Source: an uncultured Draconibacterium sp. (GTDB lineage: Bacteria > Bacteroidota > Bacteroidia > Bacteroidales > Prolixibacteraceae). From it: a stretch of 64,000 nucleotides of DNA. Made by a program: the position numbers and the translations under genes. Of the stretch, positions 1 through 64,000 are shown in pieces. Under the pieces are notes generated by a model. That model ran no database searches. It saw only the letters and a program-made list of their open reading frames with translations, and was not told the DNA's origin. The stretch spans positions 3,654,501-3,718,500 of the forward strand of contig NZ_OY781884.1 of assembly GCF_963677155.1 (NCBI RefSeq). The letters are read 5' to 3'. Each line of letters begins with the position of its first letter. Position 1 is the first letter of the stretch.

Positions 1-25
1 CAATTGAATACGAAATTTAAACAGT

Positions 26-475
26 ATGGCAGACAAGAATTTTTTACCAATAGCAATTGATATTACCAACCAGAAAATACTGATTGTTGGTGGCGGAAAG
101 AGTGCTTACAGCAAGCTGAAGATTTTGCAGCGCCACAATGCCGAGGTTGAAATACTGGCCATTGATGTATGCGACGAAATAAAAAACAGCGGAGTGAAAT
201 ATATTGAAGTACCATACGACAGAAAGTATTTAAAAGACTATTTAATGCTTTATTCCTGCTCGAATAACGAAGAGCTCGACCGGCAAATTGAAAGGGACTG
301 CCGCGAAGAAAAGGTATTAGTTAATATTCATGATAAACCATCTCGCTGTCAGTTTGTTTCTCCTGCTATCTACCGACATGGAAAAATTTCGGTGGCGGTA
401 AGCTCGAATGGCGAGAATGTTTATGAATCGATAAGAATACGAAATTTAATAAAAGATAAGTTGCAACTAGATTGA
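26..475 (+). CDS. Short precorrin-2 dehydrogenase / sirohydrochlorin ferrochelatase (CysG N-terminal/Met8-like)
   Basis: 149 residues. Expected to oxidise precorrin-2 to sirohydrochlorin with NAD+ and possibly to insert iron, giving siroheme for sulfite reductase. A Rossmann-type nucleotide loop, IVGGGKSAYSK, lies at residues 20-30. The segment NIHDKPSRCQF (100-110) aligns with CysG NVVDDAKAASF, so Asp103 matches the catalytic aspartate. VAVSSNGEN (123-131) matches the VAVSSGG region. The protein stops near residue 149, whereas Met8 and CysG-N run to about 210-270, so the C-terminal helical dimerisation part is missing. The ATG at 26 is the first good start. cysJ follows after 41 bp on the same strand, and cobA, the preceding step, lies about 4.6 kb downstream. 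Whether it retains chelatase activity cannot be told from sequence. Confidence 0.85.
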   Translation: MADKNFLPIAIDITNQKILIVGGGKSAYSKLKILQRHNAEVEILAIDVCDEIKNSGVKYIEVPYDRKYLKDYLMLYSCSNNEELDRQIERDCREEKVLVNIHDKPSRCQFVSPAIYRHGKISVAVSSNGENVYESIRIRNLIKDKLQLD

Positions 476-516
476 TTTGAATTTATTCAATTCGGTCTTC
501 TAATTAAAAATCAAAA

Positions 517-2340
517 ATGAGTTTAAAAACAAATCCATTAAATGATGCACAGTTGAGTGCTTTAGGCCAGTTGGTTGAAGGCTTGAATAAGGAGCAGACT
601 GTATGGTTGAATGGTTATTTTGAAGGGCGGTTGGCAGCCCTGGGAGGCGTAGACGTGCCAGGTGTTGGAGGTACAACAGTAAGTGCAGCGGCGGCCCCAC
701 CACCCCAAAGTGCTATTAAGCTTACCATTTTATATGGTACCGAAACCGGACATTCGCAGGGACTGGCCGAAAAATTAGGAGAGAAAGCTTCGTTTAAAGG
801 AATTGATGCCCAGGTTTTGAGTTTGTACGATTACAACTACAAAAAGCTGAACGAAGAAGATAATGTAGCCATAATTGTTAGTACGCATGGCGAGGGCGAT
901 CCGCCGGATATGGCTGAAGATTTTTACAAATATGTAACCGGGCCGCGCGCGCCTCAGCTTGATGGAGTAAACTATTCGGTGCTGGCGCTTGGAGATAAAA
1001 CGTATAAACATTTCTGTAAAACCGGCGAAGAAATTGATGAGGCTTTAAAAAGCCGCGGTGGTTACCGCGTTACGCAAGCTGTAAAATGCGATGTGGATTA
1101 CGAACAGCCATCGGAAACGTGGATGAACCTATTTTTATTGAATCTTACACCGGCCGAAACATCGGAGCCTGTTGTTGCAGGAGCGTCAACAGCATCAGTG
1201 TCGGGTAATGGAGCCGGAGGATTTGGCGAAGAGTTTTCGAAATCAAATCCATACATGGCAACGGTGTTGGAGAAAGTTCGGATTACCGGAAGTGATTCAG
1301 ATAAGGAAGTGTATCATGTTGAACTTTCGCTGGAAGGATCGGGATTGGAATACGAACCGGGCGATTCATTGGGGATTTTTACCAAAAACCCCGAAGCACT
1401 GGTGGGAGACATTTTGGCCTTTACCGGTTTCGACCCGGAGCAGAAAGTTGATATTGAAGAGGAGGAGTATAGCATAAAGGAAGCTTTGTCTCACCATCTT
1501 GAAATTACATTGTTGACTTTTGATCTGCTGAATAAATATCAGGAGAAAACAAAGAATGCTGAACTCGCCAAATTGCTTGCCGACGATGAAGCGCTCGATG
1601 CATATTTGTATGGCCACGATGTGCTCGACTTGCTGGAAGATTATCCGTACGAGTGGAATGCGCATAAGCTGGTTGAAGTGTTGCGCCCTATTCCGCCACG
1701 TTTGTATTCCATCTCATCAAGTATGGAAAGTGTGGGAGAAGAAGTTCATGTAACCGTTTCGGTTGTGCGCTACGAGCGTAAAAACCGCAAACGCAACGGA
1801 GCATGTTCGTCGCACCTGGCCGACAGTATTGAGATTGATGAACAAATACCGGTTTATATCGATAAAAATCCGTCGTTTAAATTGCCTGCCAACGGATCGA
1901 AAATTATTATGGTTGGTGCCGGAACGGGTGTCGCTCCGTATCGTGCTTTTATGCAGCATCGCGAGAGTTTGGGGATTAAAGGGGAGTCGTGGTTGTTCTT
2001 TGGCGACCGTCGTTTTAGTTCTGATTTCCTGTATCAAACCGAGTGGCAAAAGCTGTTAAAGAACGAAGTGCTTACTAAAATAGATGTAGCTTTTAGTCGC
2101 GATCAGGAAGAAAAAATTTACGTGCAACACAAGTTAAAAGAGCAGCAAAAAGAAGTGTTCGACTGGTTAGAGAACGGTGCCCACCTTTATTTGTGTGGCG
2201 ACATGAAATACATGGCCAAAGATGTAAATAAGGCTTTGCTTGATATCATTCAAACTCAGGGTGGGATCAGCGAAGAACAAGCCGAAAAATATGTGAAAAA
2301 TTTGAAGCGTGAAAAGCGTTTCCAGACCGATGTATATTAG
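517..2340 (+). CDS. cysJ: Assimilatory sulfite reductase flavoprotein (alpha) subunit
   Basis: 607 residues, full length for CysJ. It carries electrons from NADPH through FAD and FMN to the sulfite reductase hemoprotein in the cytoplasm. A flavodoxin-like FMN domain occupies about 69-210, with ILYGTETGHS (71-80) and STHGEGDPP (122-130). After a linker rich in Ala, Gly and Ser (211-240) comes the ferredoxin-NADP reductase-like half: RLYSISSS (395-402) binds FAD and GAGTGVAPYR (467-476) binds NADPH. The C-terminus RFQTDVY resembles the usual CysJ ending. The ATG at 517 fits the family N-terminus. cysI follows after a 146-bp gap containing two hairpins, so the two subunits are probably co-transcribed. 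Confidence 0.95.
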   Translation: MSLKTNPLNDAQLSALGQLVEGLNKEQTVWLNGYFEGRLAALGGVDVPGVGGTTVSAAAAPPPQSAIKLTILYGTETGHSQGLAEKLGEKASFKGIDAQVLSLYDYNYKKLNEEDNVAIIVSTHGEGDPPDMAEDFYKYVTGPRAPQLDGVNYSVLALGDKTYKHFCKTGEEIDEALKSRGGYRVTQAVKCDVDYEQPSETWMNLFLLNLTPAETSEPVVAGASTASVSGNGAGGFGEEFSKSNPYMATVLEKVRITGSDSDKEVYHVELSLEGSGLEYEPGDSLGIFTKNPEALVGDILAFTGFDPEQKVDIEEEEYSIKEALSHHLEITLLTFDLLNKYQEKTKNAELAKLLADDEALDAYLYGHDVLDLLEDYPYEWNAHKLVEVLRPIPPRLYSISSSMESVGEEVHVTVSVVRYERKNRKRNGACSSHLADSIEIDEQIPVYIDKNPSFKLPANGSKIIMVGAGTGVAPYRAFMQHRESLGIKGESWLFFGDRRFSSDFLYQTEWQKLLKNEVLTKIDVAFSRDQEEKIYVQHKLKEQQKEVFDWLENGAHLYLCGDMKYMAKDVNKALLDIIQTQGGISEEQAEKYVKNLKREKRFQTDVY

Positions 2341-2392
2341 TGAGACTCAACTTCTAATAGAAAAACGCATTAAAAGTTAATAGTCGAACTTG

Positions 2393-2418
2393 ATTCCGAT
2401 AATAAAGTTCATCGGGAT
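2393..2418. repeat. Small hairpin in the cysJ-cysI gap
   Basis: The arms attccgat (2393-2400) and atcgggat (2411-2418) pair over 8 bp with one G-U wobble around a 10-nt loop. No T-run follows, so it is not a standard terminator. It may mark an mRNA processing or stability site between the two subunit genes; that is inference. Confidence 0.4.
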
Positions 2419-2430
2419 AAATTAAAATAG

Positions 2431-2466
2431 AGGAGCGACTGCAACTACCTTCAAGTAGTCGCTCCT
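2431..2466. repeat. 10-bp stem hairpin upstream of cysI
   Basis: AGGAGCGACT (2431-2440) pairs perfectly with AGTCGCTCCT (2457-2466). Inside the loop ACT and AGT can extend the stem across a bulge. It ends 20 bp before the cysI ATG and no T-run follows, so an intercistronic processing, stability or attenuation element is more likely than a terminator. Confidence 0.5.
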
Positions 2467-2486
2467 GAAACTATAACCCAAAAATT

Positions 2487-4187
2487 ATGAGTGAAAGTAT
2501 TAATTGGCTTGAGCTTTCAGAAGTTGAAAGACTCAAGTACGATAGTAATTACCTACGCGGAACTTTGCCCGAAAGTCTCGCCAATCCAATTACCGGGGCC
2601 ATTTCGGATGGAGACACGCAAATCTCCAAATTTCATGGTATTTATCAGCAATGGGATCGAGATGTTGACAAAGAGCGAAAAAGCCAAAAGCTGGAGCCTG
2701 CCTTTTCATTTCTGATACGACTGCGCATGCCCGGCGGAAAATTTACGCCAAAGCAGTGGTTGGCAATGGACGAGCTGTCGAACAAATATGCCAATGGTAC
2801 CTTGAAACTGACTACACGGCAAACCTTTCAGTTGCATGGTGTGCTGAAGCGCAATCTGAAGGCTACCATTAAGGAAATGAACGACAGCCTGATGGATACC
2901 ATTGCAGCTTGTGGCGACGTAAACCGTAATGTGATGAGTCACGCCAATCCGGCGCAGTCGCCGTTTCATGCTGAAGTAATTGAGACAGCTAAAAAGATTA
3001 GCGAGCATCTTCTGCCAAAAACAAGTGCGTATCACGAAATTTGGCTGGATAAAAAACTGGTTGCCGATAGTAAGGAGGAAGTTGAGCCTTTATACGGAAA
3101 CCGTTACCTGCCACGTAAATTTAAGATTGGGATTGTAATTCCACCACATAACGATTGTGATGTCTTTTCACAGGATTTGGGTTTTATTACCATTATTGAG
3201 AACGGGAAAATTGTTGGCTACAACATTGCTGTTGGCGGTGGTTTGGGAACCACTTTTGGAAAGCCTGAGACCTATCCGAGAACCGGAACTGTAATTGGTT
3301 TTTGTACACCCGATCAGATTATCGACGTAGCCGAAAAAGTAGTATTGGTGCAACGCGATAATGGTAACCGTAAAGACCGCAAGCAGGCCCGTTTGAAATA
3401 CACCATCGACCGAATGGGTGTGGATGAATTCGTAGCAGAACTTATCAAATATCTGGGGTATGAACTGGAGCCGGAACGCGCATACACTTTAGATAGAAAC
3501 GGGGATGATTTTGGCTGGATAAATGGTAGCGATAAAAAGTGGCACCTTACTTATTTTGTTGAAGGCGGGCGTGTGCTTGATCGTGGGAAATATAAACTAA
3601 AAACGGCACTTCGCGAAATAGCAAAAGTAATCGACGGCGATATTATTCTTACAGGAAATCAGAACCTGATTCTTTCGGGAGTGAGCACAAAAGTAAAACA
3701 CCAGGTTGATGCCTTGCTAAAAGCCTATGGAGTATCTCCGGAAGATATTTCAGGTTTAAGGAAGAATTCCATTGCTTGTGTTGCTTTACCGACTTGCCCG
3801 CTGGCCTTTGCGGAAGCCGAACGTTACCTGCCTGATTTGGTATCGAAAATTGAAACTATTCTGGATGAACATCAGCTGGGAAAAGAAGAAATCGTAATTC
3901 GTATGACTGGCTGTCCGAATGGTTGCGGACGACCTTACCTGGCCGAGATTGGCCTGATCGGTAAATCGCCGGGCTACTACAATCTGTACCTCGGTGGAAG
4001 TTTTAACGGATCGCGTTTGAATACGCTTTACAAACAAACCATCAACGAGGAAGAGATACTGAACGAGCTGCGTCCGATAATTGCTGATTTTGCAGCAAAC
4101 CGTGAGTATGGTGAGCATTTTGGCGACTTTGTTCTCCGTAAAAATTACGTGGAGGAAATTAAAGAAGGCCGGGATTTTAAACATTAA
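2487..4187 (+). CDS. cysI: Assimilatory sulfite reductase hemoprotein (beta) subunit
   Basis: 566 residues, close to E. coli CysI. It performs the six-electron reduction of sulfite to sulfide on a siroheme coupled to a [4Fe-4S] cluster, using electrons from CysJ. All four cluster ligands are present: C431 and C437 in CVALPTCPLA, and C476 and C480 in TGCPNGCGRP; the last cysteine also bridges to siroheme iron. The N-terminal half carries the usual nitrite/sulfite reductase ferredoxin-like half-domain (about 60-150). The ATG at 2487 fits the family. The surrounding genes supply its reductant (cysJ) and its siroheme cofactor. Confidence 0.95.
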   Translation: MSESINWLELSEVERLKYDSNYLRGTLPESLANPITGAISDGDTQISKFHGIYQQWDRDVDKERKSQKLEPAFSFLIRLRMPGGKFTPKQWLAMDELSNKYANGTLKLTTRQTFQLHGVLKRNLKATIKEMNDSLMDTIAACGDVNRNVMSHANPAQSPFHAEVIETAKKISEHLLPKTSAYHEIWLDKKLVADSKEEVEPLYGNRYLPRKFKIGIVIPPHNDCDVFSQDLGFITIIENGKIVGYNIAVGGGLGTTFGKPETYPRTGTVIGFCTPDQIIDVAEKVVLVQRDNGNRKDRKQARLKYTIDRMGVDEFVAELIKYLGYELEPERAYTLDRNGDDFGWINGSDKKWHLTYFVEGGRVLDRGKYKLKTALREIAKVIDGDIILTGNQNLILSGVSTKVKHQVDALLKAYGVSPEDISGLRKNSIACVALPTCPLAFAEAERYLPDLVSKIETILDEHQLGKEEIVIRMTGCPNGCGRPYLAEIGLIGKSPGYYNLYLGGSFNGSRLNTLYKQTINEEEILNELRPIIADFAANREYGEHFGDFVLRKNYVEEIKEGRDFKH

Positions 4188-4232
4188 TTCCATTAGTAAC
4201 GGGTAGGAATCAAAACTTAAAAGGAAGTAAAC

Positions 4233-5072
4233 ATGAGAACAACAGTATCGATATTAGGTTGCGGATGGTTGGGAACAGCATTGGGAAGATCAATGCTCCG
4301 AAAAGGCTGGAAAGTTAAAGGTTCGGTAGCGTCTACGCAAAGTTACAATCGGCTTGAAGTGAGCGGAATTAGTGCATTTTATGTGAAAGCCAAAGCACAA
4401 TCGCTGACAGTGGATTACAATAGTTTTTTTAATACCGATGTGCTTATCATCAGCATTCCGCCAACGCGAACCGATTGTGTGGAGGACTCATTTCCCAAGA
4501 AAATAGAGCAGGTGGTTGCCAAAGTCGAGGAGTTGAATATTAAAAAAGCAATTTTCATTTCTTCAACTTCAGTTTACGAGTCGAAAAACAAGGAAGTAAA
4601 AGAAGGCGATGAAGGGAAACCGGAGAAAGCTAGTGGCAGGGCTTTGCTGAAAGCTGAAAAACTGCTGCTGGATAACCCGACATTTCAAACAACAGTCATT
4701 CGTTTTGGAGGTTTGATCGGCTACGACCGCAATCCAGCACGCTTTGTACAAGGCCGTAACAAGCCGGTTCACGATGCTCCGGTAAATCTGATCCATCGCG
4801 ACGACTGTGTAAATATCATCACCGAAATTATTGAGAAAGATATATGGGGCGAAGTATTCAATGCATCGAGTCCTGAACATCCGGGAAGAAATGAGTTTTA
4901 TGTTAAAGCTGCAAAGATTAGCGAGCTGCCTGTTCCTGTATTTTCAAAAGACAGAGGAAGTTACAAGGTTATTAATAGCGAAAAACTCATTCAGGCATTG
5001 GATTACAAGTTTGTGTATCAAAGTCCGATGGACTATTTAAAAGAAGTGGAAGAGTGGGCCTACAGAATTTAG
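4233..5072 (+). CDS. SDR-superfamily NAD(P)-binding protein (YeeZ-like)
   Basis: 279 residues. It begins with a Rossmann loop, ILGCGWLGTALG (residues about 7-18). SSTSVYE (about 110-116) resembles the region that holds the Ser/Tyr of extended SDR enzymes, although a clean YxxxK is not obvious. RFGGLIGYDRNP and the Asn/Arg-rich region after it resemble YeeZ-type NAD(P)-dependent epimerase-like proteins. The substrate is unknown. It lies 45 bp after cysI, and its stop lies three bases before the preferred cobA start, so it is embedded in the sulfite/siroheme operon. A link to siroheme synthesis is guilt by association only. Confidence 0.75.
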   Translation: MRTTVSILGCGWLGTALGRSMLRKGWKVKGSVASTQSYNRLEVSGISAFYVKAKAQSLTVDYNSFFNTDVLIISIPPTRTDCVEDSFPKKIEQVVAKVEELNIKKAIFISSTSVYESKNKEVKEGDEGKPEKASGRALLKAEKLLLDNPTFQTTVIRFGGLIGYDRNPARFVQGRNKPVHDAPVNLIHRDDCVNIITEIIEKDIWGEVFNASSPEHPGRNEFYVKAAKISELPVPVFSKDRGSYKVINSEKLIQALDYKFVYQSPMDYLKEVEEWAYRI

Positions 5073-5074
5073 CG

Positions 5075-5800
5075 ATGAAAAAGTTGGGGAAAGTATATAT
5101 TGTAGGAGCAGGACCCGGACCGGCAGATTTGCTTACCGTAAAAGCACATAACTGTATCAAGGCGGCAGATGTTATTTTATTTGATGCGTTGATTTCTCGT
5201 GATGTTCGGGCACTTTTTCCAGAAGGTGCAGAACTTGTTTTTGTGGGTAAACGTGCAGGAGATGGGATTGATGTAACGGAGAGGCAAAATTCAATCCACC
5301 AAAAGATTGAAAAGCATGCAAAACAGGGGAAAGTGGTGGTTCGTGTGAAATCGGGTGATCCGATGATTTTTAGTCGGGGAGCCGAAGAAACTTCATTTCT
5401 GAAGGAAAGGAATATTCCATTTGAAGTGGTGCCGGGCATTTCGGCATTCAATGCGGCATCGGCGGAGTTTGGTATTCCGTTAACCGATCGACGTGGCAGC
5501 AACTCACTGCACCTGCTTTCCGGGCGCGATGTGGCCGGTAAATTGCTTAGCGTAAATCAGTTGGTAAGTATTGTTGAGAACCGGGGAACTGCCGTAATTT
5601 ACATGGGCACAAAAGTACTGGAGGAAATTTACGAGGCGTTGGATACTGTTCATCGCGAGTGTATTCAGACTACAATTGTGTCGCGTTCTGGCCGATGGGA
5701 TGCACAACAGTTTAAAGGAACCTTGCAAGAGATGGTTTCTTTGAATAGTGAAACACCTGTAAAAACTCCGGCTTTGATTTATCTGCGAATGGAATGTTAA
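5075..5800 (+). CDS. cobA: Uroporphyrinogen-III C-methyltransferase (SUMT)
   Basis: 241 residues, matching stand-alone SUMT. It methylates uroporphyrinogen III twice with S-adenosylmethionine to give precorrin-2, the branch point to siroheme and corrinoids. Diagnostic motifs are VYIVGAGPGPADLLT near the N-terminus, VRVKSGDPMIFSRGAEE (SAM-binding) and VPGISAFNAASAEFGIPLTDR. A GTG at 5054 would add seven residues and overlap the preceding gene; the ATG at 5075, just after that gene's stop, gives the canonical N-terminus and is preferred. It is the last gene of the + strand operon, and its stop overlaps the stop of the convergent membrane-protein gene by four bases. Confidence 0.93.
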   Translation: MKKLGKVYIVGAGPGPADLLTVKAHNCIKAADVILFDALISRDVRALFPEGAELVFVGKRAGDGIDVTERQNSIHQKIEKHAKQGKVVVRVKSGDPMIFSRGAEETSFLKERNIPFEVVPGISAFNAASAEFGIPLTDRRGSNSLHLLSGRDVAGKLLSVNQLVSIVENRGTAVIYMGTKVLEEIYEALDTVHRECIQTTIVSRSGRWDAQQFKGTLQEMVSLNSETPVKTPALIYLRMEC

Positions 5801-6252
5801 GCATAAATCGATAATAATGAAATAGCAATAAGAACAACCGCTATTGAATAGTAGATAAGAACCTTTTTAAAACGGCTCTGGCTTTTTTCCGTAAGAAATG
5901 AAGATATCAATCCAAGGTTGGCAATAAAAAGGGCGAACAGCATAAGTACGATGTGTTCAACCGGCCAAAGCCTTTTCGAAACCATGTTCGCGCCTTCGTC
6001 GGGGACATACTGAAAATCAAAACCTGCTCCGAGATTCGTAAACATGATAAGCCCTAAAATAAGTTGCATGTACAGCGCCACAATAAAAGCAATGGCAACA
6101 TATTTGTCGGTTTTGGCGTAGGGGAGGTGGTTTTTGATTCCACGAACTGATCGGAAAATCAACGTTACCGCCAAAAGTAAAAATGACACACTAACAATGT
6201 CGTGTATGATTTTTACAAAGTCGGATGTGATTATGGTGCTCAGATTCGTCAT
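5797..6252 (-). CDS. Small four-helix membrane protein, last gene of the hem cluster
   Basis: 151 residues with four hydrophobic segments (about 18-36, 49-70, 95-116 and 130-149), so probably an inner-membrane protein. Histidines near or within the helices (H17, H42, H100) could in principle hold heme, as in small cytochrome b-like proteins, but no diagnostic motif settles this. It lies 21 bp after hemE on the same strand, so it is probably co-transcribed with the tetrapyrrole genes. Product unknown; a heme-linked or assembly role is inferred from position only. Confidence 0.7.
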   Translation of the reverse strand: MTNLSTIITSDFVKIIHDIVSVSFLLLAVTLIFRSVRGIKNHLPYAKTDKYVAIAFIVALYMQLILGLIMFTNLGAGFDFQYVPDEGANMVSKRLWPVEHIVLMLFALFIANLGLISSFLTEKSQSRFKKVLIYYSIAVVLIAISLLSIYA

Positions 6253-6273
6253 TTTTTTATTGTTGAAAAAAGT

Positions 6274-7305
6274 TTATCGATTCCAATTCGTACTCTTTAT
6301 CCAGTCCACAACGAATTTTGCATTTTCAACCGGAATGCCGGGAACAAATCCGTGACCAACGTTAAAAATCCATTTGTTTTGTTCTGCTCCAAACGAAAGG
6401 TATTCCTGCAACTTCGCTTCAATTACTTCCTGGTTGGCAAACAAAATCCGTGGGTCAAGATTTCCCTGAACTCCCATATCTGCCGGAATCATTTCGCGTG
6501 CTTCTTTCATTGACACCTGCCAGTCGACACTGATAAAGTCGGCATCACCGGGTTGCAACTGTTTTAATCCGGTTCCCAAACCTTTTGGTAAGAAAATGGT
6601 TGGCGTGCCTGTTTCCATCACCGCTGCCGAAATTTTCCGTACAAACGGCATAATCAATTCCATGTACAAATCGGCAGGAATTAGTCCGGCGTGCGTCTCA
6701 AAGATCTGAAAAGCTGCAATGCCATGTTTTACCTGGTTCAGCGCATACTCAATCGATAGTTCAGTAATGGCTCCTAACAGTTGCTTTGCAAGTTTTTCGT
6801 CTTTGTATAACAGCGAAACTGCGTCCGGGAAAGTGTGGTTCGTGCCCAATCCCTGCACCATGTAGCACAGTGTTGTAAACGGGGCTCCGCAGAAACCGAT
6901 CAATGGGAAATCCTTTGGTTTGGTTTCCTGAATTTTGTCAATAACATCGTAAATGTATTCCAGTTTTGTAGCATCAGGATTAATCAGTGACATCGGATTA
7001 TCAAGATCTTTCAACGCCGTTGCAAAACGTGGACCCGAATCGGTGAACGTCAGTTCCATTCCCATTGCCTCGGGAATTACAAGGATATCGGAAAAAAGAA
7101 TAGCTGCGTCAACACCCAAATCGTAAACAGGCAGAAGTGTAACTTTGGCTGCCAGTTCCGGATCGCGCATCAGTTCTTTAAAACTGTATTGCTTCCGCAT
7201 TTCAAGGTACGACGGCAAAACTCTACCCGCCTGACGCATAAACCACACCGGCGGGCGTTCCGTTTTTTGCCCTTCAAGTGTTTTTATAAATATTCCTTTT
7301 TCCAT
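6274..7305 (-). CDS. hemE: Uroporphyrinogen decarboxylase
   Basis: 343 residues, the usual length. It decarboxylates the four acetate side chains of uroporphyrinogen III to give coproporphyrinogen III, committing the pathway to heme. The signature RPPVWFMRQAGRVLPSY lies near residues 17-33, and PLIGFCGAPFTTLCYMVQG and a late NVGHGFVPG motif are also present. It competes with cobA, encoded just across the convergent junction, for uroporphyrinogen III. The 162-bp gap to hemL holds an unusual palindromic GATTGA-type repeat. Confidence 0.96.
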   Translation of the reverse strand: MEKGIFIKTLEGQKTERPPVWFMRQAGRVLPSYLEMRKQYSFKELMRDPELAAKVTLLPVYDLGVDAAILFSDILVIPEAMGMELTFTDSGPRFATALKDLDNPMSLINPDATKLEYIYDVIDKIQETKPKDFPLIGFCGAPFTTLCYMVQGLGTNHTFPDAVSLLYKDEKLAKQLLGAITELSIEYALNQVKHGIAAFQIFETHAGLIPADLYMELIMPFVRKISAAVMETGTPTIFLPKGLGTGLKQLQPGDADFISVDWQVSMKEAREMIPADMGVQGNLDPRILFANQEVIEAKLQEYLSFGAEQNKWIFNVGHGFVPGIPVENAKFVVDWIKSTNWNR

Positions 7306-7374
7306 CTATGTTGGTATTTCTATCTTTTCTACAAGTTACGTGAAACTATCTGCAAAATATTTCCAATTGGTATT

Positions 7375-7460
7375 AGATTGAAATGATTGAATGGATTGAT
7401 GAGATTGAGTTGATTCGCTCAATCTCCGATCAATCTTTTATCGATCTCCTTTCAATCTCT
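7375..7460. repeat. GATTGA-type palindromic repeat between hemL and hemE
   Basis: GAGATTGAG (7401-7409) and CTCAATCTC (7418-7426) form a perfect 9-bp stem with an 8-nt loop. Flanking GATTGAT and ATCAATC extend the pairing with a 2-nt offset, and further GATTGA/TCAATC copies occur outward on both sides. A related phrase in the opposite sense lies at about 43670-43695, and a looser one at about 20790-20830, so it seems to be a dispersed intergenic element. Function unknown. Confidence 0.6.
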
Positions 7461-7467
7461 TATCTTT

Positions 7468-8760
7468 CTATGCTAATTGTTTTAAGGCATTTAAATTGGC
7501 GTTGATGATGTTGTCAATATCTTCGTCGGTGTGCGCGTACGAAACAAACAAACACTCAAACTGTGACGGTGCTATGTACATTCCGCTCTCCAGCGAGAGT
7601 TTGAAATATTTGGCGTAACGTGTTGTGTCTGCACTCATTGCTTCTTCGTACGAACTCACTTTTTCTTCGTTTGTGAAGAATAAGGTCATCATCGAACCAA
7701 CGCGATTCAACACCGCTTTAATGCCTGTTTCTTTGAGGTTGTTGCGAATTCCTTCTTCCAGCTTTTTAGCTTTTCGCTCCAATTCCGGGTAGAAGTCTGC
7801 TGTGTTCAGGATCAATTTTAACATGGTACTTCCGGCAGCCATAGCCAACGGATTTCCAGACAGCGTTCCTGCTTGGTAAATAGGGCCATTGGGCGCCAGC
7901 TGATCCATGATTTCTTTTTTACCTCCGTATGCACCAACGGGCAATCCGCCGCCGATAATTTTCCCCAATGTAGTAATGTCGGGCTTTACGTTAAAATATT
8001 CTTGTGCGCCTCCTTTTGCCAGTCGGAAACCGGTGATCACCTCGTCAAAAATTAGCAGTGCGCCATTTTTTGTAGCGATTTCGCGGAGGCCTTCCAAAAA
8101 TCCTTTTTTCGGAAGAACAACACCCATGTTTCCGGCAACCGGCTCAACAATAATTGCTGCTATATTTTCTCCGTCTTCATTGAAAAGTTGTTCTACCGAG
8201 GCCAGATCGTTATAATTGGCCAGCAATGTATCTTTTGCATTTCCGGCTGTTACACCCGGACTATCAGGTAATCCCAAAGTGATGGCTCCTGAGCCGGCTT
8301 TAATTAGGAAACTGTCGCCGTGTCCGTGGTAATTTCCAATGAATTTCACAATCTTTTCGCGACCAGTATACCCACGTGCCAAACGAATGGCGCTCATTGT
8401 GGCTTCCGTGCCTGAGTTTACCATACGCACTTTTTCAATCGAGGGCACCATCTCTACGATCAGCTCTGCCATCTCAGTTTCATATAAAGTAGGAGCACCG
8501 TAACTGGTGCCTTTTTGTGCGGCTTCATTAATGGCCGACACGATTTCTGGATGCGCATGACCAAAAATCAGTGGTCCCCACGACGACACAAAATCTGTGT
8601 ATTGGTTGCCATCAATATCGACAACTTTTGATCCTTTGGCACTTTCAATAAAAACGGGGTTTAAATTAACACTTTTAAAAGCCCGAACGGGAGAGTTTAC
8701 GCCTCCCGGAATACTTTGCTGAGCTTGTTTGAATGCTTCTATACTTTTTGAAAACTGCAT
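7468..8760 (-). CDS. hemL: Glutamate-1-semialdehyde 2,1-aminomutase
   Basis: 430 residues, full length. This PLP enzyme converts glutamate-1-semialdehyde to 5-aminolevulinate in the C5 pathway. Family motifs include the N-terminal [39 protein letters not shown] and the PLP-lysine region [17 protein letters not shown], followed by [14 protein letters not shown]. It starts three bases after the hemB stop and acts directly after HemA, encoded further upstream in the same run of genes. Confidence 0.96.
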
Positions 8761-8763
8761 GTT

Positions 8764-9747
8764 CTATCCTTTGATTCCGTTTAAGATTTTTGCTGCGTCA
8801 ACAGCTGAATATGTAATAATAATATCGGCACCGGCTCTTTTTATCGACGTAAGAATTTCCATCATAACGCGCGGCCCGTCAATCCAATTTTTCTCTTCGG
8901 CTGCTTTTAACATCGAGAATTCGCCACTAACATTATAAGCGGCTGTTGGCATTTTAAATTCTGTTTTTACGCGGTAAATAATATCGAGAAACGATAATGC
9001 CGGTTTTACCATAACGATGTCAGCACCTTCAGCGATGTCGAGTTCTACCTCGCGAATGGCTTCATCTGAATTAGCCGGGTTCATCTGATATGTTGCGCGG
9101 TTGCCAAATTTTGGTGCACTTTCAGCAGCTTCACGAAATGGCCCGTAAAATCCTGATGCGTATTTAGCAGAATAGGCCATGATTGGAATTTTCTCGAATT
9201 TATTTTCGTCGAGTGCTTCACGGATACGTCCAACACGTCCGTCCATCATATCGCTCGGAGCGATCATATCAGCACCGGCTTCGGCCAGCGATACCGATTG
9301 TGCAGCCAGTGTTTCAAGCGTGGTATCGTTATCCACATCTCCATCAATAATGGTTCCGCAATGTCCGTGTGTGGTGTACTCGCAATTACATACGTCGGCA
9401 ATAATGTACAAATTTGGGAGTTCCGCTTTTATGGCACGAATGGCTTGCTGTACAATCCCATCGTGCTGGCAAGCAACAGTTCCATCTTCATCTTTTTCGG
9501 CAGGAATGCCAAACAAAAGAACGGCCTTAACTCCTGATTCCGAAACATGTTTACATTCCATTACCAGGTTTTCAACCGATAACTGAAAGTTGCCCGGCAT
9601 CGAACTGATTGGGTTGCGCACGTTGGTTCCTGCGCAAACAAAAAGTGGCATCACCAAATCGTCAACAGAAAGTTTTGTTTCGGTTACCATGTCGCGTAAA
9701 ACCGAATTATATCTTAATCTTCGTAATCTTGTTTCAGGAAACATCAT
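8764..9747 (-). CDS. hemB: Delta-aminolevulinic acid dehydratase (porphobilinogen synthase)
   Basis: 327 residues. It condenses two 5-aminolevulinate molecules into porphobilinogen. The Schiff-base lysine lies in MVKPALSFLDI and a second active-site lysine in MAYSAKYASGFYGPFREA. The segment DVCNCEYTTHGHCG has the three cysteines of zinc-dependent HemB enzymes rather than the Asp-rich magnesium version. Two consecutive ATGs (9747 and 9744) are possible starts. It is 12 bp from hemCD and 3 bp from hemL, indicating tight co-transcription. Confidence 0.95.
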   Translation of the reverse strand: MMFPETRLRRLRYNSVLRDMVTETKLSVDDLVMPLFVCAGTNVRNPISSMPGNFQLSVENLVMECKHVSESGVKAVLLFGIPAEKDEDGTVACQHDGIVQQAIRAIKAELPNLYIIADVCNCEYTTHGHCGTIIDGDVDNDTTLETLAAQSVSLAEAGADMIAPSDMMDGRVGRIREALDENKFEKIPIMAYSAKYASGFYGPFREAAESAPKFGNRATYQMNPANSDEAIREVELDIAEGADIVMVKPALSFLDIIYRVKTEFKMPTAAYNVSGEFSMLKAAEEKNWIDGPRVMMEILTSIKRAGADIIITYSAVDAAKILNGIKG

Positions 9748-9759
9748 ATCGCGTAATTT

Positions 9760-11472
9760 TTATTTGGTTTGATAATAGTCGATTATTGTTTTGTAAAGTC
9801 CCTCGGCATTCGAGGTTTCTGCTGTAATCAGTGGCTCGGCATTGCCTTGCCGGATAGCTTCTGAAGTTACTGCTCCAATGCTGGCGATTTTTACTTTTGA
9901 AATATTTTCGGTGCCGTAAAAGTGGCAGAAATTGTTGAATGTTGATGGGCTTGTAAATACGATCAGATCGTATCTATCATTCGAAATCGCATCCAGTATT
10001 TTTGAGTTAACTTCCGATGGTTTTACTGTTTGATAGGTATTTATTCGGGTAACTGAATTTGCTTTCGACAATTCTGTCTCCATTTTGTCATCAGCCCGGT
10101 TTCCGAGAGCCAGCAAAATATTTTGGTTTAATAGATTGTGCTTTTCTTTCAGTTCTTTTAACAGGCCGTCGGATGAATTTTCGTTTGCAGTAAAATACGG
10201 AGCATAACCGTAATAATCCAATTCGGCTGCTGTGTTTTTGCCAATTACGGCAATCTTTAGATTGTTGGGCAAAGTCGTGTTGCCTTTTGTCTCAATTAAC
10301 TGTTTAAAGAAACTTACAACGCCATTTTTGCTGGTGAAAATTACCCACTGAAACTGATCGATATTTTGCAAAGATTTCTCTTCTGTAGCACTAAGTTGTG
10401 TCTGCTCAATTTGAATCATTGGCAGCGAAACAACTGTTGCTCCTGCTTTTGTTAGTAGCTCAGGAAGATCATCGTGAATATCTGTCGGACGAGTTGAAAT
10501 AATCACCTTATCTTTTAACGGAAGTGCTGTTTGTGAAGAAGGTAAATTTTGGTCTCTAATCGCGTCGAGAATTTCTTTTCCACCGGCATTGAATAATTTG
10601 TTAGCCAGGTTTCTTGCCATTTCATTGGTATTTTCAACCGGGCCGCTTACTGTTTCTTTCAGAAATTTGCTGCCGTCAATGCTTGCAACAAAGCCTGTAA
10701 TTTTCACCTGGTCGCTTTCAACTTTGCAAGTGCTTCCTACCGGAATCTGACAACCGCCTTCCAAAGTATTCAGAAACACACGTTCTGCCGAACTTGTTAT
10801 CATCGTTTCCTTGTGATTGATTTGCGCAATAATTGCTTCAATTTCCGGATCGTTGTCTTTTATTTCTATGGCAATGGCACCTTGTCCACAGGCCGGTATC
10901 ATGGTTTCAGTATTCAGGATTTCAGTAATTGCTTCATCCATTTCGAGGCGTTGCAATCCTGCACCGGCCATAATCATTGCATCGCAATAACCTTCATTCA
11001 TTTTACGAATGCGCGTGTTTACGTTACCCCTAATCTCAACGATATTGAAATCGGGATTCAAGCGCAATAATTGAGCTTTGCGACGTAGGCTTGAAGTTGC
11101 AATAGTATGTTCCGAAGTGAGCTCCGAAAGTTTTAAATGATCTTTGCTAACCAGCGCATCGTTAACGGTGCCTCTTTCCAATACGGCTCCCAGTTTTGTC
11201 CCTTCAGGAAAGATAGTGGGAAGGTCTTTTAAACTGTGAACTGCCATGTCGATTTCGTTGTTGAACATGGCTACTTCCAGCTCTTTGGTAAAAAGGCCTT
11301 TATCGCCAATCTTGGATAATGGGACGTCTAAAATTTTGTCGCCTTTTGTTTTTATAACGACAATCTCAAAATGCTTTTCAGGGAATTTTTGTTCCAATTC
11401 ATCTTTTACCCTATAAGCTTGATATAAGGCCAGTTTACTGCCTCGTGTGCCAATACGGATCGTATGTTTCAT
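9760..11472 (-). CDS. hemCD: HemC-HemD fusion: porphobilinogen deaminase / uroporphyrinogen-III synthase
   Basis: 570 residues, roughly the sum of HemC (about 310) and HemD (about 245). The N-terminal half has IRIGTRGSKLALYQA, HSLKDLPT (79-86), the SSLRRKAQLL motif and the cofactor cysteine C241 in LEGGCQIPVG. From about residue 322 (KDKVIISTRP) it becomes a uroporphyrinogen-III synthase, with VIFTSKNGV and a late LIVFTSPSTFNNF. A fusion could hand the unstable hydroxymethylbilane directly to the cyclising domain. There is no frameshift or stop between the parts. Its ATG overlaps the hemA stop by four bases (ATGA), suggesting translational coupling. Confidence 0.95.
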   Translation of the reverse strand: MKHTIRIGTRGSKLALYQAYRVKDELEQKFPEKHFEIVVIKTKGDKILDVPLSKIGDKGLFTKELEVAMFNNEIDMAVHSLKDLPTIFPEGTKLGAVLERGTVNDALVSKDHLKLSELTSEHTIATSSLRRKAQLLRLNPDFNIVEIRGNVNTRIRKMNEGYCDAMIMAGAGLQRLEMDEAITEILNTETMIPACGQGAIAIEIKDNDPEIEAIIAQINHKETMITSSAERVFLNTLEGGCQIPVGSTCKVESDQVKITGFVASIDGSKFLKETVSGPVENTNEMARNLANKLFNAGGKEILDAIRDQNLPSSQTALPLKDKVIISTRPTDIHDDLPELLTKAGATVVSLPMIQIEQTQLSATEEKSLQNIDQFQWVIFTSKNGVVSFFKQLIETKGNTTLPNNLKIAVIGKNTAAELDYYGYAPYFTANENSSDGLLKELKEKHNLLNQNILLALGNRADDKMETELSKANSVTRINTYQTVKPSEVNSKILDAISNDRYDLIVFTSPSTFNNFCHFYGTENISKVKIASIGAVTSEAIRQGNAEPLITAETSNAEGLYKTIIDYYQTK

Positions 11473-12722
11473 GGAGCTATTTTGAACAGATCATTAACGA
11501 GTTCGATATATTCTTTTTTGCGCCCGTTATCGGTAATCGATTTTACGTTTTTGATCATCAGGCGAATAAATTTGTTGGTAATATGGTCGGCATACATCGA
11601 CGCTTCTTCTGAGTTGTCTTTCGACTGGCGTTTTATGAAACCTTCGAATTCTGCTTCATTTATTTTCCTGAAATTATCGCTGATATTTTGAAAAGTCGGA
11701 GTTAGATTACGGGTGTGTTGCCAGTCGCTAAAATCAGTAACAAACTCTGAAATAATAGCTTCTGCTTTTTCGATTTCACCCTTACGTTTGTCAAACGTTT
11801 TGTCCACAACAGCATTTAAATCGTCGATATCGTTAACAAAAACATTTTCAATTTCTGCTACATCCGGGGCAACGTTATGTGGTACTGAAAGATCTACAAA
11901 AAACATTGGTTTATTTTGTCTTTCAACCATTATCTGTTCCACCATTTCTTTTGTGATTAGTGGCTTTTTCGATGCGGTTGATGTAATTACAATATTGTTG
12001 TGAACCAATTCGTTTTGCAGTTCAGAGAAATCTTTTGCTGTACCTTTGTAGCGTTTTGCCAGTTCCTGAGCTTTTGCCGCTGTACGATTAACGATGGTAA
12101 ATTTGTCGCAGCCTTTTTTCAACAGGTTTTGTAAAGTTAACTCACCTGTTTGACCTGCTCCAAGCAGCAATGTTGGATGTGAACTAAGATTATGCAGTTT
12201 TTTGCTCGCCAGTTCAACGGCAGCGTAACTAATTGAAACGGCTCCTTTTGAGAGTGCGGTTTCTGTTCTCACTTTTTTACCGGCTTCAAAAGCTTTGTTA
12301 AACAGTCGAATTAAAGTGGGGCTGTTCACCTGATGTTTTTCGGCAATGGCAAATGCATCTTTCAACTGTCCTACAATCTGGTATTCGCCCAACGCCATTG
12401 AGTCGAGCCCCGATGCAACCCGGAATAAATGTTCAGAAGCTTCATCCTGAAACTTGTGATAGAAGTGCGATTCCACACTTTTATCCGCTTTTCTCCATTC
12501 AAAAAGCTTTGCAGCTATAGTTGATGAGCAATCAAAAATGTCTTTCTCTGTATAGTCAAAATATATTTCGGTACGGTTGCATGTGGAAACCACAATTGCA
12601 CCGTTTATTCCTGCGTCGATTAATTGCGGCACAAAACGCTTCACATCTTCTTCGCAAAAAACGAATTTCTCGCGAACTTTTATTGGAGCAGTTTTATGGT
12701 TTAATCCAAGTAATCCTATCAT
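11469..12722 (-). CDS. hemA: Glutamyl-tRNA reductase
   Basis: 417 residues from the preferred ATG at 12722 (MIGLLGLNHKTAPIKVREKF). It reduces glutamyl-tRNA(Glu) to glutamate-1-semialdehyde with NADPH, the first committed step of tetrapyrrole synthesis. The catalytic cysteine is C48 in STCNRTEIY. GLDSMALGEYQIVGQLK and a Rossmann segment, LLLGAGQTGELTLQNL, follow, and the C-terminus is the helical dimerisation domain. The open frame continues upstream to 12818, but those 32 residues do not resemble the family. It is first in the hem run, so its promoter should lie in the 163-bp gap before the kinase gene. Confidence 0.94.
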   Translation of the reverse strand: MIGLLGLNHKTAPIKVREKFVFCEEDVKRFVPQLIDAGINGAIVVSTCNRTEIYFDYTEKDIFDCSSTIAAKLFEWRKADKSVESHFYHKFQDEASEHLFRVASGLDSMALGEYQIVGQLKDAFAIAEKHQVNSPTLIRLFNKAFEAGKKVRTETALSKGAVSISYAAVELASKKLHNLSSHPTLLLGAGQTGELTLQNLLKKGCDKFTIVNRTAAKAQELAKRYKGTAKDFSELQNELVHNNIVITSTASKKPLITKEMVEQIMVERQNKPMFFVDLSVPHNVAPDVAEIENVFVNDIDDLNAVVDKTFDKRKGEIEKAEAIISEFVTDFSDWQHTRNLTPTFQNISDNFRKINEAEFEGFIKRQSKDNSEEASMYADHITNKFIRLMIKNVKSITDNGRKKEYIELVNDLFKIAP

Positions 12723-12885
12723 GAATGAATCGCTTAAGTCGTGATTTTGAAACAATACTATTAAAACATTCTGTAGAAAATCTGTAGAAAAAACCAGATT
12801 TGGGTTTGTATTGAACAAAGGGTTTTAGGTGACGTGTTTATTTGTCAGGAGGAGAGTGAGATAGCTATTTGTGTGGTGCTGTAAA

Positions 12886-14169
12886 TTATGTCTCTAAATT
12901 GTTTGTTCCCGGATGAAAAATGATGCTAAAATTGTGCAGATTATTGGCATAAGAATATACGGCCTTAAATCCCGAAACTTCGCATATTTTCTGAACGATG
13001 GCAAGTCCCAATCCAACCGAGCTGTCGGATGTTGATGATTTGTAAAATCGTTTAAAAATATCATCGGAAGTTCCCTGTATTCTTTCTCCGCTGTTAGCAA
13101 TTGTAAGCTGTTTTTCATTTGCTGTTATCGAAATTGTTCCGTTATTATGATTGTGGCGGATGGCATTTTTCAACAGGTTGGAAATCAGAATGTCAGCCAG
13201 GTAGGGATTCATTTCAACAAAATAAGGCTTGTTGGGACTATTCACGGAGATTTTCTTGCTTTCGATAACATCCTCGAGAAATGAAAGCTGTGTGTCGATG
13301 ATTTGTGTTAAGTCGACCTTTTTCACTTCAGGAAATTGACGGTTTCCAATCTTTGAAAGAAGCAACAATGTATTTGTTAGGCGAGAAAGTTTGGTGGATG
13401 CTTCGTAGGCATCACTAATCGTTTTTAGTTCTTTCTCCTGCATACAATCCGATTGCAACAAAAGCTCCATCTTCGAGATAATTACGGCAATTGGTGTTTG
13501 TAATTCATGCGAAGCGTTTTCGGTGTATTCTTTCAGGTTGTAATAGTCGTTTTTTATACGTTCTGTCATTGCAATTAGCACCTTGTTCAGGTCGTCGAAC
13601 TCCTTAACATCGGTTTCCTTCAGTTGAAAATCCTCGTGGGTGTTCAGGTCGTATTTTTTGATCTTGTTGATGGTGTCGTAAAACGATTTTAGTGTTTTTT
13701 GCGAAATGTGCCGGTTTAATATCAGTAAGCCTAAAATAAGAGCAACAACCAGCAATGTCATCGATAAAATAATACGAACGATGAGGTTGTCGGTTTCTGC
13801 ATGCGATTTAAAGATTTTTATCAGAAATTTCTGGCCGTTAATTTCCGATACAAATTGTAGTTGTCGATAGGCTGTATATGTGCCTTCTTTTTCGTTTACA
13901 ATTAGCGTGTCGGAATAACCTTCAACAGGGTTTTGTTTGGGCGGAATCGGGGTTATTTCAACTTTTTTTTCAAAATCTGTTGGTGTTGCTGCTGCTGAGT
14001 GTGCCGAATTTAATTCGTTCAGAATGTTTGTTTGACGTTTTTGCAACTCAACATTTATATTTTGGGTTACTTGTTGTCGGAGTAAAAAATAGAAAGCGAT
14101 AAGCCCTACCAGAAAAATGAAAAGCGATATGGAAAGGAAATTGAGACTTATTTTTGTGAGTAGTTTCAT
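12886..14169 (-). CDS. Two-component sensor histidine kinase
   Basis: 427 residues. Membrane helix about 10-30, a short extracytoplasmic sensor region to about 130, second helix about 132-152, then a HAMP-like linker and the kinase core. The HisKA box is TENASHELQTPIAVIISKMELL, in which the histidine of SHELQTP is phosphorylated. The ATPase domain has NLLKNAIRHN (N box) and VGLGLAIVQKI (G2 box). The response-regulator gene lies immediately upstream on the same strand, across a 122-bp gap holding a palindromic repeat, so the two form a pair. The signal is unknown. Confidence 0.9.
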   Translation of the reverse strand: MKLLTKISLNFLSISLFIFLVGLIAFYFLLRQQVTQNINVELQKRQTNILNELNSAHSAAATPTDFEKKVEITPIPPKQNPVEGYSDTLIVNEKEGTYTAYRQLQFVSEINGQKFLIKIFKSHAETDNLIVRIILSMTLLVVALILGLLILNRHISQKTLKSFYDTINKIKKYDLNTHEDFQLKETDVKEFDDLNKVLIAMTERIKNDYYNLKEYTENASHELQTPIAVIISKMELLLQSDCMQEKELKTISDAYEASTKLSRLTNTLLLLSKIGNRQFPEVKKVDLTQIIDTQLSFLEDVIESKKISVNSPNKPYFVEMNPYLADILISNLLKNAIRHNHNNGTISITANEKQLTIANSGERIQGTSDDIFKRFYKSSTSDSSVGLGLAIVQKICEVSGFKAVYSYANNLHNFSIIFHPGTNNLET

Positions 14170-14204
14170 ACTTTTTGCATGTCTGATCTATACTTTTCAA
14201 ATAG

Positions 14205-14276
14205 AACACAAAGTCACTAAGTCACAAAACAAAACGAAAAAAGCACAATGTTTTTGTGTCTTTGAGTCTTTGTGTT
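14205..14276. repeat. 25-bp imperfect inverted repeat between the two-component genes
   Basis: The arm at 14205-14229 (begins AACACAAAGTCACTAAG) and the arm at 14252-14276 (ends GAGTCTTTGTGTT) are inverted copies matching at 21 of 25 positions, separated by 22 nt. Each arm repeats a CACAAAGTC-type word. This resembles the short REP-like palindromes scattered between bacterial genes. The RNA would form a long hairpin between the response-regulator and kinase cistrons. Confidence 0.6.
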
Positions 14277-14291
14277 TAATCTTTGTTTTTA

Positions 14292-14972
14292 TCATTGTTC
14301 TGTATCGAATTTATAGCCAACGCCGTAAATGGTTTTTATGTAATCGGTGCATCCTTCTTTTATTAGTTTCTTGCGCAGGTTTTTAATGTGTCCGTAAATA
14401 AAATCGTACGAGTCGGCAACGTCCATATAGTCGCCCCAAAGATGTTGTGCCAATCCGGTTTTGGTGATCACCTTATTTTTATTAGACACAAAAAACTGGA
14501 GTAGTTCGTACTCTTTTTTGGTGAGTTGCAATTCGTTGTCGTTTATAAAAACCTGGTGTGAATCGGGAAGGATTTTTATTTCGTTAACGAGAATATGGTT
14601 GTCGCCATCGAAATTTATTCGCCGGTTAATCGATTTTAGGTGTGCATTTAATTCGGCCAGGTGAAAAGGTTTTGTAAGGTAATTATCAGCCCCTATTTCA
14701 AGTCCTTCAATTCTGTTTTCCACCGAATCGCGCGCCGAAATAATTATGATCCCCATTTTTTTATTGTCCTTTTTTACCTGTCGGATGAGATCGAGTCCAC
14801 TGCCGCCCGGCAAATTAATATCAACCAGAATGCAGTCGTATAAATGGATTTCAATATGTTCGGCCGCCGTGTTGTAATCGTAGGCTGTTTCGCATACATA
14901 ACCTTCTTCGGTTAGGTACTGAGAAATGGCGTCGGATAAAGCTTTTTCGTCTTCTATAATTAGAATTTTCAT
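14292..14972 (-). CDS. OmpR/PhoB-family response regulator
   Basis: 226 residues. The receiver domain (1-118) has the acidic pocket E7/D8 in IIEDEKAL, phospho-acceptor D51 in VDINLPGGSG, and the conserved lysine in YLTKPFH. A winged-helix DNA-binding domain (about 128-225) ends with DFIYGHIKNLRKKL and TIYGVGYKF, typical of OmpR-type regulators. It pairs with the kinase encoded downstream. Its upstream region faces a small divergent membrane-protein gene about 90 bp away. Confidence 0.93.
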   Translation of the reverse strand: MKILIIEDEKALSDAISQYLTEEGYVCETAYDYNTAAEHIEIHLYDCILVDINLPGGSGLDLIRQVKKDNKKMGIIIISARDSVENRIEGLEIGADNYLTKPFHLAELNAHLKSINRRINFDGDNHILVNEIKILPDSHQVFINDNELQLTKKEYELLQFFVSNKNKVITKTGLAQHLWGDYMDVADSYDFIYGHIKNLRKKLIKEGCTDYIKTIYGVGYKFDTEQ

Positions 14973-15063
14973 GCAAACTTCTTTTCAAATTGCAATATAG
15001 TAACTTTTAAAGCTTATGACGACATTTGTTTCTGATGAGTTGGTTTTATAATTACCTTGCGCT

Positions 15064-15354
15064 ATGCAGAAAAGTAATCTTTGTTGCCGTATTTATCCGG
15101 TGGTTATAATTCTTGTTTCGGCTATTATCTCATTCTCCATTTTTTATTTAAAAGACGGGGTGTCTGATTTTCGTTTTCTAAGTAAAAAAGGAATGTTTTT
15201 CGATTTTTTGGGATTAAGTATGGCGATTGCAGTGCTGCCGGTTGGGCTATTTTATTATTTAAGCGAAAAAGAACAATTTCAGAATTCGGCACGGCCATTA
15301 TCGCTGCTTGGTTTTGTGCCCGCTTTGATTTATCTGGTCTTTATTCTGTTGTAG
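15064..15354 (+). CDS. Small three-helix membrane protein, function unknown
   Basis: 96 residues with hydrophobic stretches at about 10-29, 45-65 and 78-96, suggesting three membrane helices. No recognised domain. It is divergent from the response-regulator gene, so it could share a regulatory region with that system. A strong hairpin terminator follows 40 bp after its stop, supporting a real single-gene transcript. Confidence 0.6.
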   Translation: MQKSNLCCRIYPVVIILVSAIISFSIFYLKDGVSDFRFLSKKGMFFDFLGLSMAIAVLPVGLFYYLSEKEQFQNSARPLSLLGFVPALIYLVFILL

Positions 15355-15393
15355 TTTCTGGGAGTTGGAGTGTTTCGAAAAATAGTAGAGATG

Positions 15394-15432
15394 CACAATA
15401 GAATTACCGGATAAAAGGGTAATTCTATTGTG
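15394..15432. terminator. Bidirectional hairpin terminator
   Basis: CACAATAGAATTACC (15394-15408) and GGTAATTCTATTGTG (15418-15432) form a perfect 15-bp stem with a 9-nt loop. T-rich sequence follows on the + strand and an A-rich stretch precedes it. It sits between convergent gene ends and could serve both. Confidence 0.8.
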
Positions 15433-15446
15433 TATTCTTTTATTTC

Positions 15447-15947
15447 TTACTCAGGAATTGAGTCGTTAGACGAAGGCGTTTCCTCAGTTTTTGGGCGTTT
15501 AAAAATATAACGTGTAATAAAAATACCGTTATTGTCGTCGGAGCCACCGTAACTTTCAACACCGGTATTTACAAATGCCAGTTCCCAGCCTTGACTCATC
15601 ATATCGTTAATTTTTGAGGTTAACAATGCGTCGTTTGATGCAATGTTTTGGAAACGAATACCGCCAACATTAAAAAAGTTGAGTAGTTTGGTTTCGTCAA
15701 AATCTTTAATGCGAATTTCCTGACGGTCGCTTTTATTTCTGTCTCCACTTTCTGCTGTTTGCCGTGTGGTAAATTCTTTGTAATTCACTTCGTGGTCGGT
15801 AGAGATTAATCGCGAACGACCAACGCCACTCGGAATAATTGATTCAATTGTAGTAATGATTTTTACCTCGTATTGCGGTGTTTCCTGTCCGTTTGCAATT
15901 GGTGAAATAAATAGGGCCAAAAGAATGAAAATAATAACTTGTTTCAT
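15447..15947 (-). CDS. Secreted protein of unknown function (tandem paralog A)
   Basis: 166 residues with a clear N-terminal signal peptide (MKQVIIFILLALFISPIANG), so exported. The mature part is closely related to the neighbouring product at 15997-16518; shared phrases include GRSRLIS/GRSRMIS, ETKLLNF, GGIRFQNIASNDA and TSKINDM. The SKINDMMSQGWEL region resembles short DUF4177-like proteins, but that is a weak resemblance. The pair probably arose by tandem duplication. Function unknown. Confidence 0.75.
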   Translation of the reverse strand: MKQVIIFILLALFISPIANGQETPQYEVKIITTIESIIPSGVGRSRLISTDHEVNYKEFTTRQTAESGDRNKSDRQEIRIKDFDETKLLNFFNVGGIRFQNIASNDALLTSKINDMMSQGWELAFVNTGVESYGGSDDNNGIFITRYIFKRPKTEETPSSNDSIPE

Positions 15948-15996
15948 TTTTAATATGTTTTGTGATATTTAACTTGATTTGATTGTGTGTGCTTGG

Positions 15997-16518
15997 TTAT
16001 TCAGCCTTTTTCCGGAAATAATACCGGGTGAGAAATAATCCGTTTGGATCATTCGGACTTTCGCTATCGTCATTAATTAATGCCTTGAAGATTGCTTTTT
16101 TGACGCTGGCGTTGGCCATTTTGCTTTCAACACCTGTTTTTACATCAAACAATTCCCATCCGTTGGCCAGCATGTCGTTAATTTTTGATGTCATCACTGC
16201 ATCATTAGAGGCTATGTTCTGAAACCGGATTCCGCCTGCGTTATAGAAATTCAGCAATTTGGTTTCTTCGTAATCTTTAATCCTGATGTTTTTTCGCTGG
16301 CTTTTGTTTTTACTCTTTTTGTCGGCAGTGCGCTTTGTTGTATAATCCTGGTAATTTATATCTGTTGTGGGCGAAATCATACGCGATCTACCGAGCCCGT
16401 TTGGAACAAGCGACTCAATACAAGTAACAATTTGAATGTCGTATTTTGGCTGCTGTGCCATACTAATTACTGGAAGGAAAAAAAGCAAGAATAATAAAAA
16501 ACGAATTTTGAGGTACAT
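15997..16518 (-). CDS. Secreted protein of unknown function (tandem paralog B)
   Basis: 173 residues from the ATG at 16518, which gives a clean signal peptide (MYLKIRFLLFLLFFLPVIS, then MAQ); an open frame reaches 16548 but would put charged residues before the hydrophobic core. It is a paralog of the next gene downstream (49 bp away) and carries an insertion of about 25 residues before the final TRYYFRK. The shared central block with GGIRFQNIASND is the most conserved part. Function unknown. It is divergent from the C39-ABC exporter gene. Confidence 0.75.
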   Translation of the reverse strand: MYLKIRFLLFLLFFLPVISMAQQPKYDIQIVTCIESLVPNGLGRSRMISPTTDINYQDYTTKRTADKKSKNKSQRKNIRIKDYEETKLLNFYNAGGIRFQNIASNDAVMTSKINDMLANGWELFDVKTGVESKMANASVKKAIFKALINDDSESPNDPNGLFLTRYYFRKKAE

Positions 16519-16704
16519 GCTGTAACGTATTATGTTTAGCGCCAGCAAATATACTTAATTCTTGTTACCAACTTTACTGTGCAATAAAAAACATATTGTA
16601 AGGTGTTTCTGTTTCCGATTCTGAGAATTCTGTTTTGAATCAAGTTGTCAACAACGGCGCGAGCTTCAAGAATTTTTTCTATCTTTCCGCAACAAAAGAA
16701 AGTT

Positions 16705-18894
16705 ATGTCAAAGTTCCCGTTTTATCAGCAATTTGATGCAATGGATTGCGGCCCTACCTGCTTGCGCATGGTGGCTAAATATTACGGGAAACATTACACC
16801 ACTGAATTTCTTCGCGAGAACTCGTACATTACCAGGGAAGGTGTCTCATTGTTAGGAGTGAGCGATGCTGCTGAAGCAATTGGGATGCGTTCAATGGGCG
16901 TGAAAATCACTTTCCAGCAATTAAAAAACGAAGCGCCGCTGCCTTGTATTGTTCATTGGGGGCAGGATCATTTTGTTGTTGTACATCAGTTTAAAAAAGG
17001 GAAAGTAGGTGTGGCAGATCCCGCTTTTGGGCGTATTGAGTATACCGAGAAAGAGTTTTGCGAAAAATGGATATCAACAGTTTCGGGAGGTGAAGAAAAA
17101 GGGATTTGTCTGCTTTTACAGCCTACGCCCGATTTTTACCAAAGTGAAGACGACAAAGTGAAACGTACCGGATTCCAGTTCGTTTTTAATTATCTGAAAC
17201 CATACCGAAAACTGGTTATTCAGTTGATTCTCGGATTCTTTTTAGGAAGCTGTATTCAGTTGGTGTTGCCATTTTTAACACAAAGTGTTGTCGATATTGG
17301 TATCAATAACCAGGATATTGGTTTTATCTACCTGGTACTTATCGCACAACTGGTGTTGTTTATTAGCCGAATGTCGGTTGAGTTTATACGTTCGTGGATT
17401 TTGTTGCACATCAGTACGCGTATCAATATTTCCATTATTTCCGATTTTCTGATCAAATTGATGAAACTGCCGTTGGGTTTTTTCGACTCGAAAATGATTG
17501 GCGATATTTTGCAACGAATTGAAGATCATGACCGGATTGAGCGTTTCTTAACGGCGCAATCTATTGGGGTGTTATTTTCTGTTTTTAGCCTGGTGGTTTT
17601 TGCCATTGTATTGGCCATTTACAGTTGGAAAATATTTTTCATATTTATTATAGGTTCTGCTCTTTACTTTGTGTGGATTTATGTGTTTATGAAACGCCGC
17701 CGTGAGTTGGATTTCAAACGTTTTAGCAAGCTTTCCGAAAATCAGAGTAAACTTATCCAGATTATTAACGGGATGCAGGAGATAAAACTGAACAACTACG
17801 AAAAACAAAAACGCTGGGAGTGGGAGCGTGTTCAGGCCGGTTTGTTCAAGGTTAGTGTGAAGAGTTTGTCGCTGCAGCAGTATCAGGATGCCGGTTCGGT
17901 GTTTATTAACGAAACAAAAAACATTCTTATCATCATAATTTCGGCCACTGCGGTTGTAAATGGCCAATTAACACTCGGTATGATGCTGGCCATACAATAT
18001 ATAATAGGTCAGTTGAATACACCATTGCGCCAGCTCATTAATTTTATGCACACGGCGCAGGATGCCAAGATTAGTTTGGAACGTTTGGCGGAGATACACG
18101 AGAAAAAAGATGAAAGTGAAGCCGGTAAGTCGTATGTGAGAAATTTGCCTGAGAATAAAGGGATAGCGATAAGTGATTTGGTTTTTCAGTACGAAGGGCC
18201 ACGTTCGCCAAAGGTGTTGAATAATATCAATCTTGAAATTCCTGAAAAGAAAACAACAGCCATTGTGGGAACCAGTGGTAGTGGTAAAACCACATTAATA
18301 AAATTGTTGCTTGGTTTTTATCCGCCGGTAGCTGGAGATATTAAAATTGGAGGGACACGATTGTCTAATTATTCGCCGCAAATGTGGCGCGACAACTGTG
18401 GCGTGGTAATGCAGGATGGTTTTATCTTTTCCGACAGTATTGCAAAAAACATTGTAGTAAATGACGAACTCATTGATCAGGAGCGTTTGTTGAATGCCGT
18501 TAAAATGGCCAACATACAAGATTATATTGAAGCATTACCTTTAAGCTACAATACAAAAATTGGACAAGAAGGTGTTGGACTAAGTCAGGGGCAGAAGCAG
18601 CGAATACTGATTGCGCGCGCAATTTATAAATCGCCGGAGTATCTGTTTTTCGATGAGGCAACCAATGCGCTTGATGCTAATAACGAGAAAATGATCATGG
18701 AAAATATGGACAAATTCTCGGCCGGTAAAACGGTGGTTGTGGTAGCGCACCGTTTAAGTACGGTGAAAAATGCCGATCAGATTGTGGTGCTCGAAACAGG
18801 TGAAATTGTTGAACGCGGAACACACGAAGAACTGATTGCAAAACAAGGAAAATATTATCAACTGGTAAAAAATCAATTGGAATTGGGGAACTAA
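16705..18894 (+). CDS. C39-peptidase-containing ABC exporter (bacteriocin-type, PCAT)
   Basis: 729 residues. The N-terminal C39 protease domain (1-150) has the QQFDAMDCGPTCLRMVAKYYG motif with oxyanion Gln9 and nucleophile Cys15, catalytic His in DHFVVVHQF, and an Asp in VGVADPAFG. Six membrane helices span about 160-440. The nucleotide-binding domain has Walker A GTSGSGKTT, signature LSQGQKQR and Walker B YLFFDEATNALD. Such proteins cut a double-glycine leader and export the peptide. The upstream TTG at 16645 adds 20 unlikely residues; the ATG at 16705 is preferred. The matching HlyD adaptor lies downstream, beyond a four-helix-bundle gene. No double-glycine precursor is visible nearby. Confidence 0.93.
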   Translation: MSKFPFYQQFDAMDCGPTCLRMVAKYYGKHYTTEFLRENSYITREGVSLLGVSDAAEAIGMRSMGVKITFQQLKNEAPLPCIVHWGQDHFVVVHQFKKGKVGVADPAFGRIEYTEKEFCEKWISTVSGGEEKGICLLLQPTPDFYQSEDDKVKRTGFQFVFNYLKPYRKLVIQLILGFFLGSCIQLVLPFLTQSVVDIGINNQDIGFIYLVLIAQLVLFISRMSVEFIRSWILLHISTRINISIISDFLIKLMKLPLGFFDSKMIGDILQRIEDHDRIERFLTAQSIGVLFSVFSLVVFAIVLAIYSWKIFFIFIIGSALYFVWIYVFMKRRRELDFKRFSKLSENQSKLIQIINGMQEIKLNNYEKQKRWEWERVQAGLFKVSVKSLSLQQYQDAGSVFINETKNILIIIISATAVVNGQLTLGMMLAIQYIIGQLNTPLRQLINFMHTAQDAKISLERLAEIHEKKDESEAGKSYVRNLPENKGIAISDLVFQYEGPRSPKVLNNINLEIPEKKTTAIVGTSGSGKTTLIKLLLGFYPPVAGDIKIGGTRLSNYSPQMWRDNCGVVMQDGFIFSDSIAKNIVVNDELIDQERLLNAVKMANIQDYIEALPLSYNTKIGQEGVGLSQGQKQRILIARAIYKSPEYLFFDEATNALDANNEKMIMENMDKFSAGKTVVVVAHRLSTVKNADQIVVLETGEIVERGTHEELIAKQGKYYQLVKNQLELGN

Positions 18895-18932
18895 TAATTG
18901 TGAAACTGCTAAATTGAAAAACTGTTAAATTG
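18893..18932 (+). repeat. 16-bp periodic repeat, left border of the four-helix-bundle gene
   Basis: About two and a half 16-bp units: AATAATTGTGAAACTG, CTAAATTGAAAAACTG, then TTAAATTG. It begins within the exporter stop-codon region and ends six bases before the next ATG. The repeat at 19328-19359 shows the same TTAAATTG word on the opposite strand, so the gene sits between inverted borders. Confidence 0.6.
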
Positions 18933-18938
18933 TAGATT

Positions 18939-19316
18939 ATGCCTAAAAAATATCTGACATTGGAGAAGATTAGTGCTTATCAAATGGCATTTACATTTTC
19001 AAACGACATTTGGAAAGCGGTTTTAGCCTGGGATTATTTTGCGAAAGATACAGTTGGAAAACAATTGGTAAGAGCAGTTGATTCAATTTCTGCGAATATC
19101 GCAGAAGGCTTTGGGCGTTATTCAAAAAAGGATAAGGTTCGGTTTTATAGGATTAGCATGGGGTCGCTTGAGGAAGTTGCTGACTGGATAAAAAAGTCGT
19201 CGGTAAGAGAGCTGATTTTTTCTCAAGATAGCAACGAATATCTTCAAGCACTTGATGGTCTTAGAAAGGAGATTTATAATTTAATAAACTATACAAACGA
19301 GAAACTGAGGTACTAA
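18939..19316 (+). CDS. Four-helix-bundle protein (23S rRNA intervening-sequence / S23 type)
   Basis: 125 residues, the usual length. Diagnostic segments are KISAYQMAFTFSNDIWKAV, GKQLVRAVDSISANIAEGFGR and YRISMGSLEEVADWI, with a helical C-terminal part. The family was first seen inside 23S rRNA intervening sequences, is common in Bacteroidota, and resembles the Avd accessory protein of diversity-generating retroelements; its stand-alone cellular role is unclear. Here it splits an ABC exporter from its HlyD partner and is bordered by short periodic repeats in inverted orientation, suggesting insertion as a cassette. No reverse transcriptase or rRNA is nearby. Confidence 0.88.
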   Translation: MPKKYLTLEKISAYQMAFTFSNDIWKAVLAWDYFAKDTVGKQLVRAVDSISANIAEGFGRYSKKDKVRFYRISMGSLEEVADWIKKSSVRELIFSQDSNEYLQALDGLRKEIYNLINYTNEKLRY

Positions 19317-19327
19317 GTTGCTGAAAA

Positions 19328-19359
19328 CAATTTAACAATGGAACAATTTAACAATTGAG
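19328..19359 (-). repeat. 8-bp periodic repeat, right border of the four-helix-bundle gene
   Basis: Four consecutive 8-bp words: CAATTTAA, CAATGGAA, CAATTTAA and CAATTGAG. Read on the - strand these give TTAAATTG-type words matching those before the gene. A similar series lies at about 49995-50035, so the word family is dispersed rather than unique to this cassette. Confidence 0.6.
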
Positions 19360-19405
19360 CAAAAGAATAGAGTGAGTCGTTAAATAAAAACAAAAAATAG
19401 ATTAA

Positions 19406-20710
19406 GTGGCTGACGAAAAAAAAATAGAGTTACGTTCTGGCGAAGTACAAGAGATACTTGGCGGAGTTCCGTCGCGTATTGTGCGGTATGGAATTCTTGT
19501 GTTCGTAGCTATTTTTTCACTGATCATCCTGTTTAGTTTTATTTTTTATTATCCCGATATCCTTCGCTCAAATATTGTTGTAACCACCGAAAATCCACCG
19601 GCGACATTGGTTGCACGGGCAACCGGAAAGATAGACCAGCTTTTTGTTGAAGACAAAGATCATGTTCAAGCCGGGCAAACCATTGCTTTGATCGAAAATC
19701 CGGCAGATTATAACGATGTGCTTGAGTTGGAGCAAATGATAATTGCAGTTCAGCCTGCTTTTGATACACTAACCTTCACTGTTTCGCAACGCTTTAATAA
19801 AAGTCTGCAACTGGGGGCAGTGCAAGAGTATTATTCGCAGTTTTTAACCCGTTACGACGAGTTAAATGAATTCTATCAACGCAACTATTATGTGCTGAAA
19901 GAGAGATCGTATAAGGAGCAGTTGAAAAATGCAAGGATTCTTTACGATCGACTTTGGGAGCAAAAAGTTGCCATCGACAAAGAATACCAGATTAAACTGC
20001 GCAATTACGAGCGACAGAAAAAGCTGCTGGCCGGTGAGGTTGTTTCTTCCACTGTTTTGGAACAAGCTGAATCGGAGATGTTGAGTAAAAAATCGGAACT
20101 CGATGGTATTCGCTCAACCTTGGCTGAAAAGCAAATTGCTGTCAGTGAGCTGGATCAGAAAATTATTGAAAACGAAAAGGAATATCACGATTATAAAATT
20201 CAATACGAATCGGCCCTGATTGAGGCTTTCAATAACCTTAAAAGCCAGGCAAGCGATTGGTTTCTTACTTATGTACTCCGGTCGCCAATCGATGGGGTGG
20301 TTACTTTTAATAAGTTTTATGCCGAAAATCAGAATATTACCAATGGCGACCGTGTTTTAGCCATAGTGCCTGAAGATGTGGGCGAGGTAATCGGGAAAGT
20401 AGAGTTGCCTGTCCGTGGTTCAGGAAAAGTGAAGGAAGGACTAGATGTAAATGTGAAATTCGATAATTACCCGTATATGGAATACGGTTTGGTGCGCGGT
20501 AGGGTGAAAAGTGTTTCGCTGGTGCCTGAAGATAGCTTTTATATGGTAGAAATAACTTTTCCTAATGGTTTGGTAACTAATTATGATAATGAACTACAAA
20601 TGCAGAGTCAGTTAATGGGACAGGCCGAAATAATAACTGAGGATCTTCGGCTTATTCAGCGAATTTTTAATCCATTAAAATCGCTTTGGAAAGAAAGAAT
20701 AAAGCAGTAG
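19406..20710 (+). CDS. HlyD-family membrane fusion protein of the C39 ABC exporter
   Basis: 434 residues from a GTG at 19406. One membrane helix at about 27-50, then a lipoyl/barrel-sandwich segment (LVARATGKIDQLFVEDKDHVQAGQTIA), a long charged helical hairpin at about 110-290, and a second half-motif (LRSPIDGVVTFNKF) followed by a beta-barrel domain. It links the inner-membrane exporter to the outer membrane. The partner exporter gene is upstream; an outer-membrane TolC-like partner is not encoded here. The stretch after the stop leads into the ribosomal promoter region. Confidence 0.88.
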   Translation: MADEKKIELRSGEVQEILGGVPSRIVRYGILVFVAIFSLIILFSFIFYYPDILRSNIVVTTENPPATLVARATGKIDQLFVEDKDHVQAGQTIALIENPADYNDVLELEQMIIAVQPAFDTLTFTVSQRFNKSLQLGAVQEYYSQFLTRYDELNEFYQRNYYVLKERSYKEQLKNARILYDRLWEQKVAIDKEYQIKLRNYERQKKLLAGEVVSSTVLEQAESEMLSKKSELDGIRSTLAEKQIAVSELDQKIIENEKEYHDYKIQYESALIEAFNNLKSQASDWFLTYVLRSPIDGVVTFNKFYAENQNITNGDRVLAIVPEDVGEVIGKVELPVRGSGKVKEGLDVNVKFDNYPYMEYGLVRGRVKSVSLVPEDSFYMVEITFPNGLVTNYDNELQMQSQLMGQAEIITEDLRLIQRIFNPLKSLWKERIKQ

Positions 20711-20855
20711 TGGTTTCAGTGTTCGGTTGTTAGTTGTGTTTTACCTATTGCTTACATCGTTTTGAGTAGTGTTTAATCCTTCCGGCTTCTTCTTCAATCT
20801 TCTCTCTCTCAACTCATTTCAATCTTAATTATTTCAAAAAAAAAGTAGAAATCTA

Positions 20856-20884
20856 TTGTTCTTTAATAATAATTCGTACTTTTG
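20856..20884 (+). promoter_or_regulatory. Putative Bacteroidota-type promoter P1 for the ribosomal supercluster
   Basis: TACTTTTG at 20877-20884 fits the Bacteroidota -7 consensus TAnnTTTG. TTG at 20856-20858 lies 18 bp upstream, close to the usual -33 spacing. The RNA would begin just downstream, giving a leader of about 115 nt before rpsL that contains the hairpin at 20900-20917. Confidence 0.55.
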
Positions 20885-20899
20885 CGAGCCGTTTTTAGG

Positions 20900-20917
20900 G
20901 GAAAAGTGCGCTTTTCC
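20900..20917 (+). other. Leader hairpin upstream of rpsL
   Basis: GGAAAAG (20900-20906) pairs with CTTTTCC (20911-20917) around a TGCG loop. It lies between two candidate promoters and would be present only in transcripts from the upstream one. A regulatory role in ribosomal protein expression is possible but unproven. Confidence 0.45.
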
Positions 20918-20929
20918 GTCTCGAAACGA

Positions 20930-20959
20930 TTGATAATTAAGGATTTTTGCATAATTTTG
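20930..20959 (+). promoter_or_regulatory. Putative Bacteroidota-type promoter P2 for the ribosomal supercluster
   Basis: TAATTTTG at 20952-20959 matches TAnnTTTG and TTG at 20930-20932 is 19 bp upstream, the expected geometry. Transcription from it would start about 40 nt before the rpsL ATG. Confidence 0.55.
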
Positions 20960-21007
20960 CAGTCCATTTTGGATGATGATTATTAACTATATAAAAAACA
21001 GGTAGTT

Positions 21008-21382
21008 ATGCCAACTATTCAACAGTTAGTTAGAAAAGGAAGACAAACTAAAGTTGAGAAGAGTAAATCTCCGGCTTTAGATTCATGCCCACAACGTCGT
21101 GGAGTATGTGTTCGTGTTTATACCACTACGCCAAAGAAACCAAACTCGGCAATGCGTAAAGTAGCAAGGGTAAGGTTAACGAATGGTAAAGAGGTGAATG
21201 CTTACATTCCTGGTGAGGGCCACAACCTTCAGGAGCACTCAATTGTGCTTGTACGTGGAGGCAGGGTAAAAGACCTTCCGGGTGTACGTTATCACTTAAT
21301 TCGCGGTGCGTTGGATACTGCGGGGGTTGAAGGACGTTTGCAACGTCGTTCGAAATATGGTGCGAAAAAACCGAAAAAATAA
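21008..21382 (+). CDS. rpsL: 30S ribosomal protein S12
   Basis: 124 residues. It forms part of the decoding centre. The conserved loops [21 protein letters not shown] and [13 protein letters not shown] are intact; lysines at the usual streptomycin-resistance positions (KKPNS and GRVKDLPGV) are wild-type. It is the first gene of the ribosomal supercluster, with the ATG at 21008 about 50 bp after a promoter-like sequence. rpsG follows after 135 bp. Confidence 0.98.
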
Positions 21383-21517
21383 GAAAGTAAAAAAGAGTAA
21401 TTAACTGCGTTATTTTCAGTGGTTTGGTTGAGTAAGGAATTCTCTCTATTGTCTTCCGGAGATGAACTGAAGACCGCCTTAGGGCAGCCGATTTAGATAA
21501 CACTAAAAAGTTTTAAA

Positions 21518-21994
21518 ATGAGAAAGTCGAAACCAAAGAAGAGGATCCTTTTACCGGATCCAAAATTCAACGACACTTTAGTAACCAGGTTTGTTAATGA
21601 CCTTATGGTTGATGGTAAAAAGTCAACAGCATATGCTGTGTTTTATGAAGCCATGGATATGGTAGAGAAACGCATGAAAGATGCTGAACAATCACCTCTT
21701 GAAGTTTGGAAAAAAGCATTGGAGAACATTACTCCAAATGTTGAGGTTAAGAGTCGCCGTGTAGGTGGTGCAACTTTCCAGGTTCCAATGGAAGTTCGTC
21801 CGGAAAGAAAAAACGCTATCAGTATCAAAAACATGATTTTGTTTGCCCGTAAACGTTCGGGAAGATCTATGGCTGATAAATTATCTGCTGAGATCATCGC
21901 TGCTTTCAACGAAGAAGGTGGAGCGTACAAGAGAAAAGAAGATACACACAGAATGGCCGAAGCTAACCGTGCATTCGCACACTTCAGATTCTAG
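21518..21994 (+). CDS. rpsG: 30S ribosomal protein S7
   Basis: 158 residues, normal length. It organises the head of the small subunit and contacts tRNA in the E site. Typical segments are [37 protein letters not shown] and [15 protein letters not shown] at the C-terminus. It lies between rpsL and fusA. Confidence 0.98.
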
Positions 21995-22036
21995 AATCAT
22001 AGTTTAGTAAAATTGGTAATAGAAAATAGGTTAAAA

Positions 22037-24151
22037 ATGGCTAAACAAGATCTAAAATATACCAGAAATATTGGTATTATGGCGCACATCGACGCCGGAA
22101 AAACCACTGTAACAGAGCGTATTCTGTTTTATACAGGTTTGACTCACCGTATTGGTGAGGTGCACGATGGTGCTGCTACCATGGACTGGATGGAGCAGGA
22201 GCAGGAAAGAGGTATTACCATTACTTCTGCTGCAACTACTACATTCTGGAAACACAAAGATCAGGAGTATAAAGTAAACATCATTGATACTCCGGGACAC
22301 GTTGACTTTACTGTTGAGGTAGAGCGTTCGTTGCGTATTCTGGATGGTACTGTTGCTCTTTTCTGCGCCGTTGGTGGTGTAGAAGCTCAGTCGGAAACTG
22401 TATGGCGTCAGGCTGAAAAATACGGTGTTCCACGTATTGCATTTGTAAACAAAATGGACCGTCAGGGGGCCGATTTCTTTAACGTTTATAACGAGATTAA
22501 AGAAAAACTTGGTGCTAACCCGGTTCCAATGCAAATTCCTATTGGTTCTGAAGAAAGTTTCGAAGGGGTAGTTGACCTTGTAGAAATGAAAGCAATCCGC
22601 TGGGAAGACGATGCAGCAATGGGAACAAAGTATGTGCTAAGCGAAATTCCTGCAGAACTGCAAGAGCAAGCTGAAGAGTGGAAAGAAAACTTGGTTGAAT
22701 CAGTAGCAGAAGTTGATGACGCAATTTTAGAGCGTTACTTCGAAGATCCTGACTCAATAACCAAAGACGAAATGATGGCTGTTATCCGTAAAGCAACTTT
22801 GGAAGGTGTAATCATTCCAATGATGTGTGGATCAGCATTTAAAAATAAAGGTGTTCAGCGTTTGCTGGATGCTGTTTGTGATTTCTTACCATCACCACTT
22901 GATAAAGATGAAATTACTGGTCTTAATCCGGTAATCGATAAAGAGGTGGTACGTCACCCTGATGCTGATGAGCCTTTGGCAGCATTAGCATTTAAAATTG
23001 CTACCGACCCATTCGTAGGTCGTTTGGCATTTATTCGTGTGTACTCAGGTACGCTGAATGCAGGTGATACTGTGTACAACTCGCGTACTGGTAAAAAGGA
23101 GCGTATCTCGCGTTTGTACCAGATGCACTCGAACAAACAAAATCCAAAAGACTCTATTTCAGCAGGAGATATTTGTGCTGCAGTAGGTTTTAAAGATATC
23201 CGTACTGGTGATACTTTAGGTGATATTAAAAATCCAATTGTTCTGGAAAGTATGGACTTCCCTGAACCGGTAATTGGTATTGCTATTGAGCCTAAATCGC
23301 AAAAAGACGTTGACAAACTCGGAAACGGTTTGGCAAAACTGGCAGAAGAAGATCCTACATTTGTTGTTAATACCGACGAAGATTCAGGTCAGACTGTAAT
23401 TCGTGGTATGGGTGAACTTCACCTTGAAATTTTGGTCGACCGTTTACGTCGTGAGTTCAAAGTAGAATGTAACCAGGGAGCACCACAGGTAGCATACAAA
23501 GAGGCTATTACTGAATCTGTTGAATTACGTGAAGTATTCAAGAAACAGACTGGTGGTCGTGGTAAATTCGCCGATGTTATTGTAAAAGTAGAGCCTGCTG
23601 AAGAAGGAAAAGATGGTTTGGAATTTATCGATGCTGTAAAAGGTGGTCGTATTCCACGCGAATTTATCCCTTCTGTTGAAAAAGGTTTTAAAGATGCATT
23701 GGCAAATGGTCCGTTGGCAGGTTTCCCTGTCGATAGCTTGAAAGTAACACTGCTCGACGGTTCGTTCCACCCTGTGGATTCAGACCAGTTATCTTTCGAG
23801 ATTTGTGCTCGTCAGGCATTTAAAAGTGCTGCTTCGAAAGCAAAACCTGCGCTTCTTGAGCCTATTATGAATGTTGAGGTTGTAACTCCAGAAGAGTACA
23901 TGGGTGATATTATTGCCGACCTTAACCGTCGTCGTGGCGAAATTGCAAGCATGGATAGCAAGGGTAACGCAAAAGTAATCGAAGCTAAAGTTCCACTGTC
24001 AGAACAATTTGGTTACGTAACAGTATTGCGTACACTTTCTTCAGGTCGTGCTACTTCATCAATGGAATTTAGCCATTATGCAGAAGTTCCACGAGCTCTT
24101 GCTGAGAAAGTATTGGCAGATTGTAATGGAAAAGTTGATTTATTAAAATAA
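22037..24151 (+). CDS. fusA: Translation elongation factor G
   Basis: 704 residues. This GTPase drives translocation on the ribosome. P-loop [18 protein letters not shown] (G3) and [10 protein letters not shown] (G4) are intact, followed by domains II-V. The longest frame begins at a TTG (22013), but the ATG at 22037 gives the normal [19 protein letters not shown] start and is preferred. rpsJ follows directly; tuf, which sits here in many other phyla, is absent, as usual in Bacteroidota. Confidence 0.98.
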
Positions 24152-24170
24152 TTTATAACAATTTTCTCTT

Positions 24171-24476
24171 ATGAGTCAAAAGATCAGGATTAAGCTTAAA
24201 TCGTACGATCACAACTTGGTAGACAAGTCGGCTGAGAAAATCGTTAAAACCGTAAAAACTACTGGTGCTGTAGTAAGTGGTCCTATTCCACTTCCTACTC
24301 ACCGCAGAGTTTTCACTGTTTTACGTTCAACCTTCGTAAATAAAAAATCGAGGGAGCAATTTCAGTTGTCATCTTACAAACGTTTGATCGACATTTACAG
24401 CTCAACCGCTAAAACAATCGACGCACTAATGAAGCTGGAGCTTCCAAGTGGCGTTGAAGTAGAAATTAAAGTTTGA
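24171..24476 (+). CDS. rpsJ: 30S ribosomal protein S10
   Basis: 101 residues. It belongs to the small-subunit head and, as NusE, also joins the antitermination complex. [21 protein letters not shown] and [17 protein letters not shown] are characteristic. It starts 19 bp after fusA and opens the S10 block. Confidence 0.98.
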
Positions 24477-24498
24477 TAATTTAAAGTAGTCGAAAAAA

Positions 24499-25128
24499 AT
24501 GGCTGGTATTATTGGAAAAAAAATCGGAATGACATCCGTATTCAGTGTTGAGGGGAAAAATATCCCATGCACTGTGATTGAGGCCGGACCTTGTGTAGTT
24601 ACACAAGTGAAAACGGCAGAGACCGACGGCTATGAAGCGCTTCAGTTAGCTTATGGCGAGAAAAAAGACAAGCACGCCACTAAAGCTGAAGTTGGCCACT
24701 TTAAAAGGGCTGGTGTTTCACCAAAGCGCAAAGTAGTAGAGTTTCATAACACCTATCAGGAAGAGTTTGAATTGGGACAAGAGATTGATGTTAGCATCTT
24801 CGAAGAGAAGGACTATGTTGACATTATCGGTGTTTCAAAAGGTAAAGGTTTTCAGGGTGTAGTAAAACGTCACAATTTCCGTGGTGTTAATGATGCTACA
24901 CACGGTCAGCACAACAGGCTGAGAGCTCCTGGTTCTATCGGTGCATCTTCATGGCCTTCACGCGTATTTAAAGGTATGCGTATGGCTGGTAGAGACGGTG
25001 GAAAAACAATTACTATCGAAAACCTTGAAGTAGTAAAAATTATTCCTGAGAAGAATGTATTAGTGGTAAAAGGTTCGGTACCTGGAGCCAAAGGTTCATA
25101 CTTAATTATTAGAAAACAATGGAACTAA
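24499..25128 (+). CDS. rplC: 50S ribosomal protein L3
   Basis: 209 residues. It binds near the 3' end of 23S rRNA and extends towards the peptidyl-transferase centre. The [15 protein letters not shown] start and the [15 protein letters not shown] segment are typical. Its last ten bases overlap the start of rplD, implying translational coupling. Confidence 0.98.
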
Positions 25129-25748
25129 GTGTACTGAATATAGAAGGAAAAGAAACCGGAAAGAAAGTCACTTTAAACGACCAGATTTTCGGTATTGAGC
25201 CCAGCGACCACGCCATTTATTTGGATGTAAAGCAATATTTGGCTAATCAACGCCAGGGTACAAGCAAAAGTAAAGAACGTGGTGAAATTTCAGGTAGCAC
25301 CAAAAAGATTAAAAGACAAAAAGGTACAGGTACAGCACGTGCAGGTAGCATCAAGTCGCCAATCTTCCGTGGTGGTGGTACCATTTTTGGCCCACGTCCG
25401 CGTAATTACGGTTTCAAGCTGAACAAAAAAGTGAAGCAATTGGCCCGTAAATCAGCTTTAACTTACAAAGCAAGCGAAAAGAGCATCGTTGTTGTTGAAG
25501 ACTTCAATTTTGAAGCTCCAAAAACAAAAGAGATGGTAGCATTGCAGAGCAATCTGCAAATTGCTGAAAAAAAGGCACTTTTCGTTTTACCAACTGAAAA
25601 TAATAACATATATTTGTCGTCGCGAAATTTGCAAGACGTATCGGTTGTAATTGCTTCAGAGTTAAGTACTTATCAGATTTTGAATGCAAAGGCGATTGTT
25701 CTTTGCGAAGGATCTGTTGCGAAAATTGAAGAAGCATTTAACCTTTAA
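25119..25748 (+). CDS. rplD: 50S ribosomal protein L4
   Basis: 209 residues. It lines the exit tunnel through its long loop ([23 protein letters not shown]) and in some bacteria regulates the S10 operon. It begins at an ATG inside the rplC tail (10-bp overlap). The C-terminal globular part is intact. Confidence 0.97.
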
Positions 25749-25760
25749 CGGATAAAAAAG

Positions 25761-26051
25761 ATGGAAATTTTAGTAAAACCATTAGTTACAGAAAAAATGA
25801 CCGACCAGTCGGAACGTTTTAACCGTTACGGTTTTGTGGTAGCTCGCAATGCAAGTAAACCTGAGATTAAAAAAGCGGTTGAAGATCTTTACAACGTTTC
25901 GGTTGAAAGCGTAAACACCATGGTTTATGGTGGTAAAGTAAAATCGAGATACACCAAAGGCGGTATTATTACCGGTAAAACAGCGGCATACAAAAAAGCC
26001 ATTGTTACTTTGGTAGAAGGAGATAGTATTGACTTTTATAGTAATATATAA
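25761..26051 (+). CDS. rplW: 50S ribosomal protein L23
   Basis: 96 residues. It sits at the tunnel exit, where trigger factor and SRP dock. ILVKPLVTEKMTDQSE near the N-terminus and VNTMVYGGKVKSRYTKGG are typical. It lies 12 bp after rplD. Confidence 0.97.
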   Translation: MEILVKPLVTEKMTDQSERFNRYGFVVARNASKPEIKKAVEDLYNVSVESVNTMVYGGKVKSRYTKGGIITGKTAAYKKAIVTLVEGDSIDFYSNI

Positions 26052-26073
26052 TAGTATATAATTAATAAGTATT

Positions 26074-26898
26074 ATGGCAGTAAGAAAACTGAAACCAGTA
26101 ACTCCGGGTCAAAGGCACAAAGTAATTGGCGCTTTTGATACCATTACTGCATCTACGCCTGAAAAATCATTGTTAGAGCCCATTAAAAAGTCCGGTGGTC
26201 GTAATAACCAGGGACGAATGACAATGAGGTATATAGGCGGGGGACATAAACGCAAATACCGTGTTATCGACTTTATGCGCGATAAAGACGGTGTTGCAGC
26301 TGTTGTCGATTCAATTCAGTACGATCCAAACCGTACTGCTCGCATCGCGCTTCTGAAATACGAAGACGGTGAAAAACGTTACATGATTGCGCCTAACGGG
26401 TTGCAAGTTGGGCAAACTGTAAAGAGCGGTACCGGAATCGAACCTGAAGTTGGGAATTGTCTTCCCCTGGCTGAAATACCTCTTGGTACTTTGGTTCATA
26501 ACATTGAACTTCATCCTGGACAGGGTGGAGTTATGGCGCGTAGTGCAGGTGCATACGCACAATTGACCTCACGTGATGGCAAATATGCAATTTTAAAATT
26601 GCCATCAGGCGAATCTCGTATGGTACTTACGTCCTGCAGGGCTACAGTAGGTACGGTTGGAAATACAGAACATAACATCGAGAAATCGGGTAAAGCTGGT
26701 CGCTCTCGTTGGTTAGGAAGAAGACCTCGTGTTCGTGGTGTTGTAATGAACCCTGTCGATCACCCAATGGGTGGTGGTGAAGGCCGAAACTCAGGAGGAC
26801 ACCCAAGATCACGTAAAGGTTTGCTTGCGAAAGGTTATAAAACCCGTTCGAAGAAAAAAGCTTCCAACAAGTATATTGTAGAACGTAGGAAAAAATAG
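26074..26898 (+). CDS. rplB: 50S ribosomal protein L2
   Basis: 274 residues. One of the core 23S-binding proteins, needed for subunit association and peptidyl transfer. The C-terminal loop [18 protein letters not shown] contains the conserved histidine. Gly/Arg/Lys-rich tail as usual. Confidence 0.98.
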
Positions 26899-26914
26899 TA
26901 AAGAGGAATAAATT

Positions 26915-27184
26915 ATGAGTCGTTCATTAAAAAAAGGCCCATTTATCGATTTCAAGCTTGAACGTAAAGTTATAGCGATGAATGAATCGAACAAAAAATC
27001 GGTTGTGAAAACCTGGGCCAGAGCATCAGTAATTTCTCCTGATTTTGTAGGACACACTATTGCAGTACATAATGGAAACAAATTCATCCCGGTATATGTC
27101 ACCGAAAACATGGTGGGACACCGTTTGGGCGAATTTGCTCCAACCCGTACATTCAGGGGGCATGCTGGTAATAAGAAAAGATAG
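26915..27184 (+). CDS. rpsS: 30S ribosomal protein S19
   Basis: 89 residues. It contacts 16S rRNA in the head and the A-site tRNA through its tail. [12 protein letters not shown] and [27 protein letters not shown]-like segments are diagnostic. It follows rplB by 16 bp. Confidence 0.98.
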
Positions 27185-27209
27185 GCATTAATATTTAAAA
27201 GTAAGTACA

Positions 27210-27629
27210 ATGGGTGCCAGAAAAAGACTAGCAGCTGAGAAAAGAAAAGAAGAGAAAAAACAACAATATTTTGCTGTTTTACGCAACTGCCCTACATCTC
27301 CAAGGAAAATGAGGCTTGTAGCCGATATGATCCGTGGAATGGAGGTTAATAAAGCCTTAGATGTATTGAAGTATTCTTCAAAAGAAGCATCACGCAGGGT
27401 AGAGAAACTTCTGCTTTCGGCCATTGCCAATTGGCAGGCTAAAAACGAAGGAGTTCGTTTAGAAGAAAGTGAACTTTACGTATCACAAATCATGGTAGAC
27501 TCAGGTCGTATTTTGAAACGTTTACGCCCGGCTCCCCAGGGTCGTGCACACCGTATCAGAAAACGCTCGAACCACGTGACTATATACGTAGACAGTAAAG
27601 AAAGTGTTGTTGAAGAAAACCTTAATTAA
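27210..27629 (+). CDS. rplV: 50S ribosomal protein L22
   Basis: 139 residues, slightly longer than E. coli because of a charged N-terminal extension ([17 protein letters not shown]), which is common in Bacteroidota. Its hairpin loop ([20 protein letters not shown]) reaches into the exit tunnel. Position between rpsS and rpsC is conserved. Confidence 0.97.
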
Positions 27630-27634
27630 TATTC

Positions 27635-28345
27635 ATGGGACAAAAAGTAAATCCGATAGCAAATCGTTTGGGATTCATCAAAGGATGGGATTCAAACTGG
27701 TTCGGTGGTGATAATTACGGCGACAAGTTGGTTGAAGACCAAAAGATCAGGAAATACCTGAATGCTCGTTTGGCCAAAGCCAGCATTTCAAGAATCGTTA
27801 TTGAACGTACCTTGAAGCTGATCACCATCACCGTACATACTTCTCGCCCTGGTATTATTATTGGTAAAGGCGGTCAAGAAGTTGACAAACTGAAAGAAGA
27901 ATTAAAAAAGATTACCAAAAAAGAGGTTCAAATCAACATTTTCGAGATTAAACGTCCTGAACTTGATGCTAAAATTGTTGCAAATAACATTGCACGTCAG
28001 CTAGAGGGTAAGATTGCTTACCGCAGGGCAGTTAAAATGGCCATTGCTTCAACCATGAGAATGGGAGCCGAAGGAATCAAAGTTTTGGTTTCGGGTAGGT
28101 TAAACGGAGCAGAAATGGCTCGTTCTGAAATGTATAAAGACGGCCGTACTCCGCTACATACTTTGCGTGCAGATATTGACTACGCATTGGCAGAAGCATT
28201 AACAAAAACCGGACTTATTGGAATTAAAGTTTGGATTTGTAAAGGTATGGTATATGGAAATCGCGACCTTTCTCCTAATCTTGGACAAAAGTCCGGACGT
28301 GGTGGAAACAGAGGTGGTGGTAACCGTAACCGTCGTAGAAAATAG
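27635..28345 (+). CDS. rpsC: 30S ribosomal protein S3
   Basis: 236 residues. It forms part of the mRNA entry channel. [20 protein letters not shown] and the KH-domain loop [17 protein letters not shown] are clear. The tail is rich in Gly, Arg and Asn. It starts five bases after rplV. Confidence 0.98.
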
Positions 28346-28373
28346 TGGTTTAACACTCATAATCTAAAAAAGG

Positions 28374-28796
28374 ATGTTACAGCCAAGAAAAGTAAAATTT
28401 AGAAGAGTACAGAAGGGCCGAATTAAAGGAAACGCTCAACGCGGAAACCAATTAGCATTCGGTTCATTTGGAATAAAGTCGTTGGAAGAATCGTGGCTTA
28501 CCGGTAGGCAGATTGAAGCTGCCAGGGTTGCGGTAACACGTTACATGCAACGTCGAGGACAAATTTGGATACGCGTATTCCCCGATAAACCAATTACCAA
28601 AAAGCCAGCCGAAGTAAGGATGGGTAAAGGTAAAGGTGCTCCTGAAGGATTTGTTGCTCCGATAGCTCCGGGTCGTATTATTATTGAAGCTGAAGGCGTT
28701 CCATTGGAAACTGCCAAAGAAGCTTTAAGACTTGCCGCTCAGAAACTACCGGTAAAAACAAAATTTATGGTTAGACGTGATTATGTTGAAGAATAA
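28374..28796 (+). CDS. rplP: 50S ribosomal protein L16
   Basis: 140 residues. It contacts A-site t[24 protein letters not shown] and the [20 protein letters not shown] stretch are typical; an arginine-containing [17 protein letters not shown] segment sits where the family hydroxylation site lies. Confidence 0.98.
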
Positions 28797-28809
28797 AATT
28801 AGGTGAATC

Positions 28810-29013
28810 ATGAAAGTAAGTGAAATCAAAGAAATGACGAACAACGAAATCGTTGAGCGTCTACAGATTGAAAAAGAAAATCTTGTTCGCCTAAGATTGA
28901 ATCATGCCGTATCGCCGCTTGAAAATCCATACAAGTTGAAGGAAACTAAAGCAACGATCGCGCGATTGAATACAATTCTTCGCGAAAGAGAATTAAACGA
29001 AAATCAGAAGTAA
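28810..29013 (+). CDS. rpmC: 50S ribosomal protein L29
   Basis: 67 residues, two-helix protein at the tunnel exit next to L23. The [22 protein letters not shown] segment and [18 protein letters not shown] are typical. It lies 13 bp after rplP. Confidence 0.95.
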
Positions 29014-29020
29014 TTCAACG

Positions 29021-29284
29021 ATGGAAAATAAAGAAAGAAATCTCAGAAAAGAGAGAATCGGGGTCGTTGTTAGTGATAAAATGGATAAATCGATTGTGGT
29101 TGCCGAAAAACACAAAGAAAAGCACCCAATCTATGGTAAGTTCGTTAACAAAACTACCAAATTCCATGTCCACGATGAGAAAAATGATTGCAACGTTGGC
29201 GATACAGTAAGGATTATGGAAACTCGTCCTTTAAGTAAAACCAAATGTTGGAGAGTAGTTGAAATAATTGAAAGAGCTAAGTAA
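29021..29284 (+). CDS. rpsQ: 30S ribosomal protein S17
   Basis: 87 residues, primary 16S rRNA-binding protein of the OB fold. [19 protein letters not shown] and [21 protein letters not shown] are diagnostic. It is packed 7 bp after rpmC and 2 bp before rplN. Confidence 0.97.
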
Positions 29285-29286
29285 TC

Positions 29287-29652
29287 ATGGTACAACAAGA
29301 ATCAAGATGTTCGGTAGCCGATAACAGTGGAGCAAAAGAAGTTTTAGTGATTCGTGTATTAGGCGGAACACGTAAACGTTATGCGACATTGGGCGACACT
29401 GTTGTGGTTACTGTAAAAAGTGCACTTGCCGGAGGCGAGATGAAAAAAGGTACTGTATCACGCGCAATTGTTGTACGTACGAAAAAAGAAAACCGTCGTC
29501 AGGATGGTTCTTATATTCGTTTCGACGATAACGCAGTAGTACTTCTTAATAACGCTGGCGAAATGCGTGGAACACGTATTTTCGGGCCCGTAGCACGTGA
29601 ATTACGCGAGAAGAATATGAAAATTATCTCACTCGCTCCAGAAGTATTGTAA
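29287..29652 (+). CDS. rplN: 50S ribosomal protein L14
   Basis: 121 residues. It helps form an intersubunit bridge. [21 protein letters not shown] and the C-terminal [23 protein letters not shown]-type ending are typical of the family. Confidence 0.98.
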
Positions 29653-29669
29653 AAAGAAAAAAGCTCAAA

Positions 29670-29993
29670 ATGCAGAAAAAGTTACACATAAAAAAAGGTG
29701 ACACTGTGGTTGTGATCGCTGGTAACAGTAAAGGCCAAAAAGGTCGTGTACTGGAAGTGATCCGAAAAACCGACAGAGCAATAGTTGAAGGTGTTAACAT
29801 GATGAAAAAGCATACCAAACCAAACGCGGAAGCGCCACAGGGAGGTATCATTGAACAAGAAGCACCGGTGCATATTTCTAACCTTATGTTAGTTGATCCT
29901 AAAACAGGTGAAGCTACACGTGTAGGAAAGAAATTGAATGACGATGGTAAATTAGTTCGTATTTCGAAAAAATCAGGAGAGGAGATTAAGTAA
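29670..29993 (+). CDS. rplX: 50S ribosomal protein L24
   Basis: 107 residues, an assembly-initiating protein with a KOW motif ([23 protein letters not shown]). Its TAA shares a base with the rplE start (TAATG), implying translational coupling. Confidence 0.97.
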
Positions 29994-30550
29994 TGGCTTA
30001 CGTACCAACTCTTAAGAAGAAATATCAGGAAGAAATAATCCCTGCTTTAAAGAAGGAGTATGATTACTCTTCTGTAATGCAGGTTCCGAAATTAGAAAAG
30101 ATCATCCTTAATCAGGGTGTTGGAGCAGCAATCGCCGACAAAAAACTGATCGACGTAGCTCAAACCGAAATGACAATGATAGCCGGCCAGAAAGCCGTAC
30201 AAACAATGTCGAAAAAGGATATCTCTAATTTCAAATTGAGAAAGAAAATGCCAATTGGCGTGCGTGTTACATTACGTCGCGACCAAATGTATGAATTCCT
30301 AGATCGTTTAATTGCTGTGGCACTGCCACGTATTCGCGACTTTAAAGGTATCGAAAGCAAAATGGACGGCCGTGGAAACTACACACTTGGCGTTCCGGAA
30401 CAAATTATTTTCCCGGAGATCTTACTTGATAAAGTAAGTAAGATCAACGGAATGAATATTACCTTTGTCACTTCTGCAAAAACCGATGAAGAAGGTTTTG
30501 CTTTGTTGAAAGAATTAGGTTTACCATTTAAAAACGTTAAAAAGAACTAG
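29993..30550 (+). CDS. rplE: 50S ribosomal protein L5
   Basis: 185 residues. It binds 5S rRNA in the central protuberance. [18 protein letters not shown] and [21 protein letters not shown]-like segments are diagnostic. Start overlaps rplX by one base. Confidence 0.98.
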
Positions 30551-30552
30551 TA

Positions 30553-30822
30553 ATGGCTAAAGAATCAATGAAGGCACGCGAAGTGAAACGTGCAAAATTA
30601 GTTGAGAAATACGCCGAAAAACGTGCCAAGCTGAAAGCTGAGGGCGATTGGGAAGGTTTGCAAAAACTACCTAAAAACTCGTCGAAAGTGCGTTTGCACA
30701 ACCGTTGTAAATTAAGCGGACGTCCGAAAGGATATATGCGCCAATTCGGTATCAGCAGGATTGATTTTAGGGAAATGGCCTCAAACGGCTTAATTCCCGG
30801 AGTTAAAAAGGCAAGTTGGTAA
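30553..30822 (+). CDS. rpsN: 30S ribosomal protein S14 (zinc-free type)
   Basis: 89 residues, the longer form. The region [28 protein letters not shown] keeps only one cysteine, so the CxxC zinc-ribbon pairs of short S14 are absent and this is the zinc-independent type. It begins two bases after rplE. Confidence 0.97.
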
Positions 30823-30843
30823 TCGTTAAAAGAAACTTGAAAA

Positions 30844-31251
30844 ATGAGTAAAGTAACAGATCCAATAGCAGATTATCTGACAAGGGTAAGAAATGCAATC
30901 ATGGCGAAAAACCGTGTAGTTGACATTCCAGCTTCAAACTTAAAAAAAGAAATGACCAAACTCTTAAAAGAGAAAGGTTACATCTTAAACTACAAATTTG
31001 AAGAAGGTGTTGGCGTTCAGGGTAACATTAAGATTGCGTTGAAATACAATCCAGAAACAAAAATATCTGCAATAAAAGCGTTAGAACGCATTAGTAAACC
31101 AGGTTTACGTCAATACTGCGATTCAGCAAGTATTCCACGTGTACTAAATGGTTTAGGCATAGCAATAATCTCTACCTCGAAAGGTGTAATTACCGATAAA
31201 GAAGCTCGCGAGCTTAACGTAGGTGGAGAAGTTTTATGTTACGTGTATTAA
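30844..31251 (+). CDS. rpsH: 30S ribosomal protein S8
   Basis: 135 residues. It binds the central domain of 16S rRNA and in some bacteria represses the spc operon. [19 protein letters not shown] and [21 protein letters not shown] are typical. The next gene's ATG follows a good AGGAG-like sequence (AGGGAGGA), unusual in this window. Confidence 0.97.
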
Positions 31252-31266
31252 TAGGGAGGAACAGTC

Positions 31267-31821
31267 ATGTCAAGAATAGGAAAATTACCCATTTCAATAC
31301 CAGCAGGAGTAGAAGTAAAAGTTAACGACAATGTTGTTAGCGTAAAAGGTCCTCTGGGTGAATTGACTCAGCAAGTTGATCCGCTAATCGAGGTAGCTGT
31401 AGAAGATGCAACTATCGAAGTAAAAAGAAACGGCGAATCAAAACGCGAAAAGTCAATGCACGGACTGTACCGATCTTTGATCAATAACATGGTGGAAGGT
31501 GTATCGAAAGGATACGAAATTAAGTTAGAGTTAGTAGGTGTAGGTTACCGTGCAGAAGTTTTGCCCGATAACGTGCTCGACCTTGTATTAGGTTTTGCTC
31601 ACCATACTTACCTGCAACTTCCATCTGAAGTAAAAGTAGAGGCTGTATCTGATAAACGTAGTACTCCAACCGTGACCCTGAAAAGTCACGACAAACAATT
31701 AATTGGTCAGGTGGCAGCGAAAATCAGATCATTCCGTAAACCTGAACCTTACAAAGGAAAAGGTATTAAGTTTGTTGGCGAAGTATTGAGGCGTAAAGCT
31801 GGTAAAGCCGCTGCAAAATAA
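31267..31821 (+). CDS. rplF: 50S ribosomal protein L6
   Basis: 184 residues, two similar alpha/beta domains near the factor-binding site. MSRIGKLPISIPAGVEV and the later PEPYKGKGIKFVGEVLRRKAG motif are diagnostic. An AGGGAGGA sequence lies 8-15 bp before the ATG, one of the few strong Shine-Dalgarno-like sites here. Confidence 0.98.
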   Translation: MSRIGKLPISIPAGVEVKVNDNVVSVKGPLGELTQQVDPLIEVAVEDATIEVKRNGESKREKSMHGLYRSLINNMVEGVSKGYEIKLELVGVGYRAEVLPDNVLDLVLGFAHHTYLQLPSEVKVEAVSDKRSTPTVTLKSHDKQLIGQVAAKIRSFRKPEPYKGKGIKFVGEVLRRKAGKAAAK

Positions 31822-31842
31822 TTTTTTAAAAGATTAATTATT

Positions 31843-32199
31843 ATGGCATTAACAAAAGTTCAAAGGCGAGCAAGAATAAAAAGTCGCGTACGCACAGTTG
31901 TTTCCGGCACAGCAGAACGTCCAAGATTAAATGTTTACAGAAGTAACAAACAAATCTACGTTCAGGTTATCGACGATCTGCAAGGAACAACTTTGTTGGC
32001 AGTATCATCTTCAGATAAAGGTATCGCTGAAGCCAGCGGAACAAAAACTGAAAAAGCTGCAATGGTTGGTAAAGCAATTGCTGAAAAAGCTCTGGCAGCC
32101 GGTATTACTGAAGTTGTATTCGACAGAGGTGGTAATTTATACCACGGAAGAGTAAAACAATTAGCTGACGCTGCCCGTGAAGGTGGCCTTAAATTCTAA
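31843..32199 (+). CDS. rplR: 50S ribosomal protein L18
   Basis: 118 residues. It binds 5S rRNA with L5. [20 protein letters not shown] and [26 protein letters not shown]-type C-terminus are typical. Confidence 0.98.
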
Positions 32200-32205
32200 T
32201 ACATT

Positions 32206-32721
32206 ATGGCGAAAGTAAGTAATAAAGTAAAAACAAGCGACCTGGAATTAAAAGACAGGTTGGTAGCCATTAACCGTGTAACCAAAGTAACAAAAGGTGG
32301 ACGTACTTTCAGTTTCTCTGCCATTGTTATCGTGGGCGACGAAAAAGGAATCGTAGGCTGGGGACTTGGTAAAGCAAGCGAAGTAACTACTGCAATTGCT
32401 AAAGGTGTTGACGCAGCTAAAAAGAATCTGGTAAAAATTCCGGTAATTAATGGAACTATACCTCACGAACAAACCGCTAAATTTGGTGGTGCAAACATCC
32501 TGTTAAAACCTGCTTCGTCGGGTACCGGTCTTAAGGCTGGTGGTGCGATGCGTGCAGTACTGGAAAGTGCCGGTATTCACGACGTTTTGGCTAAGTCAAA
32601 AGGATCATCAAACCCACACAATCTGGTAAAAGCAACAATGCACGCTTTAACCGAGTTAAGGGATGCTTATACAGTAGCAGAACACAGAGGTGTTTCAGTT
32701 GAAAAAGTTTTTAAAGGATAA
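32206..32721 (+). CDS. rpsE: 30S ribosomal protein S5
   Basis: 171 residues. It shapes the mRNA entry site and affects accuracy. [21 protein letters not shown] and [21 protein letters not shown] are diagnostic. It ends 7 bp before the rpmD ATG. Confidence 0.98.
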
Positions 32722-32728
32722 CACAGTT

Positions 32729-32911
32729 ATGGCTAAATTAAAAATAACACAAGTAAAAAGTGGTATCGGTTCAACAAAACGACAAAAAGCAACATTGGAG
32801 TCGTTAGGTTTGAAAAAATTGAACCAAACTGTTGTTCACGAAGCTACTCCTCAAATTGTTGGTATGGCTAACAAATTGAGACATTTACTGATTATTGAAG
32901 AAGTTAAGTAA
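32729..32911 (+). CDS. rpmD: 50S ribosomal protein L30
   Basis: 60 residues from the ATG at 32729 (MAKLKITQVKSGIG), normal for L30. A longer frame opening with GTG at 32690 overlaps rpsE and adds 13 unrelated residues, so it is rejected. The gap to rplO (89 bp) carries two hairpins. Confidence 0.95.
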   Translation: MAKLKITQVKSGIGSTKRQKATLESLGLKKLNQTVVHEATPQIVGMANKLRHLLIIEEVK

Positions 32912-32912
32912 T

Positions 32913-32930
32913 ATTTCAAACTATTGAAAT
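32913..32930 (+). other. Small hairpin after rpmD
   Basis: ATTTCAA (32913-32919) pairs with TTGAAAT (32924-32930) around an ACTA loop, directly before the much stronger hairpin at 32936. AU-rich, so weak alone. Confidence 0.4.
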
Positions 32931-32935
32931 TATGA

Positions 32936-32963
32936 AACGGGTCTCGAGCACTCGAGACCCGTT
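32936..32963 (+). other. Strong hairpin between rpmD and rplO
   Basis: AACGGGTCTCGAG (32936-32948) and CTCGAGACCCGTT (32951-32963) are perfectly complementary over 13 bp with only CA between them. In a dense ribosomal operon this would be very stable in RNA. CCATCTTATTC follows rather than a T-run, so full termination is unlikely; attenuation, processing or retroregulation is possible. It is preceded by ATGAAACGGGTC, nearly repeated at 35078-35089. Confidence 0.7.
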
Positions 32964-33000
32964 CCATCTTATTCAATTGAATATAAAAATATTTAATAAG

Positions 33001-33447
33001 ATGAATTTAAGTAACTTACAACCTGCAGAAGGATCGACTAAAACTACAAAACGAATTGGTCGTGGTCAGGGCTCGGGCCGTGGCGGCACATCAACTCGTG
33101 GTCATAAAGGTCAAAAGTCGCGTTCAGGTTACTCAAGAAAAATCGGTTTCGAAGGTGGTCAAATGCCTTTGCAACGTGTAGTTCCTAAAATGGGATTTAA
33201 AAACATCAACCGTGTTGAATATAAAGCAATCAACCTTGATGTACTTGAGAACCTTGCAACTAAAAAGAACCTGACTGTAATTGACAAAGAATCCTTAATT
33301 AACGCAGGTATCGCGTCGAAAAACGACAAGATCAAAATTCTTGGCGGAGGTACTTTAACTAAAAAATTAGAAGTTAAAGCTGCTGCATTTTCAAAAAGCG
33401 CGAAAGAAGCAATTGAAAAATTAGAAGGAACAACCGAAATAGCTTAA
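33001..33447 (+). CDS. rplO: 50S ribosomal protein L15
   Basis: 148 residues from the ATG at 33001 (MNLSNLQPAEGSTKTTKRIG), the family start. An open frame from 32932 adds 23 residues, but those codons are the strong hairpin, so the longer start is rejected. The Gly/Arg-rich GRGQGSGRGGTSTRGHKGQKS segment is typical. secY follows after 6 bp. Confidence 0.97.
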   Translation: MNLSNLQPAEGSTKTTKRIGRGQGSGRGGTSTRGHKGQKSRSGYSRKIGFEGGQMPLQRVVPKMGFKNINRVEYKAINLDVLENLATKKNLTVIDKESLINAGIASKNDKIKILGGGTLTKKLEVKAAAFSKSAKEAIEKLEGTTEIA

Positions 33448-33453
33448 ACCGCA

Positions 33454-34785
33454 ATGAAACGATTTATTGAGACCCTAAAGAATATTTATAAGATTGAAGA
33501 TCTAAGGTTCAGAATTGGAACAACAATGTTTTTCCTGTTAATTTACAGGTTAGGCTCGTTTGTTTCGCTTCCGGGAATTGATCCGGCACAGTTACAAAAC
33601 CTGCAAAATCAGACTTCTGATGGATTGCTGGGATTGATTAACATGTTTTCGGGTGGTGCGTTTGCACAGGCTTCTGTCTTTGCTTTAGGAATCATGCCGT
33701 ATATTTCTGCCTCAATTGTTATCCAGTTAATGGGTATCGCAGTTCCCTATTTCCAGAGGTTGCAGAAAGAGGGAGAGTCAGGAAGAAGGAAAATAAATCA
33801 GATTACACGTTATTTAACCGTGTTAATTCTGATTCCGCAGGCATCGGCATATCTCACTAATCTACACATGCAATTACCCGATTCGGCTTTCGCAATGCAA
33901 GGAATATGGTTTAACCTCCCTTCTATTGTGATTTTAACAGCAGGATCTATGTTTGTGTTATGGTTAGGAGAGCGAATTACCGATAAAGGAATTGGTAATG
34001 GTATCTCTTTAATCATTATGATTGGTATTATTGCCCGTTTACCAATGGCCGTGGTTCAGGAATTTGGATCGCGAATCAATGGTGGAGGTTTAGTAATGTT
34101 CCTGGTAGAGTTTGTTATCCTGTTTATCGTATTTATGGCATCAATTGCCTTAGTACAAGGAACCCGTAGGATTCCGGTACAATATGCGAAACGAATTGTT
34201 GGTAACAAACAATATGGCGGAGTACGTCAGTACATCCCTCTGAAAGTTAATGCTGCAGGTGTAATGCCTATCATTTTTGCGCAGGCAATTATGATGGTGC
34301 CTATTACAATTGTTGGTGTTGCTAATTCCGAAAATCTGCGTGGTGTGGCAGCTGCCTTATCAAACATCACAGGTCTTTGGTATAATTTAACACAATTTTT
34401 ATTAGTGGTAGCTTTTACGTATTTTTACACCGCTATTACTATTAACCCAACCCAAATGGCAGAAGATATGAAGAAAAACGGTGGTTTTATTCCGGGTGTT
34501 AAGCCAGGAAAGAAAACTGTTGAATTTCTTGATACTGTTATGTCGCGTATAACATTGCCCGGTTCTATTTTCTTAGGATTGGTAACTATTATGCCGGCAT
34601 TTGCTATGATGATGGGAATCAGCCAGTCGTTTGCCCTGTTTTACGGAGGTACATCGCTGCTAATTCTTGTTGGTGTTGTGTTAGATACATTACAGCAGAT
34701 TGAAAGTCACCTGTTGATGCGCCATTATGACGGTTTGATGCAATCAGGCCGAATTAAAGGTCGTCCGGGACTCGGAGGAATGTAA
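33454..34785 (+). CDS. secY: Protein translocase subunit SecY
   Basis: 443 residues, ten membrane helices. It forms the protein-conducting channel with SecE and SecG. The N-terminal LRFRIGTTMFFLLIYRLGSF, GIMPYISASIVIQLM, and the cytoplasmic loop QGTRRIPVQYAKRIVG are family hallmarks. infA follows 61 bp later; the map gene, which sits between them in several lineages, is absent. Confidence 0.98.
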   Translation: MKRFIETLKNIYKIEDLRFRIGTTMFFLLIYRLGSFVSLPGIDPAQLQNLQNQTSDGLLGLINMFSGGAFAQASVFALGIMPYISASIVIQLMGIAVPYFQRLQKEGESGRRKINQITRYLTVLILIPQASAYLTNLHMQLPDSAFAMQGIWFNLPSIVILTAGSMFVLWLGERITDKGIGNGISLIIMIGIIARLPMAVVQEFGSRINGGGLVMFLVEFVILFIVFMASIALVQGTRRIPVQYAKRIVGNKQYGGVRQYIPLKVNAAGVMPIIFAQAIMMVPITIVGVANSENLRGVAAALSNITGLWYNLTQFLLVVAFTYFYTAITINPTQMAEDMKKNGGFIPGVKPGKKTVEFLDTVMSRITLPGSIFLGLVTIMPAFAMMMGISQSFALFYGGTSLLILVGVVLDTLQQIESHLLMRHYDGLMQSGRIKGRPGLGGM

Positions 34786-34846
34786 GACAAATTGTAAAAG
34801 AGATATTTAGTATAAACTTATTCAAAAAAAATTAAAAGAGAATTTT

Positions 34847-35068
34847 ATGGCAAAACAACCTTCCATAGAACAAGATGGAACAATTATAGAAGCATTATCA
34901 AACGCAATGTTTAGAGTTGAACTGGAAAACGGTCATGTTATAACAGGACACATCTCCGGGAAAATGAGAATGCATTATATTAAAATTTTGCCAGGGGATA
35001 AGGTTAAAGTCGAGATGTCTCCTTACGATTTAACTAAAGGTAGAATTACGTTTAGGTACAAAAACTAA
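34847..35068 (+). CDS. infA: Translation initiation factor IF-1
   Basis: 73 residues, an S1/OB-fold protein that blocks the A site during initiation. [26 protein letters not shown]-type N-terminus and [20 protein letters not shown] are diagnostic. Followed by a short spacer with a hairpin and then rpmJ. Confidence 0.98.
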
Positions 35069-35077
35069 AAATTGTAT

Positions 35078-35105
35078 ATGAAACGAGTCCCGACAAACGT
35101 CGGAC
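35078..35105 (+). other. Hairpin between infA and rpmJ sharing a lead sequence with the rplO hairpin
   Basis: ATGAAACGAGTC at 35078-35089 matches ATGAAACGGGTC at 32932-32943 in 11 of 12 bases. GTCCCGAC (35087-35094) pairs with GTCGGAC (35099-35105) with one bulged C and an AAAC loop. As at 32936, the hairpin lies 30-40 bp before the next ribosomal gene. Confidence 0.5.
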
Positions 35106-35136
35106 ATCGATACAAAAAATTAAAAAAATAATTAAG

Positions 35137-35253
35137 ATGAAAACTCGTGTTTCAGTTAAAAAACGTAGCGAAGACTGCAAAATAATACGCAGAAAAGGAC
35201 GTTTGTATGTGATTAATAAAAAGAACCCTAAGTTTAAACAACGTCAGGGGTAA
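35137..35253 (+). CDS. rpmJ: 50S ribosomal protein L36 (zinc-free form)
   Basis: 38 residues: starts [20 protein letters not shown] and ends KFKQRQG. It is the smallest ribosomal protein here. The zinc-binding CxxC...C...H set of E. coli L36 is not kept: only one cysteine remains (residue 14), the first is Ser and the third is Asn, so this is the zinc-independent type. Location between infA and rpsM is canonical. Confidence 0.96.
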
Positions 35254-35277
35254 TTAATCTTTTAAAAGAAGAATTTT

Positions 35278-35655
35278 ATGGCACGTATAGTAGGTGTTGA
35301 TATTCCAAGTAATAAAAGAGGTGAGGTTGCTCTTACCTATATTTATGGTATTGGCCGCAGCAGAGCCATCACAATCCTTGAAAAAGCAGGTGTAGATAGT
35401 AACCTGAAAGTACAGGATTGGAAGGACGAAGATTTAGCAGCTGTACGTGAAGTTATCGGTGATAACTTCAAGGTAGAGGGTGAGCTAAGATCTGAAGTTC
35501 AGATGAACATTAAGCGTTTAATGGATATTGGTTGTTACCGTGGTATCCGTCATCGTATCGGGTTACCGGTTCGCGGGCAGAGCACAAAAAACAACGCACG
35601 TACCCGTAAAGGTAAACGTAAAACTGTTGCGAATAAAAAAATGGCCACTAAATAA
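35278..35655 (+). CDS. rpsM: 30S ribosomal protein S13
   Basis: 125 residues. It sits at the top of the head and bridges to the 50S subunit. [21 protein letters not shown] and [20 protein letters not shown] are diagnostic; the tail is lysine-rich. Confidence 0.98.
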
Positions 35656-35667
35656 GGAATTTGAGTT

Positions 35668-36057
35668 ATGGCAAAAAAAACAGGATCAAGTAGAAAGAGA
35701 ACTGTGGTTGTTGAAGCCAATGGTATGGCTCACATCCACTCGTCTTTCAACAATATTATCATTACGCTGACAAATATGAACGGAGAGGTGATCTCTTGGT
35801 CGTCAGCTGGAAAGAAAGGATTCCGTGGTTCTAAAAAGAATACTCCTTATGCAGCTCAGGTAGCTTCAGAAGAGTGTGCTAAAACTGCTTATGACCTTGG
35901 ACTACGTAAAGTTAAGGTATATGTTAAAGGACCTGGTAACGGTCGTGAATCAGCAATCAGAGCAATGGCTACTATTGGTATCCAGGTTACTGAAATTGTA
36001 GATGTAACACCGCTTCCGCACAACGGTTGCAGGCCACCTAAAAGACGTAGAGTTTAA
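35668..36057 (+). CDS. rpsK: 30S ribosomal protein S11
   Basis: 129 residues. It is part of the platform near the E site. [20 protein letters not shown] and the C-terminal [18 protein letters not shown] are typical of the family. Confidence 0.98.
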
Positions 36058-36075
36058 TTTTAAAACGAAAAGGAA

Positions 36076-36684
36076 ATGGCAAGATATAGAGGACCAAAAT
36101 CTAAAATCGCTCGTAAATTCGGAGAACCTATCTTCGGACCGGATAAAGTTTTTGAACACAAAAACTACCCTCCGGGTATGCACGGTTTATCTTCTAAAAG
36201 AAGAAAAACTTCAGAATACGGGCAGCAGTTAAAAGAGAAACAAAAGGCAAAATATACTTACGGTGTATTAGAAAGACAATTCCGCACACTTTTCAAAAAA
36301 GCGCAAGCTGCTAAAGGTGTTACCGGTGAAGTATTGCTTCAGTTGTTAGAGTCTCGTCTCGACAACGTTGTATTCCGTATGGGTATTGCTAAAACTCGTG
36401 CTGCGGCACGTCAGTTTGTATCGCACAAACATATTACTGTTAACGGAAAATTAGTAAATATTCCATCGTACACGGTTAAATCTGGCGACGTTATTGGCGT
36501 TCGCGAGAAATCGAAATCGCTGGAAGAAATTACTGGCTCATTGCAATCGCGCAGAAGCTCACAGTACGAATGGTTAGAATGGGACGGTCAGGAAATGGCC
36601 GGTAAATTTCTGAACATTCCGGAACGTGAAGAGATTCCAGAAAACATCAAAGAGCAACTAATCGTAGAGTTGTATTCAAAATAA
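36076..36684 (+). CDS. rpsD: 30S ribosomal protein S4
   Basis: 202 residues. It nucleates assembly of the 16S 5' domain. [21 protein letters not shown] and the S4 RNA-binding domain [20 protein letters not shown] are clear. No zinc cysteines in the N-terminus. Confidence 0.98.
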
Positions 36685-36703
36685 TAAAATTACTTAGAAT
36701 ATT

Positions 36704-37696
36704 ATGGCAATATTAGCATTCCAAAAGCCTGACAAGGTAATAATGTTAGAATCCGATGACAAGTTCGGACAATTCGAGTTTCGTCCCCTGGAACCGGGAT
36801 ACGGTATTACAATTGGTAATGCACTTCGTCGTATTCTGTTATCGTCGTTGGAAGGCTATGCAATTACAACTGTTAAAATTGAAGGTGTTGACCATGAGTT
36901 TTCTACGATTAAAGGAGTTATTGAAGATGTAACTGATATTATCCTTAATCTGAAGCAAGTTCGTTTTAAAAACGAGGTGGAAGATTTTGACAGCGAAAAA
37001 GTATCTATTTCAATCAGCGGCCAGGAAGAATTTACTGCTGGCGACATTAACAAATTTATGACCGGTTTCAGAGTACTGAATCCTGAGTTGGTAATTTGCA
37101 GAATGGAGCCGGACGTAAAAATTCAAATGGAATTGCAAATCAGCAAAGGACGTGGTTACGTTCCTGCTGTTGAAAACAAGCCGGTTGAAGAAGAATTTGG
37201 TGTAATTCCGATCGATTCGATTTACACACCAATTAAAAAGGTAAAATACGCCGTTGAAAACTATCGTGTTGAGCAAAAAACTGACTACGAAAAATTAGTT
37301 CTGGATATTGCTACCGATGGTTCGGTTCACCCAAAAGATGCATTAAAAGAAGCAGCTAAAATTCTGATTTATCACTTCATGCTATTCTCAGATGAAAAGA
37401 TTACTCTTGACACTGATGAGAAATTTGCAAACGAAGAGTTTGACGAAGAAGTACTGCACATGCGTCAGTTGTTGAAAACTAAACTGGTTGATATGGATCT
37501 TTCGGTTCGTGCTTTGAATTGTTTGAAAGCTGCGGATGTAGATACATTAGGAGACCTGGTTACCTACAACAGAAACGACCTGCTGAAATTCAGAAACTTT
37601 GGTAAAAAATCGTTAACCGAATTGGATGACCTTTTAGATAACATGGGACTGAATTTTGGAATGGATATTTCCAAGTATAAACTTGATAAGGAGTAA
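36704..37696 (+). CDS. rpoA: RNA polymerase alpha subunit
   Basis: 330 residues. The N-terminal domain dimerises and assembles polymerase ([20 protein letters not shown]); the C-terminal domain (about 250-330, with [19 protein letters not shown] and [19 protein letters not shown]) binds upstream DNA and activators. It lies between rpsD and rplQ, the usual alpha-operon order. Confidence 0.98.
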
Positions 37697-37702
37697 AAGG
37701 CA

Positions 37703-38269
37703 ATGAGACATAATAAGAAATTTAATCACTTAGGCCGTACAGCGCCACATCGTAAAGCGATGTTGGCAAACATGGCAAGTTCACTTATCGCGCATAAGAG
37801 AATTTCAACTACTGTTGCAAAAGCGAAAGCATTGCGTATGTACGTTGAGCCACTGATTACAAAGGCAAAAGAAGATACTACACACTCTCGCAGGGTAGTT
37901 TTTAGCTATCTGCAAGATAAAGATGCTGTATCGGAATTGTTCCGCGAAGTAGCTGTTAAAGTTGCTGACCGTCCGGGAGGATACACTCGTATTCTTAAAA
38001 CTGGTAGCCGTTTAGGCGACAACGCCGATATGTGTATCATCGAGTTGGTTGACTTCAATGAAGCTATGTTGGCTGCAAAAGAAGAAGCTGCAGCACCTAA
38101 AAAACGTCGTTCTCGTCGTGGTGGTGCTAAAAAAGCTGATGCTGCTGCACCAGTTGCAGAGGCTGAAGTTGTTGAAGAAGTTAAAACTGAAGAAGCTCCG
38201 GCTCCTGAAGCAAAAGCTGAAGAAACAACCGAAGAGCCTAAAGCTGATGAAGCAAAGAAAGAAGACTAA
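37703..38269 (+). CDS. rplQ: 50S ribosomal protein L17 with long acidic Ala/Glu tail
   Basis: 188 residues. The core (1-118; [36 protein letters not shown]) is normal. [10 protein letters not shown] stretch leads into a tail of about 50 residues made almost only of Ala, Glu, Lys, Pro, Val, Asp and Thr. Such tails are common on Bacteroidota L17. A strong terminator follows, closing the supercluster. Confidence 0.97.
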
Positions 38270-38289
38270 TAATTTTCTTTACCATATTG

Positions 38290-38320
38290 AAAAGCCGGAT
38301 TGTTTTACAATCCGGCTTTT
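38290..38320 (+). terminator. Intrinsic terminator of the ribosomal supercluster
   Basis: AAAAGCCGGATTGT (38290-38303) pairs perfectly with ACAATCCGGCTTTT (38307-38320) around TTT, and a further T follows. It starts 20 bp after the rplQ stop. Confidence 0.88.
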
Positions 38321-38346
38321 TCATTTATATAAGCCTTGTTATATAG

Positions 38347-38635
38347 GCCGGCTTTCCGCTTTGTGAAAAAGTAGCCACTATAATTTTTTGCTTTCCGCAG
38401 CCGTGTAACAGACGAACTACAAGATTTAGCTGCTTCCTGCAACCGTGCAAGAAGCTTTCCACAACATTTTTTGTCCGCTGCAGCTGTGCTACATGGTCGC
38501 CAATAAGTTTTTTGGGTTGTTGCAGCCGTGCAGGAGGCGAGCCAACACGTTTTTTTGCTTGCTGCAGCACTGCAACAAGGTAGCCAACAAGTTTGCTGAG
38601 CAATTACACGGCTGCAGGAAGCCTAAAATCAGGTA
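38347..38635. repeat. Degenerate ~42-bp tandem repeat array between rplQ and the hybrid kinase gene
   Basis: T-runs begin at 38384, 38425, 38467, 38508, 38550 and 38592, spaced 41-42 bp. Each is followed about 13 bp later by a GC-rich core such as GCAGCCGTG, at 38397, 38439, 38480, 38522 and 38564. Several units form hairpins: GCTTC/GAAGC around TGCA-ACCG-TGCA in unit 2, CTTG/CAAG around TGCA-GCAC-TGCA in unit 5. The last core (about 38603-38622) is inverted relative to the first. Open frames cross the array on both strands with a 14-residue period but look non-coding. It lies between convergent genes. Confidence 0.75.
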
Positions 38636-38636
38636 G

Positions 38637-41192
38637 TTATAAGGAGGTTGTATTCAAATGCTTGTTAATTACGGCAAGCAACTGTTCGCGGGTAAGTGGT
38701 TTTCCCACAAAGTCGTCGCAGCCGGCCTCAAAAGCTTTTACTTTATCATCGTCGGAAACATAAGCTGTTTGTGCAATGACCTTAATTCCGGGAGCTACCG
38801 ATTTTATTCTTTGGGTAGCTTCGTAGCCACTTATATCGGGTAGTCCAATATCCATAAGCACCAGAGAGGGCATTTGTGAGCAGGCAATATCAACACCTTC
38901 TTTCCCGTATTCGGTACACACTAGTTTTAGCCCGGTGTCGTCAAGTATTTTTTGAATCAGGCGTGTGTTGGCAAAATTATCTTCTACCAATAAAATGGTT
39001 TCGTTATTAAATTGGTATACTTTTCCGTTAGTGTTGGCATTTTTGTTAGCCGGTTTTACTTCGGCTTGGTGGTAAGGAATGCTAAAATAGAAGGTGGTTC
39101 CCCCGATTTGCCCTTTTGAGTGGTCTTTCTGTACCGATTCTAGCCTGATTGTGCCTCCCAGTAGATCTAACAAGCCTTTTACAATCGACAGCCCCAAACC
39201 GGTACCACCGTATTGTTTCTTTTTATCGGTGTGCACTTGGGTAAAACGTTCGAAAATGGCCTGTTGTTTATCGACCGGAATACCAATTCCGGTATCGCGT
39301 ACATAAAACTCAATAATCTTTTCATCTACTATAGAGCAACCTCCTTCAATTGTTCCCTCATCAGTAAATTTATAGGCATTACCAATGAGGTTAATCAGTA
39401 TTTGTCGGAGCTTGCCTTTGTCGGTAACAATAGTATCGGTTAGGCACGAACAGGTTTTTAAATTGAAATGTATGTGCGGTTTATTAAGCTGGTGTTGGTA
39501 TTCTTTAAAAAAGATTTCTAGTTCCGAAAACAGTTCATTTAAACTAAATGTTTCATTAAATAGAGGTAATTGCCCCGATTCTATTTTCGCAAATTCAAGA
39601 ATATCATCGATAATACTTAATAGGTTGTTCGAACTTTGATTAATAATATCAGAGTATTGTATCAGTTGTTCCTTGTTGTTGTATGAGTGTGGCAGTAGCG
39701 ACGAAAACCCAATAATAGCATTCATTGGTGTACGTATTTCGTGGCTCATATTGTGTAAAAATGCGGTTTTCAGGCGGTTGCTTTCTTCGGCCTGTTCTTT
39801 TGCTATTACTAATGCGCTGGCTGCTTTTTTTCGTTGTGTAATATCGTGTATAATCGAGTGGAAAACGATTTTATTGTCGATCTCAACACTGCTGCTGAAA
39901 ACTTCAACATCGCGTATTTCATTATTTTTTAACCGATGCTTAAGTTCATAACGAATACTTCCTTTCTTCTTCAGATTTTCAGTTTCTTTTTTGATATTCT
40001 CATCCGAGAGGGGATTGATCTCATATATTGTCATATTCCGAAGTTCCTCTCTGCTCCACCCATAAAAATTTGATGCTGATTTGTTGGCATCAATTATTTG
40101 CGATGTTTCCGGGTCGACCAATATTTTTATTGCTGAATGATCTTCAAATAACTTCCTGAATTTCTCTTCGCTTTTTTGTAATGTATGTTCAGTTTCGCGT
40201 CTTTTGGCTTCTACTCTTAGCACATTTCTGACTTTTGCCAGCGAATAGAAGTAGAATGCCAAGGCAAGTAGCAATAAAAAAAAGGCAATAAAAGAATGAT
40301 TTCGGAAACGGGTTAGTGCATTAAAAATATCTGCTTCATGCGATGAAATAAGGATGGTCCAGTAGGTATTCCCCAACGAAGTGCGATAAAAGGTAACGTA
40401 TTGTTCTTCAATAAGGGCCTCTCCATAGCTGGTTTCTGCACTATGATAACTTTTGAAGATTCCGCTGCTGTCGAGGGTTATATTTGACATTAGTTGCTTG
40501 GAAAGTTCCTGTTGTTGAGTGTCATTTATAAATGTTCTTCCGGTGTGTTCTTCAACCGAGCAATAAATTTCTGTTCCGTTTTCGCTGAGTAGCCAGGTTT
40601 CCCCCGTTCCCTGCGTTTTTATATTGCCCAGGTACTGTTTTCCTAATTCATCTATTGGGATAAGAATAGCCAGACTGCCCATAAAAGAGGATCCGCTATA
40701 CACCGGAACATGATAGGCAATGCTCAGATATCCCTGCACCGACATAAACACATCGCTGATAACTGATTGGTGGGTTCTTAAAACCTGTTTTACATGATCC
40801 TGGTACGAGATATCATTGCCGATTACAGATGGTTTTTCCGGGAAGGTAGACAGTATTCGGCCCGTAGAGTCGATCCGGGTGATAGCTGCTAAAATAGAGC
40901 TGTGTTCATTATAATAACCTTGTAGTATTTCTTTGCTACTGTCAGTTACCCTAATAACATCTTCAAGCTTTGCAAGAAATTTCAAATCGGCTTCCGAATC
41001 CTTAAAAAACGAGGTAATTCCCATGGAAGCTGTTTGAGCCAGAATGAGTTGTTCGTTATTGAATTCGTTAATTGTGGTAAGTTTAATATTGCGGTATACT
41101 AAAAAGAATACAATGGAGAATAGTGTTAGCAAAACCGGAATAAACAGGTAACGGTAAAACGATTTTATTTTAGTGATTAGCACATAATTCAT
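38637..41192 (-). CDS. Hybrid sensor histidine kinase with extracellular Cache-type sensor, PAS and receiver domains
   Basis: 851 residues from the ATG at 41192 (MNYVLITKIKSFYRYLFIPV); a GTG at 41213 would add seven. Membrane helix about 15-35, a periplasmic double-Cache-like sensor to about 290, a second helix about 300-320, a PAS domain about 345-460, then HisKA (HNMSHEIRTPMNAIIGFSSLL), an ATPase domain (GLSIVKGLLDLLGG) and a C-terminal receiver (ILLVEDNFANTRLIQ, acceptor Asp in VLMDIGLPDISG, lysine in VGKPLT). No output domain, so it needs a phosphotransfer partner or acts through protein contacts. The ligand is unknown. Confidence 0.9.
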   Translation of the reverse strand: MNYVLITKIKSFYRYLFIPVLLTLFSIVFFLVYRNIKLTTINEFNNEQLILAQTASMGITSFFKDSEADLKFLAKLEDVIRVTDSSKEILQGYYNEHSSILAAITRIDSTGRILSTFPEKPSVIGNDISYQDHVKQVLRTHQSVISDVFMSVQGYLSIAYHVPVYSGSSFMGSLAILIPIDELGKQYLGNIKTQGTGETWLLSENGTEIYCSVEEHTGRTFINDTQQQELSKQLMSNITLDSSGIFKSYHSAETSYGEALIEEQYVTFYRTSLGNTYWTILISSHEADIFNALTRFRNHSFIAFFLLLLALAFYFYSLAKVRNVLRVEAKRRETEHTLQKSEEKFRKLFEDHSAIKILVDPETSQIIDANKSASNFYGWSREELRNMTIYEINPLSDENIKKETENLKKKGSIRYELKHRLKNNEIRDVEVFSSSVEIDNKIVFHSIIHDITQRKKAASALVIAKEQAEESNRLKTAFLHNMSHEIRTPMNAIIGFSSLLPHSYNNKEQLIQYSDIINQSSNNLLSIIDDILEFAKIESGQLPLFNETFSLNELFSELEIFFKEYQHQLNKPHIHFNLKTCSCLTDTIVTDKGKLRQILINLIGNAYKFTDEGTIEGGCSIVDEKIIEFYVRDTGIGIPVDKQQAIFERFTQVHTDKKKQYGGTGLGLSIVKGLLDLLGGTIRLESVQKDHSKGQIGGTTFYFSIPYHQAEVKPANKNANTNGKVYQFNNETILLVEDNFANTRLIQKILDDTGLKLVCTEYGKEGVDIACSQMPSLVLMDIGLPDISGYEATQRIKSVAPGIKVIAQTAYVSDDDKVKAFEAGCDDFVGKPLTREQLLAVINKHLNTTSL

Positions 41193-41419
41193 GGTTTCTG
41201 TATACTTGCCCACTACAATGCTGTAAAATGGGTAACGGGTTGTTTTTTAAGACTATAAATCTATATAGAATTATTGTGCTATACAATATAATATACATAA
41301 AATTTATTTAGCTCTTAATCTGTTTGATTAAAAGTAAGATGTACTTGCTTTTTGATGTGTATTGTGTATTCTAACTGAAGGAACAGCAGTTACACCGAAT
41401 TAAGAACTCAGATTACTGG

Positions 41420-43612
41420 TTATTTTAACGAACTACACATTGTAAATAGCAGTTCGCCACCTTCCATAATTTGTTGATGGGTGATGTAGCGTTTATTTAG
41501 TGTTTTACCATTGAGCTCAACTGATTTTACATAAATATTCTTAGTGCTGTTATTTTCTGCTTTTATTGTAAATATTTTTCCGTTTGGCAGATTGATTACA
41601 GCTTTGTCAAGCGAAGGACTACCCAGGTAATAAATACCGTTAGCCGGATTTACCGGATAAAATCCCATTGTGGCAAATACGTACCACGCCGACATTTGGC
41701 CGCAGTCTTCGTTTCCGCAATACCCATCGGGTTTGTTGGAGTACTGTGTATCGATAATTTCACGAATGTATTTTTGCCCTTTCTCCGGGGTTTTGGTAAA
41801 GTTGTAAAGGAAAGGAACATGGTGACTGGGTTCGTTTCCGTGTGCATATTGCCCGATCATTCCGGTGCTGAAAATGGGCAACTCATCGTCGGCAACGGGG
41901 GAGTAGGTAAACATACTGTCGAGTAATTCGGAGAAGCGTTCTTGTCCCATCGTATCCCGAAATCCTTCAATATTGTGCTGTGTTGCAAACAGGTAATGCC
42001 ATGCATTGCTTTCGCAGTAAACGTTGGAATATTCTTTTGAAACAAATGGCTCCAAGAACTTGCCATCCGTGTCTTTGGCTCTAAAGAAATTGGTTTTTTC
42101 ATCGTAAAGGTTTCTCCAGTTGTCGGCTCTTGCTGAGAACTGTTTGTAGTCCTGTTCTTTACCCAAGGCTTTGGCAAACTGCGCTATGCACCAGTCGTCG
42201 TAAGCGTATTCGAGTGTTTTTGATACCGACCAGTTTTCACCTTCTTCGTTAAACGGAACATAGCCGTATTCGCGATACAGTTTCATTTCCTCCGAGTCAT
42301 TCATTCCCGAGGCACGACAAGCTTCATAAGCTTTTTCAGCGTTTATGGGCAAGCCTTTAAAATAGGCATCAACAATTACCGGAACGGCATGATAACCGAT
42401 CATCATATTCGTTTCGTTTCCGGCCAAAGACCAAACAGGTAACAACCCGGTTTCGTCGCAATGAGCCAGCATCGACTGGATCATATTCTGCACTTCATCG
42501 GGGCAAACAATCGTATACAGCGGATGCGCAGCACGGTATGTATCCCAAAGCGAAAAAGTGTCGTAGCGTTTAAAGCCGTTGGCAACATGTGTTTTTTGAT
42601 CGGCACCTTTGTAGGCTCCGTCAACATCGCTTAGCAAGCTTGGCGTTAAAAACAGGTGATAAAAATTGGTGTAAAATACTTCCTTTTGGTAATCGCTTCC
42701 TGAAACTTTAATTGTTGAAAGTTGCGCTTCCCATTTTTTGTCAGCTTCGGCGCGTACTTTGTCAAAATCCCAATGATTGAGTTCGGCCTGCATATTTTTG
42801 CGTGCTCCCTCAACCGATACGGATGACAGTGCTACTTTCACCAAAACTTGCTCACCTTCGGTTGTGCTGAAGGTGGTTTTAAAACATGCACTTGTACCAC
42901 CTACTTCCGACTGGTTTTGTAAATCGTTTTCAGGAGATAGTTCAATCTTCTCAAACGGTTTCGAGAATTCGGCAACAAAAAATACATGCTGAACTTTTGC
43001 CCAGCCTGTTGATTTTCGTACGCCCGAAATCGTATGGTCGTTCTCTATTTTTATTGTTGTTTCTGTCGGTGTGTCCCAGTTTAGGGCGTAACCCAAATCG
43101 AGTATTATTTTGCTTTCAGCATCTGCAGGAAAAGTGTAGCGGTGCATGCCAACACGTTCGGTAGTAGTCAGCTCAGCTTCAATTCCTGAGCTTTCCAAAA
43201 GTACTTTGTAATAACCAGGAGAGGCTTCTTCTTTATCGTGACTGAATTTAGAGTAGGGGCGGTAAGCCTTTTGATCAGGCCAAAGATCATCGGTAAAACG
43301 CGTGTTGGTGGGGAATAACAACAGGTCGTACATATCTCCGGCTCCGGTGCCGCTTAAATGCGTGTGACTAAAACCGGCAATGGTAGAGTCGGGCCAGAAA
43401 TAACCGGCAATGCGATCCCAGCCACCAATACCGTTATCGGGGCTGAGCTGTACCATGCCAAACGGAACAACAGCTCCGGGGTAAGTATTGCCCGGTCCGT
43501 TGGTGCCCACAAAAGTGTTAACGTATTGCGTAAGTTTTTCAGCGTTTGGTGTTTCTTGTTTTGCGCAGCCAAATAAAGCTATTGCCAGAAATAGTATCGA
43601 TAGTTGTTTCAT
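41420..43612 (-). CDS. GH92 family alpha-mannosidase, lipoprotein
   Basis: 730 residues. A lipoprotein signal (ILFLAIALFGCAKQ; Cys16) suggests membrane anchoring. GH92 hallmarks: NTFVGTNGPGNTYPGAVVPFGMVQLSPD at the N-terminus (read in shorter pieces), SLWDTYRAAHPL, and the catalytic-domain motif CGNEDCGQMSAWYVFATMGF. The segment GNEPSHHVPFLYNF contains the His-Glu context seen in calcium-dependent exo-alpha-1,2-mannosidases. It probably trims mannose from alpha-mannans or N-glycans outside the cytoplasm. The second GH92 gene is 86 bp upstream on the same strand. Confidence 0.92.
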   Translation of the reverse strand: MKQLSILFLAIALFGCAKQETPNAEKLTQYVNTFVGTNGPGNTYPGAVVPFGMVQLSPDNGIGGWDRIAGYFWPDSTIAGFSHTHLSGTGAGDMYDLLLFPTNTRFTDDLWPDQKAYRPYSKFSHDKEEASPGYYKVLLESSGIEAELTTTERVGMHRYTFPADAESKIILDLGYALNWDTPTETTIKIENDHTISGVRKSTGWAKVQHVFFVAEFSKPFEKIELSPENDLQNQSEVGGTSACFKTTFSTTEGEQVLVKVALSSVSVEGARKNMQAELNHWDFDKVRAEADKKWEAQLSTIKVSGSDYQKEVFYTNFYHLFLTPSLLSDVDGAYKGADQKTHVANGFKRYDTFSLWDTYRAAHPLYTIVCPDEVQNMIQSMLAHCDETGLLPVWSLAGNETNMMIGYHAVPVIVDAYFKGLPINAEKAYEACRASGMNDSEEMKLYREYGYVPFNEEGENWSVSKTLEYAYDDWCIAQFAKALGKEQDYKQFSARADNWRNLYDEKTNFFRAKDTDGKFLEPFVSKEYSNVYCESNAWHYLFATQHNIEGFRDTMGQERFSELLDSMFTYSPVADDELPIFSTGMIGQYAHGNEPSHHVPFLYNFTKTPEKGQKYIREIIDTQYSNKPDGYCGNEDCGQMSAWYVFATMGFYPVNPANGIYYLGSPSLDKAVINLPNGKIFTIKAENNSTKNIYVKSVELNGKTLNKRYITHQQIMEGGELLFTMCSSLK

Positions 43613-43669
43613 TGTTTATAAATCAAGTAGCGAGTTATGATTTAGGTGAATTGAGAAAATAATGTTTTC

Positions 43670-43695
43670 AGCAATCCATTTCAATCTCATCAACC
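43670..43695. repeat. GATTGA-type repeat copy between the GH92 genes
   Basis: CAATCCATTTCAATCTCATC, read on the - strand, gives GATGAGATTGAAATGGATTG. It shares the GGATTG and GATGAGATTGA words with the palindromic repeat between hemL and hemE. It supports a dispersed intergenic repeat family. Confidence 0.4.
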
Positions 43696-43698
43696 TTA

Positions 43699-45936
43699 TT
43701 AATAGTTAATCTCCAAAACCCCGCCTTTCACCAAATCGGCGTGGTTAATGAAAAATGATTTTAGCTTTTTACCGTTCAGCGAAATGCTTTTTATTTTGTC
43801 GCCCGAGCCAGTTTTTTTGATGATTAGTTCCGAGCCGGGATAGAAATTCTGATCCAGCTGGATTTTTACTTCATCGAAAACAGGCGAGGCAATAGCGTAA
43901 TTCATATCGCCCGGCAATACAGGGTAAATCCCCATCATTGAATAAACAATCCAGGTCGACATGGTTCCGGTATCGTCGTTCCCCGGTAAACCGTCAGGAG
44001 CGTTTTTAAAGTAGGTAGTCATTAAACGACTTAGTTCTTTTTGGGTGCGCCATTCTTCGCCTTTTACATAGTTAAAAAGCCACGGGTAATGAATATCCGG
44101 TTCGTTGGCCATATCAAAATGTCCGTCGTCGAAAATTGCCTGAAGTTTTTTTACAAAGTTCTTTTTTCCACCGTTCAGCGCTATCATTCCATCCATATCG
44201 TGGTGTACACAAAACGTATATTGGTAAGCATTACCTTCGTGGAATCCCGGGCTTGGTTCAAAATTCTCTCCTTCACGTGGGTTAAAATCAGGCATAAACT
44301 CTCCATTTTCCAACTTCGGACGGATAATTCCAAACTCCTTATCGTAATAGTTTTTGTAGCCTCTCGACTGTTTCAGGAAACGTTTGTAATCGTCGTTTTT
44401 ACCCAAATCTTTTGCCAGTTGTGCCAGGTTCCAGTCGGCAATGTAATATTCCAGTGCATGCGACACCGAATTGTCGTACTGTTCCGTTAGCGGCACATAA
44501 CCATGCGAAATATAGTGGTCGATATCCGGGCGGATTTTGTTTTCAGCTCCGGGTGTAGTTGCCGATTTGTACATAGCTTGGTAAGCCTTCTCAATATCAA
44601 AATCACGGATGCCACGAAACCAGGTGTCTACAATTACTGGTATTGCCGGATCGCCCTCCATAACGTGAGTTTCGGTGCTGTTTAGTTCCCAGCGTGGCAG
44701 CCAGCCACTTTCGTCGTACATCTCTATCATCGATTGTACTACATTCAATTGTTGTTGCGGAAACACAAGGCTCATAAACGGATGCAAATTGCGGTAAGTA
44801 TCCCACAACGAAAAAGTAGTGTAGCGCTCGCCATTCGGGTGTGTTTTTATCTCGAACGACTCCATGGCCGGGTACTGTCCGTTTACATCGCTTAAAATAT
44901 TCGGGTGAATTTGAATGTGGTATAATCCTGTGTAGAAAACTGTTTTCTGATCATCAGTTCCGCCTTTTACAGTAATGGTCGACAATGCTTTGTTCCACTT
45001 TTTTTCTGCTTGCTTGCGGGTAGCTTCAAAATCAAAATTCTTCGATTCGTAGTTTAAATTCAATCGGGCATTATCAATACTTACATATGAAATTCCTACT
45101 TCAACCATAATTTCCTCGTTGGCTTTGGTATTAAAGGTAACCCAGCTTCCTATACTGTCGCCAGCCATTTCGGCTTTAAAATTTTTATAGTATTTAATTT
45201 TATCGCTGGTTGCCGACCACGCTGCTTCCGGTCCCATTTTTGGCATTTTTTTCCATACGCCAAATTCTTCAGCCGGTTTGCTAAATCGGGCTACAAAATA
45301 AACGGGGCGTTCAGTGCCGTCGTTGTAGCAGAAAGTGCCGGTCATTCGCCAACCTTCAATTTCACGGTTGTTTACAATTTTTATCGATGCACCGCTTTCA
45401 TTGGTTAATCCGTTGCCCAGGTCGATAAGAATATTCGATTGCCCAGCCGGGAAAGTAAAGCGGCTGATACCTGTTCGTTCAGTTGCCGAAACTTCAGTAT
45501 TGATATTGTATTTATTCAGGTAGGTAGAATAATATCCCGGGTGCGCCACCTGTTTACTCATTTCCGATCCGTATTCGCGGTGATCGCCGTTAACGTTGCC
45601 CGTTGTTGGCATCAACAGGATTACCCCCAACTCGGGGCAGCCAACACCGCTTAGGTTAACATGCGAATAGCCAGTAAAATATTTATTGTCCCACGAGTAG
45701 GGTGTCGACCACCAGCCATCGTCTTTGTCGCGAGCATTTAATGGAGAGTTGCCACTAACGTTAAAAGGTACTACCGAAACCATTCCGCGAGGAACCACAG
45801 CTCCCGGATTGGTTGTTCCGTAGTTAGTTGTCCCGATAAAAGGATTTACCCAATCAGCCGGAGTTTGTGCCGAAATTGAATAGGTACAAAACAAAAACGC
45901 AAATAATTGAACGGCTCTCTTTTTTAGTTTATTCAT
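43699..45936 (-). CDS. GH92 family alpha-mannosidase, secreted
   Basis: 745 residues with a signal peptide ending near SISAQ. It shares the GH92 N-terminal motif (NPFIGTTNYGTTNPGAVVPRG), SLWDTYRNLHPF and the late GNDDTGTMSTWIVYSMMGIYP, but the substrate-facing segment reads NEPDIHYPWLFNY instead of NEPSHHVPFLYNF in the neighbour, so the linkage or aglycone preference probably differs. The two enzymes are likely an operon (86-bp gap) acting on one glycan. A well-formed promoter lies about 40-70 bp upstream. Confidence 0.92.
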   Translation of the reverse strand: MNKLKKRAVQLFAFLFCTYSISAQTPADWVNPFIGTTNYGTTNPGAVVPRGMVSVVPFNVSGNSPLNARDKDDGWWSTPYSWDNKYFTGYSHVNLSGVGCPELGVILLMPTTGNVNGDHREYGSEMSKQVAHPGYYSTYLNKYNINTEVSATERTGISRFTFPAGQSNILIDLGNGLTNESGASIKIVNNREIEGWRMTGTFCYNDGTERPVYFVARFSKPAEEFGVWKKMPKMGPEAAWSATSDKIKYYKNFKAEMAGDSIGSWVTFNTKANEEIMVEVGISYVSIDNARLNLNYESKNFDFEATRKQAEKKWNKALSTITVKGGTDDQKTVFYTGLYHIQIHPNILSDVNGQYPAMESFEIKTHPNGERYTTFSLWDTYRNLHPFMSLVFPQQQLNVVQSMIEMYDESGWLPRWELNSTETHVMEGDPAIPVIVDTWFRGIRDFDIEKAYQAMYKSATTPGAENKIRPDIDHYISHGYVPLTEQYDNSVSHALEYYIADWNLAQLAKDLGKNDDYKRFLKQSRGYKNYYDKEFGIIRPKLENGEFMPDFNPREGENFEPSPGFHEGNAYQYTFCVHHDMDGMIALNGGKKNFVKKLQAIFDDGHFDMANEPDIHYPWLFNYVKGEEWRTQKELSRLMTTYFKNAPDGLPGNDDTGTMSTWIVYSMMGIYPVLPGDMNYAIASPVFDEVKIQLDQNFYPGSELIIKKTGSGDKIKSISLNGKKLKSFFINHADLVKGGVLEINY

Positions 45937-45971
45937 TTTGGTGTCTTAGTTCTTAAATATTTTACAAAGTG

Positions 45972-46003
45972 CAAATATAAGTATATTTCAATGCGGCATC
46001 AAA
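45972..46003 (-). promoter_or_regulatory. Putative Bacteroidota-type promoter for the GH92 pair
   Basis: On the - strand TATATTTG (45979-45972) matches TAnnTTTG and TTTG (46003-46000) lies 20 bp upstream, close to the known -33/-7 geometry. It reads towards the GH92 gene starting at 45936. Confidence 0.6.
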
Positions 46004-46066
46004 AATGTAAAATTATAGAGATCATTCTTTTTTGATTGCTAAATTTGTGGCAGAAGCTAGAACTAC

Positions 46067-46642
46067 ATGGAGGACTTTTCTGTACTATATTCTTATTTCG
46101 AAAAAATTGGCAAGCGTAAACTTAGTGATGCTGACAAAGTGGAGATTGCTTCTGTTTTCAGGCGAGAACAGTTTAAAAAAAAGGCGAGCATATTTAGTGC
46201 CGACGATCAGAATACGCGTCATTACTACATTGAAAAAGGGTTGCTGCGTATGTATATCATCGAGCAGAGTGGAAAAGAGTTTAATGTACTGTTTGCTAAA
46301 GAGCGGCAGTGGCTGGGTGATTTAGCTACGCCGGCTGCCACTTCCTATTTCATGGACGCGGTGGAAAACACCACCGTATTTTCAGTTGACGAGGAAGGTT
46401 ACTCCTTGCTCACAAAGAAATATCCGGCGCTGGGAGCTTATATCCGGCGCTCGTATATTTTTCTGCAAAAACGATTTGTTTCCATTCTCTCGAAAACTGC
46501 TGAAGATAATTACGAAGAGCTTTTAAAAAACGATCCCGACCTGGTTCAACGCCTTCCGCAATATCATATTTCGTCTTATCTGGGTGTTACTCCCGTGTTT
46601 TTAAGTAAAATTATTGCTAAAAGAATAAGAAAAAAGACTTAA
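46067..46642 (+). CDS. Crp/Fnr-family transcriptional regulator
   Basis: 191 residues. The N-terminal cyclic-nucleotide-binding-like beta roll (about 25-115) contains YYIEKGLLRMYIIEQSGKEF; the C-terminal helix-turn-helix is at about 160-185 (HISSYLGVTPVFLSKIIAKR). No Fnr-type cysteine cluster, so not an oxygen-sensing Fe-S protein. It is divergent from the GH92 pair and followed 95 bp later by yceI, which it may control. A TAAATTTG -7-like box sits at 46040-46047. Confidence 0.85.
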   Translation: MEDFSVLYSYFEKIGKRKLSDADKVEIASVFRREQFKKKASIFSADDQNTRHYYIEKGLLRMYIIEQSGKEFNVLFAKERQWLGDLATPAATSYFMDAVENTTVFSVDEEGYSLLTKKYPALGAYIRRSYIFLQKRFVSILSKTAEDNYEELLKNDPDLVQRLPQYHISSYLGVTPVFLSKIIAKRIRKKT

Positions 46643-46737
46643 AAGTATTTTTCTTAAACTAGTTTATTTTTTCCGTTTCAAATTCGCCGTATGTTTGCAG
46701 TAGAAAATTATTAGTAAACATTAAACAAAAATTGAAA

Positions 46738-47346
46738 ATGAAAAAATTAACTACTTTATTAGTACTTGCAATAACAATAACAACAGCAAGTTTTGCATCG
46801 AACGGAAAAGGCGAAAAAACAACTTATAACGTCGACACAAAAGCCAGCAAAGTATATTGGACAGGTAAAAAAGTTACAGGTGAACATACCGGATACCTTA
46901 ACCTGGCCGGAGGAGAAGTTTTTGTAGAAGGCAAAAAGGTTACAGGAGCGAACCTTAATCTGGATGTGACTTCAATTGAATGTACTGACCTGGAAGGGGA
47001 GTGGAAAGATAAATTAGTAGGCCACTTGAAATCAGAAGATTTCTTTTCGGCAGAAAAGCACCCGGTAGCCAACTTTAAAATTAAGTCATTCGATAATGAT
47101 AAAGTTGTTGGAGACCTTACTATCAAAGGAATTACAAACGAAATTTCGTTTCCTGCAGAGGTGAAAGTTGATGGAGATGTTTTAACCGCAAATGGTACAG
47201 CTTCTATCGACCGTACAAAATGGAATATTAAATATGGTTCAGGAAAATTCTTCAGCGATTTGGGTGATAAAATGATCCACGATGAATTTGATATTAAATT
47301 TGAATTGAAAGCTACAGCTTCAGAAGGATCGACTTCGAGCAAGTAA
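46738..47346 (+). CDS. YceI-family exported lipid-binding protein
   Basis: 202 residues from the ATG at 46738; the frame also opens with a TTG two codons earlier. A signal peptide (MKKLTTLLVLAITITTASFA) leads into the YceI lipocalin-like barrel, with YNVDTKASKVYWTGKKVTGEHTG-type start, KLVGHLKSEDFFSAEKHPVA, GDLTIKGITNEISFP and ASIDRTKWNIKYGSG. YceI proteins bind isoprenoids or other amphiphiles. A TATGTTTG box (46690-46697) may be its -7 element. It is followed by an intrinsic terminator. Confidence 0.93.
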   Translation: MKKLTTLLVLAITITTASFASNGKGEKTTYNVDTKASKVYWTGKKVTGEHTGYLNLAGGEVFVEGKKVTGANLNLDVTSIECTDLEGEWKDKLVGHLKSEDFFSAEKHPVANFKIKSFDNDKVVGDLTIKGITNEISFPAEVKVDGDVLTANGTASIDRTKWNIKYGSGKFFSDLGDKMIHDEFDIKFELKATASEGSTSSK

Positions 47347-47430
47347 GAAAATACGCCATAAGAAAACAGTAATACAATTAAGGTTCGGAAGAAGGGAATT
47401 AGTGAGGAGTTTGTGATGGAGAGAACCTTG

Positions 47431-47473
47431 GCCGGTGTCTGAAGATGCGTTTAGCGCACAACCGGACACCGGC
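47431..47473 (+). terminator. Hairpin terminator after the YceI gene
   Basis: GCCGGTGTC (47431-47439) pairs with GACACCGGC (47465-47473); the loop contains a second small TGCG/CGCA stem. TTTTATTTAAAA follows. It lies about 85 bp after the stop of the YceI gene. Confidence 0.65.
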
Positions 47474-47530
47474 TTTTATTTAAAAAACTTATTGATGTTT
47501 ATTCCCATTCAAAATATTAAAAAACAGAAA

Positions 47531-48250
47531 ATGATGAAAACAATTTTATACAAAGCAGATTCAAGAGGATATGCCAACCACGGTTGGTTAGAGACGAGAC
47601 ACAGTTTTAGTTTTGCCAATTATTTTGACAGAGAACGAATGAACTTTGGTGTGTTACGTGTGATAAACGACGATGCCATTGCCGGAGGACAAGGTTTTGG
47701 AACGCATCCGCACGATAACATGGAAATTATTACCATACCGCTGGAGGGCGATTTGGAACACAAAGATAACATGGGCAACCAGGCCGTTATTCGCGAAGGC
47801 GATGTGCAGGTGATGAGTGCCGGAACTGGCGTTTACCACAGCGAGTTCAACCATCACCCGAATAAAACATTAAAGCTTTTCCAGATTTGGCTGTTTCCCA
47901 ACAAACAGAATGTACAACCGCGTTACGATCAGATATCTATTCGCGATGTAGCCGAAAAGAACAAGCTGTATCAGGTGCTTTCGCCTAATCCCGACGATCA
48001 GGGCGTATGGATTCACCAGGATGCATGGTTTTTCCTGGGAAATTACGATGCCGGAAAAACAGATTCGTATACCATTAAAAAAGCAGAAAATGGTATTTTT
48101 GTAATGGTGATAGAAGGCGAGGTGAACATTTCAGGTACAGAATTGTCGAAACGCGATGCAATAGGAATTTGGGATGTTGATTCAGTAGACATTACCGCTT
48201 CGTCAGATGCCCGGATTCTATTGATGGATCTGCCAATGGAAATAAAATAA
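47531..48250 (+). CDS. Pirin-family (YhhW/quercetinase-like) cupin protein
   Basis: 239 residues from the ATG at 47531 (or the adjacent ATG at 47534). An open frame back to 47435 runs through the preceding terminator and is rejected. The bicupin fold is shown by WLETRHSFSFANYFD, the metal-ligand motif GFGTHPHDNMEI and GVYHSEFNHH, which supplies the later His and Glu. Pirins bind one metal ion; some act as quercetin dioxygenases and others affect redox regulation. It is followed within 16 bp by a nitroreductase gene. Confidence 0.92.
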   Translation: MMKTILYKADSRGYANHGWLETRHSFSFANYFDRERMNFGVLRVINDDAIAGGQGFGTHPHDNMEIITIPLEGDLEHKDNMGNQAVIREGDVQVMSAGTGVYHSEFNHHPNKTLKLFQIWLFPNKQNVQPRYDQISIRDVAEKNKLYQVLSPNPDDQGVWIHQDAWFFLGNYDAGKTDSYTIKKAENGIFVMVIEGEVNISGTELSKRDAIGIWDVDSVDITASSDARILLMDLPMEIK

Positions 48251-48266
48251 ACAGAACACAAAAGTT

Positions 48267-48821
48267 ATGACAAAATATCAAATACATCCTTTATTGGAGA
48301 AAAGATGGAGTCCGCGTGCCTTTTCAACGGCACCGGTTCCCGAAGAAGACGTGAACGAAATTTTTACTGCGGCATCGTGGGCTGCCAGTGCCATGAACGA
48401 GCAACCCTGGCGATATGTTTATGCCTTGCGTGGTACAGAGGGTTTTGATTCTCTATGGAATTGTCTGGCAGATGGGAACAAACCCTGGACAAAACAGGCG
48501 GCCGTTTTATTTGTGGCGATTAAAGTTGATACGTTTTTAGAAAACGGTAAGCCAAATAATTGGGCAATGCACGATGTGGGTATGGCCAATGCGCAGTTGT
48601 TGCTTCAGGCAACAAGCAAAGACATTTACGGCCACCTGATGGCTGGTTTTAGTAGCGACAAGGTGAAAGAGCTTTTACAGCTGGACGAGAATCATTCTCC
48701 GGTTTGTATGGGAGCACTGGGGTATCTGGGTGATGCCGATTCGCTGGATGAACCTTACCAGTCGCGGGAAAAAGCACCGCGTACAAGAAAATCGTTAGAT
48801 GAGTTTGTGAGGAAGTTATAA
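48267..48821 (+). CDS. Nitroreductase-family flavoprotein
   Basis: 184 residues. FMN-dependent NAD(P)H oxidoreductase fold: KRWSPRAFSTAPV (phosphate-binding Arg/Ser near the N-terminus), AASWAASAMNEQPWRYVYA, WAMHDVGMANAQLLLQAT, and a late GALGYLGD. The substrate cannot be assigned. It is probably co-transcribed with the pirin gene and ends at a strong bidirectional terminator. Confidence 0.9.
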   Translation: MTKYQIHPLLEKRWSPRAFSTAPVPEEDVNEIFTAASWAASAMNEQPWRYVYALRGTEGFDSLWNCLADGNKPWTKQAAVLFVAIKVDTFLENGKPNNWAMHDVGMANAQLLLQATSKDIYGHLMAGFSSDKVKELLQLDENHSPVCMGALGYLGDADSLDEPYQSREKAPRTRKSLDEFVRKL

Positions 48822-48844
48822 GCAAGAAAAGGTTGATATATATG

Positions 48845-48877
48845 AAAAATCCCGGCTTGTTTCAAGCCGGGATTTTT
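48845..48877. terminator. Bidirectional terminator between convergent genes
   Basis: AAAAATCCCGGCTTG (48845-48859) pairs perfectly with CAAGCCGGGATTTTT (48863-48877) around TTT. The A-run and T-run allow use from both strands. Confidence 0.9.
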
Positions 48878-48906
48878 TCTTATTGTCATAATCTTCAGAC
48901 TCCCTT

Positions 48907-49644
48907 TTACAATTTTCTGATTTTAATGTTTCGGAACCAAACGGTATAACCGTGGTCCTGCAACCCGATAAAACCTTCTTTTGAGATTCCTTCCTGGAAA
49001 CCTTCAAAGTCTTTGAATTTGCTGTTTTCCACCAATTGATCCCACTCGTCGGTCCAGTGGCTGTACGAAACAACTTCAGTACCGTTCATTGATACGGTAA
49101 CTTGCCCGTCTTTAACTTTTATTACGCAGGTATTCCATTCGCCTGCCGGATTAACGGTTGAAGGATCTGCTGCAATCATGTCGTACAACGAACCGGCCAG
49201 GTGACTGTCTATTTTATTGTCGGTAGCGTCTTTATTGTCGAGCACCTGAATTTCCGGTGCTGCATAATAAATCGGTTTTCCGGGCAATTCTCTTACATAA
49301 TAGAAAATTCCGGAGTTGGCCATTTTTCCTGCTTTCCAGTCAATCGAGAATTCAAAATCCTTATACTTCTCATCCTTGAAAATAATATCGCCATTGGCTC
49401 CCTGTCCCGGTTCTTTACCTTCTCCGGTAAAAACTTTCATAGCATCGTCTTCTATCTTCCAGTTGGCGGGCATGGCCGTTCCGTTGTATTGACACCAGCC
49501 GTCAAAATTTTTGCCGTTAAACAGCAGAACCCAGCCTTCTTTTTTCTCTTGCGACGACAGTTTGTTAGCTTTTTTCGAAAACGCAGGATTGGCAATCAAC
49601 AAAGCTGCCAACATTGCGAAACTGTAGAAAATACTTTTTCTCAT
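48907..49644 (-). CDS. Secreted DUF1080 / 3-keto-disaccharide hydrolase-like protein
   Basis: 245 residues with a signal peptide (about 1-23, ending near NPAFS). The mature part is a LamG/concanavalin-like DUF1080 domain: WVLLFNGKNFDGWCQYNG, FKDEKYKDFEFSIDWKAG, GIFYYVRE and the C-terminal GFIGLQDHGYTVWFRNIKIR. Members are periplasmic or surface proteins, some of which hydrolyse 3-keto-glycosides. No partner oxidoreductase is adjacent, so the substrate is open. Confidence 0.9.
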   Translation of the reverse strand: MRKSIFYSFAMLAALLIANPAFSKKANKLSSQEKKEGWVLLFNGKNFDGWCQYNGTAMPANWKIEDDAMKVFTGEGKEPGQGANGDIIFKDEKYKDFEFSIDWKAGKMANSGIFYYVRELPGKPIYYAAPEIQVLDNKDATDNKIDSHLAGSLYDMIAADPSTVNPAGEWNTCVIKVKDGQVTVSMNGTEVVSYSHWTDEWDQLVENSKFKDFEGFQEGISKEGFIGLQDHGYTVWFRNIKIRKL

Positions 49645-49792
49645 GATTAATTTATTGAAATTGTGGTTTAATTGATATGCTATAAATATAGCAAAAACAA
49701 TTTCTGCCTGCGAGGAAGAGCAGGCGTTTCTTTTGATAAATATTTTCTAAAGAAGGACTTTCTGGATTAGTGATGTTCTGTGTATCGGAAAA

Positions 49793-49957
49793 TTAGGAGT
49801 GCCCTTTTACAACGATTATCATAATTTTCAGATTCAGCCTGAAAAAGTTATAAAGCTGAACCGGGAAGAATGTTCGCCAGAATCGGGTCCAACGTGTTGG
49901 AATTGGCGGATAAAATTCATCTTTATAAGCAGTGGTTAATCTATTTTGTTTTTCCAT
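49793..49957 (-). CDS. 54-residue aromatic- and Arg-rich small protein downstream of the SQR-like gene
   Basis: Reading the - strand from the ATG at 49957 gives 54 codons and a TAA: starts MEKQNRLTTAYKDEF, then YPPIPTRWTRFWRTFFPVQL, and ends IMIIVVKGHS. The composition (several Trp, Phe, Arg, a hydrophobic stretch near the end) is not that of random frames here, and the gene is co-oriented 84 bp behind the SQR-like gene. I take it as a real small gene, possibly a membrane-surface partner of that flavoprotein, but this needs comparison with other genomes. Confidence 0.55.
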   Translation of the reverse strand: MEKQNRLTTAYKDEFYPPIPTRWTRFWRTFFPVQLYNFFRLNLKIMIIVVKGHS

Positions 49958-49994
49958 GATTTAAATTTTAAGTTTCGAATCTATTCTATATTTC

Positions 49995-50035
49995 TACAAT
50001 TAAACAGTTTATCAGTTTCTCAATTTCCATTCAAT
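49995..50035. repeat. CAATTTAAC-type periodic repeat near the end of the SQR-like gene
   Basis: CTACAATTAAACAGTTTATC and the following CAGTTTCTCAATTTCC closely resemble the reverse complement of the repeat at 18893-18932 (CTACAATTTAACAGTTTTTC). The word family is therefore dispersed in the window. Confidence 0.5.
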
Positions 50036-50041
50036 CCCGAA

Positions 50042-51496
50042 CTACTCAGGCAACAACCACCAAAACGGATAACCTTTGGCTTTGTGCAGAAACATGTAGT
50101 GTAGAAATAGTTTTATCCAGTGCCCGGCTGTACCAATCTCTCCAACGGTTGAGTTGATATTACGGCCCCATTCCGGGTATTTCTCCCAGTCGGGAACCAC
50201 CGGCGAAACGGTCATTGTAGCACCCAATCCTTTGGTCATGCTGTAACCGGCCGAAACAATACAGGCGGCTCCCATACGCCCCATATTGGCGGTGTGTTTA
50301 TGTTCGAATGTGCCCTTCTTAATTCCTTCGGCAATATTTTGCGCCACAATTTTACCTATAACACCCGAAGGCATTCCTGTGCGTGGTGGTGCCGGAAAGA
50401 TTGCCCTTCCGTTGGGACTTTTCATTGGTTTCGAAATCGAATGGGGTGGTGCAAAAGCAATGCCCGTTGCATACATATTCGGGTAGACCGGACTCTGATA
50501 AGTTTGTGGCCAGTCGTTTATGTGCCATTCCTCATAAGGTTTTGGATTGTAGTCGGCATCCACTTTCATAAAACCGTTGGGTGCAAAAATTTTTGCAGTA
50601 ATGTCTTCACCTTGTTTATCGAAAGCTTTAAACGGCTGCCCCGAGAAACCGGGGATGAGCATCGCAAAGTCGAACTCAACGGTTTTTTCTTCGCCATCAA
50701 GAGTTTCGTAATAGACTTTTCCCGGATCTACTTTATAAACCCCGGCGCGTTTTATCCAGTTAATATTGTTCTCGGCAAATACCGATTCGGTAAAAACTTT
50801 GGTGGAAGTAACATAACCGCCACGTTTTACAAAGGCGCCACCCATTCCGAAATCGCCCACCTCGTATTCGTTCGATATCCAGGTAATTTCAGCCAGGTGT
50901 AACAGTTTGCGTCGTTTTAGCTCAAAAGCAATATTCAGTGCATATTCAAAAGCCGCTCCCTGGCAGGTAGCCATCGGGTGACCGGTGCCAATGAGAAAAC
51001 GTTGCTTTTCGCCCTTTTTCATTTTTTCGATGCTTTCCTGTAGCTCTTTCCAGGCGTGGGCAGCATGATCGTACGAACATACCGAAACCGTGTTTTTGCC
51101 CGGCCCGAGACCTTCGGTACCGCCAAAATTAAGTTTGGGCCCGGTGGCATTTACCAGGTAATCGTACTCCATTTTCCCGGTTTCGCCACGTTTATCTTCC
51201 GAGGTGTATTCAATATCTACAAAGGGCTTATCCGACGCGGTATCGCCTTCAGGGTGAATTGCTGTGGCTTTAGCCTGACGAAAATCGATGCCCCAGCGTT
51301 TATACACTTTTTGCAGTTTAAAGCGCACCTGATCTACACTCATTCGGCCAACGCCCACCCAAATATTCGAGGGGATCCATTGGTAATACTGGCTTGGAGA
51401 TACAACAATTACGTCGTGTTTTTTACCCAACTTTTTTTTCAGAAATGCTGCTGCGGTATGTCCGGAGATTCCGGCGCCGAGAACGACTACTTTCAT
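50042..51496 (-). CDS. Sulfide:quinone oxidoreductase-like FAD/NAD-type flavoprotein
   Basis: 484 residues. The N-terminal dinucleotide loop is VVVLGAGISGHTAAAFL, and the fold has the two FAD/NADH-type Rossmann halves of SQR proteins. Three cysteines lie where SQR enzymes use redox cysteines: VSVCSYDHA, MATCQGAAFEYA and GAACIVSAG. The C-terminal helices (LFLHYMFLHKAKGYPFWWLLPE-type amphipathic end) could bind the membrane. Expected role: oxidation of sulfide or a related sulfur species with quinone reduction. It is unrelated in position to the sulfite-reductase genes. Specificity is uncertain. Confidence 0.8.
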   Translation of the reverse strand: MKVVVLGAGISGHTAAAFLKKKLGKKHDVIVVSPSQYYQWIPSNIWVGVGRMSVDQVRFKLQKVYKRWGIDFRQAKATAIHPEGDTASDKPFVDIEYTSEDKRGETGKMEYDYLVNATGPKLNFGGTEGLGPGKNTVSVCSYDHAAHAWKELQESIEKMKKGEKQRFLIGTGHPMATCQGAAFEYALNIAFELKRRKLLHLAEITWISNEYEVGDFGMGGAFVKRGGYVTSTKVFTESVFAENNINWIKRAGVYKVDPGKVYYETLDGEEKTVEFDFAMLIPGFSGQPFKAFDKQGEDITAKIFAPNGFMKVDADYNPKPYEEWHINDWPQTYQSPVYPNMYATGIAFAPPHSISKPMKSPNGRAIFPAPPRTGMPSGVIGKIVAQNIAEGIKKGTFEHKHTANMGRMGAACIVSAGYSMTKGLGATMTVSPVVPDWEKYPEWGRNINSTVGEIGTAGHWIKLFLHYMFLHKAKGYPFWWLLPE

Positions 51497-51682
51497 ACTG
51501 TTTAAGTTTTTTATTTTTTAGTGGTATCGAATGCAACCTGCGTGACATTTATTGTGGTTTAACGAAATAAATACAAGCACGTTTCATACGTTTAGAATTT
51601 TTGAGTTTTGATAAGATAAACAAAACTTTGTTGACAAAGGTTTTTGTGTGTCTGTTGTAAAATGATGTTATTGAGCATGTTG

Positions 51683-51698
51683 TGTGATCGGAGTCACC
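51683..51698. promoter_or_regulatory. Crp-like palindrome upstream of the SQR-like gene
   Basis: TGTGATCGGAGTCACC matches TGTGA-N6-TCACA in nine of ten fixed positions. It lies about 190 bp upstream of the SQR-like start. A Crp/Fnr-family regulator is encoded at 46067-46642. Whether that regulator binds this word is unknown. Confidence 0.3.
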
Positions 51699-51860
51699 TT
51701 GGGGTCTTATGCCGGTGGTTACCATTTGGTCTCTTTGTATTGGCATGCTACGTGGTGCTTATTTTTGCTGTAAATGCACAAAAGACCTGAATACTTAATC
51801 TTTTCAATGGTTTTGGTGTGTAGCTGATGCCCGTCTTTAATATCAATCGAAATAATCTAA

Positions 51861-51902
51861 TCCTCCGACTCCTGCGGAGCCACCTCCTTTTAAAAAAGGA
51901 GG
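51861..51902. repeat. Palindromic CCTCCTTTT...AAAAGGAGG element
   Basis: CCTCCTTTT (51883-51891) and AAAAGGAGG (51894-51902) are perfectly inverted with AA between. A second small hairpin, CTCC-TGC-GGAG (51869-51879), precedes it. The form is typical of dispersed intergenic palindromes. No other copy is in this window. Confidence 0.55.
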
Positions 51903-52041
51903 ACGTAGAAACAGCAATGACGAATAGGTTTTGAGAAATAGGGCAGCAGACAATTAAGTGTATTATTCTTGTTTGAGATTGCTACATTTGATCGGACATT
52001 AGGTTAAGATCTGATTTGTTATAAAATTGTATCTTAGAATT

Positions 52042-52152
52042 ATGAGTATAGAAAGACGAACATTTACACGAGAGTTTAATCTCAACGCTGTAGAATTGAG
52101 TTATTCCAGAGATAACATTGTAGAATTGGCACATGAGATACAAATAATTTAA
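52042..52152 (+). pseudogene. Remnant of IS3-family transposase orfA
   Basis: From the ATG at 52042, 36 codons read MSIERRTFTREFNLNAVELS and on to LAHEIQII before a TAA. The (RR)xFTxEFKxxAVEL start and the YSRDNIVELA helix are the N-terminal helix-turn-helix of IS3-group OrfA proteins. The rest of orfA and all of orfB are missing. TGATCGGACATTAGG at 51989 might be a leftover terminal end, but no partner end is visible. Confidence 0.7.
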
Positions 52153-52406
52153 GTAAGTTGATGAATGAATAAAAGCCAGCCTATAACAGCCTATATTGCA
52201 GGGGGGCAGGAGGTTCTCCAATTGCGAATTCTCATATGGCAAATAATTTATACCGTGTGTTAAGTGATCAACAAGTTATTGTGGTGTTAGTTTAAAATTA
52301 ATATAGTTGTAAAGAGGTGACAATTGTTTGGGGTATTTGTTAAAAATGAGTGGTTGACTTTTTTGTTTTGAAGACAGAACAACAAGATAGACGAGGTAGA
52401 ATCATA

Positions 52407-52502
52407 TTTTGCGTACAAAACACCCATTTTGAAAATTCAGATGCTTGTTTTATTTGTAAAACATCTGTTTGAAAATATTTTTTTTATGTTTCGTACGCAA
52501 AA
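52407..52502. repeat. Long inverted repeat, 96 bp, with nested hairpin
   Basis: TTTTGCGTACAAAACA (52407-52422) and TGTTTCGTACGCAAAA (52487-52502) are inverted copies with one mismatch in 16. Inside, CAGATG (52439-52444) and CATCTG (52462-52467) pair around GTTTTA/TAAAAC. As RNA or cruciform this is a long structured element; function unknown. It might be a MITE-like remnant near the IS3 fragment. Confidence 0.6.
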
Positions 52503-52820
52503 CAAGTATCTGAACTGTTATTTTCCTTCGCGCCACACCACGTCGAAAGTTTATGTTGTTGTTTTTTAAAACTTAACTACCAGAAACATAAAAAATATGT
52601 TTAGTTTTGAAGCACTAAAATTGAATACCGTGAATACACGCCCTGGAATAACAGTAAGAATATTTTTCATAATTAAATAATAATTACCTAAGGTTTATGC
52701 TAGCTCCGATATAAGAAGTTATGGTATGCCTTTGGTTGACAGATAAATGAGTTCCGGCTAGGCAAAACCTATGCGAGAAAATGCAAATCAAACAATCTAT
52801 AAATAGTTAAAAATCATCAA

Positions 52821-53222
52821 ATGGACCAAAAACAATCTTTTAACCTGAATGCCGACTTTTTAGGCGGATTTACCGCAGTTTTTATGAAGCTCGTTTTTGT
52901 AATTATCGTCGTTTATCTTCTTTTAATGATATTAAATTTCCTGCGCGACAAATTCATAAATAACGAAGCAACAAAGCAAAAAGAGGATATTTCCGATTTA
53001 CTCATCATACTGCACAAATTATTCTACATCTCCGGATTTGGGTTTGTAATTGCAAATATTTTTCAGTTTCTGCTATCCCAAATTAATAGCCATCACGGTA
53101 ATATGCCGGCAATGAATTTCAGAGGCGAATGGGAATATTTAACCTTTGGAATTATAATAATCTTTGTGGGTATTGGCTTTAAGGTGGCCAATAAAATTCT
53201 GCAAAAGAACAAAACGGAATAA
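52821..53222 (+). CDS. Small membrane protein, function unknown
   Basis: 133 residues with three likely membrane helices (about 18-41, 65-87 and 105-125), an N-terminal FNLNADFLGGF stretch and a charged loop between helices 1 and 2. No recognised domain. It follows the AT-rich region and precedes a lipoprotein gene by about 100 bp. Confidence 0.6.
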   Translation: MDQKQSFNLNADFLGGFTAVFMKLVFVIIVVYLLLMILNFLRDKFINNEATKQKEDISDLLIILHKLFYISGFGFVIANIFQFLLSQINSHHGNMPAMNFRGEWEYLTFGIIIIFVGIGFKVANKILQKNKTE

Positions 53223-53324
53223 ATGCGAGCTGTACAATGTGGGGAATATTTAGTACTTGTTTCGGAACACGTAATAACCGTCGATGGAGGGTTGTGGAGA
53301 TGAAATAACACCGACAGAAAGCAT

Positions 53325-53744
53325 ATGAAAAAGTTGATACTGACAGTAGTTATAGCAGGCATTTTTTTTGCGTGCGGAAATAAGGTAGAAAGTAATCTTA
53401 CCGATTACAGCTGGGAAGTTGAAAAAGTTCTGGACCTTAAAACAGGAGCAATTAATCAGACCGGGAAGGTCAACGAGAAAATATGGAATTTTGCTTCCGA
53501 TAATACCTATCAGTATAAAACTTCTGATGGTGGTAATGAGGATCTTATAAAAGGCGAGTGGCAATTAAATAACAACTATTTGCTGATTTATAATGAGTTC
53601 GATTCTACTAACGTTCAGATTGAGAAAATTAATGCTGAGAAAATGGTTTGGTTGATACCTGGAGACGACTCTCTAAGATTTTATCTAAATTCAAAAGCGA
53701 AACAGGTTGAAGTAGCCAATTTTCCAAACAAGCATAAACAATAA
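53325..53744 (+). CDS. Small lipoprotein, lipocalin-like
   Basis: 139 residues. Lipoprotein signal LTVVIAGIFFACGNKV with Cys17. The mature part (YSWEVEKVLDLKTG, IWNFASDNTYQYKTSDGG, GEWQLNNNYLLIYN) resembles the lipocalin-like small lipoproteins common in Bacteroidota, which often carry the W-x-F-x-x-D-x-T-Y pattern. Function unknown. A tandem repeat array follows. Confidence 0.65.
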   Translation: MKKLILTVVIAGIFFACGNKVESNLTDYSWEVEKVLDLKTGAINQTGKVNEKIWNFASDNTYQYKTSDGGNEDLIKGEWQLNNNYLLIYNEFDSTNVQIEKINAEKMVWLIPGDDSLRFYLNSKAKQVEVANFPNKHKQ

Positions 53745-53751
53745 ACAACAT

Positions 53752-53988
53752 TTTAAACCCAGCCCTTCGGGTGTTTGAGCTTTAAACAAAAGTTTGTGTC
53801 CCAGCCATGGACAAGTTGGCGTTAAATGTATGTTTATGTCCCAGCCATGGAATCTTTGACATTTAAACAAACCTTTAAGCCATTCCCTGCGGTTGTTTGA
53901 CCTTTAAAAGTTTGTTTATGCCTCCACCTCCTGAGAGTTGGCCTTTAAACAAACCTTTAACGCTGTTCGACGAGTTTTGGGCTTAACC
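53752..53988. repeat. Degenerate ~40-41-bp tandem repeat array between convergent genes
   Basis: TTTAAA or TTAA words recur at 53781, 53821, 53862, 53903, 53943 and 53982, spaced 39-41 bp, each followed by TTTG/TTTATG and a GC-rich core such as CCCAGCCATGG (53800 and 53840) or CCCTTCGGG (53763-53771). The copies are divergent and carry stops in the frames I checked. It lies between the stop of the small lipoprotein gene and the stop of rarA, as the other array lies between rplQ and the kinase gene. Confidence 0.7.
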
Positions 53989-54099
53989 TTTTGCCATTTT
54001 GCTGCTACTGATTTGTAATCGACATATTTTTAGCCAACAGACAGAGCTTTCTCTCAGATCTAGTTCGAAATGACAATTTATTTCAACTGCAACTGTAAA

Positions 54100-55368
54100 C
54101 TAAAACCGGTTTCCCCACCATTTCTTCAAACGCTCCAGGATTTTTACTTCAGCAGCATTATTTTGTGGCTGGTAAATGCGGTTGTTTTTAATCTCTTTTG
54201 GTAGGAAATCCTGCTCCACAAAATTGCCGTCGTAAGAGTGTGCGTATTTATAGTTTTTGCCGTAGCCAATTTCTTTCATTAGCTTGGTTGGTGCATTGCG
54301 CATGTGTAGCGGTACCGGAAGATCGCCGGTTTGTTTTACCAGCGCAATCGCATTATCAATAGCTTCGTAGGCCGAATTACTTTTTGGCGAGGTAGCCAGG
54401 TAAATGGTACATTCCGATAAAATAATGCGCGATTCGGGTGGGCCGATTTTATGAACTGCGTCGAATGTGCTTTGTGCCAGTAATAATGCATTCGGATTGG
54501 CCAGTCCAACATCTTCGGCGGCCAGTATCAGCAAACGGCGGGCAATAAATTTAATGTCTTCGCCACCTTCCAACATGCGTGCCAGCCAGTACACCGCGGC
54601 ATCCGGATCGCTACCACGAATACTCTTTATAAATGCTGAAATAACATCGTAGTGCATTTCGCCTTTCTTATCGTATATCGAAAGGTTCTTTTGCAGCTTG
54701 TCGGTTACTTTTTTATCGGTAATAACAATGTTGTCGCTGTCTTCGCCAAGTGTAACCAGCTCCAGTACATTTAGTAATTTTCGGGCATCGCCACCCGAGT
54801 AACGCAGAATGGCCGAATCTTCGCGCAGTGTTATCTTTTTCTCCTTAAGTACGGTATCTTTTTTTGTGGCCTGTTTAATAATCTTTAGTAAAGCAGCTTT
54901 ATCGAGATGCTCCAGAACATACACCTGGCAGCGCGAGAGTAGGGGAGAGATTACCTCGAACGAAGGATTTTCGGTTGTTGCACCGACTAAGGTAATGGTC
55001 CCGTCTTCAACAGCACCCAACAGCGAATCTTGCTGCGATTTGCTAAAACGGTGTATTTCGTCGATAAATAATATCGGATTAGGGCGACTAAAGAAGGATT
55101 GCTTTTTGGCTTTCTCAATAACTTCCCGAATGTCTTTAACACCCGAGTTAATGGCGCTAAGTGTAAAAAACGGCCGTTCCAGAGTGTTGGCAATAATGCG
55201 GGCCAGTGTTGTTTTCCCCACGCCCGGAGGTCCCCATAAGATTAAAGAGGTAATTTTTCCCGAATCAATCATTTTGCGTAAAACAGCACCTTTTCCAACC
55301 AGGTGTTCCTGCCCAATGTAGTCGTCTAATGTTTTTGGTCGTAAGCGTTCTGCTAATGGTTGATTCAC
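54100..55368 (-). CDS. rarA: Replication-associated recombination protein A (AAA+ ATPase)
   Basis: 422 residues, full length. RarA/MgsA acts at stalled replication forks and interacts with SSB. PLAERLRPKTLDDYIGQEHL is the usual start; Walker A is GPPGVGKTT, Walker B LFIDEIHRF, followed by sensor-1 VGATTENPSFEV and arginine-finger region LLSRC. The C-terminal tetramerisation part includes RGSDPDAAVYWLARMLEGGED. It is divergent from the MutS-like gene across 159 bp. Confidence 0.95.
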   Translation of the reverse strand: MNQPLAERLRPKTLDDYIGQEHLVGKGAVLRKMIDSGKITSLILWGPPGVGKTTLARIIANTLERPFFTLSAINSGVKDIREVIEKAKKQSFFSRPNPILFIDEIHRFSKSQQDSLLGAVEDGTITLVGATTENPSFEVISPLLSRCQVYVLEHLDKAALLKIIKQATKKDTVLKEKKITLREDSAILRYSGGDARKLLNVLELVTLGEDSDNIVITDKKVTDKLQKNLSIYDKKGEMHYDVISAFIKSIRGSDPDAAVYWLARMLEGGEDIKFIARRLLILAAEDVGLANPNALLLAQSTFDAVHKIGPPESRIILSECTIYLATSPKSNSAYEAIDNAIALVKQTGDLPVPLHMRNAPTKLMKEIGYGKNYKYAHSYDGNFVEQDFLPKEIKNNRIYQPQNNAAEVKILERLKKWWGNRF

Positions 55369-55527
55369 TTTGTCTATAAATTTTTGAATTAAAATTCAAA
55401 AATAGGTAATTCTCTGAATTGTATTTCAGACGATGATAATTTGTGACATTAAACTTTGTTAAGATTATTTATATTCCGTTATAAATACAAATTCATACTT
55501 TTATGTTAAAAATAACGACAGAACATA

Positions 55528-56871
55528 ATGCACCTTGATAACCAGACAATTTCAGATATTGAACTTTTTTCACCGTATAAGAATACTGACTCTGTTTACA
55601 AATATTATAATAAAACCAATACAAATGGAGGGAGTGAGAAATTGTACAACTTTTTTCGAAATCCTGTCTCAGATTATCAGTTTTTGCAAGATAGAAGAAA
55701 CGAAATTCAGTTTTTCTATGATAATGATATAAGACTAGAGCTTTATAAAAGAGAGATCGATTTTATTGAACACTACCTAAAAATAGGTCGGTTTCCATTG
55801 CGCGCTAACTGGATAGATGCAATTGCTGATGGTGTTCAAAATAAAATATTTGAAGATGGTGATTATTATATTATCCGCGAAGGTATATATCATCTTTTAA
55901 AATTGTTTTCAAATCTGAAACAATTTTTAGAAGAGTTGAAGGATTTCGAAGTCCCCCAATCGCTGCAGAAAAAATTAGCGCACTGTTATAGCTTTCTTAA
56001 GCAAAAAAGTCTGGCATTGAAGCTTGAAAATTTGCCTAGGAAATCGAATAAGTTGAAGTGGATTACACTAGGTAAATTCGATACGCTTTTCAGATTAAAA
56101 AAGAAAAACGAATTACATGAATGCCTGGATGCAATTTATATGATTGATGTATGGCAAACTCTGGCCGGTTTGTTAAAAGATAAACGGTTTTCGTTGGCTA
56201 CTTATCAGCCTGGAGAAAAAACTTTTTTTGAGGTGGAAGAGTGTTTTCACCCTTTTCTTGACGAGCCCGTAAAAAATAGTTATAGTTTTAAAAATGACTG
56301 CAATTTGTGTTTTCTTACCGGGCCCAACATGTCGGGCAAATCAACATTTCTAAAAACGCTTGGTTTAATTGTTTATTTGTCACACCTTGGTTTTCCGGTA
56401 CCTGCCAAACGGGTAAAAACTTCAATATACAAAGGACTTTTCACAACAATTAATTTATCGGATAACCTGAACCTTGGCTTCAGCCATTTCTATACCGAAG
56501 TAAAAAGGGTAAAAGATATGGCTCTTCAACTCAAAACACACCAGGGAATTTTTGTGATTTTTGACGAGTTGTTTAAAGGGACGAACGTTAAAGATGCCTA
56601 TGACTCGACATTAATGGTAGTGAAAGCTTTATCAAAGATAAAAAGCAGTATCTTCTTTATATCTTCGCATATTCTGGAGGTTGCAGAAGATATTGACTGT
56701 TCAGATGATGTAGATTTTCGCTGTTTTGAATCGGCGCTGGTTGATGATAAAGCAGAATATGATTTTAAACTTAAAGGCGGTATCTCTAAAGAAAGGGTCG
56801 GTTTTCAAATTGTTAAACGTGAAATGATTGAAGATATTCTTGAAGAGATCATCAATAATGAAAAGAAATAA
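55528..56871 (+). CDS. MutS-like ATPase lacking the mismatch-recognition domain
   Basis: 447 residues, about half of MutS. The C-terminal ATPase domain is clear: Walker A FLTGPNMSGKST (about 268-279), NLSDNLNLGFSHFYTEVKR, Walker B FVIFDELFKGTN (MutS has DELGRGTS) and HILEVAE. The N-terminal half corresponds to the MutS core/lever region only; domain I with its Phe-x-Glu mismatch motif is absent, so it is not a mismatch sensor. Such proteins are found in Bacteroidota, with unknown roles in recombination or membrane-linked processes. Coding DNA looks more AT-rich than in neighbouring genes. Confidence 0.85.
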   Translation: MHLDNQTISDIELFSPYKNTDSVYKYYNKTNTNGGSEKLYNFFRNPVSDYQFLQDRRNEIQFFYDNDIRLELYKREIDFIEHYLKIGRFPLRANWIDAIADGVQNKIFEDGDYYIIREGIYHLLKLFSNLKQFLEELKDFEVPQSLQKKLAHCYSFLKQKSLALKLENLPRKSNKLKWITLGKFDTLFRLKKKNELHECLDAIYMIDVWQTLAGLLKDKRFSLATYQPGEKTFFEVEECFHPFLDEPVKNSYSFKNDCNLCFLTGPNMSGKSTFLKTLGLIVYLSHLGFPVPAKRVKTSIYKGLFTTINLSDNLNLGFSHFYTEVKRVKDMALQLKTHQGIFVIFDELFKGTNVKDAYDSTLMVVKALSKIKSSIFFISSHILEVAEDIDCSDDVDFRCFESALVDDKAEYDFKLKGGISKERVGFQIVKREMIEDILEEIINNEKK

Positions 56872-56913
56872 AACATCCAATAATATTCGACACTGTTTTC
56901 TCGCTTCTGTTAT

Positions 56914-58878
56914 TTAGTTACAATACCGTTTAATAATGTTGTATGCTCCGTCGATTCCCAGCTCCCCAGCGCGGCTTAAATCCAGTGCTCCGCCTTCAAT
57001 ATCGTCGAGATAAATTTTTGTAAGTCCGCGGTTAAAATAAGCTTCTGCAAATTCCGGCTCCAGATCGATTGCTCGATTTAAATCCTCCACCGCACTTCGG
57101 TATTCGCCCAGGCGCAGTTTTATAAACGCCCGGTTGTAATAGCCAAAAAAGAAATCGGGATCGAGAAACAGTGTTGCTGCGTAATCATCAAGAATGTCCT
57201 GATACTCTACTGTTGAAGGTTTTTCGTTGCTGTTATCTTTTATCTTTCCTTCGTTAAGAGTAAGCGAATTGGGAGAACTGTTTCCTGCTAAAAGTTCTAC
57301 CTGTTCTTTCAGTTTGTAACGTGTATTGGCCCGTGTGAAATAGGCCAGCGAAGTTTTTTCATCCAACTCAATGGCTTTATCCAGATCGGCAAAAGCATTG
57401 TTGTAATCGCCGGTAAGACTATAAAAAATACCACGGTTTAAATAGTTATGTGCATTTTTCTGCACCGCAATCTTTTCATTAAAAAATAAAATAAAGTTCT
57501 CGAAAACCGATTGGTAAGTGGTTACCGATTTATTCGAGATGGAGAGCAACGGATTGTAATTATTCTCTGCATTTAAATCATCAATTACCACGTTGTAATA
57601 CTGGAAACGCTCATAATCCACAGCGTTTTTCTCGAAAGCAGTTATCAGGAACATCGGTTGCAGATCGATAACAATATTTTTATTCTGAATACGGCCATCG
57701 TCAACTTCCTCCACTTCCTCCGGAATGTCGCGGGTGTCTTCAATCACCAAATCCATACGCATTCGTCGCCGGCGTCTTTCAGCTTCCATTTCTTCCTTGC
57801 GTTTTTCTTCATCCGATTTCTGATCGTCGACGTTAGCATTGTTTTGCTGCGGCGATTGTTGCTGATTGTTTTGTGCCAGCGCCTGTTGGTTCGTTTGCGA
57901 ATTATGCTGATTATTATTTTGCGACGATGATGAGTTTTGCTGTTTTTTTTGTTGCTGTGCCAGTTGCTCGGCATCAATTCGCCGCTGACTTAAATCGAAC
58001 TGCGGATTTAGGCGGGCTGCAATCTGATAGTCCTGCTCATAACCGGGGCGATTTAATATTTCGCGGGCCATGGCGCGGTTGAAATAGGCACTGGCCATTT
58101 CCGGATTCAGTTGTATGGCCATATCGTAATCCATAATGGCGCTTTCGTAATCTTCCAGTTTCTGCTTTACGATTCCACGGTTGTTAAATGCCCGAGCATT
58201 TTTTTGGTCAAATCTAATGCTCTGATCGAAATCTCGAAGTGCTGACGCAAAATCTTCCTGCTCTAACCGGGCTAGCCCTCGGTTTAAATAAGCGTCGGCA
58301 AAATGCGGTCGGATAATAATTATTTGGTTCAAATCTTGAATAGCCCCTTGGTAGTCGCCGCTGACAATTTTTGCGTTACTTCTACGCAGCAGTGCATCAG
58401 TTGATTTAGGATTTAACTCCAGTGCCTGATTAAAATCTTGAATAGCTCCTTCGATATTTTTTAAGGCAAGTTTGGCAATTCCCCGGTTGTTGTATATCGA
58501 TTCATCGTTCGGATCGAATTCAAGTGCTCTGTCGTAATCTTTAATGGCACGTTTGTACAGCCTGAGGTTGTGGTAGGCCATTCCGCGGTTGTTGTATGCC
58601 TGCGGGTAATAAGGTTTTATTTCAATTGCTTTGTCGTAATCGGCTATGGCTCCGCGATAATCTTCCAAGGAATGTTTGGCAATTCCGCGATACAAATAAG
58701 CTTCTGCCAGATAAGGCTTAAATTCAATAACAATATTGAAATATTCGATTGCCCCCGTGTAGTTGCCAATTGATATGCGGGTTCTTCCAACCCTTATAAA
58801 GTGGTTGATGTTCAATTGCGCTTCGGCCAGAAAACTCATCGACAACAAGAGAGCAAAAAGTATAGTAAGTTTCTTCAT
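56914..58878 (-). CDS. Exported tetratricopeptide-repeat protein
   Basis: 654 residues with a signal peptide (MKKLTILFALLLSMSFLAEA). About eight TPR units occupy 25-300 (repeating AYxNRGxAxxxLxxYxxAIxDYDxAIxLxP), then a Gln/Asn/Ser-rich linker (about 305-350) and a KRKEEMEAERRRRRMRM charged stretch, a non-repeat segment (about 375-470), and three or four further TPR units to the end. It is likely a periplasmic or envelope scaffold. Partners unknown. Confidence 0.88.
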   Translation of the reverse strand: MKKLTILFALLLSMSFLAEAQLNINHFIRVGRTRISIGNYTGAIEYFNIVIEFKPYLAEAYLYRGIAKHSLEDYRGAIADYDKAIEIKPYYPQAYNNRGMAYHNLRLYKRAIKDYDRALEFDPNDESIYNNRGIAKLALKNIEGAIQDFNQALELNPKSTDALLRRSNAKIVSGDYQGAIQDLNQIIIIRPHFADAYLNRGLARLEQEDFASALRDFDQSIRFDQKNARAFNNRGIVKQKLEDYESAIMDYDMAIQLNPEMASAYFNRAMAREILNRPGYEQDYQIAARLNPQFDLSQRRIDAEQLAQQQKKQQNSSSSQNNNQHNSQTNQQALAQNNQQQSPQQNNANVDDQKSDEEKRKEEMEAERRRRRMRMDLVIEDTRDIPEEVEEVDDGRIQNKNIVIDLQPMFLITAFEKNAVDYERFQYYNVVIDDLNAENNYNPLLSISNKSVTTYQSVFENFILFFNEKIAVQKNAHNYLNRGIFYSLTGDYNNAFADLDKAIELDEKTSLAYFTRANTRYKLKEQVELLAGNSSPNSLTLNEGKIKDNSNEKPSTVEYQDILDDYAATLFLDPDFFFGYYNRAFIKLRLGEYRSAVEDLNRAIDLEPEFAEAYFNRGLTKIYLDDIEGGALDLSRAGELGIDGAYNIIKRYCN

Positions 58879-59015
58879 TTGTTTCTTTCTTTTGTACCCT
58901 TTTCTTGGCAGAGGTACTTCGTCCCGTTTTTGTAAACAAACAAAAATAGTATTTTCATAGTTCGAAGTAATATGTTGTTAGGTTTTTTAACGAATAGCCA
59001 CTTAAATCTAAAATT

Positions 59016-59576
59016 ATGTGTAAACGCTGCGATTGGGCAACAAAAAACGAGCTGATGATCAAATATCATGATGAAGAATGGGGAGTACCGTTTCATGACG
59101 ACGATAAATTGTTCGAATTCTTTGTGCTGGAGGGATTTCAGGCCGGTTTAAGTTGGCAGATTGTACTGAATAAACGTGAGAATTTTCGAAAGGCATTCGA
59201 TTATTTCAATCCGCAAAAAGTGGCACAGTATTCCGAAAATAAAATTCAGGAGCTTATTCAGGATAAGTCAATTATCCGCAATCAGCAGAAGATAAGAGCT
59301 TGTGTAAATAATGCCCAACGTTTTCTTGAGGTGCAAAAGGAGTTTGGCTCTTTTGATCGCTATATCTGGAGGTTTGTGGATTATAAGCCAATTCTAAATA
59401 ATTATAAAACGCTTGGAGAATTGCCAGCCAAAACCGAATTGTCGGATGAAATTTCGAAAGACCTGAAAGTACGCGGATTTAAATTTGTTGGATCGACTGT
59501 AATTTATTCGCACATGCAGGCTACGGGAATGGTAAATGACCACCTTGTTGATTGCTTCCGGTATCAGGAAGTTTAG
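59016..59576 (+). CDS. tag: DNA-3-methyladenine glycosylase I
   Basis: 186 residues. It excises 3-methyladenine from alkylated DNA. It aligns along its length with E. coli Tag: CDWATKNELMIKYHDEEWGVP, EGFQAGLSWQIVLNKRENF, RGFKFVGSTVIYSHMQATG and VNDHLVDC. The structural zinc ligands Cys5, His18 and the late His and Cys (in NDHLVDC) are all present. It is a stand-alone gene. Confidence 0.96.
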   Translation: MCKRCDWATKNELMIKYHDEEWGVPFHDDDKLFEFFVLEGFQAGLSWQIVLNKRENFRKAFDYFNPQKVAQYSENKIQELIQDKSIIRNQQKIRACVNNAQRFLEVQKEFGSFDRYIWRFVDYKPILNNYKTLGELPAKTELSDEISKDLKVRGFKFVGSTVIYSHMQATGMVNDHLVDCFRYQEV

Positions 59577-59732
59577 TGACCTTAGTTCCGTAACTTATTA
59601 CATAACCGTTAATCTGAAAAGCGAGCTCTAATTTTTATTAAGTCTACCTTAAATTCTCTTTTCTAAAAAGAATTAATTGTTAATTTTGACGCTAATTCAA
59701 AAAAAGAAGGGTAATAATTTAATATTTAATTG

Positions 59733-60935
59733 ATGAAGTTGCGTTTTATTTTTACCGTATTGATTACGGTATTTACACTAAGTGTATTTGCGGAGAATGA
59801 TAAAAAGGAGAAGGAAGAAGGTTATGTTTTTGAAGACGAAATTTCATTAGCGGCCACGCCTGTAAAAGACCAATACCGTTCGGGTACATGTTGGTCATTT
59901 TCGGGGCTTTCATTTCTCGAGTCGGAAATGATGCGTCAGGGAAAACCAGAGGTTGATCTTTCAGAAATGTTTGTGGTTTGGCATACTTACTCAGATAAAG
60001 CCAAAAAGCATGTACGTCTGCATGGTAATCTGAATTTTTCGGCAGGTGGTGCTTTCCACGATGTTACCAATATGGTTGCGAAGTACGGAATTGTTCCTGA
60101 GTCGGTTTATAATGGGTTAAACTATGGCGAAGAAAAACATGTGCATGGCGAAATGGATAATGTGTTGAAAGACCATGTTGACGCTGTGGTGAAAAACGGT
60201 AACCGAAAACTGAGCACTGTATGGCACGAAGCCATTGATGGTACATTAAACTCGTATTTGGGCGAGTTGCCACAAAAGTTTGAGTACGAAGGAAAACAAT
60301 ATACACCACAAAGTTTTGCCAGCGATTATGTTGGACTAAACATGGATGACTACGTAGAAATCACTTCGTATACACACCACCCGTTCTATGATAAATTTAT
60401 TCTGGAAGTTCCTGATAACTGGTCGTGGGATGAGGTGTACAATGTTCCGCTTGAAGATTTGGAAAACATTATTGATTATTCGTTGAATAATGGATTTACT
60501 GTTGCCTGGGCAGCCGATGTAAGCGAAAAAGGATTTGCCTCCAGTAACAAAGGTGTGGCTGTTTTGCCAGCCGCTCCGGAAGAAAACATGGACGACGCCG
60601 AAATTGCAAAATGGGAGGCTTTGCCACAAAAAGACAAAGACAAAGAATTGTATAAACTGGACAACCCGGTACCAGAATTGGTAGTTACTCAGGAAATGCG
60701 TCAAAGAGCATTTGATGATTACGAAACTACCGATGACCACGGAATGCATATTATTGGTACTGCAAAAGATCAGGAAGGACATACTTTCTACAAAGTGAAA
60801 AACTCGTGGGGCGATTACAATAAATACAATGGTTATTTCTATGCCTCGAAACCATACGTGAATTACAAAACGATGTGCATTATGGTGCACAAAGACGGCA
60901 TACCCCAAAGTATAAGAGAGAAACTTAAACTTTAA
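59733..60935 (+). CDS. Exported C1-family cysteine peptidase (aminopeptidase C / bleomycin hydrolase-like)
   Basis: 400 residues from the ATG at 59733 (a TTG one codon earlier also opens the frame). A signal peptide (MKLRFIFTVLITVFTLSVFA) precedes the papain fold. Catalytic residues: oxyanion Gln in PVKDQYRSGTCWSFSG with the nucleophile Cys in the same motif, His in DDHGMHIIGTA and Asn in VKNSWGDYN. Bleomycin hydrolases are usually cytoplasmic; export makes a periplasmic peptidase role likely. A strong terminator follows. Confidence 0.9.
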   Translation: MKLRFIFTVLITVFTLSVFAENDKKEKEEGYVFEDEISLAATPVKDQYRSGTCWSFSGLSFLESEMMRQGKPEVDLSEMFVVWHTYSDKAKKHVRLHGNLNFSAGGAFHDVTNMVAKYGIVPESVYNGLNYGEEKHVHGEMDNVLKDHVDAVVKNGNRKLSTVWHEAIDGTLNSYLGELPQKFEYEGKQYTPQSFASDYVGLNMDDYVEITSYTHHPFYDKFILEVPDNWSWDEVYNVPLEDLENIIDYSLNNGFTVAWAADVSEKGFASSNKGVAVLPAAPEENMDDAEIAKWEALPQKDKDKELYKLDNPVPELVVTQEMRQRAFDDYETTDDHGMHIIGTAKDQEGHTFYKVKNSWGDYNKYNGYFYASKPYVNYKTMCIMVHKDGIPQSIREKLKL

Positions 60936-60938
60936 TTT

Positions 60939-60967
60939 TAAGCCCTTCAGGATTCCTGAAGGGCTTA
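60939..60967 (+). terminator. Terminator after the C1 peptidase gene
   Basis: TAAGCCCTTCAGG (60939-60951) pairs perfectly with CCTGAAGGGCTTA (60955-60967) around ATT; a T-run (TTTTTTTT) follows from 60968. Confidence 0.92.
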
Positions 60968-61099
60968 TTTTTTTTGTAGCTTATATTTTTCTATACTGCG
61001 CATTGGCTGCATAAAAAATTCATTTACATTTGGTATATCTTAACAACTTCAGAGGAAAGGAGCATATTCTTGTAAAGGATAAACAGGTGTAAACCATCA

Positions 61100-61999
61100 A
61101 TGAAGCGATTACTTATTATATTTTTCGTATTTACAAGTACACTACAGTTTGTTTCGGCGCAGGAAGACTGGTCGTGGTGGAATGATGCGCACGGCTGGGA
61201 ACCCGGTGATCCGGGCTGGCGAAACTGGCTGATTATTTCGCCTGCTTATTTGGGCCCGAATGCTTTACCTGTTCCAGAACTCAAAAAGGGGCTAATCGAA
61301 GAGAATACACAGATAGAGCTTACCGTTTCTAGTCACTTTTTGTCGGGTGATCCAACGCAGGATATTTCTGGGCGGATATACATTCCTTTTGCACAAAACA
61401 AAATAGCCGTTGAAATGTATGGTGTGTTGTTTGAACATTATGCCTACACCCAAAAAATAAGAGACGAACGTTTTTCGCGCGATAAAAACGGAAAAGGCTA
61501 TGCATTTGGCGATTTCTATTTTTCAACGCATATTCAACTTTTTAAAGACCGGGCTTTCCCAAATACGATGTTTCGGGTGATATTAAAAACGGCATCGGGA
61601 ACCAACTTTGATGGAGCACGATACGCCGATACCCCAGCTTATTCATTAGACTTTAGTTTCTCGAAAAGCTATGGACAACCGGAAACTCTATTATTTCGCC
61701 CGCATGCAATGTTGGGGTTTTATTGTTGGCAAACGAATGATGAGCTGAACTTGCAAAACGATGCTTTACTTTATGGTGCAGGTGCTGATTTTCAGAAAAA
61801 AAACTGGCGTTTTACTCCATCGTGGTCGGGGTATTTCGGTTATAAAAATAATGGCGATCGGCCTATGCAACTAAATTTTGAAGTAAGAAAAGAATACAAT
61901 AAAAAAGCAATTTCAATAAAATACCAGCATGGATTACACGATTGGTTGTATAAAACTGTTCGTTTTTCGTTCATTTGGAAACTTAATGGAATTGAGTAA
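61100..61999 (+). CDS. Exported outer-membrane barrel-like protein, function unknown
   Basis: 299 residues. Signal peptide about 1-20 (ending FVSAQ). The mature protein begins with a Trp-rich stretch (EDWSWWNDAHGWEPGDPGW) and then alternating hydrophobic/polar strands ending in an aromatic residue region (VRFSFIWKLNGIE), as in outer-membrane beta-barrels of the acyloxyacyl or DUF-type found in Bacteroidota. No enzyme motif recognised. Confidence 0.7.
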   Translation: MKRLLIIFFVFTSTLQFVSAQEDWSWWNDAHGWEPGDPGWRNWLIISPAYLGPNALPVPELKKGLIEENTQIELTVSSHFLSGDPTQDISGRIYIPFAQNKIAVEMYGVLFEHYAYTQKIRDERFSRDKNGKGYAFGDFYFSTHIQLFKDRAFPNTMFRVILKTASGTNFDGARYADTPAYSLDFSFSKSYGQPETLLFRPHAMLGFYCWQTNDELNLQNDALLYGAGADFQKKNWRFTPSWSGYFGYKNNGDRPMQLNFEVRKEYNKKAISIKYQHGLHDWLYKTVRFSFIWKLNGIE

Positions 62000-62082
62000 G
62001 TTATCGTAAAACAGAATTTGTACCTTTGCAATCGCAAAATCAAGGTTGTATTGATGCAGCTTAAAACAGATAAGAACAGATC

Positions 62083-63030
62083 ATGAAAAAGCTTTCACTC
62101 GTAATTTGTGTTTGGAATGAAGAGCCAAACATTAAACCATTGACAGAACAAATTAAAGCAGCTTTAGAAGGAATTGACTATGAAGCGATTTTTGTTGATG
62201 ATGGATCGACCGATAAAACACGCGAAGAAATCCGTAAAATAAACGACGATCGCTTTTTGTTGGTAGAGTTAAAAAGGAATTATGGGCAAAGTTCGGCATT
62301 GCAAGCCGGAATAGATCAGGCTGAAGGCGATTTTGTAGCCTTAATCGATGGCGATTTGCAAAACGATCCGGCAGATATCCCCATGATGCTGAAAATGATC
62401 GAAGAAGAGGAATGGGATATGGTTGCAGGTGTACGTGCCAACCGAAAAGATGGAATGTTCTTGCGTAAAGTGCCTTCAAAAATTGCCAATTATTTGATAC
62501 GTCGTGCTACCGGAATTTATATGAAAGACCTTGGGTGCACCTTAAAATTATTTACTAACGATACTATAAAAAGCATCCATATTTATGGTGAACTTCACCG
62601 CTATATTCCTGCGCTGGTAACCCTCGAAGGTGCCACAAAAATTACGCAAGTAGATGTGAACCACCGTCCGCGCGAGTTTGGAAGTTCAAAATATAATCTT
62701 AGCCGTACAACTCGTGTAATGAGCGATCTTGTACTCATGGTCTTCTTTAAAAAGTACCTTCAACGCCCGATGCACTTCTTCGGTCAAATTGGTATTTTCA
62801 CTCTCGCAATAGGAGTGCTTATAAACATTTATCTGCTCATACTTAAAGTTATGGGAAATGATATTTGGGGTAAACCATTATTATTACTTGGTATTTTGTT
62901 GGTATTGGGAGGTATTCAGTTTATTACAACGGGTATTATTGCCGAGTTGCAGATGCGTACTTATTTCGAATCGCAACAGAAAAAGCCTTACAGGGTGAAA
63001 CGTGTAACACCTGCTAAAGAAAATATTTAA
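62083..63030 (+). CDS. GT2 family glycosyltransferase with two C-terminal membrane helices (GtrB/DPM1-like)
   Basis: 315 residues. The GT-A domain has LSLVICVWNEEPNI, VDDGSTDKT, and the metal-binding DGDLQNDP. RPREFGSSKYNLSR matches the family motif in polyprenyl-phosphate glycosyltransferases. Two membrane helices (about 228-250 and 262-285) end the protein. It probably transfers a sugar from a nucleotide donor to undecaprenyl phosphate. A TACCTTTG -7-like box lies at 62021-62028. Confidence 0.88.
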   Translation: MKKLSLVICVWNEEPNIKPLTEQIKAALEGIDYEAIFVDDGSTDKTREEIRKINDDRFLLVELKRNYGQSSALQAGIDQAEGDFVALIDGDLQNDPADIPMMLKMIEEEEWDMVAGVRANRKDGMFLRKVPSKIANYLIRRATGIYMKDLGCTLKLFTNDTIKSIHIYGELHRYIPALVTLEGATKITQVDVNHRPREFGSSKYNLSRTTRVMSDLVLMVFFKKYLQRPMHFFGQIGIFTLAIGVLINIYLLILKVMGNDIWGKPLLLLGILLVLGGIQFITTGIIAELQMRTYFESQQKKPYRVKRVTPAKENI

Positions 63031-63104
63031 TATAATTTCGCGATCTTGGCTTTTTGTTAAATTATTATATCTTTAACAAACTAATAGAATAAAAAGCCAA
63101 TACA

Positions 63105-63788
63105 ATGAAAACCCGAATTTCTCTAGCCCTTTTAGCGCTATTCTGTTTAGCTACAATGAATAGTATTGCTCAGGAACGTTTAGTACAAGGTATAGTAACC
63201 ACTTTCGACAGTATTACTATTGTTGGTGCCGAAGTAATGGTGAAAAGCTCTAGGGAGATTATAAAAACTGATTCACTGGGGCAATTCAAAGTTAAAGTTG
63301 ATGGTAAGGATAAATTGAGGATATCAGCAAAAGGTTTCATCAATCAGAAAGTTAAACTGGATGAAAAAACAAAGCTGGTTGCTGTTAATTTAAAACTTAA
63401 AGCAGGAGAGAAAGCCAGGGAATATGCTGTAGGATATGGCTATGTAAAAGATGGTGATCGACTGAATGCTCTGGCCCAAATGACAAATGATGATGTTGAT
63501 TTTTCGCAGTATTCCAATATGTATGATCTGATGCGCGGTCGTTTTGCTGGTGTGCAGATTCAAAGTAACGGAGATATAATAATCCGGGGGCAAAATTCTA
63601 TAAACCTAAGTAGTGCTGCTCTTATAATAGTAGATGGGGTGCAGGTTGATAAAAGCGTTCTGGGTACGCTGGTGCCTTCGCAGGTAAAAAGTGTTAATAT
63701 AATTAAAGATGGTAGCGCGGCAATTTATGGTGCGCGAGGGGCAAATGGAGTGGTTCTCATTGATACCAAAAAAGGTATGGATGATTAA
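63105..63788 (+). CDS. Short TonB-dependent-receptor plug protein without barrel
   Basis: 227 residues. Signal peptide (ending SIAQ), a carboxypeptidase-regulatory-like domain (LVQGIVTTFDSITIVGAEV and a later GFINQKVKLDEKTK), then a SusC-type plug: MYDLMRGRFAGVQIQSNGDI, SSAALIIVDGVQVD and GSAAIYGARGANGVVLI. It ends normally after the plug with TKKGMDD and a stop; the 22-strand barrel of about 700 residues is absent, with no barrel remnant in the following 100 bp. It may be a free-standing periplasmic adaptor. The stop and the C-terminus look natural rather than truncated. Confidence 0.85.
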   Translation: MKTRISLALLALFCLATMNSIAQERLVQGIVTTFDSITIVGAEVMVKSSREIIKTDSLGQFKVKVDGKDKLRISAKGFINQKVKLDEKTKLVAVNLKLKAGEKAREYAVGYGYVKDGDRLNALAQMTNDDVDFSQYSNMYDLMRGRFAGVQIQSNGDIIIRGQNSINLSSAALIIVDGVQVDKSVLGTLVPSQVKSVNIIKDGSAAIYGARGANGVVLIDTKKGMDD

Positions 63789-63894
63789 CGATATGAATTA
63801 AATCACTAATCATTAAGGGGGTAGGTTGGATAAGATTACTTTCTGGGAGACCGATTACCTACTTGTCTGCGGAATAAAATAAAAATGGAAACGA

Positions 63895-64000
63895 ATGAGT
63901 AAAGCCGTAACTGTTGCTACATTCACAAGCAATTTCGACATGAAGTACATGTTGTTTAAGGAAATGCTTGACGAAGCCGGCATTGATTTTATGCTGGTAA
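63895..64000 (+). CDS. Start of a DUF2007-like protein (runs off the window)
   Basis: Thirty-five codons are visible, beginning MSKAVTVATFTSNFDMKYML and continuing FKEMLDEAGIDFMLV. The pattern VATFxS...L...L.EAGIxxxLV is that of small DUF2007 (putative signal-transducing) proteins. Incomplete at the right edge. Confidence 0.55.
   Translation, partial: MSKAVTVATFTSNFDMKYMLFKEMLDEAGIDFMLV

What the first reader, a model, noticed from the sequence alone, without database searches (positions are those of the whole stretch)
38347..38635. Degenerate 42-bp tandem array with hairpin-forming units and an inverted last copy
At least six units of 41-42 bp carry a T-run and a GC-rich core. Units 2 and 5 keep the same hairpin shape with different paired bases (GCTTC/GAAGC versus CTTG/CAAG, each enclosing TGCA-N4-TGCA), a covariation-like pattern that suggests selection on structure. 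The final core is inverted relative to the first, so the array is bounded by matching ends. Spacing is close to four DNA turns. It sits just after the ribosomal terminator and before a convergent gene end, which recalls BIME-like gyrase or insulator elements. I know of no described element of this form.
Basis: partly seen in the sequence, partly recalled or inferred. Interest (0 to 1): 0.72.

Follow-up and report, generated by a model that had tools for sequence, protein, structure and literature searches.

The report
Solo 42-bp repeat array of DUF6261
A short row of 42-letter mirror-like DNA repeats between two genes turns out to be a stray copy of the kind of row that usually sits in front of an uncharacterised protein gene (DUF6261) in Bacteroidota bacteria, pointing to a two-part protein-plus-repeat system for which I found no description.

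Summary
The array is real: six units spaced 42,41,42,42,42 bp (38383-38633), far beyond chance, last unit inverted. Covariation is not supported in its own unit family. Its relatives were found in 17 of 37 genomes of the genus and 4 of a sister genus. Of 54 loci of this family, 8 lie 5' of a gene for DUF6261 (PF19775, unknown function); 46, the window included, have none in the stretch examined. More broadly, 75 of 93 DUF6261 loci have an upstream tandem array, every one of period 41-43, while unit sequences are mostly unrelated between DUF6261 clades. A distal 'cap' module recurs beside arrays with unrelated units. Two more solo arrays of other unit families lie in the same window. So the finding is an orphan copy of the array half of a two-part DUF6261/array module; one held paper, unrelated by title, names DUF6261. 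Likely mechanism (inferred): DUF6261 binds cognate phased dyads; RNA-based and mobile-element readings remain open.

The parts
38334..38382 (+). left edge: degenerate sequence before unit 1, starting CCTTGTTATA; possible worn-out unit 0 (by eye)
   Evidence: sequence; shared with orthologous loci, e.g. L025-L027
38383..38424 (+). unit 1
   Evidence: unit profile 29.9 bits
38425..38466 (+). unit 2
   Evidence: unit profile 29.7 bits; 9 of 12 stem pairs
38466..38507 (+). unit 3 (41 bp after unit 2)
   Evidence: unit profile 27.3 bits
38508..38549 (+). unit 4
   Evidence: unit profile 44.3 bits
38550..38591 (+). unit 5, cap-proximal, highest-scoring unit of the array
   Evidence: unit profile 45.8 bits; best CM match of this array, E 1.7e-9
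38592..38633 (-). inverted last unit = start of the conserved right cap
   Evidence: cap consensus
38634..38644 (+). end of the cap (TAGTTATAAGG); holds the stop codon of the convergent histidine kinase (38637-38639); the further cap module seen in other copies is not visible here
   Evidence: no REP-like palindrome in the window
52359..52557 (.). second solo array in the window, period 41, another unit family
   Evidence: 77% over 204 bp to arrays upstream of DUF6261 in L270/L273; lag scans
53741..53928 (.). third solo array in the window, period 41, family of the genome's own DUF6261 copy L234
   Evidence: 74% identity to the L234 array; lag scan

Best explanation
What it is (shown by comparison): a solo copy of an array that elsewhere stands 5' of a gene for DUF6261 (PF19775). 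The gene-linked module reads [cap]-[41-42 bp dyad units]-[gap]-[DUF6261]. How it works (inferred): each DUF6261 clade binds its own array as an oligomer, one dyad unit per protein dimer, with the units on one face of the helix because 42 bp is about four turns; at the gene-linked copy this sets expression of DUF6261, and solo arrays are dispersed extra landing sites that silence, insulate or merely sequester the protein. Period is fixed because geometry matters; unit sequence is free to drift because gene and array change together, the array being renewed by tandem duplication from the cap side. In the window genome the cognate gene appears only as a C-terminal remnant, so this array is probably an orphan relic.
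For: 8 of 54 loci of this family carry DUF6261, array always 5', nearest unit 153-241 bp from the conserved start; relative orientation is the same in 7 by their caps, and in L101 (no recognisable cap) by the CM hits, though the cruder score sum says the opposite. 75 of 93 DUF6261 loci have an upstream array; best lag 42 in 53, 41 in 21, 43 in 1, nothing else from 30 to 60; downstream 5 of 93. Same scan, lags 20-89: best lag 41-43 or 82-85 upstream in 50 of 54 DUF6261 loci (27 of 29, 23 of 25), downstream in 3 of 54, and in 7 of 54 control stretches. Arrays resemble each other in 29 of 34 pairs with protein identity 80% or more, 3 of 25 at 70-80%, 0 of 1751 below 30%. Cap module at the distal end of 10 further loci with other units, 1 hit in 800 kb of other G000 DNA. 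A second family repeats the pattern: of 12 places 4 are gene-linked (one gene matched only over its first 54 residues), 8 not. Dyad but no covariation in this family, as for a protein site. Cap-proximal units closest to consensus (Spearman -0.45). DUF6261 changes fall mostly at third codon positions (33/16/91 in L206/L211). Remnant in the window genome, L242, 88.5% identical to L207 over 87 aa.
Against: No binding is shown. DUF6261 has no recognised DNA-binding domain; its model is poor (pLDDT 58.6; best PDB fold match E 0.16). Pooled arrays show compensatory changes (z 4.97), better explained by a hairpin in RNA or single-stranded DNA. 18 of 93 loci miss the criterion; in 8 of them no 41-43 signal leads, including a 225-aa group of five (L271, L272, L274-L276). 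Proteins at 70-80% identity mostly do not share units (3 of 25; only the best piece of about 147 bp was compared), odd for a sequence-specific binder. Bacteroidota-type promoters within the array or between array and gene are not enriched (12 sense, 20 antisense).
Confidence: 0.5

Rival explanations
1. RNA reading: the array is transcribed as a chain of hairpins from a promoter in or beyond the cap, and DUF6261 is controlled by that RNA, as a toxin is by its repeat RNA in type III toxin-antitoxin systems; solo arrays are orphan RNAs.
For: Few-copy tandem repeats directly 5' of one gene, unit sequences diverse while the protein is kept, pooled compensatory changes, a recurring cap like a leader, polarity along the array. 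Type III arrays are described as differing greatly in sequence and length (PMC4627078, passages).
Against: Period is nearly constant here, unlike type III; DUF6261 hits no toxin family; with one query protein, 1 of 72,556 plasmid and 1 of 50,697 phage records match; no covariation in this family; no Rfam match at gathering. Transcription not testable here.
Confidence: 0.2
2. Mobile-element reading: cap plus array is a MITE-like non-autonomous element; DUF6261, or the RAYT that moves the adjacent REP-like palindrome, is its mover.
For: Homologous capped arrays at many unrelated sites; array 3' of the same symporter gene in G000, G032, G009 and G027 (remnant in G031), none seen in the 420 bases shown for G005, G036, G034, G035, G003, G033. 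Of two RAYT-type genes looked at (of five Y1 matches), one, L078, has GGGCTAAAGCCC plus a second palindrome at its 5' side; 10 of 38 caps are followed by an exact GGGCTAAAGCC. Short CCTTRTWA-like ends at the window copy (by eye).
Against: No target duplication or clean empty site found; DUF6261 shows no Y1 transposase match; the array stays by rplQ in 5 species; the palindrome is absent from the window and, as an exact match, from 28 of 38 caps.
Confidence: 0.2
3. Plain intergenic minisatellite or BIME-like element acting on supercoiling; the DUF6261 link is incidental.
For: Intergenic, after a terminator, four-turn period; all gap types occupied.
Against: 75 of 93 upstream against 5 of 93 downstream of DUF6261, with one period only; cap module recurring beside unrelated units.
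Confidence: 0.07
4. Coding: the minus-strand ORF 38325-38603 (92 aa) makes a 14-residue repeat protein.
For: Open across most of the array; 42 is a multiple of 3.
Against: 17 of 185 single-step spacings are 41, which breaks the frame; overlapping ORFs in relatives lie on either strand.
Confidence: 0.02

Closest known systems
BrickBuilt MITE of Porphyromonas gingivalis (PMC4596501; passages read)
   Same: Intergenic tandem minisatellite in a Bacteroidota genome, with leader and tail modules, variable unit number, several copies per genome
   Different: 23-nt units, TIRs most like ISPg1/ISPg9, no partner gene family described in the passages read
REP/RAYT (REPtrons; PMC3733652, passages)
   Same: Palindromic repeats beside one gene-linked copy and dispersed without it
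   Different: RAYTs are HUH tyrosine transposases and REPs 20-40 bp palindromes; DUF6261 hits no Y1 model and arrays are fixed-period tandems
Type III toxin-antitoxin (ToxIN, CptIN, TenpIN; PMC4627078, passages)
   Same: Tandem repeats directly upstream of one gene; repeat sequence varies greatly
   Different: pseudoknot RNAs (36 and 45 nt in the passages) of varying length; ToxN is a ribonuclease related to Kid; here an unknown protein, predicted all-helical, and a constant 41-42 bp period
BOX elements of Streptococcus pneumoniae (recalled, no call)
   Same: Modular: end modules round a variable number of about 45-bp units
   Different: No linked gene family that I recall; different phylum and sequence

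Membership tests
BIME / REP (enterobacterial; definition recalled) | REP-type palindromic units, often in alternating orientation | tested here: not met
   five direct 42-bp units and one inverted; no Rfam match at gathering
BIME / REP (enterobacterial; definition recalled) | gyrase or IHF binding | not testable with these tools
   needs binding or cleavage maps
REPtron (RAYT plus REP) | linked gene is a Y1/HUH transposase | tested here: not met
   linked gene hits only PF19775 over its cut-off, no Y1_Tnp
Type III toxin-antitoxin | tandem repeat array directly upstream of one gene | tested here: met
   75 of 93 DUF6261 loci; the window copy itself has no such gene
Type III toxin-antitoxin | protein of the ToxN/CptN/TenpN ribonuclease group | tested here: not met
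   no such hit in Pfam, PADLOC, NCBIfam or PDB sequence searches
Type III toxin-antitoxin | array transcribed and neutralises the protein | not testable with these tools
   needs RNA and toxicity assays
MITE (BrickBuilt type) | terminal inverted repeats with target duplication | tested here: inconclusive
   possible CCTTRTWA ends by eye; no duplication recognised in the loci compared
MITE (BrickBuilt type) | multiple copies per genome, intergenic, leader and tail | tested here: met
   3 arrays in G000, more in several others; right cap conserved; a shared left module was not established
DUF6261-linked 41-42 bp arrays (class defined here) | period 41-42 with a dyad per unit | tested here: met
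DUF6261-linked 41-42 bp arrays (class defined here) | homology to an array lying upstream of DUF6261 | tested here: met
   82% over 173 bp to L207, 74% over 257 bp to L211
DUF6261-linked 41-42 bp arrays (class defined here) | DUF6261 gene adjacent | tested here: not met
   no DUF6261 in the window at E 0.01: a solo copy

The most novel reading that the evidence does not exclude
DUF6261 and its 41-42 bp arrays form an undescribed two-part genetic element spread through Bacteroidota: one protein clade, one array family, with the period fixed, a recurring cap, and the unit sequence turning over faster than the protein, and with solo arrays seeded round the chromosome. It would be a bacterial system in which repeat geometry is conserved while recognition sequence diversifies, like a satellite DNA and its binding protein.
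Probability: 0.55. Interest if true: 0.85.

Novelty: categorically new. Interest (0 to 1): 0.75.

Why it matters
It gives an uncharacterised protein family, present in 75 of 140 genomes of the window's family (Prolixibacteraceae by NCBI's placing of Draconibacterium) and in 12 of 392 sampled across the phylum (11 over Pfam's cut-off), a concrete partner and a testable biochemical role. It may also account for the main class of non-coding tandem repeats of this genome: in an 864-kb sample 8 of 10 non-coding regions found have lag 40-42 or 84, although only 3 of the 10 regions with lag 41-43 or 82-85 in that sample resemble an array upstream of a fetched DUF6261 gene. A constant period with free sequence is unusual and makes protein-array co-evolution directly testable.

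Tried and rejected
Rfam: nothing at gathering in the window or in 20 array loci; the 'evalue' run on 38200-38800 gave nine sub-threshold hits lying mostly over the rplQ end and terminator hairpin. RNA folding of 38379-38640 is more stable than shuffles on both strands (z -3.27 and -4.48), expected for dyad units with an inverted end and not taken as proof of an RNA. Coding reading rejected (see rivals). A first covariation test on pooled arrays (z 30) was discarded because unit centres had been chosen by pairing; the held-out version gave z 5.02 and 4.97, and relatedness of units inflates even that. Promoter scans: a few Bacteroidota-type promoters between array and gene, no enrichment. Structure: one AF2 job on four close sequences, low confidence; Foldseek uninformative. 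Only weak library hits for DUF6261: NCBIfam EzrA model E 8e-4 at 18 bits against a cut-off of 562, PADLOC E 0.015-0.021, PDB Integrator subunit 7 E 0.07, Pfam Eco47II E 0.088 below cut-off. Viral contigs: an exact cap pattern hit 7 contigs (not followed up); four DUF6261 protein queries found no relative. CM search beyond the family: 1 of 393 genomes of the order, the window's own (capped candidates, strict filters). A control contained array-bearing loci and was replaced by the one. Sampling: the 93 DUF6261 loci are 29 of 30 returned (L199 dropped, no ORF called), 24 of 26 (L228 below cut-off and L242, a remnant, dropped) and 40 chosen's list, all from the window's genus or g21; several are near-identical orthologues, so independent cases are fewer. 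The cap profile was built from 28 of 38 caps (10 divergent or truncated ones dropped, the window's included). Papers (listings): Draconibacterium with intergenic repeat, 0; DUF6261, 1, unrelated by title; PF19775, 0; four wordings on tandem repeats in Bacteroides or Bacteroidetes gave no description of it (in one search only 15 of 88 papers were listed).

Full report
Observation. The window array is real: six 42-bp units at 38383-38633 (spacings 42,41,42,42,42), lag-42 identity 0.541 against at most 0.398 in 1000 dinucleotide shuffles over lags 20-100, with an inverted last unit. It lies between the rplQ terminator and the end of a convergent histidine kinase whose stop codon falls inside the array's cap.

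Relatives. The array DNA matches three places in its own genome and at least one place in 19 of 37 genus genomes at E 0.1, the weakest of these being doubtful. Named records with the cap pattern are Draconibacterium sediminis, D. orientale, Maribellus luteus and an uncultured Draconibacterium. A sequence-only profile of 69 units (R1) finds units in 21 of 140 genomes of the family (17 of 37 of the genus, 4 of a sister genus), and in 1 of 393 sampled from the order, the window's own. Arrays in the 40 first loci hold up to 11 detected units; of 185 single-step spacings 168 are 42 and 17 are 41. 38 of 56 loci examined lie within 15 mismatches of the 53-bp cap consensus. Units nearest the cap are best conserved (mean pairwise identity 0.79 at position 1, 0.57 at position 6; 32 arrays, orthologues included; the three units at positions 9 and 10 score high again). 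The array after rplQ is shared by five species (G000, G031, G005, G009, G036) and absent from others such as G007, G035 and G003; the gene beyond the array differs between lineages.

Dyad, not covariation. In this family the unit is a dyad about TGCA-N4-TGCA: 74.2% of stem cells pair, against 23.5-45.9% when slid. But percentage paired and covariation score were reached or exceeded in all 500 shuffles; four column pairs pair less often than independence predicts, one outside the stem (6/33) more often. On the whole that is the pattern of a two-fold symmetric protein site rather than a conserved RNA stem.

Partner gene. Eight arrays of this family, in two genera, stand 5' of a gene for DUF6261. 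Their relative orientation is constant in the seven with a recognisable cap; for L101 the CM hits agree and a cruder score does not. Turning the question round: of 93 DUF6261 loci from many genera, 75 have an upstream array by a fixed criterion, and the best lag between 30 and 60 is 42 (53 loci), 41 (21) or 43 (1), nothing else; only 5 of 93 have one downstream. In a like-for-like scan over lags 20-89 the best lag was 41-43 or 82-85 upstream in 50 of 54 DUF6261 loci, downstream in 3 of 54, and in 7 of 54 control stretches. A Parabacteroides distasonis DUF6261 gene on a plasmid record shows lag 83 (0.52) and 42 (0.48) just upstream as well. Unit sequences are shared mainly between close relatives: 29 of 34 protein pairs at 80% identity or more, 1 of 17 at 60-70%, 3 of 25 at 70-80%, 0 of 1751 below 30%. 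Many units are dyads (22 of 75 arrays beat all 60 column shuffles, median z 1.9). Pooled over families, doubly variable pairs keep Watson-Crick pairing more than independence predicts (475 against 407.4, z 4.97; slid controls -1.29 to 1.84; the window family's linked loci alone 18 against 17.7), a result that leans towards hairpins and against a pure double-stranded protein site.

Cap. A profile of the right module, built without units from 28 window-family loci, also hits the distal side of arrays in ten other DUF6261 loci with other units (L221, L264, L248, L263, L260 over 103-136 bp; L261, L245, L187, L247, L251 over 63-86 bp), in the same orientation for the main hit of each; an 800-kb sample of the window's genome gave one hit. 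The module includes the REP-like palindrome, and the shorter hits may rest largely on it. So the gene-linked element reads cap, array, gene, at least in these clades. In 10 of 38 window-family caps an exact GGGCTAAAGCC follows; GGGCTAAAGCCC also lies 5' of one RAYT-type gene of this genome. It does not occur in the window.

Solo copies. Of 54 window-family loci, 46 have no DUF6261 in the fetched stretch (a few stretches, such as L054, are cut by contig ends). The window itself has none. In the window genome the cognate gene appears as a C-terminal remnant (L242, 88.5% identical to L207 over 87 residues), and another DUF6261 copy (L221) is frameshifted but has its own, different array and the cap module. 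Two more solo arrays lie in the window: 52359-52557, like arrays before DUF6261 in L270/L273 (77%), and 53741-53928, like the array before the genome's own DUF6261 L234 (74%). For the L234 family, searched in 10 genomes, 4 of 12 places are gene-linked, one of them with only 54 residues of the gene matched. In 864 kb of this genome 8 of 10 non-coding tandem regions have lag 40-42 or 84, and 10 further regions counted as coding include three with lag 42; in the 40 fetched 20-kb stretches no DUF6261 gene was found, and only 3 of the 10 regions with lag 41-43 or 82-85 resemble an array upstream of a fetched DUF6261 gene, so most of these are either of families not fetched or of another origin.

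Protein. DUF6261 is about 245 aa, predicted all-helical at low confidence (pLDDT 58.6), with nine invariant residues in 20 diverse members, only weak hits among solved structures, defence and NCBI families, and changes concentrated at third codon positions in the seven pairs compared. With one query protein it matched 1 plasmid and 1 phage record.

Mechanism. Shown: the array is a solo member of a class of arrays bound to DUF6261 by position, with near-fixed period and variable sequence. Inferred: DUF6261 recognises its array; four-turn phasing suggests cooperative binding to double-stranded DNA; the gene-linked copy would be self-regulatory and solo copies dispersed sites. The pooled covariation and the type III-like layout keep an RNA reading alive, and the scattered capped copies keep a mobile-element reading alive. 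These are not exclusive.

Novelty. The closest described things are BrickBuilt, REPtrons and type III toxin-antitoxin loci. REPtrons and type III fail a defining feature tested here; BrickBuilt membership is open on inverted ends and differs in unit length and in having no linked gene in the passages read. In the held library DUF6261 is named once, in a Streptococcus paper unrelated by title, and PF19775 never; no description of a 41/42-bp array with this gene appeared in the listings. That library lacks most subscription papers, so prior mention elsewhere is possible.

Noticed in passing
window 52359-52557: Intergenic 41-bp-period array, homologous to arrays upstream of DUF6261 genes in another species (L270, L273).
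   Followed up: partly
window 53741-53928: Intergenic 41-bp-period array, homologous to the array upstream of this genome's own DUF6261 copy L234.
   Followed up: yes
L312:8810-9902: A 250-aa ORF with no Pfam match is followed at once by a 42-bp-period array, so a second protein family may be linked to such arrays, on the other side.
   Followed up: partly
L078:1860-1925: RAYT-type Y1 transposase gene with GGGCTAAAGCCC and a second palindrome at its 5' side, the same REP-like motif that follows some array caps.
   Followed up: partly
L271, L272, L274-L276: DUF6261 copies of 225 aa in five species show no leading upstream 41-43 bp signal.
   Followed up: no
L293:4967-5357: A strong 84-bp-period array (0.90 identity) in the window's genome between ORFs that look like cobalamin-synthesis genes (by eye), no DUF6261 in the stretch.
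   Followed up: no
window 38116-38272: The C-terminal tail of rplQ is itself a 42-bp-lag low-complexity coding stretch (Ala/Glu/Lys-rich), taken to be unrelated to the array.
   Followed up: no
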